Assembly: GCA_001885315.1 (NCBI GenBank)
Contig: MLPZ01000015.1
Coordinates: 1-64,000 of the forward strand
DNA length: 64,000 bases
Direction of reading: 5' to 3'
From: Treponema sp. CETP13
Lineage (GTDB): Bacteria > Spirochaetota > Spirochaetia > Treponematales > Treponemataceae
Shown here: in pieces, positions 1-64,000 of the stretch
How positions within the stretch are numbered: the first letter of the stretch is position 1
Layout: every line of letters starts with the position of its first letter
The notes under the pieces: model-generated
Database searches by the model: none
Told to the model about the DNA's origin: nothing
Seen by the model: only the letters and a program-made list of their open reading frames with translations
Position numbers and translations under genes: made by a program

Positions 1-671
1 TTTACTTCTTCCTTTTTCAAAACAGAATGAAATGACTCGATACAGGAATTGTCATATGGATACCCTTTTTTGCTGTATGAATGGCGAATTTTGTACTGAG
101 CAAGCTTTGCTTCAAAAAGCGTGCTTGTATACTGACTCCCCAGATCTGACTGAATAATTATTCCATCTGTTTTCTTTACATTTAAGCATGCATTCTCTAA
201 AGCTTTTACTGCAAGCTCTGCATTGATTGTAAGACCAAATGCCCATCCGATAATTTTCCTTGAATACAAATCTTCTACTGAAGCAAGATATGTCCAACCG
301 TTTTTTTCAGTATGAATATATGTAATATCTGTACACCATTTCTGATTAATTGAAGTTGTTGCAAAATCTTGATTCAGTATATTCTCTTTCTGTTCTTGTA
401 TCTTTTCAGTTTTTACAGGCCTATATTTCTTTACGACGATTGATTTTATTCCTAAAATAGCCATTCTTCGCTGGATACGCTTTAGACTCGCTTTTTCTCC
501 TTGTTTTTGGAGAACGTGATAAATCTTTGGGGCTCCATACCGTCGCAAGCTTTCGTAATAAACTTTGAGGATTTTTGAATCTAAGTCATCGTTTCTTTTC
601 ATAACAATACTTGGTTTCCATTTTAAACTCTTGTAAAAAGTACTTCGCGGAAGTTTTATAACCTTGCACAT
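1..671 (-). CDS. IS3-family transposase OrfB (integrase catalytic part), 3' end outside the window
   Basis: DDE transposase that cuts and joins the IS ends. Of 271 residues in the complete copy, about 223 are present here. They include an N-terminal HTH_21-like segment (RRYGAPKIYHIL) and the rve core with the three acidic residues: Asp in WCTDITY, Asp in QSDLGSQYTS and Glu in NSCIESFHS. The ATG used follows no convincing ribosome-binding site; the upstream frame stays open to the orfA slippery site, so translation as an OrfAB fusion by -1 frameshifting is the family's normal route. The reading frame looks intact as far as it goes. Confidence 0.9.
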   Translation of the reverse strand, partial: MCKVIKLPRSTFYKSLKWKPSIVMKRNDDLDSKILKVYYESLRRYGAPKIYHVLQKQGEKASLKRIQRRMAILGIKSIVVKKYRPVKTEKIQEQKENILNQDFATTSINQKWCTDITYIHTEKNGWTYLASVEDLYSRKIIGWAFGLTINAELAVKALENACLNVKKTDGIIIQSDLGSQYTSTLFEAKLAQYKIRHSYSKKGYPYDNSCIESFHSVLKKEEV

Positions 672-724
672 GATTTTTACCGGGTAGGCTTCCCTGTATT
701 TCATTACAAACGATACTTTCTCTG

Positions 725-1003
725 TTACTTTGTTTTGGCGAATATGGCTGTAGCTTTTTTTAAGATTTCGTTCTCCATTTCTAGTTCTGCAATACGTTTC
801 TGCATTGCACGGATATCTTGCTCTGTTACAGTCTCTCCTTTCTCATTTTTGCTAACTGGTTCATACCGATGAATCCATTTATACACTGTTTGTTCTACTA
901 AGCCATATTCACCCGAAAGTTCTCTTACAGACTTTCCTTTTTGGTACAGTTCAACTATTTGCTGTTTGAACTCTTCTGTATACCTTTTCTTTTTTCTTTC
1001 CAT
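725..1003 (-). CDS. IS3-family transposase OrfA (HTH, leucine-zipper type)
   Basis: Small DNA-binding protein of 92 residues. It begins with basic KKKRYTEEFK, followed by an HTH (SVRELSGEYGLVEQTVYKWI) and a C-terminal coiled coil (MQKRIAELEMENEILKK), the usual OrfA architecture. The start is set at MERKKKRY because AAGGA lies ten bases upstream. A longer frame to 1051 exists but would begin inside the terminal inverted repeat. Its last codons overlap the frame of orfB across an A7G run, which allows production of the OrfAB fusion transposase. The copy at 38687 differs by a handful of residues. Confidence 0.92.
   Translation of the reverse strand: MERKKKRYTEEFKQQIVELYQKGKSVRELSGEYGLVEQTVYKWIHRYEPVSKNEKGETVTEQDIRAMQKRIAELEMENEILKKATAIFAKTK
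754..761 (-). other. Programmed -1 frameshift site (A7G) joining orfA to orfB
   Basis: On the minus strand the sequence reads AAAAAAAG. OrfA is read L-K-K-A through it. Slipping back one base gives ...KK-SYSHIRQNKVTEKV..., which runs without a stop into the orfB frame. A-runs of this kind are the standard IS3-family slippery sequence. The same site is at 38716-38723 in the second copy. Function is inferred from family knowledge. Confidence 0.7.
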
Positions 1004-1165
1004 GCTACACATCCTTCTTATAAGATAGTATGTAGCGTTTTTTGTGTCCACTATGTTATACTAGCACCAACCTTACAGGGTATATATCTTTTTATAAAAA
1101 GCGAGTAATCCCTTTTTGTTAATGCTACCTTAGAATTCTTTCGATGATGTAAGAGAGGAGAAGAA

Positions 1166-1534
1166 ATGGCAGAAACCTTAAAATTATACATAGATTATAC
1201 TACTAGAATAATTGAAGCAATTGGAGTCATGACGATTTTTGCAGGTGTTATATACTCATTGTTTTATTTTTTTATATCAATCGTCAAAAAAACTTTGAAT
1301 AGATTCATAACGCTTAGACAAAAATTAGGAAAATCAATTCTCTTGGGTTTAGAAATTCTTATTGCTGGTGATATTATCTCTACTGTCTCGACTGAACCGA
1401 CGTTGTCTTCAATTTCTGTTCTAGGCTTCATAGTTCTAATTCGTACATTCTTAAGTATGTCGTTACAAATCGAACTTGAAGGAAAATTACCATGGCACAA
1501 AGAAACAACCATTTTGAATCATTTAAAGTCTTAG
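1166..1534 (+). CDS. DUF1622-family small integral membrane protein
   Basis: A 122-residue hydrophobic protein with three predicted membrane segments (about residues 17-40, 55-72 and 80-100) and a conserved C-terminal piece (RTFLSMSLQIELEGKLPW) that matches DUF1622 proteins as I remember them. Function is unknown. A ribosome site (AGGAG) lies 6-8 bases before the ATG. It is the first gene after the IS element and is probably transcribed alone or with the following envelope protein, 75 bases downstream. No catalytic residues are apparent. Confidence 0.75.
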   Translation: MAETLKLYIDYTTRIIEAIGVMTIFAGVIYSLFYFFISIVKKTLNRFITLRQKLGKSILLGLEILIAGDIISTVSTEPTLSSISVLGFIVLIRTFLSMSLQIELEGKLPWHKETTILNHLKS

Positions 1535-1609
1535 TTTTTTAATCCGTCTCTGTAGACAAATCAACTTTCTCCCCTTACTCTTAATGAAGAAAACAGGAGG
1601 AAAAAGTAA

Positions 1610-2362
1610 ATGAATAAAATTAAAGGTTTCATATTATTCGTAATTTTCGTAACATCTTCGAGCTATTCTCTTTTTGCAATATCTGTAACGCCGTGGATTA
1701 ATGTAGAAGCAGGAGGATTTATTACTCAATATAATAATGTAAAAATTCCTTCTGAAACAGGGACTCTGTTTTCTTTATGTGATGATTTATCTACTCAGGA
1801 TTGGTCTTATTATCGTTTAAATGCGGGCATTGATTTAAATAGACATTCGATATCTGTGCTATATGCTCCTCTTCTTGTTAAAAGTACAGGAACAATAGAC
1901 AAAGATATTACTTTTTATGGAGAAACATTTACAGAGGGCTCTTCGGTAACTGGTTTATACAAATTTAACAGCTATCGTTTAACTTATGCATATAAAATTA
2001 TAGATAAACCCAAATTTAACCTTGCTGCTGGAATCTCTGCAAAGATTCGTGATGCATACATTTCTTTAGATGATGGAACAACATCAGCAAAAAGATCTGA
2101 CTTTGCAGTTTTGCCACTCATTCATCTTTCTACAGAATGGCTTTTTGCTACTCATTTTTCTTTACTTCTTAAAGGTGACGGGTTAGTTGCCCCTCAAGGG
2201 AGAGCCGAAGATTTTCAATTAGCTTTGGTATATACACCTATCGATAACATGTCAATTAGAGCAGGATACCGAATTTTAGAAGGTGGATCTGATGGAGGAG
2301 GCTCTGTTTATTCCTTTAGCATGTTCCATTATTTTGGCCTGGGTATAGAGTATAGATTCTAA
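1610..2362 (+). CDS. Putative outer-membrane beta-barrel protein
   Basis: A 250-residue protein with a cleavable signal peptide (hydrophobic residues 5-22, ending SLFA). The mature part is made of alternating polar/aromatic strands and ends in ...GLGIEYRF, the terminal-Phe strand typical of beta-barrels recognised by BAM. A strong AGGAGG is placed nine bases before the ATG. Size suggests an 8-10-strand barrel. I do not recognise a specific family. Export to the outer membrane fits a diderm host. Role could be a porin-like or structural protein; nothing in the neighbourhood narrows this. Confidence 0.65.
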   Translation: MNKIKGFILFVIFVTSSSYSLFAISVTPWINVEAGGFITQYNNVKIPSETGTLFSLCDDLSTQDWSYYRLNAGIDLNRHSISVLYAPLLVKSTGTIDKDITFYGETFTEGSSVTGLYKFNSYRLTYAYKIIDKPKFNLAAGISAKIRDAYISLDDGTTSAKRSDFAVLPLIHLSTEWLFATHFSLLLKGDGLVAPQGRAEDFQLALVYTPIDNMSIRAGYRILEGGSDGGGSVYSFSMFHYFGLGIEYRF

Positions 2363-2394
2363 CAAAAATTACCTAGTCAATCAAAAGACTTATT

Positions 2395-2880
2395 TTAACT
2401 AAACACTTTTACATAGAGCATTTTGTTATCACCGGGTGCATAATAATCCTTGAGCTCTGCTTCTAAAAAATAGCCATTATTTTTATAAAAAAAGCGGGTT
2501 GGTTTATAAAGTTCGGTAGAAGAAGTCTCTATGTAAACTCTAGAACCACCTCTTTTAACTATTTCATTTTCGGTGTGAATAAGTAAGTCTTTTCCTATTC
2601 CTTTGCCCCGTAACGAAGGAGAAACGGCAATCCAATAGAGATCATAGCTTGATTGTGTTCCTGGTATAGCCCCAAAACAGGTATAGCCTTTAACACGATT
2701 ATCTTGTTGGGCAAACTGAAAAAAGTATCCACAGCTTTTTCCTTTTGTCAGCCGCTCCTCTATTAAAGAAACACCAACTTTCTGTTCTTCTTTATTAAAA
2801 AATCCTGACTCTTTTAAAATTGTAGCAACTACTTTTTTATCAGAAACAACTGGTTGCTCCCGATATAATAGCATATTCAT
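2395..2880 (-). CDS. GNAT-family N-acetyltransferase
   Basis: A 161-residue acetyl-CoA-dependent acetyltransferase. Motif A is visible as WIAVSPSLRGKGIGKDLL (acetyl-CoA pyrophosphate loop R-x-x-G-x-G), followed by the beta5 region (VYIETSS) and a C-terminal NNGYFLEAELKDYYAPGDNKMLYVK that is common in acetyltransferases acting on small amines or amino acids. It is last in a four-gene minus-strand cassette after two ATP-grasp ligases and a lysine aminomutase-like enzyme, and starts one base after the preceding stop. Capping of a product amino group is therefore the likely job. The substrate is not known. It is shorter than AblB-type beta-lysine acetyltransferases. Confidence 0.85.
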   Translation of the reverse strand: MNMLLYREQPVVSDKKVVATILKESGFFNKEEQKVGVSLIEERLTKGKSCGYFFQFAQQDNRVKGYTCFGAIPGTQSSYDLYWIAVSPSLRGKGIGKDLLIHTENEIVKRGGSRVYIETSSTELYKPTRFFYKNNGYFLEAELKDYYAPGDNKMLYVKVFS

Positions 2881-2881
2881 C

Positions 2882-3847
2882 TTAGTATCCTTTAACTATA
2901 TTTTGAATCATCGCAGTATAAGTGAGTCCACTCTGTGCACAAGCTGCACTAAAACCGCTATCAGAACTTATGCAAGGATTCATGTTAACTTCAAGCACAA
3001 ATGGATTTCCAGCTTTATCGACTCTAAAATCGATTCTTGCATAGCCCTTACCAGAAAAAAGGTTCCAACAACGAAGGCTTATTTCTTTTAGTTGCTCGAT
3101 TAAATGAGTATCAGTTTCTAAAAAATCAAATTTTCTAACCGTATGAGTATACGCAAAAGACTCTTCATCCCATTTAGCCTCATACCCTGCAATGTGTACT
3201 TTGTTTTTGGGATAATCAAGAAATTGCATCTCTGCCACAGGAAGTACTTTTACACCACTTGTATCCATCATAACTGAGATATTAAATTCTCGCCCTTCTA
3301 TATATTTTTCGGCAAAACACAATCTTTCACCTTTTTTTCTAAGAAAATTTAATAAAGCCTTTTCTGTCTTAAAGGTTTGTACCGATTCATCACTAATACC
3401 GACAGAAGCTTCCTCAGCTATAGGTTTTACAATAACAGGGACTCCAATAAGCTGTGAAATATCATCTGTTTTTTTATTTTCAATCCATGCTGGAGTTGGT
3501 ATTAAAGCAAGTTTCATTAGCTGCTTAGCAAGTAATTTATCAGACGAAAGATACATGCCCCTCGAGCCACAACCGGTAAAGGGGATGTTCAACTTTTCAA
3601 AAAAAGCGGTAGCAATATGCAACCATCTGCTTCCGTTTAAGGTTTCTACCAAATTAAATATCACATCAGGATGTATTTTTTCAATTTGTTTTTTAAGCAA
3701 AGGAAGATTAAGTGAAAAAGCACATCGACTAACCAGATAGCCTGTCGAGGTCAAAGCTTTGGCTACCTGTTCAACCTCATCTAAAGTATCAAGTTCGTCT
3801 TTGCTTGGATTTTCCGATAGACTGTCATGTACAATAAGGACTCGCAT
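2882..3847 (-). CDS. ATP-grasp ligase, D-Ala-D-Ala ligase-like (second of a pair)
   Basis: A 321-residue ATP-grasp protein. Visible elements are an N-terminal Rossmann part (MRVLIVHD), a central ATP-binding part (PVIVKPIAEEASVGIS, then CFAEKYIEGREFNISVM) and the Mg/ATP end motif ARIDFRVDKAGNPFVLEVNMNP. The fold family joins a carboxylate to an amine through an acyl phosphate. The real cell-wall Ddl enzymes share this scaffold, but the context with a second ligase and a KamA-like enzyme argues for a dedicated dipeptide or modified-amino-acid pathway. Its ATG shares a base with the stop of the upstream ligase, indicating translational coupling. Confidence 0.85.
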   Translation of the reverse strand: MRVLIVHDSLSENPSKDELDTLDEVEQVAKALTSTGYLVSRCAFSLNLPLLKKQIEKIHPDVIFNLVETLNGSRWLHIATAFFEKLNIPFTGCGSRGMYLSSDKLLAKQLMKLALIPTPAWIENKKTDDISQLIGVPVIVKPIAEEASVGISDESVQTFKTEKALLNFLRKKGERLCFAEKYIEGREFNISVMMDTSGVKVLPVAEMQFLDYPKNKVHIAGYEAKWDEESFAYTHTVRKFDFLETDTHLIEQLKEISLRCWNLFSGKGYARIDFRVDKAGNPFVLEVNMNPCISSDSGFSAACAQSGLTYTAMIQNIVKGY

Positions 3848-4920
3848 TAATCTTTTTTACCTGCTATTCTACTCATAGCAGACCTTACAATCTTATCTAT
3901 AAGCTCCTGATACGATATTCCACTAAGTTTACAGAGGATAGGAAGATCACTATCAACAGGGTTTAAGCCAGCTAAAGGATTAACTTCTAAAAAGCAAATT
4001 CGGCCCTTATTATCAGCTTTTAAGTCAACACGGCCGCCATCGAGACATCCTAAAGCACGCCACGCCCCTAATGCAACTTTTTCGCATTCTTTTGCAAGAT
4101 CTCCGTCAACTAGTTGGTACTTTGCGTACTCCAAATACTCTTGTTTTGTTTTATACGAGTAGATACCTTTATCACTTGCAGAGTCCACTAAAATTTCCAT
4201 GACAGCTAGACATTCTGCGTCTTCTCCACACCCAGTTATGCCGACGGTAAATTCTCGACCTTCTAAAAATGCCTCAGCCAAAACAGGTTGCTCAAATGTT
4301 TTAAGCAACCTATTCGCTTCTTTTATAAATGATGCTTTATTACGAACTATCGAACTCGCACTAATACCCATTCCCGTCCCACCACCAACAGGTTTTAGAA
4401 ACACAGGATACGGAATAGCTAGATTCTCGATATCTTTTTTTTCGTTTATAACCATATAGTCAGGAGTCGGTACACCACTTTTTGCAACAACAGCTTTACT
4501 CATTCCCTTGTGCAAAGAAACAGCCAAAACCAGTGCATCTGAAAATACATGTGGTATATTATACGCTTCGAGCAAAGCAGGAATTTGTGCCTCTCGAGCT
4601 AACCCATACATTCCTTCTGCAATATTAAAAACAAGGTCACAAACCTTTCCTTGTGCTAGATATTGCACAAGATGTTTAATATTTCCAATTCTGACTGTTC
4701 TAAAACCTATTGCTTTAAGAGATTCGTCTATAGCATTAATAGTCTGTATATTATCAAATTCGGCAACTTTCTCTGCATCAAAGCCCTGTGCAAGATAGTC
4801 GTCTTTTAAATCATACGTGATTCCAACAAGCTTTTTAATTTTTAGAATCCTCTTGAGCGCGATCAGGATAGGCAAAAACCTTTCCCTCATAGTTACGCAG
4901 ATACAAATTTTCTGCATCAT
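3847..4920 (-). CDS. ATP-grasp ligase, D-Ala-D-Ala ligase-like (first of a pair)
   Basis: A 357-residue ATP-grasp enzyme. ATP-binding motifs are PVFLKPVGGGTGMGIS and LAEAFLEGREFTVGITG; the metal-binding end motif is GGRVDLKADNKGRICFLEVNPLAGL. The N-terminal body begins LVGITYDLKDDYLAQG, typical of a group found beside KamA-like genes. The start is uncertain: the only ATG upstream overlaps the aminomutase gene by 86 bases, and the conserved body begins near 4832, right after that gene's stop, where no standard start codon is present. A long overlap or a rare start such as ATT are both possible. The two ligases are only distantly similar, so they probably act on successive substrates. Confidence 0.82.
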   Translation of the reverse strand: MMQKICICVTMRERFLPILIALKRILKIKKLVGITYDLKDDYLAQGFDAEKVAEFDNIQTINAIDESLKAIGFRTVRIGNIKHLVQYLAQGKVCDLVFNIAEGMYGLAREAQIPALLEAYNIPHVFSDALVLAVSLHKGMSKAVVAKSGVPTPDYMVINEKKDIENLAIPYPVFLKPVGGGTGMGISASSIVRNKASFIKEANRLLKTFEQPVLAEAFLEGREFTVGITGCGEDAECLAVMEILVDSASDKGIYSYKTKQEYLEYAKYQLVDGDLAKECEKVALGAWRALGCLDGGRVDLKADNKGRICFLEVNPLAGLNPVDSDLPILCKLSGISYQELIDKIVRSAMSRIAGKKD

Positions 4921-6115
4921 GGCTTACTTCATATTCAGGAAGAATAGGAACCTTTCCACCACCACCAGGAGTATCAATCACATACTGAGGAATTGCATAC
5001 CCACTCGTAAAGCCACGTAAGCCAGCTATCATCTCTCGGCCCTTTGCTACCGTTGTCCGAAAATGCGCAGAGCCGGTAATAGGATCACACTGAAAAAGAT
5101 AGTATGGTTTTACTCGTACCATTAATAACTTATGGTATAGCTCGGTTAACGTTTTTACAGAATCGTTTACGCCTTTTAAAAGAACAGTTTGGCTTCCCAT
5201 AACTAAACCTGCATCAGCAAGTTTGTTAAAAGCCTTGGCTGACGTTTCTGTTATTTCATCTGGATGAGTACAATGAACGCTTAAATAGAGCGGTTTAAAT
5301 CGCTTAAGAATTTTAAGAAGATTTGGAGTAATTCGCTGAGGAAGCACCATAGGAACCTTTGTCCCAATTCGCACAATTTCAATATGAGGAATAGAAAAGA
5401 TTTCTGTAAGCAACCATTCAATTTGAACATCTGATAAAGTAAGTGGATCGCCTCCACTAATGACAACATCACGGATTTGGGGAGTACGACGAATATAATC
5501 TATACCTGTTTTCCAGTATTTTTCTAAAGCTTCTGAATGTCCACCAACCAATCGTGAGCGGGTACAGTATCGACAATATACTGAACAGAAACTCGTAGTC
5601 AAAAACAAAACACGGTCAGGATATCGATGAACAATGCCTGGAACAGGGCTAGTCTTATCTTCATGCAATGGATCATCACTTTCACCCGGGCAAGAATAAC
5701 TTTCCTGTATAGTAGGAATAACGGTCTTGCGTAATGCACTGTTTTGATCTTTTAAATTGATAAGACTTAAATAATAAGGGGTAATCGAAAAAGGAAATTT
5801 AGTATCCGAAAGTTTTAGAGCTTGCAATTCTTCTGCTGTTAAATCTAAATATTTGGATATTTCTGTAAGAGTGGTAATACGATGGGAAATTTGCCAATGC
5901 CAATCATTCCACTCTTTTATTGTCGTGTTCGGAAAAAAGTTTTTTCTGAACGCTGTGATTTTGTTTTGCGAGGCCTCGACATGTAACCTCGAAACAACAC
6001 AATTACCATTTGACTGGAACTTATTATGGAACCGGCCTGAAGAAGATGTCCTCTGTTTAAGCGGAGGCTCCTCATCATCATTAGCAACTTCTTGCTTAAT
6101 TAAGAATTGATTCAC
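4835..6115 (-). CDS. kamA: Lysine 2,3-aminomutase-like radical SAM enzyme (KamA family)
   Basis: A 426-residue radical SAM/PLP enzyme. It has the cluster motif CSVYCRYC (CxxxCxxC), the SAM-binding GGDPLTLSD, and the PLP-lysine motif DTPGGGGKVPILPEY. Both acidic residues known to bind the lysine side-chain amine in clostridial KamA have counterparts here (Asp in FQCDPITG and Asp in VIDTPGGGGK), supporting L-lysine to L-beta-lysine chemistry. The first ~55 residues are low-complexity and extend beyond the usual start. The start used is GTG, with AAGGAAG upstream. It heads a cassette with two ATP-grasp ligases and a GNAT gene. It could also be a glutamate-type variant, but the Asp residues favour lysine. 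Confidence 0.88.
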   Translation of the reverse strand: MNQFLIKQEVANDDEEPPLKQRTSSSGRFHNKFQSNGNCVVSRLHVEASQNKITAFRKNFFPNTTIKEWNDWHWQISHRITTLTEISKYLDLTAEELQALKLSDTKFPFSITPYYLSLINLKDQNSALRKTVIPTIQESYSCPGESDDPLHEDKTSPVPGIVHRYPDRVLFLTTSFCSVYCRYCTRSRLVGGHSEALEKYWKTGIDYIRRTPQIRDVVISGGDPLTLSDVQIEWLLTEIFSIPHIEIVRIGTKVPMVLPQRITPNLLKILKRFKPLYLSVHCTHPDEITETSAKAFNKLADAGLVMGSQTVLLKGVNDSVKTLTELYHKLLMVRVKPYYLFQCDPITGSAHFRTTVAKGREMIAGLRGFTSGYAIPQYVIDTPGGGGKVPILPEYEVSHDAENLYLRNYEGKVFAYPDRAQEDSKN

Positions 6116-6204
6116 AATTCACTTCCTTAAATTTTGATACCATGAGTTTTTATCTGCTCAAACAGAACCACAATCCTGCCAAACACTCTGCTATCAATAA
6201 AAGA

Positions 6205-6232
6205 ATAATACAACTATTTCAAAAAAAAACAA
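6205..6232 (-). promoter_or_regulatory. Possible sigma-70 promoter for the kamA cassette
   Basis: On the minus strand TTGTTT and TATTAT are separated by 16 bases, about 90 bases before the kamA start. The surrounding sequence is very AT-rich, so a chance match is easy. The rest of 6116-6309 holds only A/T runs and no gene. Confidence 0.35.
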
Positions 6233-6309
6233 TATAAAAAAACATTATTTTTAAAAATATTTTTATTAGTTTAACAAGTAACGTTAATACATAAGAACTG
6301 TAAATATAA

Positions 6310-7056
6310 TTAAATATGGTTAATCGATAAAATACGTTTTAAGAATCTTTTAGTTCTCTCTTTTTTAGGATGCAAAAAAATTTCTTCTGGAGTACCTTCT
6401 TCTAAAATAATACCCTCATCCATAAAAACTACTTTATTGGCAACATCTTTTGCAAACCCCATTTGGTGTGTTGCAATAACCATTGTCGTACCGTCATCTG
6501 CTAAAGACTTCATAACATCTAAAACTTCTCCGACCCATTCTGGATCTAATGCAGAAGTTGGTTCATCAAAAAGTATGACATCAGGATTGACCGCGATTGC
6601 ACGGGCTATTCCAACTCGCTGTTGTTGTCCACCAGAAAGTTGTGACGGATAATAATCAAATCGATCAGATAAGCCAACTCGCAAAAGAGCTTTTTTAGCT
6701 ATTTTTATTGCTTCATCTTTTGGAATTTTTCTGCCAATAATCAAACCCTCTGTTACATTTTGCAATGCAGTTTTATTGTTAAAAAGACTATAATTTTGAA
6801 AAACAAAAGCAGTTTTTTTTCTTAGAGCTAATATTTCTTTTTTACTTGCATGTTTTAAATCGAGTTTTATTCCGTTAAAATTCATCGTGCCTTTATCGGC
6901 TCGTTCCAAAAAGTTTAAGCATCGTAAAAATGTCGTTTTACCAGAACCACTTGCGCCTAAAATTACAATGACATCCCCATGATTTACCGTAATATCGATA
7001 CCTTTTAAAACTTCAGTATCCCCAAAACTTTTATGAACATTTTTTACTTCCAACAT
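6310..7056 (-). CDS. Polar amino-acid ABC importer, ATP-binding protein
   Basis: A 248-residue ATPase of the HisP/GlnQ type that powers amino-acid uptake. Walker A is GASGSGKTT, the signature [14 protein letters not shown], Walker [15 protein letters not shown], and the switch His is in VIATHQMG. It overlaps the preceding permease gene by 13 bases and ends the four-gene importer operon (binding protein, two permeases, ATPase). The substrate is not set by sequence; family members carry glutamine, arginine, cystine and similar. Confidence 0.93.
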
Positions 7057-7787
7057 ACAATTCCCTTCCTGCTTTTGGGTTTGACACTTGTTTGTTTATA
7101 ATGTGTAACACACTTTTCTACAATTCTAAAACAAATTTGAATTATAGAGCACATTACCAAATAAATTACAAATAAATCTATATACGCTTCTATATAATTA
7201 AACCCAAAAGAAGCTTCTATTTTTGCAAGAGCGGTAATATCTTTTACTGTCATCATAAAGGCCAAAGATGTATTTTTTAACAAATTTACCGTTAACGTAC
7301 ATACATTAGGAATCGCTGATACCAAGGCTTGAGGAATAACAATACGTCGATAAGACTGAAAATTTGTTAAACCAGCACTTAATGCAGCTTCTAATTGATC
7401 ATTGCTTACAGTCCCAAGTGCAGATCTAAAAACTTCAGATAACGTTGCCATTGTATTAAAAGAAAAAACAATATAGGCATAAATAATTGGATTTAGCTCA
7501 AAAACGTTTATATTTAAATGCAATTTTACTACAAGTACATTTAGTAAAGACGGAAATAAACTATACACAATTAAAATTTGTAATACAATCGGGGTACCTC
7601 TAACAATAGATACATAAAAAGTAACTATTTTTTCCCAAACAGGCGTTTTGTGTATTCTAGCTTCAGCAATAAAAAAAGCAAGGGGCGTCGCAATAATTAA
7701 CGAAACAAAAGTTATTTGTAATGTTACCGGAATCCCTTTAAGAACAATAAAAAAAGTCTCTTGCATAAATTTTGTATTAAGTCTCAT
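7044..7787 (-). CDS. Polar amino-acid ABC importer, permease (second)
   Basis: A 247-residue inner-membrane permease of the HisM/GlnP type with about five membrane spans. The EAA coupling loop is seen as [22 protein letters not shown], and the family motif RGTPIVLQ is at about residue 63. It forms the translocation pore with the neighbouring permease. Its C-terminus is basic ([12 protein letters not shown]) and overlaps the ATPase start. Confidence 0.92.
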
Positions 7788-7798
7788 CTCAAAAGCTC

Positions 7799-8506
7799 CT
7801 AATTAGCCGATACCAATTTGGTGCCTTTAGATAATTTTTTTTCGAGCATCATAAAACTTTTTTCAATAATAATAGTTAAAGTCCAGTAAATTATTGCTAA
7901 TGCAATATATGTTTCAAGTGCATACGCTCCATAGTTTTTCCCAATTATTAGATTTCCTTTACCCATAACATCAATTAAACCAATCGTAAAACCAAGTGCC
8001 CCTTCTTTCATTAATAGTATTAAAGAATTCGAAAGGTTGGGGAGAGCAACAACCATGCACTGAGGTAAAACTATTCTATAAAAAGCTTGAAAATCTGTTA
8101 AACCAATACTAACTGCTGCTTCACGCTGACCTTTATCAATTGAGTTATATGCAGAACGCATTACTTCTGACATAGAAGCAGAAAAAAAGAGTGTAAATGT
8201 TATTACTACAAAAAATAATCTACTATAATTATTAAAATCTATTCCTGTTATTGCATTTAATAACTCAGGTAATCCATAATAAACAATAAATAAAAGTATA
8301 ATCGAAGGAGTACTTCTAATAACATAGGTATATGTGTTTGCAAAGTTTTTTAGAAATTTATTTTTACCTTCTTTAAATTTTGCCAGAAAAAAACCAAAAA
8401 AACTTCCAAATATAACTGTCCATAATACCATTAATCCAGTGATTTTTAATCCTGGAAGCAAAGAAGGAATTACTTTTAATATAAACAAAAAATCAAAGCT
8501 TCTCAT
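7799..8506 (-). CDS. Polar amino-acid ABC importer, permease (first)
   Basis: A 235-residue permease of the HisQ type. It has about five hydrophobic spans, the RSTPSIILLFIVYYGLPE motif and the EAA loop REAAVSIGLTDFQAFYRIVLPQC. It is eleven bases before the second permease. The pair is clearly related but diverged, suggesting a heterodimeric channel. Confidence 0.92.
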   Translation of the reverse strand: MRSFDFLFILKVIPSLLPGLKITGLMVLWTVIFGSFFGFFLAKFKEGKNKFLKNFANTYTYVIRSTPSIILLFIVYYGLPELLNAITGIDFNNYSRLFFVVITFTLFFSASMSEVMRSAYNSIDKGQREAAVSIGLTDFQAFYRIVLPQCMVVALPNLSNSLILLMKEGALGFTIGLIDVMGKGNLIIGKNYGAYALETYIALAIIYWTLTIIIEKSFMMLEKKLSKGTKLVSAN

Positions 8507-8534
8507 AAGTAACCTCCAAGATTAAAAACACGCA

Positions 8535-9398
8535 TTATTTTGCAACGTATTGAAACAAATCCTCTCCAAAATATTCCATTTCTAAGTTCTTAATTGTTCC
8601 ATTTTCCATTAATGCGGCAAATGCTTTATTATAATCTGCAATAAATTCAGACTGTTTATTATTGAACAATGGATATGTTGGTATTGCTTGATACGTGATA
8701 TATGTTAGTTTTTTAGATAAATCATTATACACAGCATCTTCTTTTAAGACATTTTCTTCAAAAAGTGTTTTTAAGTCCATATAACCGTCGTATCTGCCTT
8801 CGAGTACCCATTGATATGCACCAGCTACATCAAAGGTATCTGAAGCTTGTAAAATAATTTTATCTTCATGTGTATTATTATAGTCTGTAATAACACTATA
8901 TTGTGCACTCTGTGGAGAAATGGGAACCAATTTACCACTATATTTTGCAAACGAGTCCATATCGGTAATTTCATCAGCATTTTCGGTTCGTATTACAAGT
9001 CCTAAACTACTTGCCCCAATATAATGTTCAGGAAACAAAAACTTTTTTGCTCGTTCTTCAGTATACCAAGCTCCTTTTACCCCTACATCATATTTGCCAG
9101 AATCTAGCCCAATAAGCAAGTCTTCACTCGATGTTGGAATATACTCGAACTCATAATCGTCAAGATATTCATCAATTGCCATAAACACTTTTACTTCATA
9201 CCCATCGGAATTTCCATTTTCATCGACAAATGCGTAAGGAATATAAGTTTGAGAATGTGCAACTCTAATTTTTTTTGATTGTGTTATATTTGTTGAATCA
9301 TTGTTAGAACGAGTTATTGAACTACTTTTCTCTTTTTTGCATCCAATTAAACTGACCAGTACAACTAGAATAAGCGCTGTTTTAATTATTTTTTTCAT
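8535..9398 (-). CDS. Amino-acid ABC importer, substrate-binding lipoprotein
   Basis: A 287-residue lipoprotein with a signal ending VSLIGC (lipobox Cys at 19). It is followed by a Ser/Asn-rich linker and a type II binding fold (IRVAHSQTYIPYAFVDENGNSDGYEVKVFMAI..., then GKYDVGVKGAWYTEERAKKF). The start MKKIIKTALI is chosen because GGAGG sits nine bases upstream; a longer frame to 9434 lacks a site and would bury the signal peptide. It is the first gene of the importer operon, so leader control upstream would set the whole transporter. Ligand unknown. Confidence 0.92.
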   Translation of the reverse strand: MKKIIKTALILVVLVSLIGCKKEKSSSITRSNNDSTNITQSKKIRVAHSQTYIPYAFVDENGNSDGYEVKVFMAIDEYLDDYEFEYIPTSSEDLLIGLDSGKYDVGVKGAWYTEERAKKFLFPEHYIGASSLGLVIRTENADEITDMDSFAKYSGKLVPISPQSAQYSVITDYNNTHEDKIILQASDTFDVAGAYQWVLEGRYDGYMDLKTLFEENVLKEDAVYNDLSKKLTYITYQAIPTYPLFNNKQSEFIADYNKAFAALMENGTIKNLEMEYFGEDLFQYVAK

Positions 9399-9418
9399 AT
9401 TTTTGTAACCTCCACAAA

Positions 9419-9459
9419 ATACTATGATATTCAAATTTTTTAATTAAATACCATAGTAT
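9419..9459. promoter_or_regulatory. 13-base inverted repeat just upstream of the amino-acid importer operon
   Basis: ATACTATGATATT and AATACCATAGTAT form arms with one mismatch (a G-U pair in RNA), separated by 15 bases. The near arm starts about six bases from the GGAGG of the binding-protein gene. It could be a repressor operator (arm centres 28 bases apart) or a leader hairpin masking the ribosome site. Confidence 0.5.
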
Positions 9460-9522
9460 ATCTAAGGAAACTTATTTTTTCTATATCTATAAGTATTTGA
9501 TTTGATTCCTTAACCATAAAAA

Positions 9523-9564
9523 AGACCCTTAAATTAAACTTTTCTTGTTTAATTTTAAGGGTCT
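9523..9564 (-). terminator. Intrinsic terminator after the decayed flavoprotein gene
   Basis: A long hairpin (arms AGACCCTTAAAnTTAAAC, loop of about seven bases) is followed on the minus strand by TTTTTT. It closes the minus-strand redox cluster and insulates it from the amino-acid importer operon. Confidence 0.85.
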
Positions 9565-9594
9565 GCTTCATTTAATTTGTTTTTTATACAAAAC

Positions 9595-10871
9595 CTATAC
9601 TGTTGGCCAAGTATTAAATGGCTGCTTTTCAAATTTCATTTCGCCATCAGAGCCTTTGTAAATGTTTATCCAAGCTTGCCAGTTTTTATAATCGACATTT
9701 GGATAATCAAGTCTATAATGACTACATCTACTTTCTGTACGCATTAAAGAAGCTTTTAGTTTCATCTCTGCAGTAATAATCATATTTTCTGTTTCGTGTG
9801 CAAGTCGCAATTCATGTAAATTTGCAGCGCGTAACATTGGAACATGATGATCTCGAAGTTCCTCGACATATGCAAGAGCAGCTTTTAAAAGACTCGCCTT
9901 TTTGATATATAAAATAAAGTTTGGAATCATTATACCCTGTAAGGTTTGAGTAACCCAAGCAGGACTATATCCTAAATCCCGTTTAAGAGGAGCTAATATT
10001 TCTGTTTTAATAGTATCTACTTTTGCAGAAGGTATTGTTTGAAGGCTAACTTTTTTACTATATTCGGCTGCTACTTCTGATACAATTGCACCTTGAACCG
10101 CAGAACCCGCAAGAGAAGAACCAATCTGAGTATAAATTGTTCCAGCCATATATGAACCAAGAGCATCTCCTGCAGCATAGAAATGGGGTTACCTAACACG
10201 TAGGCCATATAGTTTGAATCAACACCAAGATCATGATGAACTTCTACCCCATTTGTGCTTGGCGTTCTATCAAACATACCATGCCAACCAGTATAACAAT
10301 CTGCAGGATTGTTTGTAGAACCAGAATGCCCATCGTTCCATTCTTTACCAGTAACTTTAGCCCCAATTTTATATGCCATGATTGTACCATCATGTGTCAA
10401 ATCACAAATAGGGAACCCACTAGGTTTAAATCCACCTGCACCTGTACAAAGAACAACAGCTTTTGCTTTAAAAAGGTAAATGGTTGGTTCATCAATACTA
10501 AAACCTGCAGCCCCTGCAATTCTCCCATTTTCCTTAATCAAATGAGTTATCATTATTCTTTCTTTAACAGGAATATTTCTTTCAGTTATTGGTTTAGAAA
10601 AGGATTTGTTGTATAAAGGAGAATCAAAAAAGCCCCATTCTTTTAATTCTTCAACTCTTTCTTTTGAATGTTCGGCCATTTGTCTGGTAAACACGGGATT
10701 GTTCGTATTTATTGCAGATTTAGAAACTTCTGCTACAAATTCATCAATAGTTGTAGATTCTTTGGTAGAATCATACGAAAAAATACCTTTTGCAAAAGGA
10801 GTTGCTCCAGAAGAACCTAATCGTCCTTTTGAAACAACTAAAACTTTAGCACCTGCATCATGGCCCTCCAC
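9595..10871 (-). pseudogene. Broken FAD flavoprotein (fumarate reductase / APS-reductase alpha-like)
   Basis: Two overlapping frames, 10071-10871 and 9595-10149, together make most of one flavoprotein. The first gives AKVLVVSKGRLGSSGATPFAKG, a FAD domain lacking its N-terminal GxGxxG; the second gives SYMAGTIYTQIGSSLAGSAVQGA and a C-terminal domain with the SHYRLDYP signature. Adding one C to the CCCC run at 10185-10188 restores NPHFYAAGDALGSYMAG, a normal FAD-binding end, so a one-base deletion split the frame. The 5' end is also missing, fused at ~10865 to the preceding membrane gene. Unless the sequence is in error, this protein is not functional. Confidence 0.85.
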
Positions 10872-11326
10872 GTTGTATATTTTAGATGTAATTTTTTACG
10901 TAATAATGAGGTTATCCCTATCAAAACCAGTAAAACTATGGCAGTTAACCCCAAGATAATTCCACGAGTCTCAAATGTTGTGAGCATTTTTACAAATGCA
11001 TCCATTAGATCAAGACTTGCTTCAAAAAACCGTGGTAACACAATAAAAAAAGGATGCAAAAAAAGAATTGGAATACAAATATACCCAAGTATTTTATGCA
11101 ATTTAACAACTCGAGAAAACTTTTGACCTTTTATAGTAACAATGTTTATTCTCGAAAGATAAAATTGAGCTAGTAATACAAAAAATGCTCCAACTGTTAC
11201 AAGAGAAAGAATCTCTTTTAGCAGTGTTCTAGAAGGAAAATCTCCAAAAATCATATACAAAAGAGGTATTGCCAAATACAAAATAACTCCAGGAATTAAA
11301 TACGTACGCCTTGATTTTTCTGCCAT
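10838..11326 (-). pseudogene. Truncated ferric-reductase-like / cytochrome membrane protein
   Basis: Residues 1-162 hold four hydrophobic spans (about 8-30, 35-58, 78-102 and 123-143) and a candidate haem ligand region (KLHKILGYICIPILFLHPFF), matching the ferric-reductase-like transmembrane family. After KYTTWR the frame runs into sequence that, read in another frame, is the flavoprotein (HDAGAKVLVVSKG). Relatives continue with further membrane spans, so the C-terminal part and the start of the flavoprotein appear deleted together. It starts four bases after the intended end of the ferredoxin gene. Confidence 0.75.
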
Positions 11327-11543
11327 TGCTAACCCACGAAATGATAACCGGAATTGATTTTTCCGAATTTATTGTTATTGCATCTACAGGACAACTCATT
11401 CTGCAAAGATGGCACATTTGACAATCTGCTGGATACGCTATATAGGCTTTTCCATCAATTTCATCCAATCTAATTACATCGGTAGGGCATGCTTTTACAC
11501 ATTCACCACATCCGATACATCCGCTAATATTACTAATTGACAT
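11229..11543 (-). CDS. 2x[4Fe-4S] ferredoxin whose stop codon was lost by a frameshift
   Basis: Residues 1-70 form a bacterial-type ferredoxin with two cluster motifs, CIGCGECVKACP and CQMCHLCRMSCP. It ends in the common IPVIISW segment. Relatives stop right there. Here a GGG run (11333-11335 on the plus strand as CCC) replaces the GGGG that would give TGG GGT TAG, so the frame runs on for about 30 meaningless residues through the next gene. The electron-carrier core is intact. It heads the redox cluster with the membrane protein and flavoprotein, presumably an anaerobic reductase complex before decay. Confidence 0.8.
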   Translation of the reverse strand: MSISNISGCIGCGECVKACPTDVIRLDEIDGKAYIAYPADCQMCHLCRMSCPVDAITINSEKSIPVIISWVSNGRKIKAYVFNSWSYFVFGNTSFVYDFWRFSF

Positions 11544-11673
11544 ATAATATCTCCATAAAAATAATTTTATTTATCAAAATAACTTTAGTCAATAAAATAT
11601 TAAAAAGATGAAAAAACTTTAATCTTCTAACTAATGAGTATTACATTTTTTAGATTTCTATTAGACAAAAAAA

Positions 11674-11696
11674 AAGAGAGTATAAAATACTCTCTT
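11674..11696 (-). terminator. Intrinsic terminator after the rhodanese gene
   Basis: Ten-base arms AAGAGAGTAT / ATACTCTCTT with a three-base loop have A-runs on the plus-strand left side, which read as a T-run on the minus strand after the stem. It lies about 25 bases past the stop codon. A-tracts on the other side could let it work in both directions. Confidence 0.85.
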
Positions 11697-11721
11697 AAAA
11701 AAAACTTATGTGACAGGATGG

Positions 11722-12138
11722 CTATTCAACCTCATACGGCCAAGAAATAATTCCACCAAAATCATAAATATTAGTATATCCAAGATTAACAAGATTTCTT
11801 GCAGCACCTGCACTACGATTTCCAGAACGGCAATACACTAAAATCACCTGATCTTTATCCTTTAACATTGTTGGAGCTTTCTGTTTTAATTCGTAATCCG
11901 GTATCAATAATGCTCCAGGGATATGAGAACTTTCATATTCTCCTACAGTTCGAACATCTAAAATTATATATCCTTCTGTTGTATCAATAATCTCTTTTGC
12001 TCTTTGTGCACTTATTCTTGTAACCTGAGCAACTTTAGGACTTTCAGCTACCATTTCTGTATCAGCAGGGGTAAACGAATAAACATTTAATCCACTCAAA
12101 ATAATAACAGTGATAATTAGAAAATATTTCTTTTTCAT
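11722..12138 (-). CDS. Exported single-domain rhodanese-like protein
   Basis: A 138-residue protein with a signal peptide (residues 1-22, ending NVYS) and one rhodanese domain: IILDVRTVGEYESSHIPGALLIP, then the active-site loop CRSGNRS with its catalytic Cys, and a closing NIYDFGGIISWPYE. It likely transfers sulfur, or binds sulfide or cyanide, in the periplasm. It lies between the redox cluster and ferritin, each with its own expression signals. AAGGAG-like bases precede the ATG. Confidence 0.88.
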   Translation of the reverse strand: MKKKYFLIITVIILSGLNVYSFTPADTEMVAESPKVAQVTRISAQRAKEIIDTTEGYIILDVRTVGEYESSHIPGALLIPDYELKQKAPTMLKDKDQVILVYCRSGNRSAGAARNLVNLGYTNIYDFGGIISWPYEVE

Positions 12139-12177
12139 AGTATTTCTCCTTATCTATAGATTGTTTTAGAACAATTA

Positions 12178-12693
12178 TTATGAAAGTGTAAGCGACGGAG
12201 CGGAATAGACTCTTGTAGAAAGTTCTCTATCTAGCATATATAAGGCTCGCTTATCCCCATTAAAAAGCTCAAATTTTTTCACTAAATCTTCGGCATTTTT
12301 TTCTTCTTCAACTTGCTCTTTTACAAACCATGATAAAAATTCAAGTGTTTTATAATCTTTCTCTTCAAGTGCAATGCTATAAATTGTATTAATTTCTTGT
12401 GTAATATATTGTTCATGCTCAACAGCAGCCTCTACACCTTGTTGTAAATCTGTGTATGAAACATCAGGTTTTGCAATAGATTCAAGAGTAATTCTAGCCC
12501 CGCAATTTTCCATATATTGCATAATTAAATCTGCATGATCTTGTTCTTCTTTAGCCTGAACCTTAAACCAGTTTCCAAAACCTTCTAACGCTACACTGTT
12601 GTAATATTGTGAAATACCTAAATATAAATAGGCAGAGAACAACTCTTTATTTACCTGTGAATTTAAAGCAACCTCTACTTTCTTGTTAATCAT
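12178..12693 (-). CDS. ftnA: Non-haem ferritin
   Basis: A 171-residue ferritin of the FtnA type that stores iron and oxidises Fe2+. The four-helix bundle shows the ferroxidase residues: Glu in NKELFSAYLY, ExxH in KEEQDHADL, Glu in EHEQYITQEI, and EEKNAEDLV. The start is set at MINKKVEV, which has GAGGAG six bases upstream; an ATG six codons earlier overlaps that site. Other non-haem ferritins are 160-175 residues, so the gene is full length. Confidence 0.93.
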   Translation of the reverse strand: MINKKVEVALNSQVNKELFSAYLYLGISQYYNSVALEGFGNWFKVQAKEEQDHADLIMQYMENCGARITLESIAKPDVSYTDLQQGVEAAVEHEQYITQEINTIYSIALEEKDYKTLEFLSWFVKEQVEEEKNAEDLVKKFELFNGDKRALYMLDRELSTRVYSAPSLTLS

Positions 12694-12802
12694 ATCTAAC
12701 TCCTCTAACATAAATATACTTATTAGTTATTTATACTAAAAGGATACTCTATAAATAGATTTTAATAAGTGATAAAATCACCAAAAAGACAGTATTTATT
12801 TC

Positions 12803-13399
12803 TTACTTTTTTACTAATCCATCTACAGCAAGATATATAGAAGCCTTAGCTTCATCTACATTTTGCTCATTAAGAATAGACAGCTTAAATATTAAGGATT
12901 CAATAAATGCATAGCACATATCATTTGCAGATTTTACATCTATATTACGAAATTCATTATTATTAATACCATCTATGATTATTTTACTTAGCAAATGACG
13001 AAGGCGAATTATACGCCGTCTAACACGTTCACTTGGATTTTGGTTCTGCTTTTGTAATTGTAATAAATAAAAAAGAAGAACACTAAATAGTCGACGATTT
13101 GCGACACATTCATCAACTATCATATCTAACACGGATACTAATTTCTGAGGAGAAGTTAAACTATCATCTTTTATAACTTCGACGAGGTTTTTTTCAAGAG
13201 TTTCTGTAAGTTGTTTTATACTCCATAAAAAAATCTCTCGTTTATTTTTAAAATAAATATACAATGTTGTTCGCGTAATTCCACAACGATCAGCTATTTT
13301 TTGAAACGTTGCATCTTCATATCCTTCTTCAATAAAGATATCAAGCGCATTTTCAAGAATTTCACGTTTTCGTTTTTCGTGTTCAACAACAATTGCCAT
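12803..13399 (-). CDS. TetR/AcrR-family transcriptional regulator
   Basis: A 198-residue regulator. The N-terminal HTH reads ILENALDIFIEEGYEDATFQKIADRCGITRTTLYIYFKNK with the usual TetR recognition helix. The C-terminal ligand domain is not recognisable. It starts on the stop codon of the rRNA methyltransferase gene upstream and is thus co-transcribed with it. Target genes are unknown; the ferritin gene is the next downstream. Confidence 0.9.
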   Translation of the reverse strand: MAIVVEHEKRKREILENALDIFIEEGYEDATFQKIADRCGITRTTLYIYFKNKREIFLWSIKQLTETLEKNLVEVIKDDSLTSPQKLVSVLDMIVDECVANRRLFSVLLFYLLQLQKQNQNPSERVRRRIIRLRHLLSKIIIDGINNNEFRNIDVKSANDMCYAFIESLIFKLSILNEQNVDEAKASIYLAVDGLVKK

Positions 13400-14562
13400 T
13401 ATTTCTCCTTTTTATACATATAAAATTGTGTATCAAGGCTTCCAGCTTTTAAAGCATGTTTTTTGCTTGCTTTTTTACCTATTGATTTCTCAAACGTATC
13501 ATGACTAGTAATAAACCCGAAGTCCCAACCAGAAAAATCTACAAAAAGAGAAGCCATACTTTCATATAAATCATCAGCTTGGTCAGCATCCCCAAGTCGC
13601 TCGCCATATGGAGGGTTTGCTATTATCATTCCTTCCGGATACGGTGCCTGCAAATTAGCAAAATCAGCAACTTCAAAATCTGGCCTTTGAATACGAGAAT
13701 CATCCCCTATTAATTGAAGAGCTCGCCCTGCCGTTACACAAGCTCTTTCTGCATTTGCACGGGCATTTTCTACTGCCTGAGGATCAATATCTGTTCCTGT
13801 AATACGTACAACAACATCCGGTCTAATTTTAGAAGCTTCTTCTTCCCGTATTTTTTTTGCCTGTTTTTCATTAAATATAGGAAGCTCTTCAAGAGCAAAG
13901 CGACGACCAAAACCTGGAGCAACATTATATGCATATAAAGCTGCTTCTGTAGCAATTGTGCCAGATCCACAAAATGGGTCATGTAACGGAGTCTTTCGAC
14001 GCCACAACATTAACTGTAATAGTGTTGCAGCCATAGTTTCACGAATTGGAGCAACACCTCCATCTTTTCTGTATCCACGACGGTTTAATGGATTACCAGA
14101 TAAATCAAGCAAAATATCTACTTGATCATTTTCTATGTATACCCGAACTTTTGAGTTATATCCACTTTCAGGCATTACTTCCATATGCCAAACAGAACCA
14201 AGTTTTTTATAAATAGCTTTTTGAACCATTGATTGAACAGAATGTTCAGAATTTAACTTACTATGATGAGTTCTAACTTTGTCGACAGTTACATGAACAT
14301 CTTTATTAAAATAATCTTGCCATTCAATAGACAAAACACTATCAAAAAGAACATCAAAATCTTCTGCTTTAAACGATTTAAGTTGTAAAAAGATGCGATC
14401 TGCTGTTCGTAAACATAGATTAGAACGATACATTCCACTCTCATCGCAAGTATAGGTTATCCTGCCAGGAGCATTGTTTATAGGTTTATATCCTAATCGT
14501 TTTATTTCATTTGCGAGAATTTTTTCTGCACCAAGCGCACAAAGCGCCACTAATGTTATCAT
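13399..14562 (-). CDS. THUMP-domain 23S rRNA (guanine-N2) methyltransferase, RlmL/YpsC-like
   Basis: A 387-residue SAM-dependent RNA methyltransferase. An N-terminal ferredoxin-like/THUMP part (residues 1-155) is followed by a UPF0020 catalytic domain: LLDLSGNPLNRRGYR, then DPFCGSGTIATEAAL (SAM-binding), GTDIDPQAVENARANA and the catalytic IANPPYGERLGD. Length matches the single-domain YpsC type and not the 700-residue E. coli RlmL fusion. It is first in a two-gene unit with the TetR gene. Exact target base is inferred from the family. Confidence 0.9.
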   Translation of the reverse strand: MITLVALCALGAEKILANEIKRLGYKPINNAPGRITYTCDESGMYRSNLCLRTADRIFLQLKSFKAEDFDVLFDSVLSIEWQDYFNKDVHVTVDKVRTHHSKLNSEHSVQSMVQKAIYKKLGSVWHMEVMPESGYNSKVRVYIENDQVDILLDLSGNPLNRRGYRKDGGVAPIRETMAATLLQLMLWRRKTPLHDPFCGSGTIATEAALYAYNVAPGFGRRFALEELPIFNEKQAKKIREEEASKIRPDVVVRITGTDIDPQAVENARANAERACVTAGRALQLIGDDSRIQRPDFEVADFANLQAPYPEGMIIANPPYGERLGDADQADDLYESMASLFVDFSGWDFGFITSHDTFEKSIGKKASKKHALKAGSLDTQFYMYKKEK

Positions 14563-14724
14563 GTTTATGATTATAACATTATGTCAATATATGTTCAATT
14601 GTCATTAGAAATGAAGGTTTTGTTAAATTTGAATGAATATTTCGTAAAATTTGATTGTATTTTTTTTAACAATATCTAAAAAAGATAGACAATCTCCAAA
14701 ATTAATCTTATATTATTGTGTGTT

Positions 14725-16329
14725 ATGAGTAATTACACTAAAAATTATACAAATGAAGTTAAGCTATTACATTCTCAAATAGAAAAGTATCGTTTTGTCG
14801 ATACTACAAGAGAATATAAATTTGCCGAAACACTATATAATTTATCTACCGAAAATAACGATTATGATAATATTGCGTATTCTTTATTACGTAAGAGTGA
14901 TGATTTTGTTACACAAGAAAATTTTGCTGTAGCTTTTACTTTTATTAGTAATGCTGAACAAATATCTACAGACAATAAATTAGAAAAACTTCTTATTGAA
15001 TGTTATGTTTCATTTGCAACAATGTATAATTCTCTTGGTGATTTGCATAAAACAATGGAATTTGTTTTAAAAGCTTACAAAATTGCAAAAAATCAACAAA
15101 ACAAATATCCAGAAGCTTTTATTATAAATAAAATAGGAGATTTATTCCTACAGAACGGCTCTTACTTAAAAGCAACCGGCTATTTTGAGCATGCATTAGA
15201 GATTCTCTCTAATGTTTCACAACACGATGAAACAATATTAAATCAAGTGTCTTTTTTATACAGTAATCTTTTTTTTGCTTGCTATAAACTAGAGCGTTAC
15301 GATCAAGCAATAGCATATCATACTAAAAGAAGTACATTCTTACATAAAACAAATACATTTTCGAATTTGTATTACCAATTTGAAGAAGCGTACATTTATT
15401 ATCATACGAATGAAAGGGATAAACTTTGCAAGCTAGTTTCATCTATGATTCAAGAGCTCTCCCCTAATAGTTTTTATATATACCACACACTAGAAACATT
15501 AAAGCACTTTATAGATATTTTGTATTTTACACAAAACAACACTTTACTTTATGATGGAATACAAAAAATTTCCTCAACTTTTAAAGAGCAAGGGAATATT
15601 CCAACAAAAATTTTTATTACAAAAACTAAAATAAAATACTATCACAAATATGACCCAAATAACACCGCTGTAATTATTTCTGAATACGAAAAAATCGAAC
15701 ACTTGCGTGAAATACTTGATCAACAAATAGATACGTTTAAATGCCACGAAATGGAATCACAAATCCAGACTGCAGAAGATAAGCTCAAACACGAACAAAC
15801 ACTAAAAGAAAAAGAAATGTACAAAACTTTGTATAATCAAGATTCTACAACAGGCTTACTTAACAGGCGTGGCCTTAATGAAGCATTTAAACAGATGAAT
15901 AAGCGAAAAACCATACCATCTACAATTGGTCTTATAATTTTGGATATAGATTGTTTTAAACAATATAATGACAATTATGGCCATTTAAAAGGTGATTCGG
16001 CTATTTTAGGGCTTGTAACTGCCTTGAATGAAAACAGCTCCAAACATTTTATTCCTGCACGTTTTGGTGGAGATGAATTTGTGTGTCTTGTAGAGAACAA
16101 AACCGATGAAGAGATTAAAACTTTTATAAAATTAATTCAGAAACATCTAGCTGCTAAAAAAATAAAACATGAATTTTCTACAGTAGATAATCCATATGTT
16201 ACTGTAAGTATAGGATATTGTAATGAACAATTTACCGATTCTATATCACTAGAAGATTTAATTTATAAAAGTGACATTGCTCTTTATGAAGCAAAAAGCG
16301 CTGGAAAAAATCGTTACTTTAAAGGCTAG
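14725..16329 (+). CDS. Cytoplasmic TPR-GGDEF diguanylate cyclase
   Basis: A 534-residue protein. The first ~330 residues are helical repeats of TPR type (e.g. ASYLKATGYFEHALEILSNV and LGDLHKTMEFVLKAYKIA), then a coiled coil (about 330-380) and a C-terminal GGDEF domain. The active motif RFGGDEFVCLVE and LNRRGLNEAF are intact, so c-di-GMP synthesis is likely. No membrane segment is visible. The ATG is used; a TTG three codons upstream is an alternative, and neither has a clear ribosome site. No neighbour indicates its signal. Confidence 0.88.
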   Translation: MSNYTKNYTNEVKLLHSQIEKYRFVDTTREYKFAETLYNLSTENNDYDNIAYSLLRKSDDFVTQENFAVAFTFISNAEQISTDNKLEKLLIECYVSFATMYNSLGDLHKTMEFVLKAYKIAKNQQNKYPEAFIINKIGDLFLQNGSYLKATGYFEHALEILSNVSQHDETILNQVSFLYSNLFFACYKLERYDQAIAYHTKRSTFLHKTNTFSNLYYQFEEAYIYYHTNERDKLCKLVSSMIQELSPNSFYIYHTLETLKHFIDILYFTQNNTLLYDGIQKISSTFKEQGNIPTKIFITKTKIKYYHKYDPNNTAVIISEYEKIEHLREILDQQIDTFKCHEMESQIQTAEDKLKHEQTLKEKEMYKTLYNQDSTTGLLNRRGLNEAFKQMNKRKTIPSTIGLIILDIDCFKQYNDNYGHLKGDSAILGLVTALNENSSKHFIPARFGGDEFVCLVENKTDEEIKTFIKLIQKHLAAKKIKHEFSTVDNPYVTVSIGYCNEQFTDSISLEDLIYKSDIALYEAKSAGKNRYFKG

Positions 16330-16343
16330 AACATATCCAATTT

Positions 16344-18161
16344 TTAATGTATAACGCAACCTCTAAAATCTGATAAACTAGAAAACCCTTTCCTTTGCAT
16401 ATAAGAATATAAACCATCAACTATTTTTATCATACAATCGGGTTCAGCAAAAGTTGCCGTTCCTACCTGCACCGCAGTAGCCCCAGCCATTATAAATTCA
16501 AGGGCATCTTGCCAAGTCCTAATTCCGCCAAGTCCTATAATAGGGATACGTTCATTTTCAGGCAACGAGTTCATCGCTTTGCACACGTCATATACCATTC
16601 GTACAGCAATTGGTCTTATAGCAGGGCCTGCTAATCCAGCAGTAATATTATCAAAAACAGGAATCCCTTTTTCGACATCAATTGCCATCGACTGAAATGT
16701 ATTTACAAGGCTTATCGCATCAGCCCCTGCTTTACGAACAGCCATAGCCACCCCTACTAAATCAGGTGCATTTGGGCTCAACTTAACCATAAGAGGAAGT
16801 GTGGTTGCTTTTCGAACCTCAGTTGTTACTTCTGCAGCAATTTTTGGATCTAAACCAAAGCTCATTCCACCCGCTTTTACGTTTGGACAACTAATATTAA
16901 GTTCTATGATAGTCTGTGAGTTTATATTTGCTTTAACCGCTTTATCAAGCAGTTGAGCGCCTTCTACATAGGTATCAATCGAGGAACCAGATAAATTTAT
17001 AATTGTAACAGGAGTTAAAGACTGCATGAGAGGTAATTCATGCTCTATAAAATGTGGTATTCCTGGATTTTCTAAACCAATTGAATTTATTAATCCTGAT
17101 GGAGTTTCATGTAAACGAACCCCGGTATTTCCAGATCGAGCTTCGAGTGTTAATCCTTTTGAACATATACCACCGAGTCGATTTACATCAATAACATCGG
17201 AATATTCAGTTCCATACCCAAAAGTTCCAGAAGCTGCAATCACAGGGTTTTCGAGTTGCACTCCAGCAATGTTACAAGATAGATCTATATCTGCAGAGTT
17301 CTTACTTTTATTAACCGCTAAAACAGATTTTTTTGGTGCAGAAATTGGGAACTCTAAGATTGAGCCATTAAAAACAGGCCCATCTTTACAACAACGCTTG
17401 TTTCCTTCTTTTGTAGCAATAGAGCACCCAAGACAAGCCCCAACTCCACAAGCCATACGTTTTTCTAACGATAACCAACATTGAACTTTTGCTTGTTTAC
17501 AAATTGTATGAACATACTCAAGTAATGGTTCTGGGCCACAGGCATACACATCAGAATAACCTTTTTGTTGTATCGATCGAACACTTATTACTTCGGGCAG
17601 CATTCCTTTTATACCAACACTTCCATCATCTGTCGTAACATAGAGAGTCTTTGGATCCACATAATCTAGTCCATAACTACCACTTTTAAATCCAGCATAA
17701 AAATCATATGTTTTTGCAGGCAAAGTAGCTGCAAAACCAGCAACAGGCGCAATACCTATACCACCACCAATTATAGCAACAGTAGGATTTTGAATATTAG
17801 ACCTTCCCGAAAAATCTGATACTATTTTTGGAGAAGGGAAACTATTCCCCACAGGTCCAAGCACATCAATTTCATCATCTTCTGATAAGTCACAAAGCTC
17901 TGCTGTTCCGATCCCTTTTTTAAGAATTAAAAACTCAACCCGCACAAATTCATTTGCCGGATTAGCAAATTGTGCATGATACACCGAAATTGGACGTGAT
18001 AATAAAACCCCAGTCTTTTTTGCTCTGAGCAGATAAAACTGCCCTGGAGTTGGTACAATCTTAGAACTTACTTGTATAGCTAGAAGAAATACGTTTTTTT
18101 CTTTTTGCTCGCAACTGAGTGTTTTTGCTGTTGCATATAGAGAATAATTGTTTTCACACAT
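16344..18161 (-). CDS. pyrD: PyrK-PyrD fusion: dihydroorotate dehydrogenase B with its electron-transfer subunit
   Basis: A 605-residue fusion. Residues 1-275 are PyrK: a FAD domain (LLSRPISVYH), an NAD part (VAIIGGGIGIAPVAGF) and four [2Fe-2S] Cys (KRMACGVGACLGCS, then RCCKDG). Residues 290-605 are class 1B PyrD: NPVIAASGTFGYGTEY, NSIGLENPG, the catalytic Cys in ELNISCPNVKAGG, and FMN-binding GLGGIRTWQDALEFIMAGA. It oxidises dihydroorotate with NAD+ in pyrimidine synthesis. The two parts are usually separate genes forming a heterotetramer. It overlaps pyrF by one base. Confidence 0.95.
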   Translation of the reverse strand: MCENNYSLYATAKTLSCEQKEKNVFLLAIQVSSKIVPTPGQFYLLRAKKTGVLLSRPISVYHAQFANPANEFVRVEFLILKKGIGTAELCDLSEDDEIDVLGPVGNSFPSPKIVSDFSGRSNIQNPTVAIIGGGIGIAPVAGFAATLPAKTYDFYAGFKSGSYGLDYVDPKTLYVTTDDGSVGIKGMLPEVISVRSIQQKGYSDVYACGPEPLLEYVHTICKQAKVQCWLSLEKRMACGVGACLGCSIATKEGNKRCCKDGPVFNGSILEFPISAPKKSVLAVNKSKNSADIDLSCNIAGVQLENPVIAASGTFGYGTEYSDVIDVNRLGGICSKGLTLEARSGNTGVRLHETPSGLINSIGLENPGIPHFIEHELPLMQSLTPVTIINLSGSSIDTYVEGAQLLDKAVKANINSQTIIELNISCPNVKAGGMSFGLDPKIAAEVTTEVRKATTLPLMVKLSPNAPDLVGVAMAVRKAGADAISLVNTFQSMAIDVEKGIPVFDNITAGLAGPAIRPIAVRMVYDVCKAMNSLPENERIPIIGLGGIRTWQDALEFIMAGATAVQVGTATFAEPDCMIKIVDGLYSYMQRKGFSSLSDFRGCVIH

Positions 18162-19141
18162 TACAAAGATCCCTTGGCAGTTAGTAAATCATCTCGTGAC
18201 TGCTCAGCACTTTTTGCCGCCGCTGTAACAATGTCATCCATTGTAAGATTCCCTGCTTTTCTCTTTTCTGCCAAAACAGAAGATTTTTTCCAAGCACATA
18301 GGATTCCTCGACTAGAATTAACAGTTCCTCCAGCTTTATCTAAAAGAGTAGCAGCGATTCGCGCAGCACCACCTTGAGCCCCATATCCAGGAATAAGAAA
18401 AAACATATTGGGATACTTGTTACGTAATTGGCGAGCATCACTTTCTTCGGTACAACCAACGACAGCTCCTACAGGACCACAAGGAAAAGTATTTTTAGTA
18501 GATTGACTATCTAAGAAAGGCTCGGATATTAAAGACTCATTTATACGTACAAGTTCAGAGCCTATGCGGTCAAGAACAATCCCACCCTGTTTTAAGTCAA
18601 GTTTTTCTATATCGGCCATTCCAGGATTTGAAGTTCTAAGAAGTACGAAAATCCCTTTTCCTTTCTCTTGGCAATACTCTACAAAAGGATTGAGCGTTTC
18701 AAATCCCATATATGGATTTAATGTGACAATGTCAGATTCAAAATCTCCAGAAAAATGAGCCCGTGCATATGCATTTGCCGTGGCAGCTATATCTCCTCGT
18801 TTTACATCTGAAATAACTGGTATATCAACATTCCTAAGAGATTGAAGAGTGTCTGCATAAACCTTCATTCCTTCTATGCCCATCGCCTCATAATAGGCAA
18901 TTTGAACCTTAAAACAAGCAGAAAAAGGAGCACATGCTTCTATTAATTTGCGATTATATTCAAGAACAGCAGCTGCTGGAGCTCTATATTTTTTGAGCAC
19001 TTCTGGAGGAATATAACTCGGATCTGTATCAAGCCCACAACATAGAGGACCCTTTTTCTCACATGCCTTTTGCAGGCGTCTCATCTGACAAATTGTATTC
19101 TTATCACTCATAAAGATACTATACCATAAAACATTGTTCAT
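18161..19141 (-). CDS. pyrF: Orotidine 5'-phosphate decarboxylase (long type)
   Basis: A 326-residue OMP decarboxylase of the long (PyrF type 2) group. Key parts are CCGLDTD near the start, PVISDVKRGDIAATANAYA holding the catalytic Asp-x-Lys-x-x-Asp, and FLIPGYGAQGG near the phosphate-binding end. It makes UMP. The start could be the ATG at 19111 (MSDKN) instead, since the first ten residues (NNVLWYSIF) look non-conserved and there is no obvious ribosome site for either. It lies divergently, 14 bases from a lipoprotein gene. Confidence 0.93.
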   Translation of the reverse strand: MNNVLWYSIFMSDKNTICQMRRLQKACEKKGPLCCGLDTDPSYIPPEVLKKYRAPAAAVLEYNRKLIEACAPFSACFKVQIAYYEAMGIEGMKVYADTLQSLRNVDIPVISDVKRGDIAATANAYARAHFSGDFESDIVTLNPYMGFETLNPFVEYCQEKGKGIFVLLRTSNPGMADIEKLDLKQGGIVLDRIGSELVRINESLISEPFLDSQSTKNTFPCGPVGAVVGCTEESDARQLRNKYPNMFFLIPGYGAQGGAARIAATLLDKAGGTVNSSRGILCAWKKSSVLAEKRKAGNLTMDDIVTAAAKSAEQSRDDLLTAKGSL

Positions 19142-19155
19142 GATATACTTGTCGT

Positions 19156-20640
19156 ATGGAAAGAAAAAAACTTACATTAATCATCATAATATCAGTAATT
19201 ATGGCCCTTACAAGTTGCGCAAGTATGCGCGTAAAAGGATCTGACCCGATAAGTAGAGCAATATCTATAACTCAATTAATGATAGACGGTAATACAAAAG
19301 ATTCGTATATTAAAATTTACCTTGAAGAAATGCCCGAAGCCCGTGCAAAAATGACAATGGCAGCATTGAATGCAAAACAAAATCAACAATCTTATATTAT
19401 TATTGCAGATGAGATTGATTCTTGGATTACATTAAACAATAACTTGCAGACATTACAAGCTCTTTATCCCAATGGACTCTATGGGAAAAAATTACATGCA
19501 TCTTTTATGTACACAGACTATTCTGACTTAAAAATCACAGCTACAAATTATGCTTGTGATTACTTTTTTGAAAAAGCTCGTGTTATCTATGATAACAATT
19601 CTTTACCCCCGCAATCAAAACGACCAGCCCTTGAATATCTTACAAAAGCTACAAATTATTCATCTAAAAATGATGACAAAATTTTCCCAATGGGAGCCGA
19701 TATAACATATTCGATTGCAGAATCTGAAAAAAATTCTAGTGATTTAGACACATTAAAAGATGCACAGGAAATGTATTTAAAATCCACTTCATGGGTTCCA
19801 GACTATAAAGATGCCTTAGCAAAGGTGAGCGCATTAAACATAACAATATCAGAAGAATACATTAAACTTGGAGACAGCTATAACAGTCAAAATACTTACA
19901 ATGCATTTCGTAAAGCCTTAGACAATTATACAGAAGCAGAAAACTACCTTCCCGATTCTGCTTCAACTAAAATAGACCAAGTAACCGAGAAACTTACTAT
20001 CAAAGTAGCCTATATTTATGGTGACGATTCTTATTCAGATTCTGATATTTCTGAAATTGTTGATTTATTACAAAAAAAACTTGATTCCAATAATCAAGGT
20101 CCTGCTTTTATAAAAATGGATTTTATACCTGTTTATCGAAAAATAACTACCCTACTTTTAGCCAGTGAGTTTTTCGAAGACTATGATTTTATTTTTATTC
20201 CAAATGATAACTATGGCCAAGTTTACGAAGAAATAAGTGATATAAAACATACAGACACTCCTGTTTCTAATGTTATAGATGATGTAACCTATACTGGAAC
20301 TGTTGAAAAAGAAGAGACTTTTGTTTCTGTTTACTATCACTGCCAATACAACCTTTACGACATGCGTTCTGCGTATAAAAAGTTAGAAAAAAGTTGGGTC
20401 GAAAAACAAAATATACAAAAGAAAACATTTTCGCAGTATGCTTATACAGGAGCAGTTGAAGCGAAACCCTCTGACTTTTCAGATGGTACCGACTACAAAA
20501 AAGGTCTATGGGGATATTATTTCCCAAAATTCGCACAAGATGGTTATAATTATAAAATGCTTTCTGCAGATTTTATTAAGTTAAATTATTTGGGAGAGGA
20601 TTTTGTCAAAATACTTAATACACTAAGGTATAATAATTAA
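19156..20640 (+). CDS. Large uncharacterised lipoprotein
   Basis: A 494-residue protein with a lipoprotein signal (hydrophobic residues 6-19, lipobox LTSC with Cys at 21). The body is helix-rich with many Tyr/Asp/Lys and a few TPR-like pairs (EARAKMTMAALNAKQNQ; YNAFRKALDNYTEAENYL), followed by mixed alpha/beta from about residue 270. I do not recognise a family. The 3' flank has its own promoter for the next gene, so this is probably monocistronic. It would sit on the periplasmic or outer face. Confidence 0.7.
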   Translation: MERKKLTLIIIISVIMALTSCASMRVKGSDPISRAISITQLMIDGNTKDSYIKIYLEEMPEARAKMTMAALNAKQNQQSYIIIADEIDSWITLNNNLQTLQALYPNGLYGKKLHASFMYTDYSDLKITATNYACDYFFEKARVIYDNNSLPPQSKRPALEYLTKATNYSSKNDDKIFPMGADITYSIAESEKNSSDLDTLKDAQEMYLKSTSWVPDYKDALAKVSALNITISEEYIKLGDSYNSQNTYNAFRKALDNYTEAENYLPDSASTKIDQVTEKLTIKVAYIYGDDSYSDSDISEIVDLLQKKLDSNNQGPAFIKMDFIPVYRKITTLLLASEFFEDYDFIFIPNDNYGQVYEEISDIKHTDTPVSNVIDDVTYTGTVEKEETFVSVYYHCQYNLYDMRSAYKKLEKSWVEKQNIQKKTFSQYAYTGAVEAKPSDFSDGTDYKKGLWGYYFPKFAQDGYNYKMLSADFIKLNYLGEDFVKILNTLRYNN

Positions 20641-20667
20641 CACAAATTTTTATTTTACAAAATAGAC

Positions 20668-20696
20668 TTGACAGCTATTATGTTACTCTATATAGT
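20668..20696 (+). promoter_or_regulatory. Near-consensus sigma-70 promoter for the TrpX-like binding protein
   Basis: TTGACA and TATAGT are separated by exactly 17 bases, and the start codon lies about 45 bases past the expected transcription start. The -10 hexamer and part of the spacer lie inside a 20-base palindrome, indicating tight repression. Confidence 0.8.
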
Positions 20697-20700
20697 AACA
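20681..20700. promoter_or_regulatory. Operator 1: TGTTACT-N6-AGTAACA palindrome over the -10 box
   Basis: A perfect 7-base inverted repeat with six central bases. It covers the -10 element of the preceding promoter. An identical pair of arms recurs 32 bases downstream. Binding here would block RNA polymerase. The regulator is not encoded nearby. Confidence 0.7.
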
Positions 20701-20712
20701 GTTATATTAGAT

Positions 20713-20732
20713 TGTTACTGTTAAGAGTAACA
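20713..20732. promoter_or_regulatory. Operator 2: second TGTTACT-N6-AGTAACA palindrome, in the leader
   Basis: The arms are the same as operator 1 with a different core (GTTAAG). Start-to-start distance is 32 bases, three helical turns, so two dimers would bind on the same face of DNA. It lies between the expected transcription start and the GGAG ribosome site. Confidence 0.7.
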
Positions 20733-20747
20733 TAATTAGGAGTTTTT

Positions 20748-21767
20748 ATGAAATCGATGAGAAAAATTACATTACGATCAATTTTTGTTACTGTTACATT
20801 TTTAACAGCACTATTCACTGTTATTGGCTGTTCAAAAAAAGAACCGACTGAAAACAACACCGTAAAAATTGGTATTTCAAAAATTGTTCAACATGTAGCA
20901 CTCGACAATGTAGAACAAGGCATCCAAGATGCTATTAATCAAGCTGGAATTACAGCAGAATTTGATTTACAAAATGCCAATGGTGATGTAAACACCGCCA
21001 CACAAATTGCTAACAAGTTCAAATCAGAAAAAGTTGACATAGCAGTTGGAATCGCTACCCCTACAGCTATTGCTCTTGCAAATACTATTAGTGATATTCC
21101 TGTTGTATTTGCAACAGTTACTGATCCTATTGGGGCTGGATTAGTTGATACTCTTGATCATGGTAAAAACAATGTTACAGGTTTAAGTGATGCAATCCCT
21201 ACTGCCGAACACATCAAACTTTTTGCAAAATTAGCCAACATAAAAACACTCGGTTATATTTATACTTCTAGCGAAGCAAACTCGATTACAGGTTTAAATT
21301 TAGTAAAAGTAGCTTGTGAAGAAAACGGCATTCAACTTATTACACAATCAATAAGTAAAAGTTCCGAAGTAAAACAAGCATCAGAAGCTATTGTAAATCG
21401 TGTAGACGGTTTATATTTAACAACAGACAATACAGTATTTAGTGCACTCTCAGCTCTTGTTCAGGTTTTTGGGAAAGCTAAAAAACCTATTTTCTCTGGA
21501 GATGTTACAGGTGCTATGGAAGGTGGATGTGCATTTGCATCTGGATTCAATTACTACAAAGCAGGATTCGCTACTGGAGAAATGGTTGTCGACATCTTAA
21601 ATGGTAAAAAACCAGCTGATATTCCCGTAAAATTTTTGACCGATCCATCAGAAACTGATTTTTTAGTTGACTTAGATGCATTAGCAAACTGTGATATCGA
21701 AATACCTCAAGAGTATATTGACGAAGCAAATTACATCTTTGAAAATGGAACTTTAACAGAAAAATAA
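20748..21767 (+). CDS. ABC transporter substrate-binding lipoprotein, TrpX-like
   Basis: A 339-residue lipoprotein (signal with lipobox VIGC at residue ~27) of the ABC_sub_bind / TrpX family. Typical segments are KIGISKIVQHVALDNVEQGIQDA, VGIATPTAIALANTISDIPVVFATVTDP and a repeat of the fold with YLTTDNTVFSALSALV. Members deliver tryptophan or other aromatic-like ligands. Its permease and ATPase partners appear to be the genes at 25100 and 26020. Expression is under a strong promoter with twin operators. Ligand is inferred from family only. Confidence 0.88.
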   Translation: MKSMRKITLRSIFVTVTFLTALFTVIGCSKKEPTENNTVKIGISKIVQHVALDNVEQGIQDAINQAGITAEFDLQNANGDVNTATQIANKFKSEKVDIAVGIATPTAIALANTISDIPVVFATVTDPIGAGLVDTLDHGKNNVTGLSDAIPTAEHIKLFAKLANIKTLGYIYTSSEANSITGLNLVKVACEENGIQLITQSISKSSEVKQASEAIVNRVDGLYLTTDNTVFSALSALVQVFGKAKKPIFSGDVTGAMEGGCAFASGFNYYKAGFATGEMVVDILNGKKPADIPVKFLTDPSETDFLVDLDALANCDIEIPQEYIDEANYIFENGTLTEK

Positions 21768-21795
21768 CTATAAGAAAACCGTGATTAAATAGCCT

Positions 21796-21833
21796 GACTG
21801 AACAATTTTTATTATAAAAAAAATTGCTCAGTC
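21796..21833 (-). terminator. Hairpin between converging genes, probable terminator
   Basis: 15-base arms GACTGAaCAATTTTT / AAAAATTGCTCAGTC have one mismatch that becomes G-U when read on the minus strand. A T8 tract falls in the minus-strand ascending arm. It directly abuts a perfect palindrome. It probably separates the converging binding-protein and peptidase transcripts. Confidence 0.5.
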
Positions 21834-21871
21834 CCGGAATTATGTAGAAATTAATTTCTACATAATTCCGG
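21834..21871. repeat. 38-base perfect palindrome overlapping the end of the peptidase gene
   Basis: 19-base arms beginning CCGGAATTATGTAG with no spacer. The minus-strand peptidase gene's last seven codons and its stop lie inside it. In RNA from either strand it forms a very stable hairpin. It has no T-run immediately after it on either strand. Confidence 0.85.
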
Positions 21872-22783
21872 ACGATATTCAAAATGCATATTGTCCCAGA
21901 GAATCCATTTTCCACCCCAAATAAAGCCTTCGTTTTCGAAAGCTTTTATGACATCAGGAGCAGGCATCCAACGGTTTTCTAAAGGTAAGAGCATCCAGTT
22001 AGAATCCCAATCTGCTCTCCATCGCCAATACATATTTTTTGTTTTCCAACCTTTTGGCAATATATCTAGTGCAATACCACGACTATGCTGACTAGGATTT
22101 GAAGTGTCTGAAACCTCACGCCAAGAATAACCTTGAATGTCCAATAATTGATCTAAAAAAAACTGAACTGTGCCATATTCAGGTTTTATACCATGTTTAA
22201 TTTCTTTATCTCTTAACGCATAAATTTGTTTTTCTACTTGAAAAAGCTTAGATACCAATTTTTCATGGATATTTAAATAGTGCCCTAGAAATTTTATATT
22301 AACAATATGTTTTTCTAGAGCTGTTCGAGAAGCACAATCATAGAGTGCATTATAAAAACCAGTATAATAAGGATTTTGTAATTTTCGTGCTTTATAAAAG
22401 TCTTCGCTTTTTAGCCTAGAAACTAATTCATCACTAAAAACAGTTTTATCATTAGGATTTGGTATTGTGTCAGAATAGGTATAGTCTAAATGCGGTCGCC
22501 AAGAACTAGAATTATCCAGTTCTTTTTCTGGTAAAAAACGGCTCCCTGCCCAAAATAAAGGAACCCCATTTATATTTAAAAGCCAATCATTTTTTTCTTG
22601 ATCATAGCAGACCACATTTACTATACCTGGATACGCATTAACATACCTTCGAATTTCATCAGGTATAGTATTAATATGAAAACTAAAACTTGAAAAAATA
22701 AAGAAAAAAAAACTTATAAATAAGGCACCGAATACTAATTTACTGTATTTGTTGTTGTTTATCATTTTATAAAGAATTAACAA
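21851..22783 (-). CDS. M15-family (VanY-like) D,D-carboxypeptidase/peptidase, membrane-anchored
   Basis: A 310-residue protein with an N-terminal signal anchor (residues ~13-33). The C-terminal Peptidase_M15 zinc site is seen as SQHSRGIALDIL (His and Asp ligands) and WDNMHFEYRPEL (catalytic/zinc His near the end). A coiled-coil-like stretch (VSKLFQVEKQIYALRDKE) precedes it. It probably trims peptidoglycan stems in the periplasm. Its start overlaps the isocitrate dehydrogenase end by 17 bases, so the two are co-transcribed. Confidence 0.82.
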   Translation of the reverse strand: MLILYKMINNNKYSKLVFGALFISFFFFIFSSFSFHINTIPDEIRRYVNAYPGIVNVVCYDQEKNDWLLNINGVPLFWAGSRFLPEKELDNSSSWRPHLDYTYSDTIPNPNDKTVFSDELVSRLKSEDFYKARKLQNPYYTGFYNALYDCASRTALEKHIVNIKFLGHYLNIHEKLVSKLFQVEKQIYALRDKEIKHGIKPEYGTVQFFLDQLLDIQGYSWREVSDTSNPSQHSRGIALDILPKGWKTKNMYWRWRADWDSNWMLLPLENRWMPAPDVIKAFENEGFIWGGKWILWDNMHFEYRPELCRN

Positions 22784-25019
22784 ATTGATTATATGTTACA
22801 CTAGGTCGCATTGCAGATACAGCTCTTTCTTCATTAGGATGATAATATCCGCCAAGATCAACAGGAGAATTTTGTACAGAAAGTAATTCTCTTACAATTT
22901 TATCTTCATTAATTACCAAGTTTGTTGCAACTTGTTTAAAAATCTTTGCAAGTTTTATATCAACTGTTTGAACAGCTAGCTCTTGTGCCCAATACATTGT
23001 TAGATAAAATTGAGCTGTCCTATTATCTTGTTCTCCCACTTTGCGAGAAGGGCCTCTCCCTTCATTTAAATACCTTGTTGTTGCGACATTTAAACACTGC
23101 GATAATGCATTAGCATGTAATTTGATTTCAGGATCTTCTGTTTTTTCGGCAGTTTGTTCCAAAGAAACAGCAAGTGCTAAAAACTCACCAAGACTATCCC
23201 ATCTTAAATGATTCTCGTTCAAAAATTGTTGCACATGTTTTGGAGCCGAGCCACCTGCACCGGTCTCGTATAATCCACCGCCAGCCATTAAAGGAACGAT
23301 AGATAACATTTTTGCAGAAGTTCCAACTTCAAGAATTGGAAATAAATCTGTAAGGTAGTCACGCAAAATATTACCTGTTGCAGCTATGATATCATGACCT
23401 TTTGTAATCTCATCCATTGTAAAATTACAGGCTTCTACAGGATTCATAATTTTTATAGAAATGCCATTTGTATTTTCTTTTTTAAGTACAGCTTCTACTT
23501 TTACTGATATAGCTCTATCATGTGCACGATTTTGATCGAGCCAAAAAATAACTGGCTGCCCAGAAGTTCTACCCCTATGTATTGCAAGTTTTACCCAATC
23601 AATAATTGCATCTTCTTTTGTGCGACAAATACGAAAAATATCCCCGGCTTTAACCTGTTGTTCTAGTAAAACGTCTCCGTTGTCGTCTAGTAATTGAATA
23701 ACTCCATTTGTTACACTTGAAGGAACAATAACAGTTGTCGGATGAGAACCATACTCTTCAGCTTTTCGCGCCATTAGCCCAACATTTCCAACACTCCCCA
23801 TCGTCGCAGGATTAAAAGCCCCATGAACTTTGCAATATTCAACACACGCAGAATACACTTGGGCATAACTACGATCAGGAATAATCGCTATTGTTTCTTG
23901 TAATTTCCCATCTTTATTCCACATACAACCTGAATTTCGAATCATTGCTGGAATACTTGCATCTATAATAGTATCTGATGGAACATGAAAATTTGTAATT
24001 CCTTTATCAGAATTTACCATAGCCAAATCAGGACCAGAGGCAATGCAATTATCTATTGCTTTAGTTATTTTCTTTTGTTTTTCTTGAGGTAACGTTGCTA
24101 TTTTTTTATACAAATCTCCAAGTCCATTTTTAGGATCAACTTCAAGAGCTTTAAATTCATCTGCAAATTCCTTAAAAACTGGAGCAAAGTAAACTTCAAG
24201 CATATCACCAAAAATAACGGGATCACTTACTTTCATCATTGTAGCTTTTAAATGAACAGAAAGAAGTAAATTTTCTTTTTTAGCTGCAATCATTGTATCT
24301 GCAAAAAAAGATTGAAGCTCTTTTTTACTCATAACAGAAGCATCTACAATTTCATTTTTTTCTAGAATAACAGTGTCTTTCATTACAATACTATTAGAAG
24401 ACTTGCTACTGTCACTATTTTTGAGCACAATTTTTGCCATTTTACTATCATTGGCAATCACTACAGACTTTTCACTTCCGTAAAAATCACCCTTACTCAT
24501 ACTCATAATACGTGTTTTTACATTTTTATCCCATTTTCCATTAAAATGAGGATGACTTTTTGCATAAGCTTTTACGGGGACTGGAACTCGACGATCGGAA
24601 TTTCCCATTCTTATCACTGGGTTTACTGCACTACCTTTAACTTTATTATATCGAGCAATAATCTCTGGATCGCCATCCTCTTCTGGATAGTCTGGAATAG
24701 CAAAACCTTGATTCTGAAGCTCTTGTACTGCTGCCTTTAGCTGAGGAACAGATGCCGAAATATTAGGCAATTTAATAATGTTAGAATCATTCTCACAAAC
24801 CATGTTACCAAGCTCACCAAGTGCATCATTTTCTTTTTGATTCTCTTTTAAGTATTCTGGAAAAACCGCTAAAATTCGAGCAGCTAATGATATATTTTTT
24901 GTTTTAACAGTGATTCCACCCTGTTTTAAAAATGCCTTAACAACAGGCAAAAATGCACGTGTTGCAAGTGCGGGAGCTTCATCACTAAAGGTCCAGTATA
25001 TACATTCTTTGTCCGACAT
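22767..25019 (-). CDS. icd: Monomeric NADP-dependent isocitrate dehydrogenase
   Basis: A 750-residue enzyme of the monomeric type (family length ~740) that makes 2-oxoglutarate and NADPH. Diagnostic segments include YWTFSDEAPALATRAFLPVV at the start, IRMGNSDRRVPVPVKAYAKSHPH, MWNKDGKLQETIAIIPDRSYA, FWLDQNRAHD and GGGLYETGAGGSAPKHVQQF. It is full length with GGAGG upstream. In an anaerobe this mainly supplies glutamate precursors and NADPH. It splits the TrpXYZ-like transporter genes. Confidence 0.97.
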   Translation of the reverse strand: MSDKECIYWTFSDEAPALATRAFLPVVKAFLKQGGITVKTKNISLAARILAVFPEYLKENQKENDALGELGNMVCENDSNIIKLPNISASVPQLKAAVQELQNQGFAIPDYPEEDGDPEIIARYNKVKGSAVNPVIRMGNSDRRVPVPVKAYAKSHPHFNGKWDKNVKTRIMSMSKGDFYGSEKSVVIANDSKMAKIVLKNSDSSKSSNSIVMKDTVILEKNEIVDASVMSKKELQSFFADTMIAAKKENLLLSVHLKATMMKVSDPVIFGDMLEVYFAPVFKEFADEFKALEVDPKNGLGDLYKKIATLPQEKQKKITKAIDNCIASGPDLAMVNSDKGITNFHVPSDTIIDASIPAMIRNSGCMWNKDGKLQETIAIIPDRSYAQVYSACVEYCKVHGAFNPATMGSVGNVGLMARKAEEYGSHPTTVIVPSSVTNGVIQLLDDNGDVLLEQQVKAGDIFRICRTKEDAIIDWVKLAIHRGRTSGQPVIFWLDQNRAHDRAISVKVEAVLKKENTNGISIKIMNPVEACNFTMDEITKGHDIIAATGNILRDYLTDLFPILEVGTSAKMLSIVPLMAGGGLYETGAGGSAPKHVQQFLNENHLRWDSLGEFLALAVSLEQTAEKTEDPEIKLHANALSQCLNVATTRYLNEGRGPSRKVGEQDNRTAQFYLTMYWAQELAVQTVDIKLAKIFKQVATNLVINEDKIVRELLSVQNSPVDLGGYYHPNEERAVSAMRPSVTYNQFVNSL

Positions 25020-25057
25020 AAAAAATTGTCCTCCGCTGGTATTCTTTTAATTTCTTC

Positions 25058-25086
25058 ATTATACTATTTATAGAAACAAAACACAA
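25058..25086 (-). promoter_or_regulatory. Promoter for isocitrate dehydrogenase
   Basis: On the minus strand TTGTGT, 17 bases, TATAAT. The expected start is ~30 bases before the gene, with the GCGGAGG ribosome site between. Confidence 0.55.
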
Positions 25087-25099
25087 ATTCGGAGAAATT

Positions 25100-26020
25100 A
25101 TGATTCAGAGTATTTTAATCGAGGGTCTCATATATGGACTGATGGTTCTCGGTGTTTTTATCACCTTTCGTATACTCAATTTTGCTGACATGACTGTTGA
25201 CGGATCGTTCCCTCTTGGAGCATGCGTAATGGCCGCTCTTATTGTACGAGGAATTAATCCATCAATAGCAATTTTAGTTGCTTTTTTAGCCGGCTCTCTT
25301 GCAGGTTTAGTTACAGCAATTATTCATTCAAAACTACATATTCCAGGACTTCTTGCCGGTATTTTAACAATGACAATGTTATATTCTGTTAATCTTCGAA
25401 TAATGGGAAACCGTGCAAATATTTCCTTATTAAAATACAATACAATATTTAATACAATAGAAAATAATGTTCCTCAATTTTTAAATCCAGATACTGCCAT
25501 AGTTATAATTCTTATTATAATTGTTTTAATCATAAAGCTACTGCTAGACTTGTTTTTTCATACTGATTTTGGATTATGTATGGGAGCACTCGGGTCAAAT
25601 CAACAAATGATTATTTCTCAAGGAATGAACCCTGAAATTATAAAAGCTGTGGGCATATGCTTGGCAAACGGGTTAACAGGTATTGCAGGCGCGTATGCTG
25701 CCATGTATCAAGGATTTGCTGATGTTGGATCTGGAACAGGCGTTGTTGTTTCTGGTCTTGCTTCACTCATGCTTGGTGAGTTTGTACTAAAATCAAACAA
25801 AATAAAATATCTTACACTTCGAGTCTTTATTGGTTCAATTCTTTATCGCGCTCTTATGTTCCTTGGACGCCGTTACGGGTATGTTATTGGACTTACCGCA
25901 AATGATCTAAAACTTATTACAGGAGCGCTTATAATCATTTGCCTAATAATTACAAATTACGACTTTGGTGCACAAATAAGAAAACGAAAATCAGATATTA
26001 TTCAAAAGGAGCAAAACTAA
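25100..26020 (+). CDS. ABC transporter permease, TrpY-like (BPD_transp_2 type)
   Basis: A 306-residue membrane protein with about eight to nine hydrophobic spans. The family signature is FRILNFADMTVDGSFPLGACV near residue 25, plus FGLCMGALGSNQQMIISQGMNPEIIK and ANGLTGIAGAYAAMYQGFADVGSGTGVVVSGLASLMLGE. These match the permease that accompanies TrpX-like binding proteins. GGAG precedes the ATG. It is translationally coupled (TAATG) to the ATPase. Confidence 0.92.
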   Translation: MIQSILIEGLIYGLMVLGVFITFRILNFADMTVDGSFPLGACVMAALIVRGINPSIAILVAFLAGSLAGLVTAIIHSKLHIPGLLAGILTMTMLYSVNLRIMGNRANISLLKYNTIFNTIENNVPQFLNPDTAIVIILIIIVLIIKLLLDLFFHTDFGLCMGALGSNQQMIISQGMNPEIIKAVGICLANGLTGIAGAYAAMYQGFADVGSGTGVVVSGLASLMLGEFVLKSNKIKYLTLRVFIGSILYRALMFLGRRYGYVIGLTANDLKLITGALIIICLIITNYDFGAQIRKRKSDIIQKEQN

Positions 26021-26826
26021 TGATTACTCTCAAAAACATAGGAATGACGTTTGCTCAAGGAACCCCCGACGAGAATTGTGCCCTAAAAAACATAAACCTT
26101 GATATACAACAAGGAGACTTTATTACCGTGATTGGTTCAAATGGAGCAGGCAAATCTACACTTTATAATGTTATTGCTGGAACCCTTACTCCAACAACCG
26201 GCAATATATATTTAGATGTACCAAACTCAACACCCCAAGAAATTACAAAAGATAAAGAATATAAAAGGGCCCGCTATATTGGACGTATTTTTCAAAACCC
26301 CCTTCTTGGAACAGCAGGAAAAATGACATTGGAAGATAATATGATGATTTGTCACAAAAAAGGGTACAAAGGCTTAAAAATAAGCTTAAATAAATCAATG
26401 CGTGACTATTTTAGAAGTCAACTAGAATTGCTTGAGATGGGACTAGAAGATAGACTAAACGACAATGTTGAGCAATTTTCAGGTGGACAACGACAAGCTT
26501 TGACATTGCTAATGACGGTTATGTCAAAACCTAATTTACTATTACTAGATGAACACACTGCAGCTCTCGATCCTGGAAATGCAGAGCTTGTTATGAAACT
26601 TACTAGAAAATTTGCAAAAAACTATAATCTTACTGTTATGATGATTACACACAATATGCAACAGGCTCTTGATTACGGCAACAGGCTGATTATGATGGAC
26701 AGTGGAGACATTATCCTTGATATAAACGCACAAGAAAAAGCCAAATTAACATTAAACGAACTTATTACACGGTTCCGCGCATTAAAACAAAAAGATTTAA
26801 ATAGTGATGCTATGCTATTGCAGTAA
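26020..26826 (+). CDS. ABC transporter ATP-binding protein, TrpZ-like
   Basis: A 268-residue ATPase. Walker A is GSNGAGKST, the signature FSGGQRQALTLL, and Walker B LLLLDEHTAALDP. The Glu-His pair (DEHTAAL) in place of the usual DEPT is typical of this subfamily. MITLKNIG is chosen as the start because it overlaps the permease stop in TAATG with AAGGAG before it; a longer frame from 25939 is inside the permease gene. Confidence 0.93.
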   Translation: MITLKNIGMTFAQGTPDENCALKNINLDIQQGDFITVIGSNGAGKSTLYNVIAGTLTPTTGNIYLDVPNSTPQEITKDKEYKRARYIGRIFQNPLLGTAGKMTLEDNMMICHKKGYKGLKISLNKSMRDYFRSQLELLEMGLEDRLNDNVEQFSGGQRQALTLLMTVMSKPNLLLLDEHTAALDPGNAELVMKLTRKFAKNYNLTVMMITHNMQQALDYGNRLIMMDSGDIILDINAQEKAKLTLNELITRFRALKQKDLNSDAMLLQ

Positions 26827-26918
26827 GTTTCATTAAATTTTTTAATTTTGTGGTTTCTTGTACAAAACCGTAACAAATAGTAAAATATGCGAAATTCACA
26901 CATGGAAGTATATTGTAA

Positions 26919-28184
26919 ATGAATTCTCAAATCGCACGCATTTTGAATATTACTAAAATATTAGCCCTTTCCGCTTTTGTTGGAATTGTTGTTGGACTAA
27001 TAACTGGTGAATATGGACGCATTTTGTTAATGATTACAAAATTCCGTTATGCTTACGAAACACAATTAGTTCCCTTCCTTGGAATTGCCGGTGTTTTTAT
27101 CTGTACTCTTTATTTAAAATGGGGGGGAGATAGCATACGAGGAATGACACTTATTTTTGAAGCAGAATTTGGAGAACGCAAAGATATTCCAATTAGAATG
27201 ATTCCTATCGTATTACTTTCGACATTTATGACACATCTTTTTGGAGGAAGCGCAGGCCGTGAAGGGGTTGCTGTTCAAATAGGGGGAACAATTGGATTTC
27301 GAACAGGTAAGTTTGTAAAAGATTTTAGTGCTGCACGCATTTTACTAATTGCCGGTATGGCAGCTGGTTTTGCAGGACTATTTAGAACACCGCTTGCAGC
27401 CATTTTCTTTGCACTCGAAGTTCTTATTGCTGGACAACTATCTTATGAAGCTCTAATTCCTACAATTGTTGCTTCTTTTGTCTCTGCTGAAGTTTCTGGA
27501 CTTTGTGGCATTGGTAAAGAATTTATTCCATTGCATTTTGCTATAAAAATGACTCCAATTCTTTCTGTCAAATTAGTTTTACTTTCAATTGCATTTGGTA
27601 TTGCCGGCCAATTATTTTCAGGATCAATAAATAAATTGCGAGCTTTGCTTCCTAAAATAGTACCCGATGCTCGTAAACGTATTTTCTTCTTTGGAATAGG
27701 ATTAAGTGGATTATTGTTAATTTGTGGACATGGTAGATACACAGGATTAGGACTAAATCTTAGTGAAATGGTTTATTTGGGGACAGGCCATATTTACTGG
27801 TTTGATTGGCTAGCTAAACTTTTTTTTACTGTTCTTACACTTAGTGCGGGTTTTCAAGGAGGAGAATTAACACCTTTATTTTGTATTGGTTCAACATTAG
27901 GAGCAGTTTTGGCTATTCCATTTGGGTTACCAGTAACATTTTGTGCAGCCCTAGGCTATGCTGCTGTTTTTGGGAGTGCTACCAATACCTTACTCGCTCC
28001 CGTAATTATTGCTTGTGAAGTCTTTGGATTTAAGTATATGCCCTTTTTCTTTATAGTATGTGCTCTCTCCTATGCTTTTAATGGTAACCATACAATATAC
28101 CCACGACAAAAATGTCTTAGTGGAACCTTATCTTCCTATGCATATCGAAAGCAAATAGAAGAGGCCGATGAAAAAAAGACTTAA
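26919..28184 (+). CDS. Voltage-gated chloride channel (ClC) family protein
   Basis: A 421-residue multi-span membrane protein. Selectivity-filter regions of ClC proteins are visible: GGSAGREGVAVQIGG (the GxxGREGP-like motif with Val for Pro) and GFQGGELTPLFCIGSTLGA (GxFxP-like, with Leu-Thr). The gating Glu is retained in GREGV. It is either a fluoride/chloride channel or a Cl-/H+ antiporter. No C-terminal CBS domains. It has its own upstream spacing of 92 bases after the transporter gene. Confidence 0.88.
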   Translation: MNSQIARILNITKILALSAFVGIVVGLITGEYGRILLMITKFRYAYETQLVPFLGIAGVFICTLYLKWGGDSIRGMTLIFEAEFGERKDIPIRMIPIVLLSTFMTHLFGGSAGREGVAVQIGGTIGFRTGKFVKDFSAARILLIAGMAAGFAGLFRTPLAAIFFALEVLIAGQLSYEALIPTIVASFVSAEVSGLCGIGKEFIPLHFAIKMTPILSVKLVLLSIAFGIAGQLFSGSINKLRALLPKIVPDARKRIFFFGIGLSGLLLICGHGRYTGLGLNLSEMVYLGTGHIYWFDWLAKLFFTVLTLSAGFQGGELTPLFCIGSTLGAVLAIPFGLPVTFCAALGYAAVFGSATNTLLAPVIIACEVFGFKYMPFFFIVCALSYAFNGNHTIYPRQKCLSGTLSSYAYRKQIEEADEKKT

Positions 28185-28272
28185 TCATATTCGTCTTACA
28201 CCTAAAATCTATTTCATTGAAGTAAATACCAATTCTTGATATACTATCAAAATAGACACTACGGGGGTTAGA

Positions 28273-30000
28273 ATGAATCATTTTATGAGTTTTTTTCCAG
28301 ACGCTTTACACTTTACTGAAGTCGATAGCGCAAATCTAATTCTTTTACTGGGTGCAATTCTTTTACTAGGCTCATTAGGTGGGCGACTCTTTCAAAAACT
28401 CAAGATACCACAAGTCGTTGGTTATATTGTAATTGGAATTATTATTGGTCAATCAGGGCTAAGAATTTTATCTAAAAATGTCATTACTTCATTAACACCG
28501 CTTAGCAGTTTAGCCCTTTCCCTTATCGGATTCTTGATTGGTGGCGAATTAAAATTAAAAACTATAAAAAAATACGGAAAACAATTTGTTGGTATTTTAT
28601 TATTTGAATCAATTACACCTTTTATCATAAACACGATTATAATTACAATAATTGGAACTCTAATAACTCATAATTTTGCAAGTTCAATTGCATTAGGTCT
28701 TGTTTTAGGCGCAATTTCGTCTGCAACCGCACCGGCAGCTACAACCGATGTTCTTAGCGAAAATCGCACAAGAGGCCCTTTAACAACGACGGTTTTAGGT
28801 ATTGTAGCACTTGATGATGCAGTAGGACTTATTTTGTATGCTATTGCATCTTCTGTAGCAGAGATTTTTCTTGGAGTCCACGGACAAGGAATAGTAATAA
28901 AACTTTTACTTGTTTTATACGACGTGTTTGGTTCAATTGTTCTTGGTGCTTTTATTGGCTGGTTATTAACCCTAATGATTCAGAATGCTATGAGTAATCC
29001 TGGAAGAATTTTGGCTTTTTCGCTTGGGATGTTACTTTTATCATGTGGAATAGCAAGCTTATTAAAATTAGACAATATCTTAACAGCCATGTCTCTTGGG
29101 TTTTTTATGGTTAATTTTGCACCAGCTAAGACTAGACCAACTTTTACGTTAGTAGAAAATTTTACTCCACCCGTATACGTTTTATTTTTTGTACTTGTTG
29201 GGGCCAAATTAAATATTTGGCAAGTTACGCCTTTTGTCGGAATAATCGCTCTAATTTATGTAACTTCTCGAACGTTTGGTAAATCTCTTGGAGCTGTTAT
29301 CGGCTCGATTATAACAAAAGCACCAGAAACCGTCAAAAAGTATTTACCTTATTGTTTGCTTTCTCAAGCTGGTGTTGCAATAGGATTATCTATTTCTGCT
29401 GGAACCCATTTTGCAAATACGATTGGGCCAACGGTCCTCCTTATTGTAACAGCAACAACTTTTATTGTACAAATTCTAGGTCCTATCTGTGTTAAATACG
29501 GTATAACAAAGGCAGGAGAATGCAACCTTGCAGTAAATGAAAATGATATCATGAAAAATACTCATGTTTCAGATATTACAAGCCATGGAAATACGATTTG
29601 TTGTCTTGGATCACATACAATTGTAAATGAATTTACTCCTCTTGACGACCTCATAGAAGCTTTTAGCCATCATCAAAATCTTAATTATGAAGTTAAAGAC
29701 ACAGATGGAAAACTTTCCGGAATAGTAACACTAGAAAACATCAAAGAATCATTATCGGTAGGTGGAGATTTAGCTTCTTGCTTACTCGCTATGGATATTA
29801 TGGAAAAACCACCAATAACCTGTCACCCAGATACAACAATTCCTGAATTGTATGAACTATATCAGCAATATGATTGTGAAGCCATTGCAATTGTAGACGA
29901 GGAAGGAAAAGCAATGGGAATGCTTGGCAAACATATTGTTGATCACTATTTACACGCAAAAGTAGTAGAATTACAAAAAAAGGTAACCAGTCTTGGATAA
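28273..30000 (+). CDS. Kef/NhaP-type cation:proton antiporter with a C-terminal CBS pair
   Basis: A 575-residue protein. Residues ~20-410 form the Na_H_Exchanger domain with about twelve spans, including LGAISSATAPAATTDVL and GIVALDDAVGLILYAIAS, the latter holding the Asp-Asp that moves ions. Residues ~425-560 form two CBS repeats (HTIVNEFTPLDDLIEAF; ITCHPDTTIPELYELYQQYDCEAIAIVD), which usually sense nucleotides. The fusion of antiporter and CBS suggests energy-state gating. The next gene overlaps its end by eight bases. Confidence 0.88.
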   Translation: MNHFMSFFPDALHFTEVDSANLILLLGAILLLGSLGGRLFQKLKIPQVVGYIVIGIIIGQSGLRILSKNVITSLTPLSSLALSLIGFLIGGELKLKTIKKYGKQFVGILLFESITPFIINTIIITIIGTLITHNFASSIALGLVLGAISSATAPAATTDVLSENRTRGPLTTTVLGIVALDDAVGLILYAIASSVAEIFLGVHGQGIVIKLLLVLYDVFGSIVLGAFIGWLLTLMIQNAMSNPGRILAFSLGMLLLSCGIASLLKLDNILTAMSLGFFMVNFAPAKTRPTFTLVENFTPPVYVLFFVLVGAKLNIWQVTPFVGIIALIYVTSRTFGKSLGAVIGSIITKAPETVKKYLPYCLLSQAGVAIGLSISAGTHFANTIGPTVLLIVTATTFIVQILGPICVKYGITKAGECNLAVNENDIMKNTHVSDITSHGNTICCLGSHTIVNEFTPLDDLIEAFSHHQNLNYEVKDTDGKLSGIVTLENIKESLSVGGDLASCLLAMDIMEKPPITCHPDTTIPELYELYQQYDCEAIAIVDEEGKAMGMLGKHIVDHYLHAKVVELQKKVTSLG

Positions 30001-30838
30001 TCATCATAAATCTCACAAAGCTCGTAAATCACGTAGTTTAAAGAAATCACCAAGAACTCCATCTTTTAGTACATCTCAAAAGACAAAACAAACCTCTCAT
30101 ACTACTAAAAGCATAGACCGTAATTCAAGTAACGACTCTTTTCACGTTCTTTTTCAAGATGAATATATAGCGATTATTTTTAAACCTTCTGGGCTGCTTT
30201 CTGTACCGTATCCAGGTTCACATGGTAAAACAGCACTCGAAATGTTAGAGAACGTTATGCGTAAAAGAGGAAGTTGGAACAAAGGACACCATCCTTTTGC
30301 AGTACACAGGCTTGATCGTGACACCTCTGGAATTCTTATGTTTGCTCTTAGCTTTCAAGCACAACAAAAAATTATGAATACATGGCATAAAATGATTACA
30401 GAACGCCTGTATCACGCTGTTGCAGAAAACCCCAACACTCAAAAAGCACAAATACTACCAGACAGTGGCCTTATAGATGCTCCCCTCGCGCAAAATGCTT
30501 ATCACCAAAGTTATGTTCCAAAAGATTTAAAAAACAAAGCACAACACCTTAGTCCTGCTCGTACTAATTACAAAATACTTGAAAGAGGAAATGAATATAC
30601 TTTATTTGAACTTGCGCTAGATACAGGCAAAAAAAATCAAATACGTGCCCATCTAGCTTATTTAGGATATCCTCTGGCCGGAGACAAAAACTATAGGGCA
30701 AAAACAGATCCCTTCCATAGGCTCGCATTACATGCACGCACACTCAATTTTATCCACCCATATACAGGGGAGAACATGCATTTTGAAATATCCGAACCTA
30801 GTAGTTGGCAAAAAACTGTTGAGCACTCAATAAAATAA
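29993..30838 (+). CDS. RluA-family pseudouridine synthase
   Basis: A 281-residue RNA-modifying enzyme. The catalytic motif is HRLDRDTSGILMF with its essential Asp, and other RluA parts are seen (LFQDEYIAIIFKPSGLLSVPYPG, KKNQIRAHLAYLGYPLAGDKNY, LALHARTLNFIHP). The first 48 residues are Lys/Ser/Thr-rich and probably disordered. There is no S4 domain. The start is TTG inside the antiporter gene; an internal start is possible but no good one is seen. The RNA target is not set by sequence. Confidence 0.9.
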   Translation: MDNHHKSHKARKSRSLKKSPRTPSFSTSQKTKQTSHTTKSIDRNSSNDSFHVLFQDEYIAIIFKPSGLLSVPYPGSHGKTALEMLENVMRKRGSWNKGHHPFAVHRLDRDTSGILMFALSFQAQQKIMNTWHKMITERLYHAVAENPNTQKAQILPDSGLIDAPLAQNAYHQSYVPKDLKNKAQHLSPARTNYKILERGNEYTLFELALDTGKKNQIRAHLAYLGYPLAGDKNYRAKTDPFHRLALHARTLNFIHPYTGENMHFEISEPSSWQKTVEHSIK

Positions 30839-30852
30839 AATCCTTTGTTGGT

Positions 30853-31317
30853 CTATTCTTTAGCAACTGAATACCGTATACAAAATTCCTCAAATACAAC
30901 TGGGGTATCGGGAGTAAAATCATATCCCATTAAGTCAGCATCATCTTCAAAAAATTGACGTTGCCTTTCTTCCCATAATGCCATAGAGTCAGAATAACTT
31001 TCTTTTTGAGCCATCTCCCACGTTATTTCCATAAAAGGCAATATTGTTACTTTAAGTGTTTCTATGACACAAAGCGCATTTCCATTCCAATTTGTTACAA
31101 CATATCGATTACCCTCTGCTGGTAGAGGCTCCATATCTATTTGATATGATTCTAATGCTGCACAATTAGCCTGTTTTGTCCCTGCCAATACTTGAGCTGT
31201 TATTTCATTACTTTCTTGTTCATCACCACCAAAAACACACTCTCCTGCAAACGGAGTTGATTTTGGTAAATTAAACTTTTGTAAATATTCATTCCATATA
31301 TCTTCAATTGTTTTCAT
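30853..31317 (-). CDS. ASCH-domain protein
   Basis: A 154-residue protein of the ASCH family (YqfB/PUA-like fold). Typical residues are ECVFGGDEQESNEITAQVLAGTKQANCAAL at the putative nucleic-acid or ligand-binding loop and ITWEMAQKESYSDSMALWEERQRQFF later. Close relatives include amidohydrolases of N4-acetylcytidine, but the exact activity is not established here. It is a lone gene on the minus strand, converging with the pseudouridine synthase gene. Confidence 0.85.
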   Translation of the reverse strand: MKTIEDIWNEYLQKFNLPKSTPFAGECVFGGDEQESNEITAQVLAGTKQANCAALESYQIDMEPLPAEGNRYVVTNWNGNALCVIETLKVTILPFMEITWEMAQKESYSDSMALWEERQRQFFEDDADLMGYDFTPDTPVVFEEFCIRYSVAKE

Positions 31318-31403
31318 ATTTTATAGTTTGCATATTATTGACAAAATATGCAAGTCGAGAGACAATTAAGCTATGATAGACTGTCTATCAGGAGAAAAAT
31401 TTT

Positions 31404-32384
31404 ATGCACGTTTTACAAATAATTTTAATTATATTAATTTCTTTATTACTCATTTATTTTGTTGTTTGTTGGTTTCTTTGCAATTCCGTCATTTTAAGAA
31501 AAAAGCTCTCACACAAAGAAGGCTTTGAATGGGAACATGAACATAATAATATTCCTGAAAATTATGAAAACTCTATCCCAACAATTGATTTTAAATTTAA
31601 TAGTCCTCGCGGATATACATTATATGGGAAATGGCTTTTCCCTGATGAAGAAACAGCAAACAAGTTTAAGAGTGAATCCTTTTCAATTTCTAATACAGAT
31701 TCACCAGTTAAAGTTGTAGTCTTCAGCCACGGTCATGGATCGTGCCTGAGTGGAATGTACAAATATGCATCGATGTATTTACCCAAAGGGTTTATTTGCC
31801 TCGTATATGATCATGTTCACGAAGGAATAAGCGAAGGTAAATATATTACAATGGGAAAGCTTGAATCACAAGATCTAGAAGATATTGTTACAAAAGTTTA
31901 TGAAAAATGCGGTAAAAATACTATTGTTGGAGTACATGGCGAATCAATGGGGTCCGCAACAGCTGTTATGCATCATTGCCGAGATTCTAGAATAGCATTC
32001 ACTGTAGCAGATTGTCCCTATGCAGATTTAAATACACAACTCGGAACTTGCATAAATAGATTTTATCATCTACCACAAACCCCTCTTTTACAAACCGTTA
32101 GCTTATTAGCAAAAATAAGAGCTAAATTTTTCTTTGGAGAAGTGTCTCCTATCACAGAACTTAAAGAAAAAAAAGGGACTCCTGACAAACCGCTCATGCT
32201 TGTTCATGGCTTAGCAGATAAATTTGTACCATGCCAATCTAGTAAAGATTTGTTTAGTGTAAAAAAAGGTATAAAAAAATTATATCTGGTACCAAAAGCA
32301 AAACATGCAAGCTCATTCACAGAAAATCCTGATGAGTATAAAAAACAGTTATATGCATTTTTAACAGAGCTTAAAATTATATAA
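31404..32384 (+). CDS. Membrane-anchored alpha/beta hydrolase
   Basis: A 326-residue protein with an N-terminal anchor (residues 4-30) and an alpha/beta-hydrolase domain. The nucleophile elbow is GVHGESMGS (GxSxG), an acidic residue is in HGLADKFVP, and the His is in PKAKHASSF. The oxyanion region is VVFSHGHGSC. Substrate is unknown; this group is annotated as esterases or cinnamoyl-esterase-like. AGGAG lies before the ATG. Converges with the epimerase gene. Confidence 0.88.
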   Translation: MHVLQIILIILISLLLIYFVVCWFLCNSVILRKKLSHKEGFEWEHEHNNIPENYENSIPTIDFKFNSPRGYTLYGKWLFPDEETANKFKSESFSISNTDSPVKVVVFSHGHGSCLSGMYKYASMYLPKGFICLVYDHVHEGISEGKYITMGKLESQDLEDIVTKVYEKCGKNTIVGVHGESMGSATAVMHHCRDSRIAFTVADCPYADLNTQLGTCINRFYHLPQTPLLQTVSLLAKIRAKFFFGEVSPITELKEKKGTPDKPLMLVHGLADKFVPCQSSKDLFSVKKGIKKLYLVPKAKHASSFTENPDEYKKQLYAFLTELKII

Positions 32385-32388
32385 TTTT

Positions 32389-33420
32389 CTAATTAAAAGC
32401 TTTTCGTGCACCTTGATTTACAGAGATGACACGATCACACCAAGAATCAAATTCAGGATCAGCAATCTGGCACTCTGAATGGCTTAAAACATAATCAACG
32501 GTTTCTTTTACTCCCCGAGAAAAAGGAACTGTTGCTACAAAACCAGGAACAAGTTCTTTTAATTTTGAATTATCAAAAACAACTGAATTTGCTTTATCTC
32601 CAAGTAAGCTACCTCGAAAATCAAAATCACTTGTATCTGCCAAAAAATCAGATGCAATATGAATTGCACGAAGCTCAACATCTGCGGCATCTGCAATACA
32701 CTGATATATTTGATTCCAAGTGAGGACTTCATCGCTGGTAATCTGCACAACCTGACCTATAGCATGAATATTACCCATAAGACCAATAAAAGCACGTGCA
32801 AAATCGCTATTATGTGTCATTGTCCATAAAGAAGTTCCATCACCATGAATAATAACTTGTTTTCCTTGCAGCATTCTTTTAAAAACCTGCCAACTACCAT
32901 TTCGTCCGTGAACTCCTAAAGGTATAGATCTTTCATCATAAGTATGTGAAGGACGAACAATAGTAATAGGGAAACCTTCTTTTCTATACATACCAATGAG
33001 TAATCGTTCACAAGCAATTTTATTTCTTGCATATTCCCAATATGGATTTAATAAAGGAGTGCTTTCGTTTATTTTATAATTTTGAAGAGGTTTTTGATAA
33101 ACAGATGCAGAACTTATAAAAATAAATTGTTTGGTTCGACCATTAAATATATTAAACGCATCTGTAAGTTGTTGAGTATTAAAAAGAATAAAATCGGCAA
33201 CGACATCAAATTTTTCATCTCTATCAAGAATAGAATCGACTGCCTTTTTTAATGCCTGTACATCGTTTATATCAACAGTTATCTGTTTAATACCAGTAAT
33301 ATCAAACTGACTTTCTCGGTTTCCACGATTAAAAATGTACACATCATTATTCGTATTAGCCAGTTGTCGTGTAATACCAGCACTAAGTGTGCCAGTCCCA
33401 CCAATTAGCAGAAACTTCAT
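32389..33420 (-). CDS. NAD-dependent epimerase/dehydratase-like SDR protein
   Basis: A 343-residue extended SDR-type protein. The nucleotide-binding motif is LLIGGTGTLSAGITRQLA, followed by FIFISSASVYQKP and the catalytic region YWEYARNKIACERLL with a Y-x-x-x-K arrangement. The sugar or other substrate is not apparent; similar proteins are annotated as UDP-glucose epimerase-like or chloroplast-RNA-binding-like. It has GGGAGAGG before the ATG and stands alone. Confidence 0.85.
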   Translation of the reverse strand: MKFLLIGGTGTLSAGITRQLANTNNDVYIFNRGNRESQFDITGIKQITVDINDVQALKKAVDSILDRDEKFDVVADFILFNTQQLTDAFNIFNGRTKQFIFISSASVYQKPLQNYKINESTPLLNPYWEYARNKIACERLLIGMYRKEGFPITIVRPSHTYDERSIPLGVHGRNGSWQVFKRMLQGKQVIIHGDGTSLWTMTHNSDFARAFIGLMGNIHAIGQVVQITSDEVLTWNQIYQCIADAADVELRAIHIASDFLADTSDFDFRGSLLGDKANSVVFDNSKLKELVPGFVATVPFSRGVKETVDYVLSHSECQIADPEFDSWCDRVISVNQGARKAFN

Positions 33421-33523
33421 AACCTCTCCCTTATTAGATTTATACTTTTTTTTCTTTTATGGCAGTATATCACATTTTTTGCAAAAAAAATATATTTCTT
33501 AAGGTTATTTAAAGGTTTCTAAT

Positions 33524-33632
33524 ATATATTAATGGAGTTAAATGAAGTGAAAGTAGAAATACTTTTCTCCTCACTTTTTCTCTCCTCCTTTTTACCCGCA
33601 CTCGGAAGTTTTCCGGGATGCGGATTTCTTTT
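33524..33632 (+). ncRNA. Weak candidate small RNA with C/U-rich segment and terminator
   Basis: On the plus strand a TATATT box (33525-33530) precedes sequence with two C/U blocks complementary to Shine-Dalgarno purines (TTCTCCTCAC and TCTCCTCC), then a hairpin at 33596-33623 followed by ATTTCTTTTT. No good -35 box is seen. On the minus strand the same stretch offers GGAGGAGAG before a GTG that opens a 21-codon frame, an alternative reading. The hairpin could instead be the end signal of the nfnB transcript. Confidence 0.25.
33596..33623 (+). terminator. GC-rich hairpin with T-rich tail
   Basis: Arms CCGCA-c-TCGGAA and TTCCGG-ga-TGCGG around a GTT loop. The T-rich tail is on the plus-strand side, although the nearest gene end (nfnB, stop at 33632) is on the minus strand, where no T-run follows. 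Confidence 0.5.
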
Positions 33633-35131
33633 TAATTAACTAACAATTTGTTAATACTTGCTGCAGCCTTTCGGCCTTCTCCCATAGCAAGAATAACAGT
33701 GGCAGCACCTAGAACAATATCACCACCAGCATAAACTGTAGGAATAGACGTTTGGGCCGATTCATCAACAGTTATATTTCCTCGTTTATTAACCTCAAGA
33801 CCAGGAGTTGTTTGTTTCATAAGAGGATTAGAACCATTTCCAAGAGCTACAACTACAGCATCGCATTCCAATTCGTGTTCACTTCCTTCAATTGCTATAG
33901 GGCGACGACGACCAGATGCATCTGGTTCACCAAGTTTATAGCTTAATAATTCTACTGCACGAACACGGCCATTTTCATCGGCCAAAATTCGACTAGGGTT
34001 TTCTAAGAAATGGAACTGAACACCTTCTTGCATAGCATGTTCAACCTCTTCTTTACGAGCAGGCATTTCAACTTGCGTTCGACGATACACTACAACAGAT
34101 TCCTCGGCTCCAAGTCGTAATGCCATACGGCTTGCATCCATAGCAACATTACCAGCCCCGCAAACAACTACTTTTTTAGCTTTATAGATTGGCGTTGCCG
34201 CATTTTTAACATCATACCCTTTCATAAGGTTAGCACGGGTTAAGTATTCATTTGCACTAAAAACACCAATAAGATTTTCGCCTTCTATGTGCATAAACTT
34301 TGGCAATCCAGCTCCTGTCCCAATAAATGCTGCATCATAACCTTTATCTTTTAACAACTGAGGGAGAGTTTCTGTTCGTCCTACTAAAAAATTGTTTTCA
34401 AACTTTACACCCATTTTTTTAAGATTTTCTACTTCGTTACATACAATATCTTTTGGAAGACGAAATTCTGGTATACCGTATACCATAACCCCACCGCATT
34501 TATGAAAAGCTTCAAATACAGTAACGTCATGACCTGCACGACGTGTATCAGCTGCTACCGTTAAGCCAGCAGGACCAGATCCCACAACAGCTACTTTTTT
34601 ACCTGTAGGAGCAGCTACTTTTTGAAGAGTTTCTAACCCATTTTCTCGCTCATAATCTGCAACAAAACGCTCCAAGCGACCAATAGAAACGGATTTATCT
34701 ACATCTTTAAACATTTTACCAACAGTACACTGACTCTGGCACTGTTTTTCTTGTGGACAAACACGACCACAGATAGAAGGTAATAAGTTTGTTGTTTTAA
34801 TAGTATCGACCGCTTTTTTAAAATCACCTTTTGCAACATGTGCAATAAATTGAGGGATTGGAACACTAACAGGACAACCACTAACACAAGGTTGGTTTTT
34901 ACATTGCAAACATCGATTTGCTTCTACTATAGCTTGCTCTTTTGTATAACCTAAAGCAACTTCGCTCATCTGACGAGCACGAACTTTAGGTTCTCCAGTA
35001 GGCATCTCTTGTTGAGGAATAGCAGCCCTATCTTTTGGACTTAAAGCGCCCTCTGAAAGTTTTTGTTGTAATTTTGTATATTCTTCCGTTGCCTTTTGGG
35101 CAAGTATTTCTTTACTTATATATTCTGACAT
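33632..35131 (-). CDS. nfnB: NfnB-like / glutamate-synthase small-subunit-like flavoprotein
   Basis: A 499-residue iron-sulfur flavoprotein. The N-terminal Cys set is CLQCKNQPCVSGCPVSVPIPQF and CGRVCPQEKQCQSQC for [4Fe-4S] clusters. The first FAD dinucleotide motif is VAVVGSGPAGLTVAADT and the NADP domain VVVCGAGNVAMDASRMALRLGA; the C-terminal FAD motif is TSIPTVYAGGDIVLGAATVI. It is preceded by a ferredoxin reductase-like subunit, so the pair is most likely electron-bifurcating NADH-dependent ferredoxin:NADP+ oxidoreductase. GltD alone is the fallback; no GltB large subunit is present here. Confidence 0.88.
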   Translation of the reverse strand: MSEYISKEILAQKATEEYTKLQQKLSEGALSPKDRAAIPQQEMPTGEPKVRARQMSEVALGYTKEQAIVEANRCLQCKNQPCVSGCPVSVPIPQFIAHVAKGDFKKAVDTIKTTNLLPSICGRVCPQEKQCQSQCTVGKMFKDVDKSVSIGRLERFVADYERENGLETLQKVAAPTGKKVAVVGSGPAGLTVAADTRRAGHDVTVFEAFHKCGGVMVYGIPEFRLPKDIVCNEVENLKKMGVKFENNFLVGRTETLPQLLKDKGYDAAFIGTGAGLPKFMHIEGENLIGVFSANEYLTRANLMKGYDVKNAATPIYKAKKVVVCGAGNVAMDASRMALRLGAEESVVVYRRTQVEMPARKEEVEHAMQEGVQFHFLENPSRILADENGRVRAVELLSYKLGEPDASGRRRPIAIEGSEHELECDAVVVALGNGSNPLMKQTTPGLEVNKRGNITVDESAQTSIPTVYAGGDIVLGAATVILAMGEGRKAAASINKLLVN

Positions 35132-35142
35132 TTATAGATCCT

Positions 35143-35982
35143 TTATGCTAATCCAAGTTCTTCTTTTGCTTTGCAAAAATCGTCATTTTCGCGATTTTTA
35201 TATGCCTTTGCTCTCATCATCATATTATCCCAGTCTACTTGATGCCCATCAAACTCAGGTCCATCGACACAAACAAACTTTGTTTCACCACCAATAGTAG
35301 CACGACAGCCACCACACATCCCAGTTCCATCAATCATGATAGTATTTAAAGAGACAACTGTTGGAACATTATATTCTTTAGTAGTAAGAGAGCAAAATTT
35401 CATCATTATAGGAGGTCCAATTGCAATTACTTCATCTGGTTTTGGATCTTGTTCGCATAATTCTTTTAATGGAAGAGTAGATACACCTTTTCTACCAGCT
35501 GTACCATCATCTGTTATAACAATAACCTCGTCTGCAATAGCTTCCATTTCTTTTTCGTATATAATTAATTCTTTTGTTCGTGCTGCAATAATTACAATAA
35601 CTTTATTACCAACAGCTTTATGTGCCTGAACAATTGGATATAACGGAGCAACTCCAAAACCACCACCAACACAGACTACAGTACCTTTTTTTTCGATTTT
35701 AGAAGGGTTCCCAAGAGGGCCTAAGACAGCTCCTAGTGTATCACCTTGTTTCATCATCGAGAGTTTTAAAGTAGAAGCCCCAACAGCCTGAAAAACAATG
35801 GCAATCCAGCCTTCTTTTGCATTTGCATCTGCAATTGTTAGTGGGACACGCTCAGAATAATCGGTGTCGAGTTGAACCAATACAAATTGCCCAGCCTTTC
35901 GATTAGCTGCAATTTCTGGGGCATTAATCTTGTAGTAGAATACAGCTGTAGAAAACTGTTTCTTTTCTAAAATTTCAAACAT
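35143..35982 (-). CDS. nfnA: NfnA-like ferredoxin:NADP+ oxidoreductase FAD/[2Fe-2S] subunit
   Basis: A 279-residue flavoprotein of the PyrK/SudB type. It has a FAD domain (ERVPLTIADAN), an NAD domain (VVCVGGGFGVAPLYPIV) and a [2Fe-2S] site near the C-terminus (GTGMCGGCRATIGG...FVCVDGPEFDGH). It ends eleven bases before nfnB. In the known complex this subunit takes NADH electrons while the partner handles NADPH and ferredoxin. Sulfide dehydrogenase annotation is an older name for the same family. Confidence 0.88.
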   Translation of the reverse strand: MFEILEKKQFSTAVFYYKINAPEIAANRKAGQFVLVQLDTDYSERVPLTIADANAKEGWIAIVFQAVGASTLKLSMMKQGDTLGAVLGPLGNPSKIEKKGTVVCVGGGFGVAPLYPIVQAHKAVGNKVIVIIAARTKELIIYEKEMEAIADEVIVITDDGTAGRKGVSTLPLKELCEQDPKPDEVIAIGPPIMMKFCSLTTKEYNVPTVVSLNTIMIDGTGMCGGCRATIGGETKFVCVDGPEFDGHQVDWDNMMMRAKAYKNRENDDFCKAKEELGLA

Positions 35983-36118
35983 ATATGTCCTTCTTAATTT
36001 AAACGGATAATATTCCGCCCTTATTTAACAATGATAAAGTTCCTATATTTATACTAAAAAATGCATAAATATGCAACAAAAACATATTTAAATACTACTA
36101 TATATGAATCCTTTATCC

Positions 36119-36147
36119 TTGACAGGTTTTATGTATCCTTGTATTTT
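36119..36147 (+). promoter_or_regulatory. Promoter directly at the phosphatase start codon
   Basis: TTGACA and TATTTT are separated by 17 bases. The expected transcription start falls on or next to the ATG at 36154, and no ribosome site precedes that ATG. This would make the message leaderless, or the true start lies elsewhere. Confidence 0.45.
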
Positions 36148-36153
36148 TTTACA

Positions 36154-36810
36154 ATGATTACATTTCCTTACATATTTATTGATTTTGACGGAACAATTGC
36201 TAACACCAGTGAAGGTGTATTTACTTGTATACAAGAGACTCTTTTAGAATTACACAAACCTCAGTTAAATTCTGAAATTCTAAAACAGTTTATAGGCCCA
36301 CCGCTAACCCTTTCATTCCCTACTTATGGTGGATTAAATACCGAAGAAACACAAAAAGCAATAGAAATATTTCGAAATCGCTACGAAAAAACAGGTCTTT
36401 TTATGAATACCCTTTATGAGGGAGTGATACCTCTTTGTCTAAAACTTCGAGAAACTGGTCATAAAGTTATTGTTGCAACCTCTAAACCCTATGAACATGC
36501 AAAAGCAATTCTTGTACAACATTCAATTACCCATGCATTTGACTATGTTTCTGGGAGTAGTTTAAATGGCACAAACGAAAATAAAGCTGATGTTATTAAA
36601 CATGCAATTAAAGTCCATAATATTTCTGACATGTCTCAAGTTGTCATGGTAGGAGATAGAAAATATGACATCGAGGGGGCTAAATCATTTGGCATGCAAT
36701 CTATTGGGGTAACATGGGGCTTCGGAGACAAAAAAGAATTACAAGAAGCCGGCGCAAATTGGGTTGTTGATACTCCAAATCAAGTTCTTGCGTTACTAGA
36801 TCATGCATAG
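36154..36810 (+). CDS. HAD-superfamily phosphatase, phosphoglycolate phosphatase-like
   Basis: A 218-residue HAD hydrolase. Motif I is FIDFDGTIANTSEG (both Asp), motif II the Thr/Ser in VIVATSKPYEH, and motif III/IV MVGDRKYDIEGAK with the Lys after ENKAD. Cap insertion (about residues 15-80) is of the small helical type used by phosphoglycolate and pyrophosphatase PpaX relatives. The ATG giving MITFPYIF is chosen because upstream residues are not protein-like, and a promoter lies just before. The substrate is unproved. Confidence 0.88.
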   Translation: MITFPYIFIDFDGTIANTSEGVFTCIQETLLELHKPQLNSEILKQFIGPPLTLSFPTYGGLNTEETQKAIEIFRNRYEKTGLFMNTLYEGVIPLCLKLRETGHKVIVATSKPYEHAKAILVQHSITHAFDYVSGSSLNGTNENKADVIKHAIKVHNISDMSQVVMVGDRKYDIEGAKSFGMQSIGVTWGFGDKKELQEAGANWVVDTPNQVLALLDHA

Positions 36811-36885
36811 TAAAAATATTTTTTTATACATATATTAGTTGTTTTTACAACATAATTATGCGTGTACTTTTAGTATTTTATAATT

Positions 36886-37545
36886 ATGAAATATATACAC
36901 AAGATACAAGATTCAGAAATCTTAGACATTACAAAACTTTTGGTTCCTTCTGCAGGTCAAATTTTCAGTACTACACTTGCCGAGAACAAATTATTTAGAC
37001 TCGAATTGTATTCTCTTGCAAAAGGTGAATCTATAAGTGGGCATAACCTTCTTGAAACAACTTTATATTTTGTTACTTCTGGTACTCTACTTTTAAATGA
37101 TAAAGAACTTAAAGACGGTTATTTTGAAGTTGTAGAAAAATCAGTCCGTTCTGAGCTACTTGCTAAAGAAGACTGTCAGGTACTCTTTTATACTTTTTTT
37201 GCCGGCCCCGAAAAAGATTCCCCTTTAAGAAATTTACCTAATAATACAGCGGGATTATTAGCAGAGCAAGTCGAATATCGAAAAAATTCTGTAGCTAGTA
37301 AAACTTTGATACAAAAAGCAGAGCTTTCTGTAACTTTATTTGCCCTCGATAAAAGTGAAGGTCTAAGCACTCATGCTGCTTCGGGAGATGCACTAGTTAT
37401 TCCACTAGAAGGAACAAACCACATAGAAATAGGCAAAAAACCTTTTGATATAAAACAAGGCGATTGTATAATTCTTCCTGCTAACATTGCACACTCTTTA
37501 AAAGCAACAAGTCGTTTTAAGATGTTCCTTACAGTGGTAAAATAA
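36886..37545 (+). CDS. Two-cupin-domain protein
   Basis: A 219-residue bicupin. The second cupin is clear: STHAASGDALVIPLEGTNHIEIGKKPFDIKQGDCIILPANIAHSLKA, where metal-binding His/Glu residues of the standard motif are partly kept. The first (residues ~35-85) is degenerate. Family members bind metals and small ligands; function here unknown. It is monocistronic and ends just before the IS-disrupted region. Confidence 0.8.
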   Translation: MKYIHKIQDSEILDITKLLVPSAGQIFSTTLAENKLFRLELYSLAKGESISGHNLLETTLYFVTSGTLLLNDKELKDGYFEVVEKSVRSELLAKEDCQVLFYTFFAGPEKDSPLRNLPNNTAGLLAEQVEYRKNSVASKTLIQKAELSVTLFALDKSEGLSTHAASGDALVIPLEGTNHIEIGKKPFDIKQGDCIILPANIAHSLKATSRFKMFLTVVK

Positions 37546-37579
37546 TTTGTATTATAAAAAGGAAAAGACAATCTTTTTC

Positions 37580-37778
37580 TTACTCGTAAGTAAAGTAGAT
37601 ATCGGAATCAAAATATTCCCATTTATCTTTTACTTTTCGTTTTAATAGTGTTGGGCCATGAATTTCTTTAATTGTACCCGTCTCTTCATCTATACAATAT
37701 TGAATAGGTTTAGCAATAAACCATAATAATATGTTTGTAGTTCTCATTTCCACAACTATATTGCCAGGTTTTGCATAT
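37580..37778 (-). pseudogene. C-terminal remnant of an unknown gene, cut by the IS
   Basis: On the minus strand an open frame enters from the IS edge and reads AKPGNIVVEMRTTNILLWFI, then continues to ...WEYFDSDIYFTYE and a stop. The frame has no start of its own at the boundary and about 66 codons remain. An internal ATG would give a 54-residue product without a ribosome site. The matching 5' part is not next to the other IS end, so sequence was lost or moved. I do not recognise the family. Confidence 0.55.
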
Positions 37779-37817
37779 TGGACCTATGTCAATAAAGTAG
37801 ACACATAAAACGCTAGT

Positions 37818-38633
37818 TTATGCAATGAATTCACGTTCTAAATAAACAGCCTCCGAAGTTCTGTAATTCAAACTTGAGTGAATTCTTTTGCGGTTATACC
37901 ACGATTCAATATATTCAAAGATTGCATTGTATGCCTGTTTTGAATCTTTATATTTCTTCAGGTTCACTTCTTCCTTTTTCAAAACAGAATGAAATGACTC
38001 GATGCAGGAATTGTCATACGGATACCCTTTTTTGCTGTATGAATGGCGAATTTTGTACTGAGCAAGCTTTGCTTCAAAAAGCGTGCTTGTATACTGACTC
38101 CCCAGATCTGACTGAATAATTATTCCATCTGTTTTCTTTACATTTAAGCATGCATTCTCTAAAGCTTTTACTGCAAGTTCTGCATTCATTGTAAGACCAA
38201 ATGCCCATCCGATGATTTTCCTTGAATACAAATCTTCTACTGAAGCAAGATATGTCCAACCGTTTTTTTCAGTATGAATATATGTAATATCTGTACACCA
38301 TTTCTGATTAATTGAAGTTGTTGCAAAATCTTGATTCAGTATATTCTCTTTCTGTTCTTGTATCTTTTCAGTTTTTACAGGCTTATATTTCTTTACGACA
38401 ATTGATTTTATTCCTAAAATAGCCATTCTTCGTTGGACACGCTTTAGACTTACTTTTTCTTCCTGTTTTTGGAGAATGTGATAAATCTTTGGGGCTCCAT
38501 ACCGTCGTAAGCTTTCGTAATAAATTTTAAGAATTTTTGAATCCGATTCCTCGTTTCTTTTCATAACAATACTTGGTTTCCATTTTAAACTCTTGTAAAA
38601 AGTACTTCGCGGAAGTTTTATAACCTTGCACAT
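37818..38633 (-). CDS. IS3-family transposase OrfB (complete)
   Basis: A 271-residue DDE transposase. HTH_21 part near residues 25-65 (RRYGAPKIYHILQKQ), rve core with the catalytic Asp of WCTDITYIHT, Asp of QSDLGSQYTS and Glu of NSCIESFHSVLKKEE, then the IS3-type C-terminus IESWYNRKRIHSSLNYRTSEAVYLE. Likely made as an OrfAB fusion. Looks active. Confidence 0.95.
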   Translation of the reverse strand: MCKVIKLPRSTFYKSLKWKPSIVMKRNEESDSKILKIYYESLRRYGAPKIYHILQKQEEKVSLKRVQRRMAILGIKSIVVKKYKPVKTEKIQEQKENILNQDFATTSINQKWCTDITYIHTEKNGWTYLASVEDLYSRKIIGWAFGLTMNAELAVKALENACLNVKKTDGIIIQSDLGSQYTSTLFEAKLAQYKIRHSYSKKGYPYDNSCIESFHSVLKKEEVNLKKYKDSKQAYNAIFEYIESWYNRKRIHSSLNYRTSEAVYLEREFIA

Positions 38634-38686
38634 GATTTTTACCGGATAAGTTTCCTTGTATTTTATTACAAATGCAACTTTTTCTT

Positions 38687-38965
38687 TTACTTTGTTTTGG
38701 CGAATATGGCTGTAGCTTTTTTTAAGATTTCGTTCTCCATTTCAAGTTCTGCAATACGTTTCTGCATTGCACGGATATCTTGCTGTGTTACAGTTTCTCC
38801 TTTCTCATTTTTACCAACCGGTTCATACCGATGAATCCATTTATACACTGTTTGTTCTACTAAGCCATATTCACCTGAGAGGTCTCTTACAGACTTTCCG
38901 TTTCGGTACAGTTCAACTATTTGCTGTTTGAACTCTTCTGTATACCTTTTCTTTTTTCTTTCCAT
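38687..38965 (-). CDS. IS3-family transposase OrfA (complete)
   Basis: A 92-residue HTH protein with a leucine-zipper tail (MQKRIAELEMENEILKKATAIF). It differs from copy 1 at a few sites (for example RNGKSVRDLSG for QKGKSVRELSG). The A7G slippery run at 38716-38723 links it to orfB. The start is MERKKKRY for the same reasons as in copy 1. Confidence 0.93.
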   Translation of the reverse strand: MERKKKRYTEEFKQQIVELYRNGKSVRDLSGEYGLVEQTVYKWIHRYEPVGKNEKGETVTQQDIRAMQKRIAELEMENEILKKATAIFAKTK

Positions 38966-39031
38966 GCTACACATCCTTCTTCTAAGATAGTATGTAGCGT
39001 TTTTTGTGTCCACTATGTTATACTAACACCA

Positions 39032-40140
39032 ATCGAAGTTAATACAAAAAAAGAGACTATGTTACTTTCAGCTCCCAAAATAACAATTGCAACAGGATCT
39101 TCTTCTCTAATAATCCCGTTTGAAGGACTTGATACAGTAGACTACATAACTAACAGAGATGTTTTTAACCTAAAAAAAATTCCTAAAAAACTATTAATAA
39201 TAGGAGCAGGACCCATAGGAATTGAGTTAGGACAAGCTTTAAATAATCTTGGTAGCGAGATCACCATACTTACAAAAACAAATCAGATTCTTTCTATTGA
39301 AGATAGTGATATGGCAAAATTTGTTCAGACTGCACTTGAAGAAAATAATATTAAGATTTATCTGAATGTCACCGTTAAAAAGATTTTAAAAGAAGCAAAC
39401 CTAAAAAAAGTAGAATATACAATTGATGGCAAATCACTTTCTTGGAGCGGTGATACAATCATGATTGCAACAGGCAGAAAAGGTAGTATTGAAGGACTTA
39501 ATTTAGAAAAGGCAGGAGTTCAGTTAAACGGTCGATTTATAAAAGTAAATAAGGCATTGCAGACAACACAAAAACATATTTTAGCTATTGGAGACGTTAA
39601 CGGGAAATACCTTTTTACCCATGTTGCAGGAAGCGAAGGAAGCCTCGCTGTTAGACGCCAAGTTCTAGGATTAGGGGTAGCATGAGCTATAAAAATGTTC
39701 CGTGGGTAACCTATACTTCACCAGAACTTGCTTCGATTGGATATAATGAGAAACGAGCAAAAGCTGCAAAAATTAAATACAAAGTTGTAGAAGCAAGTTT
39801 TGATGATAATGACAGAGCTTGCACCGAAGGTCGTACAAAAGGTAAAATAAAAATCCTTTTTGATAAAAAGGAAAGAGTTATTGGGACTCAGATAGTCGGT
39901 CCAGATGCAGGAACTCTCATTACTCCAGCTATTTATGCAGTAAACAATAACTGGAAGCTTTCAAACTTGTATAACCCCATGTTGCCCTATCCTACACTCA
40001 GTGAACTTTACAAGAAAGCAATTGGGGGATATATGGGTAAAAAGCTTTTTAATAACAAGATCAGAAAAACATTACGGTTTTTAAAAGAATATCGGTTTTT
40101 AAAAGGATATCGAGGTAAAGGACCACACCCTAACATTTAA
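39032..40140 (+). pseudogene. Broken NAD(P)-disulfide oxidoreductase (mercuric reductase / lipoamide dehydrogenase-like)
   Basis: The N-terminal FAD part and the redox-active disulfide are missing: the frame enters directly from the IS edge. What remains is KITIATGSSSLIIPFEGLD, the NAD motif LLIIGAGPIGIELGQALNNLG, the FAD end motif ILAIGDVNGKYLFTHVA, then the dimerisation domain (NVPWVTYTSPELASIGY; PYPTLSELYKKA). The second half is in a different frame: after VLGLGVA a stop occurs, while MSYKNVPWVTYT continues in the other frame (39682-40140). One more G in the GGGG at 39674-39677 would rejoin them. The C-terminus is basic (KTLRFLKEYRFLKGYRGKG). Confidence 0.85.
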
Positions 40141-41790
40141 TTATTTTAGTTTCTTTTTGAACAAATTGGCCAAAGGAACATTGAGATCTTCAGGCAATTT
40201 TTCAGCACCTGTTCTATAGAGACCAAAGCTTTTGTACTCATGATAAGTATGATAGTTAAAATTTATACCATTTTTTTTGCAAATATCAATCACATCTCCA
40301 ACCCATATCAGCCCACCACGATTATTGGTAAAGCCATCAGCAATTACTCCAAATTCACCTAAATAGAGGGGGACATTATTCTCTTTACCCCAATCAATAA
40401 ACTTCTTCATTCGTAGTTCCAAATATGATTTATCTAGAGGACCTATTGTTCCGTTTAAGGAATAATAATCAAGGCGTAATCGAACATCAGCGTTTTTATC
40501 AACATTTTTAACTTTTATATATCCAGAAAGTTGATAATAGTGACCTTGCGTTAAAGGAAAATTCCCATTGCTAAATGTCATATTTCCGTCGCTGGTAGAA
40601 CCTTCTACATAGAGCGACTTTTTACTAATATAGGGCGTATCTATACTGGTTCCAGTACCACTCCCATTAGCTGACCAATAATACCATCCATTTTTATCTA
40701 TTCCATCACTATCCATTATTATTTTTACAAATTTTTTATTTTCATCATATTCTTTGATAACAAATCCATTTGCCCAAGCTTTTCCTCTTCTTCCTAAATC
40801 TTTTGCCATAAAAACTGGAGCTCCAACAGAAAAATCTTCATTTTCAACTTTAATCAAAGGAGACTGTATAAAAACCCACTTATTTTTATTAGATTTTTTT
40901 TTCACATCTAACTTTGGAGAATCCCAAGTTGTAGATTCCCACTTAGTATCACCAGAAACTTTATACATATCAGGATTTGGATAAGTTGCAAACATCCCCT
41001 TAACCCCTGTCCAAGAAGCGTTTTGATGCGTAAACTCAATTGGTTCATAAAAGTGAAATTCATACATAATATTGGAATCTTTTATCATAACAAAATTCAG
41101 ATTTTTGTTTTCATTATCATTCCAAGCCCATCTTAATGCATTTGCTTTTTCTATAATTATAATATGTAGAGGATCAACACTGCGAATCTCGTGAACTAAT
41201 CCCTTGAGTAACAATTCATATTCTTTAAAAGAGTGTTCAAGAAAAGGTTCGTTAAGAAGACTGTACCCTAAAATTGTTGGTTCGTTAGCATAGCGACTAG
41301 CAATAGCTTTCCATAAAGCAATTAAGCGTTCTTGATTGGTCGAATCGTTCCATAACGCACTACCATTACCATTTGACTGATACCCTCCTTGAGGATAGTG
41401 CATATTAAGAATTAGGCGTATTCCATATTTTTTTGCCCAAGCAATATTCTTATCAATCCATAAAAATCCTGATTCCTTATACTGATAAGGATTGGAATCT
41501 GATTCAAAAAGACCATAATTAATATAGAATCGTACAGAATTAAATCCCATCTCATTTAGACGTTGGTAGTCTCGCTCATTATGATGTGTTGTTACCGGCA
41601 AAGAAGGATTTTGCCACACATTATTTCCAAATGCTATACCTTGTATCCGATACGGAGTCCCTGTCTCATCTTTTAAAAGCGTCCCCTCAGTTTGAATAAA
41701 ACCACTCTGAGCAAACAGAGAAGAAGCCAATAATAAAAAAAGAATTACAGCAAAAGAGATAGCTACCCTCTTAATTCTAAAGGTACTCAA
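40141..41790 (-). CDS. Secreted GH5-family glycoside hydrolase with an inserted domain
   Basis: A 549-residue exported enzyme. Signal peptide (SFAVILFLLLASSLFAQ) follows the TTG start, for which GGAG is 14 bases upstream; a longer frame to 41928 would overlap the previous gene. GH5 catalytic parts are RIQGIAFGNNVWQ, the acid/base Glu in SLLNEPFLE and the nucleophile Glu in PLYLGEFGVIA. Between YEFHFYEP and the nucleophile lies about 190 residues more than usual, resembling a beta-sandwich carbohydrate-binding module (YYWSANGSGTGTS, HYYQLSGYIKVKNV). Likely a beta-glucanase or mannanase. Confidence 0.85.
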   Translation of the reverse strand: MSTFRIKRVAISFAVILFLLLASSLFAQSGFIQTEGTLLKDETGTPYRIQGIAFGNNVWQNPSLPVTTHHNERDYQRLNEMGFNSVRFYINYGLFESDSNPYQYKESGFLWIDKNIAWAKKYGIRLILNMHYPQGGYQSNGNGSALWNDSTNQERLIALWKAIASRYANEPTILGYSLLNEPFLEHSFKEYELLLKGLVHEIRSVDPLHIIIIEKANALRWAWNDNENKNLNFVMIKDSNIMYEFHFYEPIEFTHQNASWTGVKGMFATYPNPDMYKVSGDTKWESTTWDSPKLDVKKKSNKNKWVFIQSPLIKVENEDFSVGAPVFMAKDLGRRGKAWANGFVIKEYDENKKFVKIIMDSDGIDKNGWYYWSANGSGTGTSIDTPYISKKSLYVEGSTSDGNMTFSNGNFPLTQGHYYQLSGYIKVKNVDKNADVRLRLDYYSLNGTIGPLDKSYLELRMKKFIDWGKENNVPLYLGEFGVIADGFTNNRGGLIWVGDVIDICKKNGINFNYHTYHEYKSFGLYRTGAEKLPEDLNVPLANLFKKKLK

Positions 41791-41824
41791 TTTCGTCTTT
41801 TTTTCTCCATATTTGTATAAAAAC

Positions 41825-42463
41825 TTATTTAAGTCCAATAAGAACAGCCCTAATGGGAGCAGCTTCTGCCCCAGGAATAAGAATTGGTAACGCCGAAAGG
41901 AAATACTCACCCTCCTGTATATCCGCAAGTCGTAATCCTTCGAGTATATGAATGCCTTTATTCATAAGTACAAGATGCGTTTTATGATCACTTTGTGCGC
42001 GTTCTATACCTAAACCATCTGTACCAACCCCTGCAATATCCAATTCGGCAAGGTAACTAGCACCTGTCCGGTCAAGGTAAATAAAATCTTTTTCTAAAAT
42101 ATCTTCTGTTGAATTTCGTGTCTTAAATAAAAGGAAACTACCCCTTTCTATATTTTTGTTAACAAGATCTTTTTTCCCAATAGAAGTAATACACGAAGTA
42201 AAATCAATAACGCGACATTTTGTTAGTAGCTCTTTAATATTTAATGATTCAACGGTAGAACCACCCTCAATCATATGAAGATTGCTATCAATATGACTAC
42301 CTGTATGCATGTTCATTTTTATAACACTTTCATATGCAGAACCTGTGGAAAAATCTGATTGAACAGTTAATTCTGGACGTTTTTCTTCGCGACCTTTGTA
42401 CACTTTCATCTCATGCGTAATAGGCATTGAAATATCATAAATCTTTGTTAAATCTATATTCAT
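41825..42463 (-). CDS. Cyclase / kynurenine formamidase-like metal hydrolase
   Basis: A 212-residue protein of the cyclase family. The metal-binding motif HTGSHIDSNLHMIEGG is intact, with PITHEMKVYKG at the start. MNIDLTKI is chosen as the start, with GAGGA five bases upstream. Family members hydrolyse arylformamides or similar amide bonds. It sits in a pentose-phosphate and glycosidase operon, which does not reveal a substrate. Confidence 0.88.
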   Translation of the reverse strand: MNIDLTKIYDISMPITHEMKVYKGREEKRPELTVQSDFSTGSAYESVIKMNMHTGSHIDSNLHMIEGGSTVESLNIKELLTKCRVIDFTSCITSIGKKDLVNKNIERGSFLLFKTRNSTEDILEKDFIYLDRTGASYLAELDIAGVGTDGLGIERAQSDHKTHLVLMNKGIHILEGLRLADIQEGEYFLSALPILIPGAEAAPIRAVLIGLK

Positions 42464-42484
42464 TAGTTCCTCTTTATACAATTA

Positions 42485-43987
42485 TTATACATCTATCCAT
42501 TTGCGACCATCTTTTTCGATAAGCTCAAAGGCTCGCTCAGGCCCCATACTACCGGCTTTGTAATTTGGGAAATTAGTCTTTTTGCGTTCTCTATATTTAA
42601 TAATACGATCTGCAATAGTCCAAGCAGATTCTACTTCATCCCATCGAGAAAAAAGCGATGCATCACCACGTAAAATATCATAAATTAATCGCTCATAAGC
42701 TTCTGGAGTGTTTCCTTGAGCTGGAATAAATGAACTTGTATCCATCTTTGCAGGAACAATATCATTATGAGAAGTAAAATCTTTTGTATTAAACTGAAAA
42801 AATACACCTACGTTCGGTTGAATATGCAATATAAGTAAATTAGGTTGTTGCTCCCTACCTTCTTTATAATACAAAGTATTTGGCAAATCTTTAAACTGCA
42901 CTATAATTTCACCAGAAGTTGTTCCAAGTCTTTTTCCTGTTCTAATATAAAAAGGAACGCCTGCCCATCTAAAATTATTTATATGTATTTTAAGCGCAAC
43001 AAAAGTTTCTGTTTCGGATAAAGGGTCCACATTTTCTTCTTGCCGATACCCGCAAACTTTTTTGTCTTTAATGATCCCTTCATCATATTGACCGAATACT
43101 ACATTCTTTTTTAAAAAATCAGAAGTTATATCTTCTATCGATTCTAGAACTTTTTGTTTTTCATTTCTAATTGAATCCATATTTAAATTGCTGGGAGGTT
43201 CCATTGCAACCATACTTAGTATCTGTAGAATATGATTTTGGAACATATCACGCATAGCACCCGAGCGTTCATAATAATTTGCACGACTCCCAATTCCTAG
43301 CTGTTCAGTAAGAGATATTTGAATATTGTCTATGTGTTTATTATCCCATATAGATTCAAATACAGAATTACAAAATCGCAAAACCATAATATTTTGAATC
43401 ATATCTTTCCCTAGATAATGATCTATACGATAAATATTTTTTTCTGGAAAAACTTTAAGAATACTTTCATTTAATTTTGTGGCGGTTTTAAGATCTTTTC
43501 CAAAAGGTTTTTCAATAACGCACCGACAAAATCCAGAACACGTCTTTGCCAATCCACCTTTTTGGATACCCTTCACAATTGTTTCAAAAAAGACAGGAGC
43601 TACAGCTAAATAGAATACACGGTTGCCACCTGTACAGGAGTCTTTTTCAATATTTTGAATAAATCTATGCAAAGCCGAATATCCAGTTAAGTCATTAAAA
43701 TCAAACTGATAATAGACAATCATAGCTGCTAATTTTTGCCATATTTTTTTATCAACTGGATTTCTAGAATGCTTTATGATTCCTTCAAGTACATCTTCTC
43801 TGTATTGTTCTGTTGTTTTATTACGTCTTCCAATTGCAATAATAACAAAATTTGAAGGTAAAAGCTCATCGCGAACCAAGTTATAAAAGGCACTCATAAG
43901 TTTTCTACGTGTTAAGTCGCCGGTAGCTCCAAAAATAATAAAAACAGATGAAAGCTTATCTGGAATACATACATTTTCAACATTCAT
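42485..43987 (-). CDS. zwf: Glucose-6-phosphate 1-dehydrogenase
   Basis: A 500-residue oxidative pentose-phosphate enzyme that makes 6-phosphogluconolactone and NADPH. NADP motif FGATGDLTRRKL near residue 20, active site RIDHYLGKDMIQN with the catalytic His and Lys, and substrate loop PFYIRTGKRL. Typical length. It follows gnd by 42 bases, so both dehydrogenases of the pathway are made together; a lactonase gene is not in the window. Confidence 0.97.
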   Translation of the reverse strand: MNVENVCIPDKLSSVFIIFGATGDLTRRKLMSAFYNLVRDELLPSNFVIIAIGRRNKTTEQYREDVLEGIIKHSRNPVDKKIWQKLAAMIVYYQFDFNDLTGYSALHRFIQNIEKDSCTGGNRVFYLAVAPVFFETIVKGIQKGGLAKTCSGFCRCVIEKPFGKDLKTATKLNESILKVFPEKNIYRIDHYLGKDMIQNIMVLRFCNSVFESIWDNKHIDNIQISLTEQLGIGSRANYYERSGAMRDMFQNHILQILSMVAMEPPSNLNMDSIRNEKQKVLESIEDITSDFLKKNVVFGQYDEGIIKDKKVCGYRQEENVDPLSETETFVALKIHINNFRWAGVPFYIRTGKRLGTTSGEIIVQFKDLPNTLYYKEGREQQPNLLILHIQPNVGVFFQFNTKDFTSHNDIVPAKMDTSSFIPAQGNTPEAYERLIYDILRGDASLFSRWDEVESAWTIADRIIKYRERKKTNFPNYKAGSMGPERAFELIEKDGRKWIDV

Positions 43988-44029
43988 GACAACCTTCTCC
44001 CCAAAAAGTATTTACTTTTGTTTTCATAC

Positions 44030-45427
44030 TCAGTCCCACTGGGTATGAAAAACTCCATCCATATCAACACGTTGATAGGTATGCGAACCAAAATAATCAC
44101 GCTGAGCTTGTAGAAGATTCATTGGCATATTCTTGCTACGATAATTATCAAAATACGATAGAGCACTTGAAAAAGCTCCAACAGGAACGCCTGATTCAAC
44201 TGATTTTGCTATAACTGACCGCCAATCTGCCTGATACGAATTAATACTATCAACAAAGTACGGAGCCGTTAAAAGATTTGCCATTTGGTTATCTTTATCA
44301 AATTCACGAGCAATTTCGTTAAGAAATTGTGCCCGTATAATACAACCGCCTCTAAATATTTTAGCGATTTCCGAATACTGTAAATTCCAATTATTTTCTT
44401 CTGAAGCAACTCTAAGCATACTAAACCCTTGTGCATAAGCACATATTTTACTTGCATATAGAGCTCTCCGAATAGATTCAATAAAACTGGAATCTGGTAT
44501 TTCTTTTTTAGTTGGGCCTTTTAAGATTTCAGAGGCTTTAACTCGTTCGTCTTTCATCGCAGATAAATATCGCTCATACACAGCCGAAGTAATTGTTGGA
44601 ACAGGAACCCCTAAATCAAGTGATATTTGCGCTGTCCATTTTCCAGTTCCTTTTTGCCCTGCTGAATCAAGAATTAAATCAACAAGAGGTTTACCCGTTT
44701 TGTCATCTTTTTTCTTAAAAATATCTGCTGTTATACCAATAAGGTAACTATTAAGTTCCCCTGTGTTCCAATCTGCAAATATATCTGCTATTTCATGAGG
44801 ATTAAGTCCCATTAGATTTTTTAGAATACTATAGGCTTCACAAATTAACTGCATATCGGCATATTCGATACCATTGTGTACCATTTTTACAAAATGCCCT
44901 GCACCATTAGGGCCTAAATAAGAACAACAATCTTTCCCTTCGGCTTTTGCAGAAATAGCCGTAAGTATTGGCTCAACAAGAGAATAAGCCTCTTTACTAC
45001 CACCAGGCATAATTGAAGGACCATTTCTTGCCCCTTCTTCACCCCCAGAAATTCCAACGCCTAAATAGTTAAGTTTTTTACTATTTAGATACTCAGTTCT
45101 TCTAACCGTATCCAAATAATATGAATTACCACCATCTATTATTAAGTCTCCTTCTGTTAAAAAAGGGACAATCTGCTCTATTGTTTGATCTACAGCCTCA
45201 CCCGCTTTGACCATAAGTAATATTTTTTTAGGAGTTTCAAGGCTTTCAACAAATTCTTTAATGGAAAAAAAACCATTAATATTAGAACCAGTATATTCAT
45301 TTATAGCTTTTTTAGTTTTTTCTGCAGTCCTATTAAATACAGAAACTGAAAAACCATGATCCGCAATATTATATGCAAGATTCTTGCCCATGACTGCAAG
45401 ACCAACTACGCCAATTTGATTTTTCAT
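44030..45427 (-). CDS. gnd: 6-phosphogluconate dehydrogenase
   Basis: A 465-residue decarboxylating enzyme that makes ribulose 5-phosphate and NADPH. Cofactor motif GVVGLAVMGKNLAYNIADHG, signature NRTAEKT, GISGGEEGARNGPSIMPGG and catalytic FVKMVHNGIEYADMQLI are present; Lys and Glu of the latter act as acid/base. The start MKNQIGVVG has GGAGGG seven bases upstream. First gene of the four-gene minus-strand operon. Confidence 0.97.
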   Translation of the reverse strand: MKNQIGVVGLAVMGKNLAYNIADHGFSVSVFNRTAEKTKKAINEYTGSNINGFFSIKEFVESLETPKKILLMVKAGEAVDQTIEQIVPFLTEGDLIIDGGNSYYLDTVRRTEYLNSKKLNYLGVGISGGEEGARNGPSIMPGGSKEAYSLVEPILTAISAKAEGKDCCSYLGPNGAGHFVKMVHNGIEYADMQLICEAYSILKNLMGLNPHEIADIFADWNTGELNSYLIGITADIFKKKDDKTGKPLVDLILDSAGQKGTGKWTAQISLDLGVPVPTITSAVYERYLSAMKDERVKASEILKGPTKKEIPDSSFIESIRRALYASKICAYAQGFSMLRVASEENNWNLQYSEIAKIFRGGCIIRAQFLNEIAREFDKDNQMANLLTAPYFVDSINSYQADWRSVIAKSVESGVPVGAFSSALSYFDNYRSKNMPMNLLQAQRDYFGSHTYQRVDMDGVFHTQWD

Positions 45428-45538
45428 ACTACCCTCCAAGAGCCACATACTGGATTAAATTTTATATGCGGTGTTCAATTATAAGATAGTCTTCTTTAAC
45501 TTGTTTTTCAAGTCAAGTTTTGAATATAGTTGATTTTG

Positions 45539-45582
45539 TTGCTAGCTATATACAAATTTATGCTATAAAATGTAGTTAGCAA
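45539..45582. promoter_or_regulatory. Inverted repeat framing a promoter upstream of the flavodoxin-like gene
   Basis: TTGCTAGCTA and TAGTTAGCAA match with one mismatch, 24 bases apart. Between them is TATAAA, a likely -10 box. Half-site starts are 34 bases apart. A repressor or activator dimer-of-dimers could use them. The gnd operon starts divergently about 110 bases away. Confidence 0.5.
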
Positions 45583-45602
45583 ATGCAAAGGAGAAACTGT
45601 AT

Positions 45603-46187
45603 ATGAATTATCTAATTATTTATGCACATCCAAATAGAAATAGCTTAAATAGCAGTATACTTGACGAAACAGAGTCAATTTTAAAGGCTAAACAAGATAC
45701 TAATATAAAACTTCTTGACTTATATGCAGACAAATTTGACCCCTGCCTATTCTTTGATTCTGACAATCCTAGACGAAATTTGGATTCTCGGGAAGAAACT
45801 AAAAAATACCGCGATGCAATAGCATGGGCAAATCATCTTGTGTTTATATATCCTATTTGGTGGGGAAGACCTCCTGCAATATTACTAGGATTTATTGATA
45901 AAGTTTTTGTTTCTGGATTTGCCTATCAGAAATCACCAAAAACTGTCTTGCCAGAAGGGCTTTTAAAAAAGAAAGAAGCAACCATTATTACAACCCAAAG
46001 TGGTCCATCCCTTATAACAAGAATTTTGTATCATGATACACATCGCATACTAATGAAACGTCAGATCTTAAATTTTTGTGGCATTAAAAAGGTACGTTTT
46101 TTTGAAATTGGACAATCGGAAACGATGAATGCCAAAAGATTTACTCAACTTAAACTAAAACTACATAAAATATGGAAGAGGTTCTAG
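45603..46187 (+). CDS. NAD(P)H-dependent flavodoxin-fold oxidoreductase
   Basis: A 194-residue flavodoxin-like quinone-reductase type protein (Flavodoxin_2). The start IIYAHPNRNSLNSSIL forms the FMN phosphate loop, followed by VFIYPIWWGRPPAILLGFIDKVFVSGFAY, the hallmark of the MdaB/NQO group. It probably reduces quinones with two electrons or acts in oxidative protection. GGAG is eight bases before the ATG. It is coupled to the sugar kinase gene that starts two bases after its stop. Confidence 0.9.
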   Translation: MNYLIIYAHPNRNSLNSSILDETESILKAKQDTNIKLLDLYADKFDPCLFFDSDNPRRNLDSREETKKYRDAIAWANHLVFIYPIWWGRPPAILLGFIDKVFVSGFAYQKSPKTVLPEGLLKKKEATIITTQSGPSLITRILYHDTHRILMKRQILNFCGIKKVRFFEIGQSETMNAKRFTQLKLKLHKIWKRF

Positions 46188-46188
46188 C

Positions 46189-47148
46189 GTGGCAAATATT
46201 ATTGCATTAGGAGAATTACTCATTGATTTTATTCAAAATGATATAAACGAAAACAGAAATCCTTCCTACGAAGCTAATCCAGGAGGTGCACCTTGTAATT
46301 TTTTAGCAATGGCTAAAAAATTTGGAAACAAAGTGTCTTTTATTGGAAAAGTCGGCAACGATGCGTTTGGTAAACAATTAGAAAACGCTATTATCGATGC
46401 TGGAATAAATACAAGTGGACTTTTAAAAAGCTCTGACTATGGTACAACCCTTGCATTTATTCATCATGACAGCACAGGAGATCGTAGCTTTAGTTTTTAT
46501 CGTAGTGCAGATAGTTTTATTGACGAAAAAGAAATAACAGAAAATTTTTTTGATCAAAAAGATGTTTTCCATTTTGGAACTCTTTCTATGACTAATGATA
46601 TTTGCAAAAAAGCTACCCAAAAAGCTATTAAAATTGCCCAAGATAAAAATCTTATAATTTCATTTGATCCTAACCTTCGTAAAAACCTTTGGAATAATTT
46701 AGATAAAGCAAAAGAGGCTTTTATTGAAGGTTTTAAAGCTTGTGATATATTAAAAATAGCAGATAATGAACTACGATGGTTTACCGGTATAGATAACATA
46801 GATAAAGCTATAAAAGTATTTAGAACACAATATCCTATTAAACTCATTTTTGTAACTCTTGGGAAAGATGGGAGCCGAGCTTACTACAAAGATTTAGAAG
46901 TAACTGCCCCAACTTTTTTAGAACTTCCATGCATCGATACCACAGGTGCTGGAGATAGCTTTTTTGGAACAGCAATTTCTAAAACTCTTGAGTATGGATT
47001 GAATAATTTAGATAAGAAAAACCTTTCAAAATCACTTATTTTTGCAAATGCAGCCGCAAGCATTGTTGCCAGTCGCAAAGGGGTAATAAAATCATTACCC
47101 GAAATATCAGAAATTGAAAGGCTTTCAAAAACTAATAAATTCTATTAA
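46189..47148 (+). CDS. PfkB-family carbohydrate kinase, fructokinase-like
   Basis: A 319-residue sugar kinase. N-terminal GELLIDF and NPGGAPCNFLAMAKKFG contact the sugar, as in bacterial fructokinases. The C-terminal motif DTTGAGDSFFGTAISKTL contains the catalytic Asp. The GTG start is coupled to the preceding gene. Likely makes fructose 6-phosphate, feeding glycolysis and the pentose phosphate genes opposite; specificity is inferred only. Confidence 0.9.
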   Translation: MANIIALGELLIDFIQNDINENRNPSYEANPGGAPCNFLAMAKKFGNKVSFIGKVGNDAFGKQLENAIIDAGINTSGLLKSSDYGTTLAFIHHDSTGDRSFSFYRSADSFIDEKEITENFFDQKDVFHFGTLSMTNDICKKATQKAIKIAQDKNLIISFDPNLRKNLWNNLDKAKEAFIEGFKACDILKIADNELRWFTGIDNIDKAIKVFRTQYPIKLIFVTLGKDGSRAYYKDLEVTAPTFLELPCIDTTGAGDSFFGTAISKTLEYGLNNLDKKNLSKSLIFANAAASIVASRKGVIKSLPEISEIERLSKTNKFY

Positions 47149-47162
47149 CTATAAGTAAACTC

Positions 47163-48314
47163 TTATGCTAGAGAATTATAAATTGCAACAAGATCCTTTT
47201 TTTCTAGTGGTTTTCGTGTATTAGAAGGACTTCCACTAGCAAGAGCATCCGTTGCCATTTTGTCTATAGAAATAGAAAATTTATGCATATCAATGCCGTA
47301 ACCTTGTAAACTAGGAATCTCGACCTCTTTTATTAAATTTTTAAGTGCTACAATAAAAGACTCTGCTGCATTTTTGTCACTAGAATCTTTTTCTGCTACT
47401 CCTATATGTCTTGCAATTGTTGCAAAACGATCATAACAGCCATCTAGTGCGTATTCCAAACAATTTACAATCAACATTGCATTAGAAAACCCATGTGGTA
47501 CATGAAAAAGAGCCCCAATAGGACGAGACATTCCATGAACAACAGTAACAGAGGAATTGTTTATACAAATTCCTGCTTCATATGCTGCTAGTGCCATTTC
47601 ACTCCGAGCTTTTTTATCACTCCCGTCTTTATATGCAATAGGCAAATACGTAAAAATACGCTTTATTGCAGAAAGAGCAAAAACATCTGTTACAGGAGTT
47701 GCTTTTTTTGAGGTATACGCTTCGACTGCATGTGTAAGAGCATCTATTCCTGTTGCAGAAGTAACCTTTTGAGGAGCCGAATACGAAAGTGATGGATCTA
47801 CTATTGCTAATGCAGGTAGTAAAACTTCCCCTTTTAACAACATTTTAACTTCAGTTTTTGTGTCTGTTATTACAGTAAATTTTGTAACCTCACTTCCTGT
47901 TCCAGCCGTAGTAGAAATAAGAACTAAAGGAGGTAAATCTCCAGAAATTTCTTTACCTGCATAATCTGATATTTTACCGTCAGAAACTGTCATTGCAGCA
48001 CAAGCTTTTGCACTATCTAGAGGGGACCCTCCCCCAATGCCTATAATAAAATCACATTTTTCTTTTTTGTAAGCACTAACAGACGCAATTATCATTTCAT
48101 CGGTTGGTTCACCAGTTATATCATTAAATACTGAATACAAAACAGATTGAGCTTCTAAGATATCTGTAAGCTTTGCAAGAATACCCGATTTTGTAATATG
48201 CTTTCCAGTTATAATAAGAGCTTTTTTACCTATCGTTGCTATTTTTTCTGCAGAATTTTCTAAGGCATTTTCGCCCATTATCGCACACTGTGCAGTAGTA
48301 AATTGTGTTGACAT
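47163..48314 (-). CDS. Iron-containing alcohol dehydrogenase (candidate malonate-semialdehyde reductase)
   Basis: A 383-residue group III alcohol dehydrogenase. NAD motif IIGIGGGSPLDSAKAC and metal-binding residues at ATGIDALTHAVEAY and VVHGMSRPIGALFHVPHG (three His) are intact. It is last in the pyrimidine degradation run. In that route, an aminotransferase turns beta-alanine into malonate semialdehyde, which an enzyme of this type could reduce to 3-hydroxypropionate while reoxidising NADH. This role is inferred from position. Confidence 0.88.
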   Translation of the reverse strand: MSTQFTTAQCAIMGENALENSAEKIATIGKKALIITGKHITKSGILAKLTDILEAQSVLYSVFNDITGEPTDEMIIASVSAYKKEKCDFIIGIGGGSPLDSAKACAAMTVSDGKISDYAGKEISGDLPPLVLISTTAGTGSEVTKFTVITDTKTEVKMLLKGEVLLPALAIVDPSLSYSAPQKVTSATGIDALTHAVEAYTSKKATPVTDVFALSAIKRIFTYLPIAYKDGSDKKARSEMALAAYEAGICINNSSVTVVHGMSRPIGALFHVPHGFSNAMLIVNCLEYALDGCYDRFATIARHIGVAEKDSSDKNAAESFIVALKNLIKEVEIPSLQGYGIDMHKFSISIDKMATDALASGSPSNTRKPLEKKDLVAIYNSLA

Positions 48315-48335
48315 ATTTTTTCCTTATTATTCGCT

Positions 48336-49496
48336 TTAAAGTAGTTCTTTTATTGAAAATGCTAACATGCAATGAAGTTTGTCATCCAAACTTGATAAAT
48401 TACAATTTGTTATATTTTCAATTTTTTTTATTTGGTTTGAAACGGTGTTTCTATGAATAGAAAGTGTTTGTGCTACAAGTGCAGGAGAACCATCACAATC
48501 TAAATAGGTTTGCAAAAAATCCACTAGCTTAGTATTATTTTTCTCATCGTAAATTTCTAGCGGTTTTAAATTTTCATTATAATATCCGTGTAAAATTTCT
48601 CTGTCTTTTACATCTAGAAGTAACCGATAAATATCTAAATCTGCATAAAAAACAATTTTTTTCTTTTGTTTTACAGCCATGTAATTTGCTTTTACTGATT
48701 TATCAAAATTAACAAGTTGATATTTAAATCCAGATACAACATCAGAAACGCCAATAAACAAACGATAACGACCACTACGCTTTTCAGTTATTCGAGTTAG
48801 TTCATAGCAAAAATGCCGTATTTTTTCGAAGTCCCCTTCAGTTAAGACACACACAATATTATCTTCGTAATTAAGCCACATTATATTCAGAAGCTTTTGC
48901 CCCGCAAAATGTTCAAAATCACGTTTCATGATTCTAATATTATCTAGCTGTCTACTTTTATCAAAACTTTTCATAGTTATGTTTAAATACGAAAGTTTAG
49001 AATCAGCGGCATAACCAAACCGTTGCATTGTTTTAATGCTATCATCTACATTACCAATGTTAAAAATGATATTCTTTAGCGCAACAGCAACGGTTTCCTC
49101 CACCTTTTCATGGTGAATGATTTTGCGAGAAAAATACCGAGTAATATCTACAAGTCTAGCTTTCCATGGTACCGAAAACAACGGGAAATCAACTTCATTG
49201 CAATAAGCAATTACATCATCTCCAACGCTTTCAATGTATGGGCCTACATTTACAAATAAAGCAGACACCTCAGCCCGATTAAGAGCTTTTACAAAATTTA
49301 AAAGCCAAGCAGGATTTTTATTAAGATATCCTGCTGTAAATACAAGTTCGTTTCCATGCAAAAAGTTTGCAACTTCTATATCTTCTACAATGTGAACCCA
49401 TTCTACACTGCGCTCAAACCCATTTCTACCAGCAAGAGAAGTAATACTAAAGGAGGACACTGCATTATTATATAAATTTCCAACAGTAAGCGACAT
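48336..49496 (-). CDS. PucR-family transcriptional regulator
   Basis: A 386-residue regulator. The N-terminal PucR ligand domain (residues 1-125) includes VEWVHIVEDIEVANFLHGNELVFTAGY. A middle GGDEF-like degenerate region follows, and the C-terminal HTH_30 is FLQTYLDCDGSPALVAQTLSIHRNTVSNQIKKIE. PucR proteins switch purine or nitrogen catabolic genes on when intermediates accumulate. It lies within the pyrimidine-degradation locus, 29 bases after the aminotransferase gene, so local control is likely. Confidence 0.92.
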   Translation of the reverse strand: MSLTVGNLYNNAVSSFSITSLAGRNGFERSVEWVHIVEDIEVANFLHGNELVFTAGYLNKNPAWLLNFVKALNRAEVSALFVNVGPYIESVGDDVIAYCNEVDFPLFSVPWKARLVDITRYFSRKIIHHEKVEETVAVALKNIIFNIGNVDDSIKTMQRFGYAADSKLSYLNITMKSFDKSRQLDNIRIMKRDFEHFAGQKLLNIMWLNYEDNIVCVLTEGDFEKIRHFCYELTRITEKRSGRYRLFIGVSDVVSGFKYQLVNFDKSVKANYMAVKQKKKIVFYADLDIYRLLLDVKDREILHGYYNENLKPLEIYDEKNNTKLVDFLQTYLDCDGSPALVAQTLSIHRNTVSNQIKKIENITNCNLSSLDDKLHCMLAFSIKELL

Positions 49497-49525
49497 CCAT
49501 CTTTCCTCCTAAAGCATTATTGTAA

Positions 49526-50839
49526 TTAGATTTCTGCTAAAACCTCTTCTAACTTTACCAGTTCTTCTTTTATTTGTTCAATAGTAATAATAAGAGGAGG
49601 ATTAACAAAAATCATATTTTCATGAGAATAAGTCATAAATCCTTTAGCTTTTAATTTACCAACTAATTTACTCATAACACCTTCTGGATCATACCCATAT
49701 TCAACCAAAGGCTCTTTTGTTGTTTTGTCTTTAACTAACTCTACAGAAGAAAACAGTCCGATATGTCTAACATCCCCTACACAATCGTATTTTTCTGCTA
49801 TCTCATCAAGTCTTTTTGCAAGATATTCGCCTGATTTTTTAACATTATCTGCAATTTTAGCTTCTTCATAATAGTTAACACAAGCAACACCTGCAGCACA
49901 ACCAAGAGGATGGCCACTGTAAGTAAGTCCACACGAAAGTAAATTATCGTCAAAATATGCTGCAATTTTTGAAGAAACCGCAACTCCACCTAATGGGACA
50001 TAACCACATGTAACACCTTTTGCAAATGTTACAATATCTGGTACAACATCAAAATTTTCGAAGGCAAAACAAGTTCCGGTACGATACCATCCAGCCATAA
50101 CTTCATCAACAATCATTAAGATGCCATATTTATCACAAAGTTTGCGAACCCCTTTCATATAGCCCTTTGGTGGAATAATAACACCATTAGAGCCGGTAAT
50201 TGTTTCCATTACAATAGCTGCAATAGCATCTCTGCCTTCATATTGTATTTGCTCTTCAAGTTTATCAACATAATAGGCTACTGCATCTTCTTCGCTTTCA
50301 AAAGGTAATTTTTCACGATACAAATATGGATCAAAAAATTTGATAAATCCAGGAACACCTGGTTCCAACGCAAAGCGACGAGGTTCACCCGTAAGATTTC
50401 CAGCGCCAAAAGTCGAACCATGATAACTGCGATAGCGACTCATTATTTTGTTACGCCCAGTAAACATGCGTGCCATTTTAACAGCATTTTCGTTTGCATC
50501 AGCTCCACCATTAGTAAAAAATATTTTGCCAAAACTGTCTGGTAAAAGAGAGATAACCTTCTCGGCTAAAGTTGCACGTGAAATATCAGCATATCCTGGT
50601 CCAATATAACAGTATTGATCCACTTTTGCCTTAATGGCATCTCCAATGGCTTTGTTACCAAAACCAACATTGACGTTTACTAATTGGGAAGACATATCAG
50701 TATATCTTTTTCCATCATAATCCCAAAAATATATACCTTCAGCTTTTTGCACTGCTATAGGGTTTATATTTGCCTGCTTGCTCCATGATTGGAGGTTGTA
50801 TTTTTTTTGTTTTTCTGTAATTTCTTTTCCAGTCATCAT
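49526..50839 (-). CDS. Class III aminotransferase, beta-alanine:pyruvate type
   Basis: A 437-residue PLP enzyme. PLP-lysine in VTFAKGVTCGYVPLGGVAVS, Asp in LMIVDEVMAGWYRTG, and the phosphate-binding GGADANENAVKMAR. The family transfers amino groups of beta-alanine, 4-aminobutyrate or taurine-like amines to pyruvate. Position directly after the beta-alanine-forming amidohydrolase gives the substrate. Gene is intact; GGAAA precedes the ATG. Confidence 0.9.
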   Translation of the reverse strand: MMTGKEITEKQKKYNLQSWSKQANINPIAVQKAEGIYFWDYDGKRYTDMSSQLVNVNVGFGNKAIGDAIKAKVDQYCYIGPGYADISRATLAEKVISLLPDSFGKIFFTNGGADANENAVKMARMFTGRNKIMSRYRSYHGSTFGAGNLTGEPRRFALEPGVPGFIKFFDPYLYREKLPFESEEDAVAYYVDKLEEQIQYEGRDAIAAIVMETITGSNGVIIPPKGYMKGVRKLCDKYGILMIVDEVMAGWYRTGTCFAFENFDVVPDIVTFAKGVTCGYVPLGGVAVSSKIAAYFDDNLLSCGLTYSGHPLGCAAGVACVNYYEEAKIADNVKKSGEYLAKRLDEIAEKYDCVGDVRHIGLFSSVELVKDKTTKEPLVEYGYDPEGVMSKLVGKLKAKGFMTYSHENMIFVNPPLIITIEQIKEELVKLEEVLAEI

Positions 50840-50859
50840 AGTTTCCTTTATTAGTAATT

Positions 50860-52122
50860 TTAGTCTTTATCTGCTTTTAACACTGCATTCATCATAACTG
50901 TTGCACCAGCTGTGCATTGTTCAGGGGAAGAATATTCTGGTTCACAATGGCTTAATCCATCTTTTGATTGAACAAAAATCATTGTAGTTGGCATCATGTA
51001 AGCTGCAAATTGTGCATCATGTCCTGCTCCAGAATGAATGTACTGATGTGAAACCCCTGCTTCTTCTGCTGCTTCTTTTACATACGAAACTAGTTTTTTA
51101 TCCCAGTAAACAGTATCACGATTCCAAGCTTTTTCTACAGTACAAGAGCAACCACTCCATTCTTTATCTGCACACCCTTTAACAATAGCAAGAACTTTAT
51201 CAAGAACTTTTGGATCTTCGTGTCGCACATCAATACAAAAATCAAAGTAATCTGGAACACAAGTATGAACACAAGGATGGCAAGAAACTTCGCCTGTAGT
51301 GTATACAAGTTCTGGATGCCCAAGGGCGTCGATTTCTTTATGTAAATACACAATTGCTTGTGATGCTGCAAAAAATGCATCTTTACGTTTTGGCATAGGA
51401 AATGTTCCTGCATGAGTTGTTTGTCCATAAAATTTTACCCGATAATTAAACATACCAAGAACACAATCTACAACTCCAACATCATTTCCCGCATCTTCTA
51501 GAATAGGGCCTTGTTCAATATGAGTTTCAAACATGCACATATAATCGTCTGGATTTAAGCGATTTTTTTCATCACCTTTAAAACCTGATTTTTCAAGAGC
51601 TTCACCAAAAGTAGTTTTACCTTCTAAAACGTCTTTAGTTGCAAGCATATCTTCTTTTTTAAATTTTTCTTTAATATCGTCTGGAAGATAATCATAACAA
51701 ACAATACCCGAACACATCATAGCTGGTGGATATAAAGATCCTTCTTCGTTTGTCCAAACCATTGCAGTGATAGGATGTTTATGTTCGATTTTTTCTGCAT
51801 GAATGGTTTCTAAAGCTTCCATTGCACTCATTACACCTAAAATTCCGTCATAGTTTCCACCATTTTTAACAGAGTCAACATGAGAAGCCATTACAATACG
51901 TTTTGCATCTGGATCAGTTCCTGGAAGAGTCGCATACAAGTTAGCAACATCATCAATTTCAATTTTAGCACCAATAGCTTCCATGCGTTTAATAAACTCA
52001 TTGCGAGCCAAGATTGCTTCGGGTGAAAGAGAATAACGTGTTATTCCACCATGCCCTGCATCACCATACTTTGCAAAAGTGATAATTTTATCTGTCATTC
52101 TTTCTAAACTGCATTTATACAT
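50860..52122 (-). CDS. Zn-dependent M20 amidohydrolase (N-carbamoyl-beta-alanine / allantoate type)
   Basis: A 420-residue enzyme of the hydantoinase/carbamoylase family. Metal ligands are visible in MASHVDSVKNGGNYDGILGV (His, Asp), WTNEEGSLYPP (Glu) and IHSGAGHDAQFAA; FETHIEQGPILEDAG has the substrate-binding Glu. It would cleave N-carbamoyl-beta-alanine to beta-alanine, CO2 and ammonia, between dihydropyrimidinase and aminotransferase. A strong GGAGG precedes the start. Allantoate amidohydrolase activity cannot be excluded. Confidence 0.9.
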   Translation of the reverse strand: MYKCSLERMTDKIITFAKYGDAGHGGITRYSLSPEAILARNEFIKRMEAIGAKIEIDDVANLYATLPGTDPDAKRIVMASHVDSVKNGGNYDGILGVMSAMEALETIHAEKIEHKHPITAMVWTNEEGSLYPPAMMCSGIVCYDYLPDDIKEKFKKEDMLATKDVLEGKTTFGEALEKSGFKGDEKNRLNPDDYMCMFETHIEQGPILEDAGNDVGVVDCVLGMFNYRVKFYGQTTHAGTFPMPKRKDAFFAASQAIVYLHKEIDALGHPELVYTTGEVSCHPCVHTCVPDYFDFCIDVRHEDPKVLDKVLAIVKGCADKEWSGCSCTVEKAWNRDTVYWDKKLVSYVKEAAEEAGVSHQYIHSGAGHDAQFAAYMMPTTMIFVQSKDGLSHCEPEYSSPEQCTAGATVMMNAVLKADKD

Positions 52123-52176
52123 ATATAACCTCCATATGTAATAATTTATAATTAGTAAATAGCAAAAGTTACTTAA

Positions 52177-52587
52177 CTATTCGTTATATGGGTGAATACA
52201 GTTCTTTAATAACGCATCCACTTCTTCATTAGTTACCTGATAGAACATCTCTCCACCATCATTTAATACAATTGATAAAAGGAAGGCGTCATCCCAATCT
52301 GTAAGGTAAATATGTCTAATAATATCTGTTCCATCCATACGACGACGTTCACTTTTGTTTATCGCAATAAGTTTTTCTCCCATTCGTATAAACGCATGTA
52401 CAAAGCAGCCACCAGAAAGACAATATTCAGTTGGAGGGCGATGATCCTTGTTAAATTCTATTGTTACTGGTATTTCTGTAATGCCCCCACTTATAGCCCG
52501 AATTTCACTATTAATAATCCTAAAATTAGCAACCGGCAATATGCTCTCTAATGCTATTTTTTTAGCTTTCTTAAATCTGTTAATCAC
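52177..52587 (-). CDS. Uncharacterised 136-residue protein of the pyrimidine locus
   Basis: I do not recognise this family. It is a soluble mixed alpha/beta protein with no signal or Cys motif; notable segments are SGGCFVHAFIRMGEKLIAIN, ERRRMDGTDIIRHIYLTDWDDAFLL and CIHPYNE at the end. Its ATG overlaps the preA stop (ATGA), and 54 bases separate it from the amidohydrolase gene, so it is made with the enzymes. It may be a small accessory or regulatory subunit, but that is inference from coupling alone. Confidence 0.8.
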   Translation of the reverse strand: MINRFKKAKKIALESILPVANFRIINSEIRAISGGITEIPVTIEFNKDHRPPTEYCLSGGCFVHAFIRMGEKLIAINKSERRRMDGTDIIRHIYLTDWDDAFLLSIVLNDGGEMFYQVTNEEVDALLKNCIHPYNE

Positions 52588-54116
52588 GCCTGTACCTCCT
52601 GTTCGAAAGTCATTTTTTGCTTTTGCTGTAATCTAGGTTTTGCAATCCGTTTGCTATCACTTATTGCACCTACTGGACAAACCAATTTGCAAAGATGACA
52701 TCCAACACATTTGTTTCCTAAAAGTTTTGGAGTTCTAGATTCAACATCAAAAGAAATCGCTTGATGACCCGCATCGCTACATGCAATATAACAACGACCA
52801 CAGCCAAGGCATTTTTCTTGATTAAACTTTGGGAAAACTATCGTTTCTCGATTTAATTTATCTGAGGAAATAACATTCTTATTTGCCATTCCAACCATTT
52901 CTGAAATAGAATTAATTTTATGCTCAACCATATAAGTCTCTATTCCAGCTTTTAAATCGTTAATGATCCGATATCCATATTGCATAACCGATGTTGTAAT
53001 TTGCACATTGCCACAACCAAGAGCAATAAACTCCAAAGCATCACGCCAAGTTTCTATGCCGCCCATGCCACTTAAAGGAATGTCTTTTAATTGTTTGCAA
53101 TCTGCCATTTCACTTATAAATCGCAATGCAATTGGTTTTACAGCTTTCCCAGAATACCCAGAAATAGAAGATTTACCGTTTATGTTTGGAAGAGCAACCA
53201 TTGTTTCTAAATCGAGCCCCGAAAGACTTTTAATTGTATTTATTGCTGCAATACCATCCGCACCACCTTCTACAGCTGCTATTGCAGGAATTTCCATATT
53301 ACCGATATTTGGCGTCATTTTTGCCAAAACAGGAAGACTTGTTCCTTTTTTAACTAATTCGGTGTATCGTTTAACAAGTTCTGGATTTTGACCAACATCA
53401 GATCCTAATCCGTCTCCACTCATATGAGGACATGAAAAGTTACATTCAATAATATCCGCACCAGCCTGTTCTGAAAGTTGCGCTAATTTTGTCCATTCTT
53501 CGTCGGATTGCCCCATGATTGAAACAACCATAATCTTTTGGGGAAAATCACGTTTTAAATCCGAAATAAATTGAAGATTTTCTGTAAGGCTGTGTTCGGC
53601 AATTTGTTCTAGATTTCTAAAACCTATAAAAGGAGTCCCTTCTTTGCGTACAGTAGAAAAACGAGGAGAAACTTCTTTAGGTGTTAAGAACCCAATGGTT
53701 TTAAAAACCACTCCTGCCCATCCCATTTCTAAAGCGTTTTTGCACATTTCGTAATTACTTGCTACGACAGAAGAAGACAAGAAAAATGGATTTTCACATG
53801 CAACACCCATAAAAGAACATGACAAATCTGCCTTTCGCGGTTGTAAATCCCAACCTGAAAGAACCGAAGCTGTCTCTTTTATTCGCATTGGAAAATCATA
53901 ATGAATACAAGCTTTTTCGCATTTTGCATCACAATCTGCACAAAGAGTTGGATTAAAGTTTTTCCCAACTCTTTGATTTTCAAATCGTAAAGAAAACAAC
54001 ATTGCTGCAGGATCATTAGATTTATCACATGCCGCTGTACAAGGTGCATTGTTGCAGAGTAAGCAGCGATTTGCTTCGTTTGTGGGTAATTTATTTTTAT
54101 AGTTTACTGTGTCCAT
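52584..54116 (-). CDS. preA: Dihydropyrimidine dehydrogenase PreA-like, with N-terminal Cys-rich domain
   Basis: A 510-residue protein. Residues 1-95 carry a GltD/PreT-type Fe-S motif set (CLLCNNAPCTAACDKSND; CADCDAKCEKACIHYDFP). Residues 98-410 form the FMN barrel with the catalytic-Cys region ECNFSCPHMSGDGLG and GMGGIETWRDALEFIALG. The C-terminus has two ferredoxin motifs (CLGCGRCYIACSDAG; CVGCHLCKLVCPVGA). It reduces uracil/thymine, or runs in reverse. A PreT-like FAD/NAD(P)H subunit is not present in the locus. Confidence 0.92.
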   Translation of the reverse strand: MDTVNYKNKLPTNEANRCLLCNNAPCTAACDKSNDPAAMLFSLRFENQRVGKNFNPTLCADCDAKCEKACIHYDFPMRIKETASVLSGWDLQPRKADLSCSFMGVACENPFFLSSSVVASNYEMCKNALEMGWAGVVFKTIGFLTPKEVSPRFSTVRKEGTPFIGFRNLEQIAEHSLTENLQFISDLKRDFPQKIMVVSIMGQSDEEWTKLAQLSEQAGADIIECNFSCPHMSGDGLGSDVGQNPELVKRYTELVKKGTSLPVLAKMTPNIGNMEIPAIAAVEGGADGIAAINTIKSLSGLDLETMVALPNINGKSSISGYSGKAVKPIALRFISEMADCKQLKDIPLSGMGGIETWRDALEFIALGCGNVQITTSVMQYGYRIINDLKAGIETYMVEHKINSISEMVGMANKNVISSDKLNRETIVFPKFNQEKCLGCGRCYIACSDAGHQAISFDVESRTPKLLGNKCVGCHLCKLVCPVGAISDSKRIAKPRLQQKQKMTFEQEVQA

Positions 54117-54150
54117 AATTCCGTCCTTTAAAGTTCAATATTTATCAAAC

Positions 54151-55503
54151 TTAGCTTAATTTTCGTTTTATAAACTTTCCGTAACCTGCTTCACCTAAAA
54201 ACTCTCCATCCTTATAAACCATACGACCTCGTGAGAATGTCATTTCTGGATATCCCGTAAGTTTTGTTCCTTCCCAGATTGTATGGTCATAATCAGAATG
54301 CATAGCATCGCACGTTACCGTAAAGTCTTTTTTGGGGTCGTAAATGACAATATCTGCATCTTTGCCAACTGCTAAACTACCTTTATCTTTACATCCAAAT
54401 ATTTTTGCAGGATTTGAAGAACAAACTTCAACTGCTTTATTAAAAGTAATTTCACCTTTGTTTGCTTTGTCGAGCATGTACGGATACATGTTCTCAACAC
54501 CAGCACAACCGTTTGGTATTTTACTAAAATCGTCTTTTCCCCAGTCTTTTTCACTTTGCATAAATGGACAATGATCTGTTGCAACAACATCAATATCACC
54601 ACGTTTTAGAGCAGACCACAAAGCATCTTGGCTTTCTTGCCCTTTCATTGGCGGAGAACAAACAAAGTTTCTTCCATCGTCTCGTTTGTACACATCACTG
54701 GTAAAGTTTAAATACTGTGGACACGTTTCTGCAAAAATTGAATACCCTTCCTCTTTAGCTTTCGTTACAGCTTCTACACCCTGTTTATTTGCAAGATGCA
54801 CAATATACAGTTTTGCACCTGTTTCTTTTGCCCACTGAATAGCACGTAAATCTGCTTCACCTTCGACAAATTCTGGTCTAGAAAGATAATGATACCAAGG
54901 ACTTGTTTTCCCTTCTGCCAAAAACTTTTTAACGTTATAGTTAACCATTTCGTTGTTTTCTGCATGTACCGAAATCATCGCCCCAATTTCTTTTGATTTT
55001 TGAAGCACTTGATAAAATACACCATCTGAAACACCAAAATCGTAAACCATAAAGACTTTAAATGAAGGAACACCATATTCAACCGCATCTTTCATTGAAT
55101 CCAAAAGCTCTCCGTGAATATCTTTTACACCAATATGAAAAGCATAATCTACTGCAGCTTGGGGAGCAGCTATTGCATCACGACGTTTAATAACATCTAC
55201 CATGGGTTCATCAAAATCTTGCAATGCAAAATCAAAAACAGTTGTAGTTCCACCACAAGCGGCTGCTCTAGTTCCTGCAAAATAATCATCAGAAGAAATA
55301 GTTCCGCCAAAAGGCATAGCAAGATGCGTATGAGCATCGATTGCTCCCGGAAGTACATATTTCCCTTTAGCATCTATTACTTTTGTGGCATTTGTGCCTA
55401 AATCACTACCAATATCCGTAATTTTTCCATCACTAACTGCAATATCAGCCTTATATGTTTCTGACGCGGTTACTAACAGTCCGTTTTTAATAATTAAATC
55501 CAT
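54151..55503 (-). CDS. hydA: Dihydropyrimidinase (D-hydantoinase)
   Basis: A 450-residue cyclic amidohydrolase that opens dihydrouracil to N-carbamoyl-beta-alanine. Zinc ligands: DAHTHLAMPFGG (HxH), carbamylated Lys in GVPSFKVFMVYD, ISVHAENNEM, YIVHLANKQGV and Asp in VVATDHCPFMQ. Length is normal. It is the first catabolic enzyme gene after the importer genes and precedes preA. Confidence 0.95.
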   Translation of the reverse strand: MDLIIKNGLLVTASETYKADIAVSDGKITDIGSDLGTNATKVIDAKGKYVLPGAIDAHTHLAMPFGGTISSDDYFAGTRAAACGGTTTVFDFALQDFDEPMVDVIKRRDAIAAPQAAVDYAFHIGVKDIHGELLDSMKDAVEYGVPSFKVFMVYDFGVSDGVFYQVLQKSKEIGAMISVHAENNEMVNYNVKKFLAEGKTSPWYHYLSRPEFVEGEADLRAIQWAKETGAKLYIVHLANKQGVEAVTKAKEEGYSIFAETCPQYLNFTSDVYKRDDGRNFVCSPPMKGQESQDALWSALKRGDIDVVATDHCPFMQSEKDWGKDDFSKIPNGCAGVENMYPYMLDKANKGEITFNKAVEVCSSNPAKIFGCKDKGSLAVGKDADIVIYDPKKDFTVTCDAMHSDYDHTIWEGTKLTGYPEMTFSRGRMVYKDGEFLGEAGYGKFIKRKLS

Positions 55504-55584
55504 ACTGTACCTGTCCTTTTTGTTAGTTTTACAAATACAGTGGATTTAGCAATCCACCATATCTGTATCCAAAATCTGTATTAA

Positions 55585-56691
55585 CTATTTTTTGTATACA
55601 AGAAGTAATCCTGATCGTTGATAAATCTGTGCAACTTCTAAAAGTCCCATTCCTGCAGCATCTGCAGAAATCATGTTAGAAACCCAGGTAACACCAAAAT
55701 CAACAGTACCATTGTAAACAGCAGTTGTTTCTGCAATATCTCCACCACCAGGAACAATTGTTACATCCAGCCCAAGATCTGAGTAATAGCCTTTATCAAG
55801 TGCCATGTAATAACCCATAAATTGACTCTGTGGTAACCACTTAAGTTGTACTTTAACGGCTGTTTTTTCAGGAGTTCCCAAATCACTTCCATCAGTAGAT
55901 GCAGTCGCAGCTTCCCAGTATGCAGTATCACGAATATCATCAAGCGTTAAACTTGCAAGTTTATCTGCAGCTTGGCTATCATCAAGTTTGATATAAGCTT
56001 GTGCAAGTTCAAGAGTCTGTTGCATTGCATCATCATCCATATATCCATAGTTTGAAACAGGATTTCCATCAGTATCAGTTTCTACAAGTTTTTTTACTTC
56101 ACTGGCCATATACAACTGGTGGCCTGAAGAAACAGATGATCCATATTTATACACAACCTCAGCAGCTTCTTCGGGATCTGCACAAGCATCTGCCCAACCT
56201 TTAAGAGATGCATACACAAATGCTTTTACTGTATTTGGATTTGCTTCTGCAAACTCCTTAGAACAAAAAAGGTTATCTTCTAACATGGCAACACCTTCAT
56301 CATTCATGTCAATTACATCAACATCATCGCCATATCCATAAGCTCCATCGTAATCATTTTTTACAAGACCTAATTCATTGTAAGTCATTGCTGATGCAAG
56401 AGTTATAGACCCATCATCGAATCCATCCATAGTAAAATCCTGGCTTAAAAACTCAAGTGGAAGATTATATTTAGCAAGTAATGCTAAAATTTCATACTCA
56501 TTACCAAGACCCCAGTTTCCTATTTTCCCAGCTGCAGAAGCTGCAATTACGCGATCTTTATCGCTCATAGCTACAGAAGTTGTAGCTGGTTCTGTTTTAG
56601 TACTTTCTTTTTTTGTACAAGCAGTAAAACTTAGGATAACAGTGGCTGTAAGCGCAATAAATGCTGCTTTTTCAATGCTTTTTCTTTTCAT
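55585..56691 (-). CDS. NMT1/THI5-like ABC importer binding lipoprotein, circularly permuted
   Basis: A 368-residue lipoprotein (lipobox TAC, Cys at 25). The order of the binding fold is rotated. Residues 55-262 correspond to the usual C-terminal two thirds (GKIGNWGLGNEYEILALLAK; SAMTYNELGLVKN; VIDMNDEGVAMLEDNLF; ends AYWEAA). After a ~16-residue linker, residues 279-368 are the part that is normally N-terminal (VKVQLKWLPQSQFMGYYMAL; YNGTVDFGVTWVSN; QIYQRSGLLLVYKK) and the protein stops there. It is one uninterrupted frame with a normal signal. It probably still folds, with the break at the hinge between lobes. Ligand: likely a pyrimidine or hydantoin-like ring. Confidence 0.9.
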   Translation of the reverse strand: MKRKSIEKAAFIALTATVILSFTACTKKESTKTEPATTSVAMSDKDRVIAASAAGKIGNWGLGNEYEILALLAKYNLPLEFLSQDFTMDGFDDGSITLASAMTYNELGLVKNDYDGAYGYGDDVDVIDMNDEGVAMLEDNLFCSKEFAEANPNTVKAFVYASLKGWADACADPEEAAEVVYKYGSSVSSGHQLYMASEVKKLVETDTDGNPVSNYGYMDDDAMQQTLELAQAYIKLDDSQAADKLASLTLDDIRDTAYWEAATASTDGSDLGTPEKTAVKVQLKWLPQSQFMGYYMALDKGYYSDLGLDVTIVPGGGDIAETTAVYNGTVDFGVTWVSNMISADAAGMGLLEVAQIYQRSGLLLVYKK

Positions 56692-56744
56692 TTCATTTAC
56701 CTCTTCACTTATTAGTGTATTAACCGTTTAGGTACGGCCACCCA

Positions 56745-57557
56745 TTATTTTCTAGTTCTATTTTTCATAACAACGCTTTCAACAAAAAGCAATAAAACGT
56801 AAAGTACAATTCCAAGAAGACACGATACGATTATGTATGCCCATGCTGTCGCAAATTGCGCTGTTACAACATTTTCTCTTATCTGACGACCAACACCGAT
56901 TACCTTTTCTGAAAAATATTCTGTAACCAATGCAGAAATAATACTTCCCGGAAGACTAACCCTTAATGCGGTAAACACATACGGGACACTATTTGGGAGT
57001 CGCAATTTTCTAAAAATCGTAAAATTACTTGCTGCATATGTTTTCATAAGATCACTCGAAAACGGCTTTAATTCTGTTAAGCCTCTATATGCATTCACAG
57101 ACATACCTGCAATACAAACAATCATTACTACCAATGTTTTTGCAAACATTGAACGAAAATCTACACTATCAGAAATTTGCTTAGTCAAATTGTTAACAAC
57201 CGGGGCTAAGGCAACAATAGGGACCGCGTTAAAAGCTGCCGCTAATGTTATTCCTCCAGCCCCCCATTTTTTATGTTCCGCTGCAATAATCGCAACGCCA
57301 TATCCAATTAAAGAACCAAACAACAATCCTGTTAGAGCTACAAAAACAGTAGCTTTAAGATTTAACAAAACTTTTGAGATATTATCTCCAATTATCGAGT
57401 TAATTCGACTCGGTGGAGGTAATGTATTTGTATCCGTACTAAGAAGAACATTTAATATGCCTCCCTGCCACAAAACAAAAATTAGTATTCCAAAAAGTAC
57501 AGGAAACAGAATTGTTGACACTGCATTCCAACGTTCATTTATTTGTTTTCTAATCAC
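56745..57557 (-). CDS. ABC importer permease (second), NMT1/SsuC type
   Basis: A 270-residue permease with about six membrane spans and the binding-protein-dependent transport motif. The EAA-like loop is MKTYAASNFTIFRKLRLPNSVPYVFTALRVSLPGSIISALVTEY. It pairs with the neighbouring permease and the ATPase. It starts three bases after that permease gene ends. Confidence 0.92.
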   Translation of the reverse strand: MIRKQINERWNAVSTILFPVLFGILIFVLWQGGILNVLLSTDTNTLPPPSRINSIIGDNISKVLLNLKATVFVALTGLLFGSLIGYGVAIIAAEHKKWGAGGITLAAAFNAVPIVALAPVVNNLTKQISDSVDFRSMFAKTLVVMIVCIAGMSVNAYRGLTELKPFSSDLMKTYAASNFTIFRKLRLPNSVPYVFTALRVSLPGSIISALVTEYFSEKVIGVGRQIRENVVTAQFATAWAYIIVSCLLGIVLYVLLLFVESVVMKNRTRK

Positions 57558-57560
57558 AAT

Positions 57561-58391
57561 TTACCTCTTACATGCTCGTTCTGCTTTTTTATGGGGTGAA
57601 AAAACATCTTCAATAACTCCCATAAGTACATAACTCAAAATCCCTATTGCTGCACTAATTATGACAATCAGCCAGAATACATATCGCGTCATTGCACCTT
57701 TCAATGACTGCGATAACAAACAACCAAGACCTATACCACCTTGCAAAGTATCAACCAAAATAGAAGCCGTAATAGCAAGTGGGGCAGAAACCTTTAATCC
57801 AGTAAAAAAGTACGGAATTGTTGAAGGAATAAGCATTTTTATGTATATTTGCCACTTTTTTGCAGCATATGAATACATAAGCTCATGTTTTTCTTCCTCT
57901 ACAGCCTCAAATCCTGCAAGCGTATTTGTCGTAACCGGATAAAAAGTCAAAATAGCCGCTATGATTATTCGACTTTGATCAATATCACCGGTAAATGACA
58001 AAAGGATTGGAGCCATACCCAAAATAGGAATCATTTGAATAAGCATTAAATATGGAAATGCTATTTTTTTTATTCCTGTCGATAAACTCATAAGCAAAGC
58101 AAGTAAAAAACCAATATCAGCCCCAATTGCAAAACCTTGTGCAGAACGAATTAGTGTAACTTTTGCATTTAGCCACACAAGTTGAATCGCCGTTTCACTT
58201 CCGTTTATTTTTTTAGTATCAAAAATAGTTGCTATAATTTTCCAAAAATGTGGCAAGACCTTTTGTGGAGAACGTATATCTGGAGAAGCCTCAACTAAAA
58301 AGGCAACTATTTCCCAAATAACAAAAAAACCTAATGTCCATACAAGTGTAACCAAGTAATTTGAATTTTTTTGTTTTCTCAATTGACTCAT
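57561..58391 (-). CDS. ABC importer permease (first), NMT1/SsuC type
   Basis: A 276-residue permease with six spans (first at residues 14-34). EAA-like loop: MYSYAAKKWQIYIKMLIPSTIPYFFTGLKVSAPLAITASILVD. It lies between the ATPase and second permease, with three-base gaps on both sides. Related to, but clearly distinct from, the second permease. Confidence 0.92.
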   Translation of the reverse strand: MSQLRKQKNSNYLVTLVWTLGFFVIWEIVAFLVEASPDIRSPQKVLPHFWKIIATIFDTKKINGSETAIQLVWLNAKVTLIRSAQGFAIGADIGFLLALLMSLSTGIKKIAFPYLMLIQMIPILGMAPILLSFTGDIDQSRIIIAAILTFYPVTTNTLAGFEAVEEEKHELMYSYAAKKWQIYIKMLIPSTIPYFFTGLKVSAPLAITASILVDTLQGGIGLGCLLSQSLKGAMTRYVFWLIVIISAAIGILSYVLMGVIEDVFSPHKKAERACKR

Positions 58392-58394
58392 ACG

Positions 58395-59174
58395 CTACAC
58401 TCCTTCAAAAGATGAACGAACCTCAACAACCTTTGCCGTATATTCAGGTGTATTCTTAATTTTTATACTTCTCGGTCTCTCAAAATCTACCTCTCTAACA
58501 GCAGATAGACGGCCAGGATGAGGAGACAAAACACAAACTTTATCCGAAAGAAATACCGACTCCGAAATATTATGAGTAACAAACACAATAGTTTTATTCG
58601 TTCTTCGCCAAATATTTAGTAAATCTTCGTGTAATTGCTCCCGAGTAAACTCATCTAATGCAGAAAAAGGTTCATCCATAAATAATATTTCGGGACGAAG
58701 AACTAAAGCTCGCGCAATCCCAACTCTCTGTTGCATTCCTCCAGACAACTGCCCAGGATAGCTATTTATAAATTTTTGTAGACTTACCATTTCAAGCATT
58801 TCTTCTGCTCTCTCGCGGCGCTCTTTTTTTGGTACCCCCATTATTTCAAGAGGCAATTCAACATTCTTAATAACCGTTCGCCAATCGTATAAAACAGGAC
58901 TTTGAAAAACCATTCCATAACGGCCTTTAAGTCTAGCTTCCTTTGGAGTTTCGCCTCCAATACTTATCGTGCCAGATGTTGGCGTTAAAAGATCTGCCAT
59001 TATTCGAAGCAATGTTGTTTTGCCACAACCAGAAGGTCCTACTAACGAAACAAATTCACCCTTCTTAATATCTATAGATACACTTGTTAATGCAGTAATT
59101 TCTTTATCACCACCATTAAATTTCATACCAATATCTTTGAGCAAAATTTCACTTTGTATTTCTGTTACATTCAT
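58395..59174 (-). CDS. ABC importer ATP-binding protein, NMT1/SsuB type
   Basis: A 259-residue ATPase. Walker A GPSGCGKTT, signature [14 protein letters not shown], Walker B ILFMDEPFSALDE, His in VFVTHNISE. The start MNVTEIQ has AAGGAG eight bases upstream; a longer frame would start before that site. It is the first gene of the pyrimidine locus and lies right after a leader with two terminator-like hairpins. Confidence 0.93.
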   Translation of the reverse strand: MNVTEIQSEILLKDIGMKFNGGDKEITALTSVSIDIKKGEFVSLVGPSGCGKTTLLRIMADLLTPTSGTISIGGETPKEARLKGRYGMVFQSPVLYDWRTVIKNVELPLEIMGVPKKERRERAEEMLEMVSLQKFINSYPGQLSGGMQQRVGIARALVLRPEILFMDEPFSALDEFTREQLHEDLLNIWRRTNKTIVFVTHNISESVFLSDKVCVLSPHPGRLSAVREVDFERPRSIKIKNTPEYTAKVVEVRSSFEGV

Positions 59175-59202
59175 AGCAATCTCCTTTCTTTGCAAGGCAA
59201 TT

Positions 59203-59252
59203 TAAAAAAAAGCAGAGCAAAGGACCTTTTACATTAAAGCGCCTTTGCTCTG
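59203..59252 (-). terminator. Second leader hairpin with U8 tract before the pyrimidine locus
   Basis: 11-base arms CAGAGCAAAGG / CCTTTGCTCTG enclose an 18-base loop containing a possible CTTT/AAAG inner stem, followed on the minus strand by TTTTTTTT. It lies only about 30 bases before the ATPase start, so it must be overridden for expression, or it is an attenuator. Confidence 0.8.
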
Positions 59253-59267
59253 TAAAATTAGTAAAAT

Positions 59268-59320
59268 AAAAAAAAAGGAAAGGCTGGGCAGTTCTTTAGA
59301 ACTGGCTCCATTGCCTTTCC
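59268..59320 (-). promoter_or_regulatory. Candidate riboswitch / attenuator: two-stem hairpin with U9 tract
   Basis: On the minus strand an outer stem GGAAAGGC/GCCTTTCC and an inner stem CAGTTC/GAACTG (UAAA loop) are separated by an asymmetric internal loop (AATGGAGC on one side, CCCA on the other), then nine T. This looks like a small aptamer whose outer stem doubles as a terminator. It begins within a few bases of the predicted transcription start. Small two-stem internal-loop aptamers occur before NMT1-type transporters (xanthine-sensing NMT1 motif); identity with that class is not established. Confidence 0.55.
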
Positions 59321-59331
59321 ATGTTTGAAAG

Positions 59332-59358
59332 TCTATAGACTAAAATAGTAACCGTCAA
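59332..59358 (-). promoter_or_regulatory. Possible promoter of the pyrimidine locus
   Basis: On the minus strand TTGACG and TATAGA are 15 bases apart (shorter than ideal). The expected transcript would start near 59325, just before the first leader hairpin. The rest of the gap to the chemoreceptor stop (59359-59477) has a 7-base hairpin (ATTGTGC/GCACAAT) and nothing else notable. Confidence 0.45.
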
Positions 59359-59477
59359 TTGTATTTATTTGGTCATTAGCACTGTAAAGATTGTGCATCT
59401 GCACAATAATTAGGCATTAAACTCCAATAATCGAAGTTTTAAACTTGAATTTGAAAAAATTCGATAAAATAGTTTTT

Positions 59478-61553
59478 TTACACCTTAAATAAATCAATTT
59501 CTTTACCTATGCCTAAAATTGATTTGTTTACTTCATGAGAAATATCTTTTAAACGGGTACTGGCATTTTTAATATTTTCTGTATCATCTTCCATTTGTTG
59601 CATCAATTCTTTTATTGCAAGACTGCTTTCTTGCAATAACTGCATAGCTTTTAATATCGATTTATTCCCTTCAGCCATTTCTACAGAAGCATTTTTTACT
59701 TCTGAACTACTATTGTTCATAGCCTCTAATGATTCTAAAATTTGTTTAGAACCAGATTGCTGTTCATCCATTGCAGACTTTATTTGATGTACAAGAGTAT
59801 CGGTTAATTCAATACCTTCAGAAACCATAGAAAATGATCCCTCAGATTCTGCAGATGAACTTACAACAGTTTTAATACGATCTTGAATATTTTTTAATTC
59901 AGTACTTATAGATTTTGATTGTGTTGCAGAATCTTCTGCAAGTTTTCTAATCTCGTCAGCAACAACAGAAAAACCTTTTCCTGCCTCCCCTGCATGTGCT
60001 GCTTCAATTGCGGCATTCATTGCTAAAAGATTTGTTTGAGAGGAAATCTTTTCAATAATTTTATTTGCTTCAACTAACATACCAGACTCTTCTGCAATTT
60101 GATTAATTTGCTGATTTACAAGTGTTTGTTTATCAATTCCAGTACGGGTATTTGTTTCTAGTTTTTGAAATTCTTCTGTCATCTTATCTATAGATTTATC
60201 CACAGATGAAACATTCCCAATTAGCTCTTCTACTGCTGCTGAGGCTTGCGTAACTGCCGCTACCTGATTTTGGACCATATTATCAAAAGAGTTTATGTTT
60301 TGGGAGGTTTGAGCGACAGCACTAGCAGTTTCCTCTATACTTGCAGCTTGGTCATCAATTTTTTGTTTTACTCCAATAATATTATTACTAATTTGAAGAA
60401 CAGCAGTTCCTGTTTCATCAATATCTTGTTGCAATTCTGTATTTACTTTTTCGAGAGTATCTTTTGTTTTTTTTATATTTGTAACAATCGATTGCAGTTT
60501 TTTAATAAATGCATTAAATGCATCAACTAAATGCCCAAATTCATCACCCCGAATAAGTTCTATACTTTTGGTTAAATCAGCATCACCACTGCCGACTTCG
60601 GTAATAGAATTTTCAACATTTTTTACAATTTTTATAATACCACGTAAAATAAAAAAAACTATAACTAAAATCACAATAGCAATCGAACAACTAAATAAAA
60701 TAAAAAAAATACGAATACTATCTGCTGTTTGTTGAATTTCGTTTGTAGGAACAAAAATGCAAGAAACCCAACCTGGAGTACCTTCAATAGAGTCCCAAAC
60801 GACAAGGCCATCTCCTAGTTCTTTATTATCGATAAATTGTGCCCCTTTTTCCGCTGACACTAAATTATTTGCCAGCGTTTCATCACTATAAAGCCTACTT
60901 AATTCAAGTTCACTGTTTGGGGCAGCAATAATAGTTCCTGTCCCGCCTATAATAAACATATACCCGTTTTTTCCAACAATAGTTTGTTTTGTTAAATCTC
61001 TTATTGGATCTAAACCAATCATTGCGGTAAAAAATCCAAATGTATTATTTGATTTATCTATTGCTGCACGAACAACAGGGATTACTATGTTATTTGAAGT
61101 CCGAGATACTAGTATGTCACCAACATACTGCTTTTTCCCGTCTTGTAAGATAGCTTTATAATAATCACGATCGAGGATTCCACCTGTTGAACCCACTAAT
61201 CCAGTATCACGATAGGTTGTACCATCTTTTCCGCAAAAGAACATATAATCGTAGGTTGGATTTCTTATTTCTGAATGATTTTGTAGCCACTCAATCACCT
61301 TAGTTTCATCTCCGGTTTTTACAGCATCAGATGAAGTATACACACGTAAATCAGCACTATACGTTTCGAGCCATTGAGTAACATTTTTTGCAGTTTGAGT
61401 TGCAATACTTTGTGATTGATTTATATACATCTTAGAAATAGCCGGTCGTATAATTTGCATTGTACCAATTATTAATGTTGTAAATAAAGCTATTATTACA
61501 CAACCAACTAATAAGCCTGATTTTAACAAAACACTCATTTTTTTTATTTTCAT
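59478..61553 (-). CDS. Methyl-accepting chemotaxis protein with Cache sensor
   Basis: A 691-residue chemoreceptor. TM1 is at residues ~10-32; a periplasmic dCache-type sensor (~40-275) includes [18 protein letters not shown] and [18 protein letters not shown]2 is at ~282-305; HAMP follows; the C-terminal signalling coil has the strictly conserved tip [35 protein letters not shown]. No CheR-tethering pentapeptide is seen at the C-terminus. Its ligand is unknown; being upstream of the pyrimidine locus on the same strand hints at a related nutrient, but it is a separate transcription unit. Confidence 0.95.
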
Positions 61554-61722
61554 ATAACTCCCCTAAGATGTTTTTGCACACGTATCTAATAGCCGATAAT
61601 ATACAAACCTATTTGGAGCAATATTAATAATATAAATAAAGTAATAATATTAAATTCTTTAGAATAAAGTCTGTATTGGGTTTAAGCAGAGTAAGTAGTA
61701 AATTTAGTAAATTAGTTACATG

Positions 61723-61754
61723 ATCTAAACTTTATGTATATATATAGTTTAGAT
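61723..61754. promoter_or_regulatory. 9-base inverted repeat over the likely chemoreceptor promoter
   Basis: ATCTAAACT and AGTTTAGAT are perfect arms 14 bases apart. The right arm coincides with the -10 region of the minus-strand TTGACA promoter at 61746-61774. It could be an operator or a chance AT-rich repeat. Confidence 0.45.
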
Positions 61755-61774
61755 TTAGATAACAATTCTGTCAA
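61746..61774 (-). promoter_or_regulatory. Possible promoter for the chemoreceptor gene
   Basis: On the minus strand TTGACA and TAAACT are separated by 17 bases, about 190 bases before the start codon. The remaining 418-base gap between the divergent genes is AT-rich and holds only the listed sites. Confidence 0.45.
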
Positions 61775-61886
61775 GTTAAGACTCACCAGCTAACCTTCAA
61801 ACATACTTTAATGTTCAAGCCCACTTATATGTACTAACACAAGAATAAACATCAGCTTTTTAAAACTATTATTACACTCTTTTATA

Positions 61887-61914
61887 TTGACTAATCTCAA
61901 TATATCTATATATT
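61887..61914 (+). promoter_or_regulatory. Likely promoter of the MFS transporter gene
   Basis: TTGACT and TATATT are separated by 16 bases. The expected transcript starts near 61921, at the edge of the palindrome described next. Confidence 0.5.
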
Positions 61915-61921
61915 TATGTAA

Positions 61922-61943
61922 CACATCAAAAATATTTGATGTG
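61922..61943. promoter_or_regulatory. Operator-like palindrome at the MFS transcription start
   Basis: CACATCAAA and TTTGATGTG are perfect 9-base arms with a four-base centre. Position at +1 suits a repressor, as is common for drug-exporter genes. No regulator gene lies adjacent within the window. Confidence 0.6.
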
Positions 61944-61987
61944 AAAAACTGGATTATTTTTATTCACAGACTTTAGGAGACTTAACT

Positions 61988-63166
61988 TTGAAAAATAAAA
62001 ACCGCATGATAACAGTGCTGGGATTAATGGCCTTTTTGGCAAATGGCGACAATTATGCAGCAGCCCCGCTTTTAATTAATATATCAAAAGATCTAAATCT
62101 TACAATTAGTGCGGCCGCACTCTCCGTTACCGCATACATGCTTGCATTTGGAGTATTCACTTTACTTTTTGGGCCTTTATCTGACAGATATGGCAAAGTA
62201 AAAATTATTAATATTGCAGCACTTGGAACAGCTATTTTTAGCATACTCGGTACATTTGCTTTTAATTTACCCTCTCTTATATTTTTTAGAGCAATGAATG
62301 GTGCTTTTGGGGCAGGAATCTTTCCTGTTACTATAGCCTTTATAGGACAGAGCTTTGAAGCTAAAAATCGTCATAAAGCCATTGCCAGTTTAATGGGACT
62401 CATGTTTTTAGGAGCAGCTACAGCCACTGCAATTGGCGGATTTCTCTCGTATTTTGGATCTTGGAGAATGGTGTACATGACCTACGGTATTAGTGAATTA
62501 ATAGTTGCTATTATTATGCTTAAAATGTTAGAACGCGACACACCACAAAATACTACATTGCATTTGATTAAAGCATATAAAGACCCATTTACAAATTTTA
62601 ATTTTTTGCGCCTTGTAATAACAATTTTCTTTGTTGGATTTTGTGTTTTTGGAACATTTACCTATTCAGGTAAATTATTAAAAGAAATTACTGGCTATAA
62701 CATTCTTGCAGTTGGGCTTATTTTATCTCTTTTTGGAGTAGGAACAGTAGTTGGTAGTAAGATTGCACCAAAATTAAAACCAAAATTAAAACATGGCTTT
62801 TTAGTCTTGGCAGGTTTGATTGGCTTAATTTCTCTTTTAACACTTTCTATTACCCAAAATGTATGGATACTATCTATAGGACTTATTGGATTTGGACTTG
62901 CTTTTATTTTTTTGCAATCAACACTCGTTTCGACTGCACAAGAAATGCTTCCAAAAGCCAGGGGAACGGCTATGTCACTTGCATCTTTTAATATGTTTGT
63001 AGGAGGAGCTGTAGGGACAAGTTTTAATGGGTATCTAATAAAAACATATCCAGTTTCAACAATATTTCGGAATGCATCAATCATCATTTTAATAGTTAGC
63101 ATCATTGCAGCTTTCTTTGTAACACGTTTTGAAAATCATGCTAAAAATAGCAACCAATTAGGTTAA
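61988..63166 (+). CDS. MFS transporter, drug exporter-like
   Basis: A 392-residue transporter with twelve spans. The loop 2-3 motif GPLSDRYGKVKI is clear, and motif C-like glycine-rich segments (ATATAIGGFLSYFGSWRMVYM) point to the drug:H+ antiporter family. The start is TTG, with AGGAGA seven bases before it; no ATG lies nearby. Expression seems controlled by an operator-like palindrome. It is followed 20 bases later by an arsenite-exporter gene. Confidence 0.88.
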   Translation: MKNKNRMITVLGLMAFLANGDNYAAAPLLINISKDLNLTISAAALSVTAYMLAFGVFTLLFGPLSDRYGKVKIINIAALGTAIFSILGTFAFNLPSLIFFRAMNGAFGAGIFPVTIAFIGQSFEAKNRHKAIASLMGLMFLGAATATAIGGFLSYFGSWRMVYMTYGISELIVAIIMLKMLERDTPQNTTLHLIKAYKDPFTNFNFLRLVITIFFVGFCVFGTFTYSGKLLKEITGYNILAVGLILSLFGVGTVVGSKIAPKLKPKLKHGFLVLAGLIGLISLLTLSITQNVWILSIGLIGFGLAFIFLQSTLVSTAQEMLPKARGTAMSLASFNMFVGGAVGTSFNGYLIKTYPVSTIFRNASIIILIVSIIAAFFVTRFENHAKNSNQLG

Positions 63167-63186
63167 TTTTTTGGAGAGCCACAAAT

Positions 63187-64000
63187 ATGAGTAACGAAAA
63201 AAAAAAAGGGATATCTTTTTTTGAAAAATATCTATCTATATGGGTTTTATTATGCATGGGAATTGGCATTTTAATAGGTAAATTTATTCCACAAATTCCT
63301 CAAACACTCGGAAAATTTGAATATGCAAATGTTTCTATTCCAATTGCAATATTAATTTGGATAATGATTTATCCAATGATGATGAAAGTCGATTTTAAAA
63401 GTGTTAAAGACATAGGTAAAAATCCCAAAGGGCTTTTTGTTACTTGGGTAACAAACTGGCTAATTAAACCTTTTACAATGTTTGGTATTGCAAGTCTTTT
63501 CTTCTTTGTAATTTTTAAAAACCTTATCCCTTCAAATATTGCAAAAGAATATTTAGCAGGTGCTGTTTTATTGGGTGCTGCACCTTGTACTGCAATGGTC
63601 TTTGTATGGAGCCATCTCACAAAAGGAAAGCCTGCATACACTGTTGTACAAGTCGCAACCAACGATTTAATTATTTTAGTAGCCTTTACTCCTATTGTAG
63701 CCTTTTTATTAGGAGCCGGAGGAGTATCAATTCCATGGGACACTTTAATTTTGTCAGTAATATTATTTGTAGTAATTCCATTAACTGCTGGTATCCTATC
63801 AAGAATAATAATTTCTAATAAAAAAGGAATTAAATATTTTGAAGAATCATTTATTCCTAAATTTAATAATATAACAACAATTGGGCTGCTACTAACACTC
63901 ATAATTATATTCTCTTTTCAAGGTAACGTAATTATTAATAATCCTTTACACATACTTTTAATTGCAATACCACTAACAATTCAAACTTTTTTAATATTTT
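63187..64000 (+). CDS. ACR3-family arsenite efflux permease, 3' end outside the window
   Basis: The first 271 residues of a bile-acid:sodium symporter-fold permease. Family-specific parts are VSIPIAILIWIMIYPMMMKVDF and AKEYLAGAVLLGAAPCTAMVFVWSHL, which contains the essential Cys of ACR3 proteins. TKGKPAYTVVQVATNDLIILVAF follows. It extrudes arsenite. GGAGAG lies ten bases before the ATG. Probably co-transcribed with the MFS gene; no ArsR or ArsC gene is visible here. Confidence 0.92.
   Translation, partial: MSNEKKKGISFFEKYLSIWVLLCMGIGILIGKFIPQIPQTLGKFEYANVSIPIAILIWIMIYPMMMKVDFKSVKDIGKNPKGLFVTWVTNWLIKPFTMFGIASLFFFVIFKNLIPSNIAKEYLAGAVLLGAAPCTAMVFVWSHLTKGKPAYTVVQVATNDLIILVAFTPIVAFLLGAGGVSIPWDTLILSVILFVVIPLTAGILSRIIISNKKGIKYFEESFIPKFNNITTIGLLLTLIIIFSFQGNVIINNPLHILLIAIPLTIQTFLIF

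Follow-up and report, generated by a model that had tools for sequence, protein, structure and literature searches.

Whether a solute-binding protein (SBP) of the NMT1/THI5 family can carry its two halves in reversed order and still serve an importer is the question raised by a gene of Treponema sp. CETP13. The gene lies in a 64,000-nucleotide stretch of contig MLPZ01000015.1 (the window), where a single open frame on the minus strand (55585..56691) encodes a 368-amino acid protein that the original prediction, made from the letters of the DNA, had described as a natural circular permutation. The explanation that is favored, and that is regarded as very probable, is that the protein is a genuine and functional naturally permuted NMT1/THI5 SBP serving as a subunit of a pyrimidine importer, with one in-place origin and subsequent spread of its operon.

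Order of the chain

The designation of the gene product as a circularly permuted NMT1/THI5-type solute-binding lipoprotein draws on the open frame, profile matches and a rotation scan. A lipoprotein signal with lipobox FTAC occupies residues 1 - 25 (56617..56691, minus strand, as for all parts of the gene), and the lipobox Cys25 is invariant in 24 homologues. Residues 53 - 262 (55906..56535), in which GKIGNWGLGNEYE begins at residue 55 and YWEAA forms residues 258 - 262, correspond to canonical lobe 2 and the canonical C-terminal part of lobe 1, an assignment made by matching canonical orthologues past their N-terminal 90 residues (Pfam NMT1 96 - 216). A 16-residue linker, TASTDGSDLGTPEKTA (residues 263 - 278; 55858..55905), then joins the old C-terminus to the old N-terminus, with E275-K276 conserved. 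The final 90 residues (279 - 368; 55588..55857), beginning with VKVQLKWLPQSQ (VKVQLKWLP from 279) and ending with LLVYKK at residue 368, are the canonical N-terminal part of lobe 1, with 46 - 68% identity to canonical orthologue N-termini and a match to Pfam NMT1 profile positions 2 - 80. The lipoprotein signal and single frame had been correctly predicted, and the positions given for the start at 55, YWEAA, the linker and the last segment were all exact.

The swap was evident by three approaches. The Pfam NMT1 profile (PF09084) scores 98 bits against a cut-off of 20.5, but over two stretches, with residues 57 - 176 matching profile positions 96 - 216 and residues 289 - 367 matching positions 2 - 80; the colinear order of the profile (N-lobe, then C-lobe) is reversed. 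It was also found by hhalign that two blocks align in reversed order, each with 100% probability (query 65 - 274 with template 165 - 365, E 8e-70; query 281 - 377 with template 58 - 154, E 4e-41). In the rotation scan, the mature chain was rotated and globally aligned with five canonical orthologues, and the optimum was a start at about residue 260 - 270, scoring 634 - 843 versus 383 - 531 unrotated; shuffled chains gave 16 +/- 8, and canonical-canonical control pairs gained nothing from rotation. Over both segments combined, permuted and canonical orthologues are 46 - 58% identical, and 40 positions are invariant across the two forms. The CETP13 SBP is a permuted variant of the NMT1/THI5 family and not a canonical member: separate alignment of its segments, as had been suggested, matches each of them to the family in reversed order, and the colinear profile alignment named beforehand as evidence against the permutation is excluded by the Pfam and hhalign blocks. 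In annotation, such a protein will show up in a standard family search as two separate matches whose order is reversed.

Distribution and authenticity

A genome-contig scan returned 28 related loci, in 26 of which a single open frame carries the permuted order, broken at the same point as in CETP13. Cultured strains with the permuted form include Acetitomaculum ruminis, Eubacterium oxidoreducens, Defluviitalea phaphyphila and Agathobacter ruminis. A matching SBP occurs in 15 of 348 genomes of the Acetitomaculum family and is permuted in every one; the order of the L035 genome has 4 permuted and 2 canonical forms among 295 genomes, CETP13's own phylum has 4 permuted (CETP13 included) and 2 canonical among 392, and the phylum of Acetitomaculum has 2 permuted (both counted before) and 7 canonical among 398. 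In all, 13 canonical proteins were compared with about 43 distinct permuted ones, the latter occurring in Lachnospiraceae, Oscillospirales, Defluviitalea and spirochaetes. The search of related genomes that had been proposed as a check therefore yielded an arrangement with shared order and breakpoint.

These findings bear on the concern that mis-assembly fused halves of two normal genes, an assembly artefact that the original prediction had named as its possible refutation. The CETP13 genome is a 21-contig draft, which would allow for such an error. However, the arrangement and breakpoint recur in dozens of independent assemblies, including those of the isolates Acetitomaculum ruminis DSM 5522, Eubacterium oxidoreducens DSM 3217 and Defluviitalea phaphyphila Alg1, and the CETP13 genome has no second copy of either half, so that an artefact can be given practically no credence. 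The permuted order is instead a real evolutionary rewiring and not a sequencing error, since dozens of gut bacteria and spirochaetes share it and it resides in the same gene cluster as in canonical relatives. The gene is also under purifying selection, with a dN/dS between the CETP13 and L009 permuted genes of 0.11 for the whole gene and 0.05 for the moved segment.

Operon context and probable ligand

The complete importer operon claimed for the locus was confirmed, with an ABC ATPase (SsuB/TauB/NrtD-like; 58395..59195), permease 1 (57561..58391) and permease 2 (56745..57557) encoded on the minus strand alongside the SBP, an SsuB/SsuC-type set as for other members of the family. On the same strand follow a dihydropyrimidinase (54151..55503; TIGR02033 above cut-off), a PreA-like subunit of dihydropyrimidine dehydrogenase that has a Cys-rich extension at its N-terminus (52584..54116; NF006183 above cut-off, Pfam DHO_dh and Fer4_21), an amidase of the carbamoylase or allantoate-amidohydrolase type (50860..52122; NCBIfam) that from its operon is a probable beta-ureidopropionase, and a class III aminotransferase (49526..50839; NCBIfam) for which beta-alanine is, again from the operon, the probable substrate. 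The operon thus encodes reductive pyrimidine breakdown to beta-alanine and beyond, with the last two steps assigned by context.

Nearly all permuted loci with enough flanking sequence have the order ATPase-permease-permease-SBP-dihydropyrimidinase-PreA-carbamoylase, and many have the aminotransferase nearby; at L080 the enzyme genes run divergently from those of the importer. Elsewhere (L002/L078, L003/L076, L004/L077, spirochaete phylum) the corresponding slot (ATPase-permease-permease-SBP) is filled by canonical SBPs, usually followed by the dihydropyrimidinase, and a canonical SBP of Fusibacter (L034) is also in this slot, in a rearranged operon. Given that the operon genes serve reductive pyrimidine breakdown, a pyrimidine base is the probable ligand, which is made plausible by the best solved sequence relatives of the permuted SBP, 4nmy and 3ix1, that bind thiamin and a thiamin-precursor pyrimidine, respectively. 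From the SBP the ligand, for which uracil, thymine or a dihydropyrimidine are the most likely candidates, would pass to the neighboring ABC importer and so feed the pathway encoded in the operon.

A comparable pathway is the ycdZ-preT-preA-hydA system for pyrimidine and 5-fluorouracil in the gut Lachnospiraceae member Anaerostipes hadrus, which is described without an ABC importer (PMC11036815). The PreA and dihydropyrimidinase chemistry is shared, whereas the CETP13 operon has both a carbamoylase and an ABC importer; a preT gene was not noticed among the genes neighboring preA. The Cys-rich extension of the PreA-like protein resembles the start of PreT, and its electron donor may differ. Between PreA and the carbamoylase in CETP13, L009 and L010 is a 136-amino acid protein (52177-52587 in CETP13) with no Pfam or NCBIfam match and weak (29 - 30%) similarity to part of a larger open frame in L077 and L078. 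In Defluviitalea phaphyphila, permease 2 (L010:3920-4752) appears to be split into two overlapping frames by a frameshift or sequencing error.

Adjoining the CETP13 operon is a dCache_1 chemoreceptor (MCP) gene (59478-61553), and elsewhere an MCP gene was detected near the operon only at L010, L082 and L083; these occurrences suggest pyrimidine chemotaxis. The adjacent gene also gives some basis for a changed role, in which the permuted SBP would, for example, bind ligand for the MCP rather than act as an importer subunit. This is very improbable, as importer genes accompany the SBP wherever a permuted locus has sufficient flanking sequence, the 40 invariant positions span permuted and canonical forms, and two of the other three loci with an MCP nearby (L082 and L083) encode canonical SBPs.

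Origin of the permutation

For the SBP tree, permuted sequences were first put back into canonical order. All 40 permuted proteins fall on one side of a single branch (100/100), with the canonical L076 as neighbor; L005, L036 and L076 have long branches in this tree. A transporter tree of the concatenated ATPase and permeases gave the same permuted/canonical split (100/100), again with L076 next to the permuted side, at weaker support (89/73). Since both trees show the same one-branch split, the permutation most likely arose once, in place within a pre-existing pyrimidine operon, and then stayed with the transporter. The operon with the permuted SBP would later have spread among Clostridia and spirochaetes, and the position of CETP13 with Pleomorphochaeta and Defluviitalea, apart from L079-L081 (spirochaete phylum) in the transporter tree, points to more than one transfer between the two groups.

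The ends of the protein bear on how the order was changed. The new N-terminus retains a helix-like stretch, S-x-E-D-I-I-x-x-A-A, before GKVGNWG that resembles the canonical hinge segment (SGKDITNATKVGNW in L003). After LVYK, 4 - 9 hinge residues are kept in many permuted proteins. Such leftovers at both ends are what would be expected of a duplication later trimmed back inside the hinge, and the route was probably tandem duplication and then loss of the outer parts. The duplication-then-loss route of the original prediction is in this respect consistent with the protein ends, but is a reconstruction from them: tandem-duplicated intermediates (N-C-N orders) were absent among the loci fetched, and a search of the gaps flanking the gene for traces of the lost halves gave nothing above chance at the CETP13 locus and five others.

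Predicted structure

From an alignment of 24 permuted sequences, AlphaFold gave a model of the permuted SBP with a mean pLDDT of 68. The reassembled lobe 1 (residues 138 - 262 and 278 - 358) is mostly at pLDDT 73 - 98 and lobe 2 (55 - 133) mostly below 50, too low for superposing the whole chain in a permutation-aware manner, so that, of the two-lobed type II fold, only lobe 1 is confidently modeled. A canonical orthologue modeled from an equally shallow alignment fails in the same lobe 2 region, and the lobe 2 failure therefore says nothing on the permutation. Residues 131 - 263 of the permuted model fit residues 159 - 301 of 4nmy (2.1 A over 115 residues), and the canonical model fits 4nmy 3 - 301 colinearly (Z 23.3), although the two models are not independent because the alignment for the canonical one consists largely of fragments of permuted proteins. 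Foldseek with the permuted model, in which lobe 2 is weak, returned zero matches at E <= 0.001. The top structural match was OpuAC, which aligns with residues 134 - 360 across the new linker (Z 7.6, 135 residues, 3.9 A), a match below the tool's stand-alone trust level.

The permuted chain is expected to begin at the old hinge, build lobe 2 and then cross into lobe 1, which would be completed by fold-back of the displaced N-terminal 90 residues via a linker of 12 - 16 residues, with the two-lobed binding site retained. A domain-swapped dimer, in which lobe 1 of one chain is completed by the C-terminal 90 residues of another, looks alike at the level of sequence, where intramolecular and intermolecular completion are indistinguishable, and the linker is fairly short. 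Such a dimer is nevertheless judged improbable, given that the monomeric AlphaFold model places both segments in one lobe 1 domain and that the OpuAC alignment, weak as its Z score is, runs straight across the linker.

Comparison with known permutants

Natural circular permutants have mostly been recognized as pairs of very distant proteins. OpuAC and ProX, together with other glycine-betaine-binding proteins (2b4l, 1r9l), are type II SBPs reported to be mutual circular permutants (CPSARST, PMC2395249), and are similar to the CETP13 case as a permutation of a type II SBP that includes the top structural match. They are, however, an ancient divergent pair of another family with less than 24% identity, whereas the CETP13 protein has canonical counterparts of 46 - 58% identity in the same operon slot. 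The canonical SBPs of Fusibacter paucivorans (L034) and of L076, L077 and L078 share this slot and the conserved motifs and differ in chain order. With such close orthologues using the same slot and transporter and separated by one branch, the cost or benefit of the permutation can be tested directly by exchanging one form for the other, and its single origin in place adds to making this an unusually good test case. The ThiY-type protein (3ix1), the Clostridium difficile thiamin-binding protein (4nmy) and yeast Thi5 have the same Pfam family and fold, but are of canonical order with thiamin or a thiamin precursor as ligand.

A parallel in arrangement is TpMglB-2 (Tp0684, PDB 5JX2) of Treponema pallidum, a circularly permuted type I SBP with the first strands of lobe 1 at its C-terminus, common to treponemes and Gram-positive gut bacteria, that keeps ligand binding and conformational change (PMC4990184). 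Both are lipid-anchored SBPs in which the N-terminal part of lobe 1 has come to lie at the C-terminus, after an additional crossing segment. TpMglB-2, unlike the permuted NMT1/THI5 protein, is of type I (cluster B), with a sugar ligand and a different importer, and represents an independent event; 5jx2 is absent from the PDB sequence matches of the permuted SBP, which works like TpMglB-2 but is no member of its family. Permutation is thus not new to the SBP superfamily, as both TpMglB-2 (PMC4990184) and the glycine-betaine-binding proteins (PMC2395249) demonstrate. The claim that no permuted member of the family had been described holds for NMT1/THI5 itself, for which none was found in the PDB or open-access literature, and does not extend to other SBP families; as far as could be searched in these sources, the protein is the first permuted member of the NMT1/THI5 family.

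Tethering to the membrane was proposed by the TpMglB-2 authors as a reason for its permutation (PMC4990184). Applied to the NMT1/THI5 proteins, the permutation would be an adaptation that put distance between the anchor and those residues of lobe 1 that bind the ligand. The new N-terminus does depart from the first strand of lobe 1, the lipid anchor presumably entering beside the hinge and lobe 2, and by lipobox counts nearly all permuted forms are lipoproteins. On the other hand, 11 of 13 canonical relatives are lipoproteins as well, and the signal peptides of L037 and L039, both permuted, lack a lipobox Cys, so that these two are probably soluble periplasmic forms. From the counts in both forms, the permuted order neither requires tethering nor follows from it, and tethering is unsupported as its sole cause; as an explanation it is considered unlikely.

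The CETP13 genome also contains an orthologue of the glucose-binding TpMglB-2 (L102:1069-2265:-; contig C6, about 88141-88752), beside an ABC ATPase gene, which aligns with 5jx2 in one colinear stretch (E 1.4e-178). With both proteins present, one kind of rearrangement has become established separately in two SBP classes that are unrelated to each other, a second independent case in spirochaetes and gut Firmicutes with one genome holding both. It might be speculated, though with rather little confidence, that the permuted SBP outcompeted the canonical form clade-wide through altered hinge dynamics or permease docking, and that the convergence of type I and type II proteins reflects a selectable and general benefit of a chain that begins at the hinge.

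Follow-up and report, generated by a model that had tools for sequence, protein, structure and literature searches.

Organization of the pyrimidine operon and its surroundings

The window analyzed here is a 64,000-nucleotide stretch of the Treponema sp. CETP13 genome (contig MLPZ01000015.1, positions 1 to 64,000). It carries on the minus strand an importer operon and genes of pyrimidine catabolism, together with a palindrome upstream of the operon promoter:

59391..59406, no strand: TTGTGCA-N2-TGCACAA, a perfect palindrome located before the promoter (genome search; comparison with L013)
58395..59174, minus strand: ATPase of an NMT1/SsuA-type ABC importer, the first regulated gene (profile match; ATG at 59174)
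56745..58391, minus strand: two importer permeases (profile match)
55585..56691, minus strand: NMT1-family substrate-binding lipoprotein, circularly permuted (profile match, homologue alignment)
50860..55503, minus strand: reductive pyrimidine catabolism genes (Pfam, NCBIfam), comprising the next four entries
54151-55503, minus strand: dihydropyrimidinase (Pfam/NCBIfam)
52584-54116, minus strand: PreA-type dihydropyrimidine dehydrogenase (Pfam/NCBIfam)
52177-52587, minus strand: 136-aa protein without a Pfam or NCBIfam match, encoded between the PreA-type dehydrogenase and amidase genes
50860-52122, minus strand: hydantoinase/carbamoylase amidase (Pfam/NCBIfam)
47163..50839, minus strand: possible remainder of the operon (Pfam/NCBIfam), comprising the next three entries
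49526-50839, minus strand: aminotransferase
48336-49496, minus strand: PucR/CdaR-like regulator
47163-48314, minus strand: iron alcohol dehydrogenase

The ATPase gene is preceded by a Shine-Dalgarno-like AAAGGAG at 59187-59181. We take the gene set to be a nitrogen-releasing reductive pyrimidine degradation pathway, presumably with a pyrimidine as the imported substrate. Judging from strand and spacing, the genes at 47163..50839 are probably cotranscribed with it. In the lipoprotein (55585-56691), the N-terminal half aligns with profile positions 96-216, whereas positions 2-80 correspond to C-terminal residues; this permuted order is kept in all 38 operon homologues with an alignable gene. The operon is adjoined by a dCache chemoreceptor gene (59478-61553, minus strand), possibly encoding a receptor for pyrimidine chemotaxis, and sequence upstream of the L013 leader resembles a chemoreceptor C terminus by eye.

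The palindrome has no other exact copy in the CETP13 genome and also lies upstream of the same operon in Defluviitalea phaphyphila (L013). It is a probable operator of a DNA-binding regulator, with the PucR/CdaR-like protein as a candidate binder. Because the palindrome recurs in Defluviitalea and the gene run includes such a regulator, control likely has two layers, with DNA as the possible target of a specific inducer and RNA as that of nitrogen status.

Two intrinsic terminators lie in the leader

The leader is bounded on the minus strand by the end of the chemoreceptor gene (59478) and the ATG of the ATPase gene (59174). It contains three main features:

59330..59358, minus strand: probable promoter TTGACG-17-TAGACT (motif match and alignment with L012)
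59268..59320, minus strand: intrinsic terminator 1, with stem, apical hairpin, and U9 (sequence, folding)
59204..59252, minus strand: intrinsic terminator 2, with an 11-pair outer stem and U8 (sequence, folding)

The 5′ arm of terminator 1 reads GGAAAGGC (59320-59313) and then AAUGGAGC (59312-59305); the apex is CAGUUC-UAAA-GAACUG (59304-59289), and the 3′ arm consists of CCCA (59288-59285), GCCUUUCC (59284-59277), and U9 (59276-59268). This is exactly the architecture given in the first-pass annotation, namely, an 8-pair stem, a AAUGGAGC/CCCA internal loop, a 6-pair stem, and U9. Terminator 2 has the annotated outer stem of 11 pairs (59252-59242 with 59223-59213), an inner stem of 4 pairs, a C, and the annotated U8 (59211-59204). 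Both consist of a stable hairpin followed by a U-run, as expected of intrinsic terminators; a simple terminator scan listed neither of them. The predicted fold of terminator 1 reached −23.8 kcal/mol, whereas shuffled sequences averaged −11.5 (z −4.6), and the whole leader gave a z of −5.7, with 0 of 200 shuffles as low in either case. These results confirm the two consecutive terminators first annotated before the importer gene.

The annotated promoter is present, but in this stretch matches of the TTGACG-17-TAGACT kind occur no more often than chance would give. What strengthens it is L012, a Pleomorphochaeta metagenome-assembled genome (MAG) that holds the nearest operon relative (permease identity, 86%): the L012 leader aligns TTGACA/TATAGA with it along with both hairpins and both U-runs. 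In this alignment, the promoter, both stems, and both U-runs were kept while the rest of the DNA diverged. We also considered the apical CAGTTC-N4-GAACTG as a DNA operator and rejected it, since the spacer is 4 nt in the window and 3 nt in L012, a difference more in keeping with an RNA stem than with a DNA site of fixed spacing.

The internal loop is the hexaloop of an alternative mini-hairpin

The first-pass annotation had proposed that the first hairpin could be a ligand-binding aptamer, belonging to the NMT1/xanthine class, to a variant with altered ligand, or to a riboswitch class of its own. On such a reading, the AAUGGAGC/CCCA internal loop would be where a pyrimidine or purine is sensed. 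The NMT1-type importer gene speaks for such a reading. According to PMC7373994, the NMT1-motif xanthine riboswitch is likewise a hairpin with a conserved asymmetric bulge and has transporter genes among its targets; on the other hand, the motif is described there from alpha-, beta-, and gamma-Proteobacteria, where it is an OFF switch acting on translation. The Rfam covariance search suggested by that annotation found no riboswitch family. In the window, no family reached its gathering score, and in the leader, up to an E value of 10, nine weak matches to unrelated families were obtained, none of them a riboswitch; we assume that the NMT1 model was among those searched.

As for the internal loop itself, its letters are as annotated, but the minimum free energy fold of terminator 1 pairs UGG with CCA and closes part of it. 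The telling structure is an alternative one: AAUGGAGC is the hexaloop of a mini-hairpin, GGC[AAUGGA]GCC, and terminator 2 holds a second mini-hairpin of the same design:

59304..59315, minus strand: ANTAR-type mini-hairpin GGC[AAUGGA]GCC, its 5′ stem in common with terminator 1 (pattern, covariation, folding)
59238..59249, minus strand: ANTAR-type mini-hairpin AGC[AAAGGC]GCU, extendable to 5 pairs, its 5′ stem in common with terminator 2 (pattern, covariation, folding)

As described for ANTAR proteins, the RNA target is a hexaloop whose first base is A and whose fourth is G; its stem has 3 or more pairs and a conserved closing pair, and its position excludes a terminator (PMC3369931, PMC8934654). 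Both mini-hairpins have an A1/G4 hexaloop closed by a C-G pair, as in those targets, on stems of 3 and 5 pairs. Between the two loops, which are 66 nt apart, stands a whole terminator. When the mini-hairpin was forced in folding calculations, terminator 1 dropped from −23.8 to −10.2 kcal/mol and terminator 2 from −21.9 to −7.3 kcal/mol.

Comparison with L012 bears on both readings. The internal loop is partly conserved there, which speaks for an aptamer; however, the CCCA side is not (UCCUC in L012), and the letters that are conserved among leaders are A1, A2, and G4 of the hexaloop. The first L012 loop has G instead of A at position 1, which counts against the ANTAR reading. A further hexaloop in terminator 2, CUUU[AAUGUA]AAAG, was treated as chance because it is not kept in L012, which has a UUUUU loop, and is not fully compatible with AGC[AAAGGC]GCU.

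The hexaloop-terminator recurs in homologous operon leaders

After Rfam gave no riboswitch family, homologous operons were collected as 42 loci from genome contigs plus matches in 10 of 98 relatives. L001 (a duplicate of L002), L008 (50 nt only), and L047 (partial gene) were left out of the leader counts, and L052 and L053 had no ATPase match. The resulting table of 48 leaders includes CETP13 and not L052; the list of 48 genomes searched for ANTAR domains does the reverse.

A terminator sits a short way upstream of the ATPase start in most homologous leaders, and the sequence of its 5′ arm can fold instead into a mini-hairpin whose loop is A-A-N-G-N-N. An A1/G4 hexaloop on at least 3 pairs was found in 37/48 leaders, compared to at most 7 for any other combination of bases at positions 1 and 4. 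With an overlapping terminator also required, 32/48 leaders were positive (other combinations, at most 7), and such a pair occurred in 119 of 3,000 random segments of the same loci, true leaders being among these. Three leaders negative by this strict rule (L027, L006, and L044) have a hexaloop visible by eye, and in L015, L017, and L050 the second pair is A-C. Among 26 distinct hairpins, 78/78 pair cells were standard, 25/26 hairpins were closed by C-G, and the second stem pair alternates between G-C and A-U; the covariation score was 0.658, compared to 0.256 for shuffled alignments, with 0/500 shuffles as high. The apical part of the terminator is unrelated in most leaders, which argues further against an aptamer. 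Thus, the loop is conserved and the stem covaries, as the first-pass annotation had asked of its proposal, but the pattern of conservation fits a protein-binding hexaloop rather than an aptamer.

These leaders also bear on another idea, in which the two hairpins constitutively end transcription of the upstream chemoreceptor gene (59478-61553) and the operon is unregulated. In its favor, the chemoreceptor gene has the same orientation, and its end is 157 nt upstream of the first hairpin. Nevertheless, L012 keeps both hairpins although no forward frame of the three runs uninterrupted across the 281 nt before the start codon, and a promoter match stands before the hexaloop in 30/32 positive leaders, at 11 to 128 nt (median, 28 nt). 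The hexaloop would moreover be left unexplained, and we judge constitutive termination very improbable.

Pattern searches were less discriminating. Raw matches to CAAAGGCG-N14-44-T6 in the 98 relatives were not above a reversed-pattern control; that search is therefore uninformative, neither for nor against. A looser pattern in the CETP13 genome hit six distinct places, and its control gave two raw matches; two of the places, L088 (over coding frames) and L094, were taken as chance. A CAATGG pattern matched the window site and further places. In the 31 ANTAR loci described below, searched with 1.5-kb flanks, there were six pattern matches, and only that in L068 is leader-like.

Other nitrogen genes carry the same element

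In CETP13, the element also occurs in the leaders of GSIII (ACAUC[AAAGGC]GAUGU), amtB-glnK (CACGUC[AAAGGC]GACGUG), asnB (GGAC[AAAGGC]GUCC), and an oppA-like binding protein gene (AAC[AAAGGA]GUU), the last two genes being named by eye. Forcing the mini-hairpin changed the predicted energy of the asnB terminator from −32.6 to −12.6 kcal/mol, that of GSIII from −21.8 to −12.1, that of amtB from −40.1 to −22.0, and that of the oppA-like gene from −19.6 to −5.9. All six CETP13 terminators are therefore weakened, and the overlap and exclusion that characterize ANTAR targets are seen here in folding calculations. Alone, the mini-hairpins are weak (−2.8 and −1.1 kcal/mol in the window; −7.4 to +1.3 over the six sites); much would therefore depend on a protein that binds each hairpin on its emergence from the polymerase.

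The GSIII leaders of 30 genomes (CETP13 and 29 relatives) provided an independent set of genes. An A1/G4 hexaloop-terminator was present in 18/30, and any other base combination was present in at most 3. Positive leaders were found in 14 of 18 genomes with ANTAR and 4 of 12 without (Fisher P = 0.024); three of these four come from drafts that are 74 to 76% complete, and the fourth, L150, looks spurious. Nine of the 30 GSIII leaders have two hexaloop-terminators, with loops 54 to 151 nt apart; these two-copy leaders, all with a layout like that of the window and from genomes of the same family, are L141, L145, L146, L151, L152, L153, L154, L160, and L161.

A single ANTAR protein co-occurs with the element

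The CETP13 genome (99.9% complete) encodes exactly one ANTAR domain (PF03861, 59.4 bits; curated cutoff, 27.3). It belongs to a 189-aa REC-ANTAR protein whose gene (L055, 7990-8559) directly follows a glnA-like synthetase gene; GSIII and an AmtB-P-II fusion are encoded a short way upstream. Two of the elements described above sit within this cluster. Among the proteins compared, its closest relatives are two Treponema MAG proteins (61 to 62%). Across 31 homologues (L055 and L056-L085), the equivalents of the RNA-contacting residues Met172 and Glu160 are present in 31/31 and that of Lys149 in 30/31, and the site of EutV Tyr164 is His in 31/31, as it is in AmiR by alignment. The CETP13 receiver keeps Asp53, Thr80, and Lys102, and its acidic pair is replaced (S8 N9). 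In the whole set, the phospho-Asp column holds Asp in 6/31 and has lost it in 25/31, and column 8 is acidic in 0/31. A glutamine synthetase gene adjoins the ANTAR gene in 27/31 loci.

An ANTAR domain is present in 39/48 genomes behind the operon loci. The strict hexaloop-terminator was found in 31/39 leaders with ANTAR in the genome, compared to 1/9 without (Fisher P = 0.00025), and the association held (P = 0.0012) when recomputed without L009-L011, whose ATPases are distant (43 to 50% identity). A phylogeny-aware test had 4 well-supported independent pairs, of which about 1.5 agreed and 0 disagreed, which is not significant and is underpowered. The sole positive leader in an ANTAR-negative genome, L033, is from a draft MAG and is nearly identical to the L031 and L034 leaders, whose genomes have ANTAR. 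Conversely, a clear hexaloop is absent from L010 and L042, whose genomes have ANTAR.

These data weigh on two alternatives. The metabolite riboswitch is hard to reconcile with the same letters recurring in CETP13 leaders of GSIII, amtB, asnB, and oppA-like genes, nontransport genes among them, and going with the presence of ANTAR genes; we give it very little credence. Another RNA-binding antiterminator or a small RNA could bind the hexaloop, with the ANTAR association due to hitchhiking, and the underpowered phylogenetic test leaves room for this, as does the indirect case for ANTAR binding. Against it, ANTAR recognition is published to depend on A1, G4, and the closing pair (PMC3369931, PMC8934654), and two elements lie within the ANTAR gene's own cluster. 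A different binder is in our view highly unlikely.

A probable tandem attenuator with one hexaloop per terminator

A protein-operated nitrogen switch rather than a metabolite riboswitch is thus the most likely identity of the leader. More specifically, it is very likely a tandem ANTAR-type transcription attenuator with single-hexaloop terminators, a model in which ANTAR binding and its direction, antitermination, are inferred. The broader outline of the first-pass annotation, a regulated leader with two default-off terminators before an NMT1-type importer and a nitrogen-releasing pyrimidine-ring operon, agrees with this model.

By default, RNA polymerase would stop at one of the two terminators. 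When nitrogen is limiting, the presumed signal, the only REC-ANTAR protein of the genome, from the GSIII, amtB-glnK, and glnA-I cluster, would bind the A1/G4 hexaloops, each of which emerges first in the 5′ arm of its terminator. The mini-hairpin would then sequester that arm so that neither terminator forms, the importer and pyrimidine operon would be transcribed, and ring nitrogen would be released. Two terminators in series would tighten the OFF state; a further role of the first hexaloop may be recruitment for the second. Sensing would fall to a degenerate receiver; that it proceeds through glutamine synthetase or P-II is a guess.

A close published counterpart is EutVW and the eut operon of Enterococcus faecalis, which shares the A1/G4 hexaloop, the closing pair, and a stem of at least 3 bp (PMC3369931, PMC8934654), as well as a hexaloop in the 5′ arm of the terminator, a REC-ANTAR protein, and termination by default. 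There, two adjacent hexaloops with a linker of 5 to 12 nt are both required, and deletion of P1 or changes to the linker cut induction (PMC3369931); a linker 20 nt longer abolished antitermination in vitro (PMC8934654). In the structure reported in 2022, a Met plugs the hexaloop and a Glu holds G4, and the paper left the question of why two loops are needed if the dimer binds one at a time (PMC8934654). In contrast, the leader described here has one hexaloop per terminator, no adjacent P1, and loops 66 nt apart, well outside a 5- to 12-nt linker; the receiver is without the acidic pair, and the regulon comprises general nitrogen assimilation and pyrimidine catabolism. An A1/G4 hexaloop within 25 nt upstream, where P1 would lie, was found in 0/32 positive leaders, and one just downstream was found in 2/32; with the promoter match at a median of 28 nt before the hairpin, there is often no room for P1. 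Since loop, stem, terminator overlap, and co-occurrence agree with an ANTAR target and the dual-loop arrangement does not, we call the element a variant of the ANTAR target.

Antitermination of nitrogen-scavenging operons by ANTAR proteins is also known from AmiR-amiE and NasR-nasF, but those leaders are reported as dual hairpins (PMC3369931). The ANTAR regulon of Desulfotomaculum acetoxidans similarly has several attenuators per unit (13 in six) and nitrogen genes, yet was found with a dual-hairpin model, according to the same source (PMC3369931). The literature searched, the main text of mainly open-access papers, yielded no description of single-hexaloop ANTAR attenuators, and within that scope, the phrase "single hexaloop" appeared with ANTAR only in the 2022 structure paper (PMC8934654).

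The proteins of this branch have His for EutV Tyr164 and, probably, a mostly nonphosphorylatable receiver. The AmiR and NasR systems differ in sensing as well, which goes through AmiC or a nitrate domain. In clostridial glnA-nitR, the ANTAR gene directly follows the glutamine synthetase gene, as in CETP13, and we know of no single-hexaloop description of its RNA target.

An ANTAR-type attenuator would account for a conserved leader without an Rfam match and extend ANTAR control to reductive pyrimidine catabolism. We consider it probable, with some reserve, that in a glutamine synthetase-linked ANTAR branch of Treponema-like spirochetes and Clostridia, one hexaloop in the arm of the terminator suffices and that such elements govern nitrogen regulons, often two in series. 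If true, this would overturn the rule of two adjacent hexaloops and explain why dual-hairpin models would miss single-hexaloop attenuators. Leaders with one hexaloop per terminator, from gut spirochetes and Clostridia, make the two-loop question directly testable.
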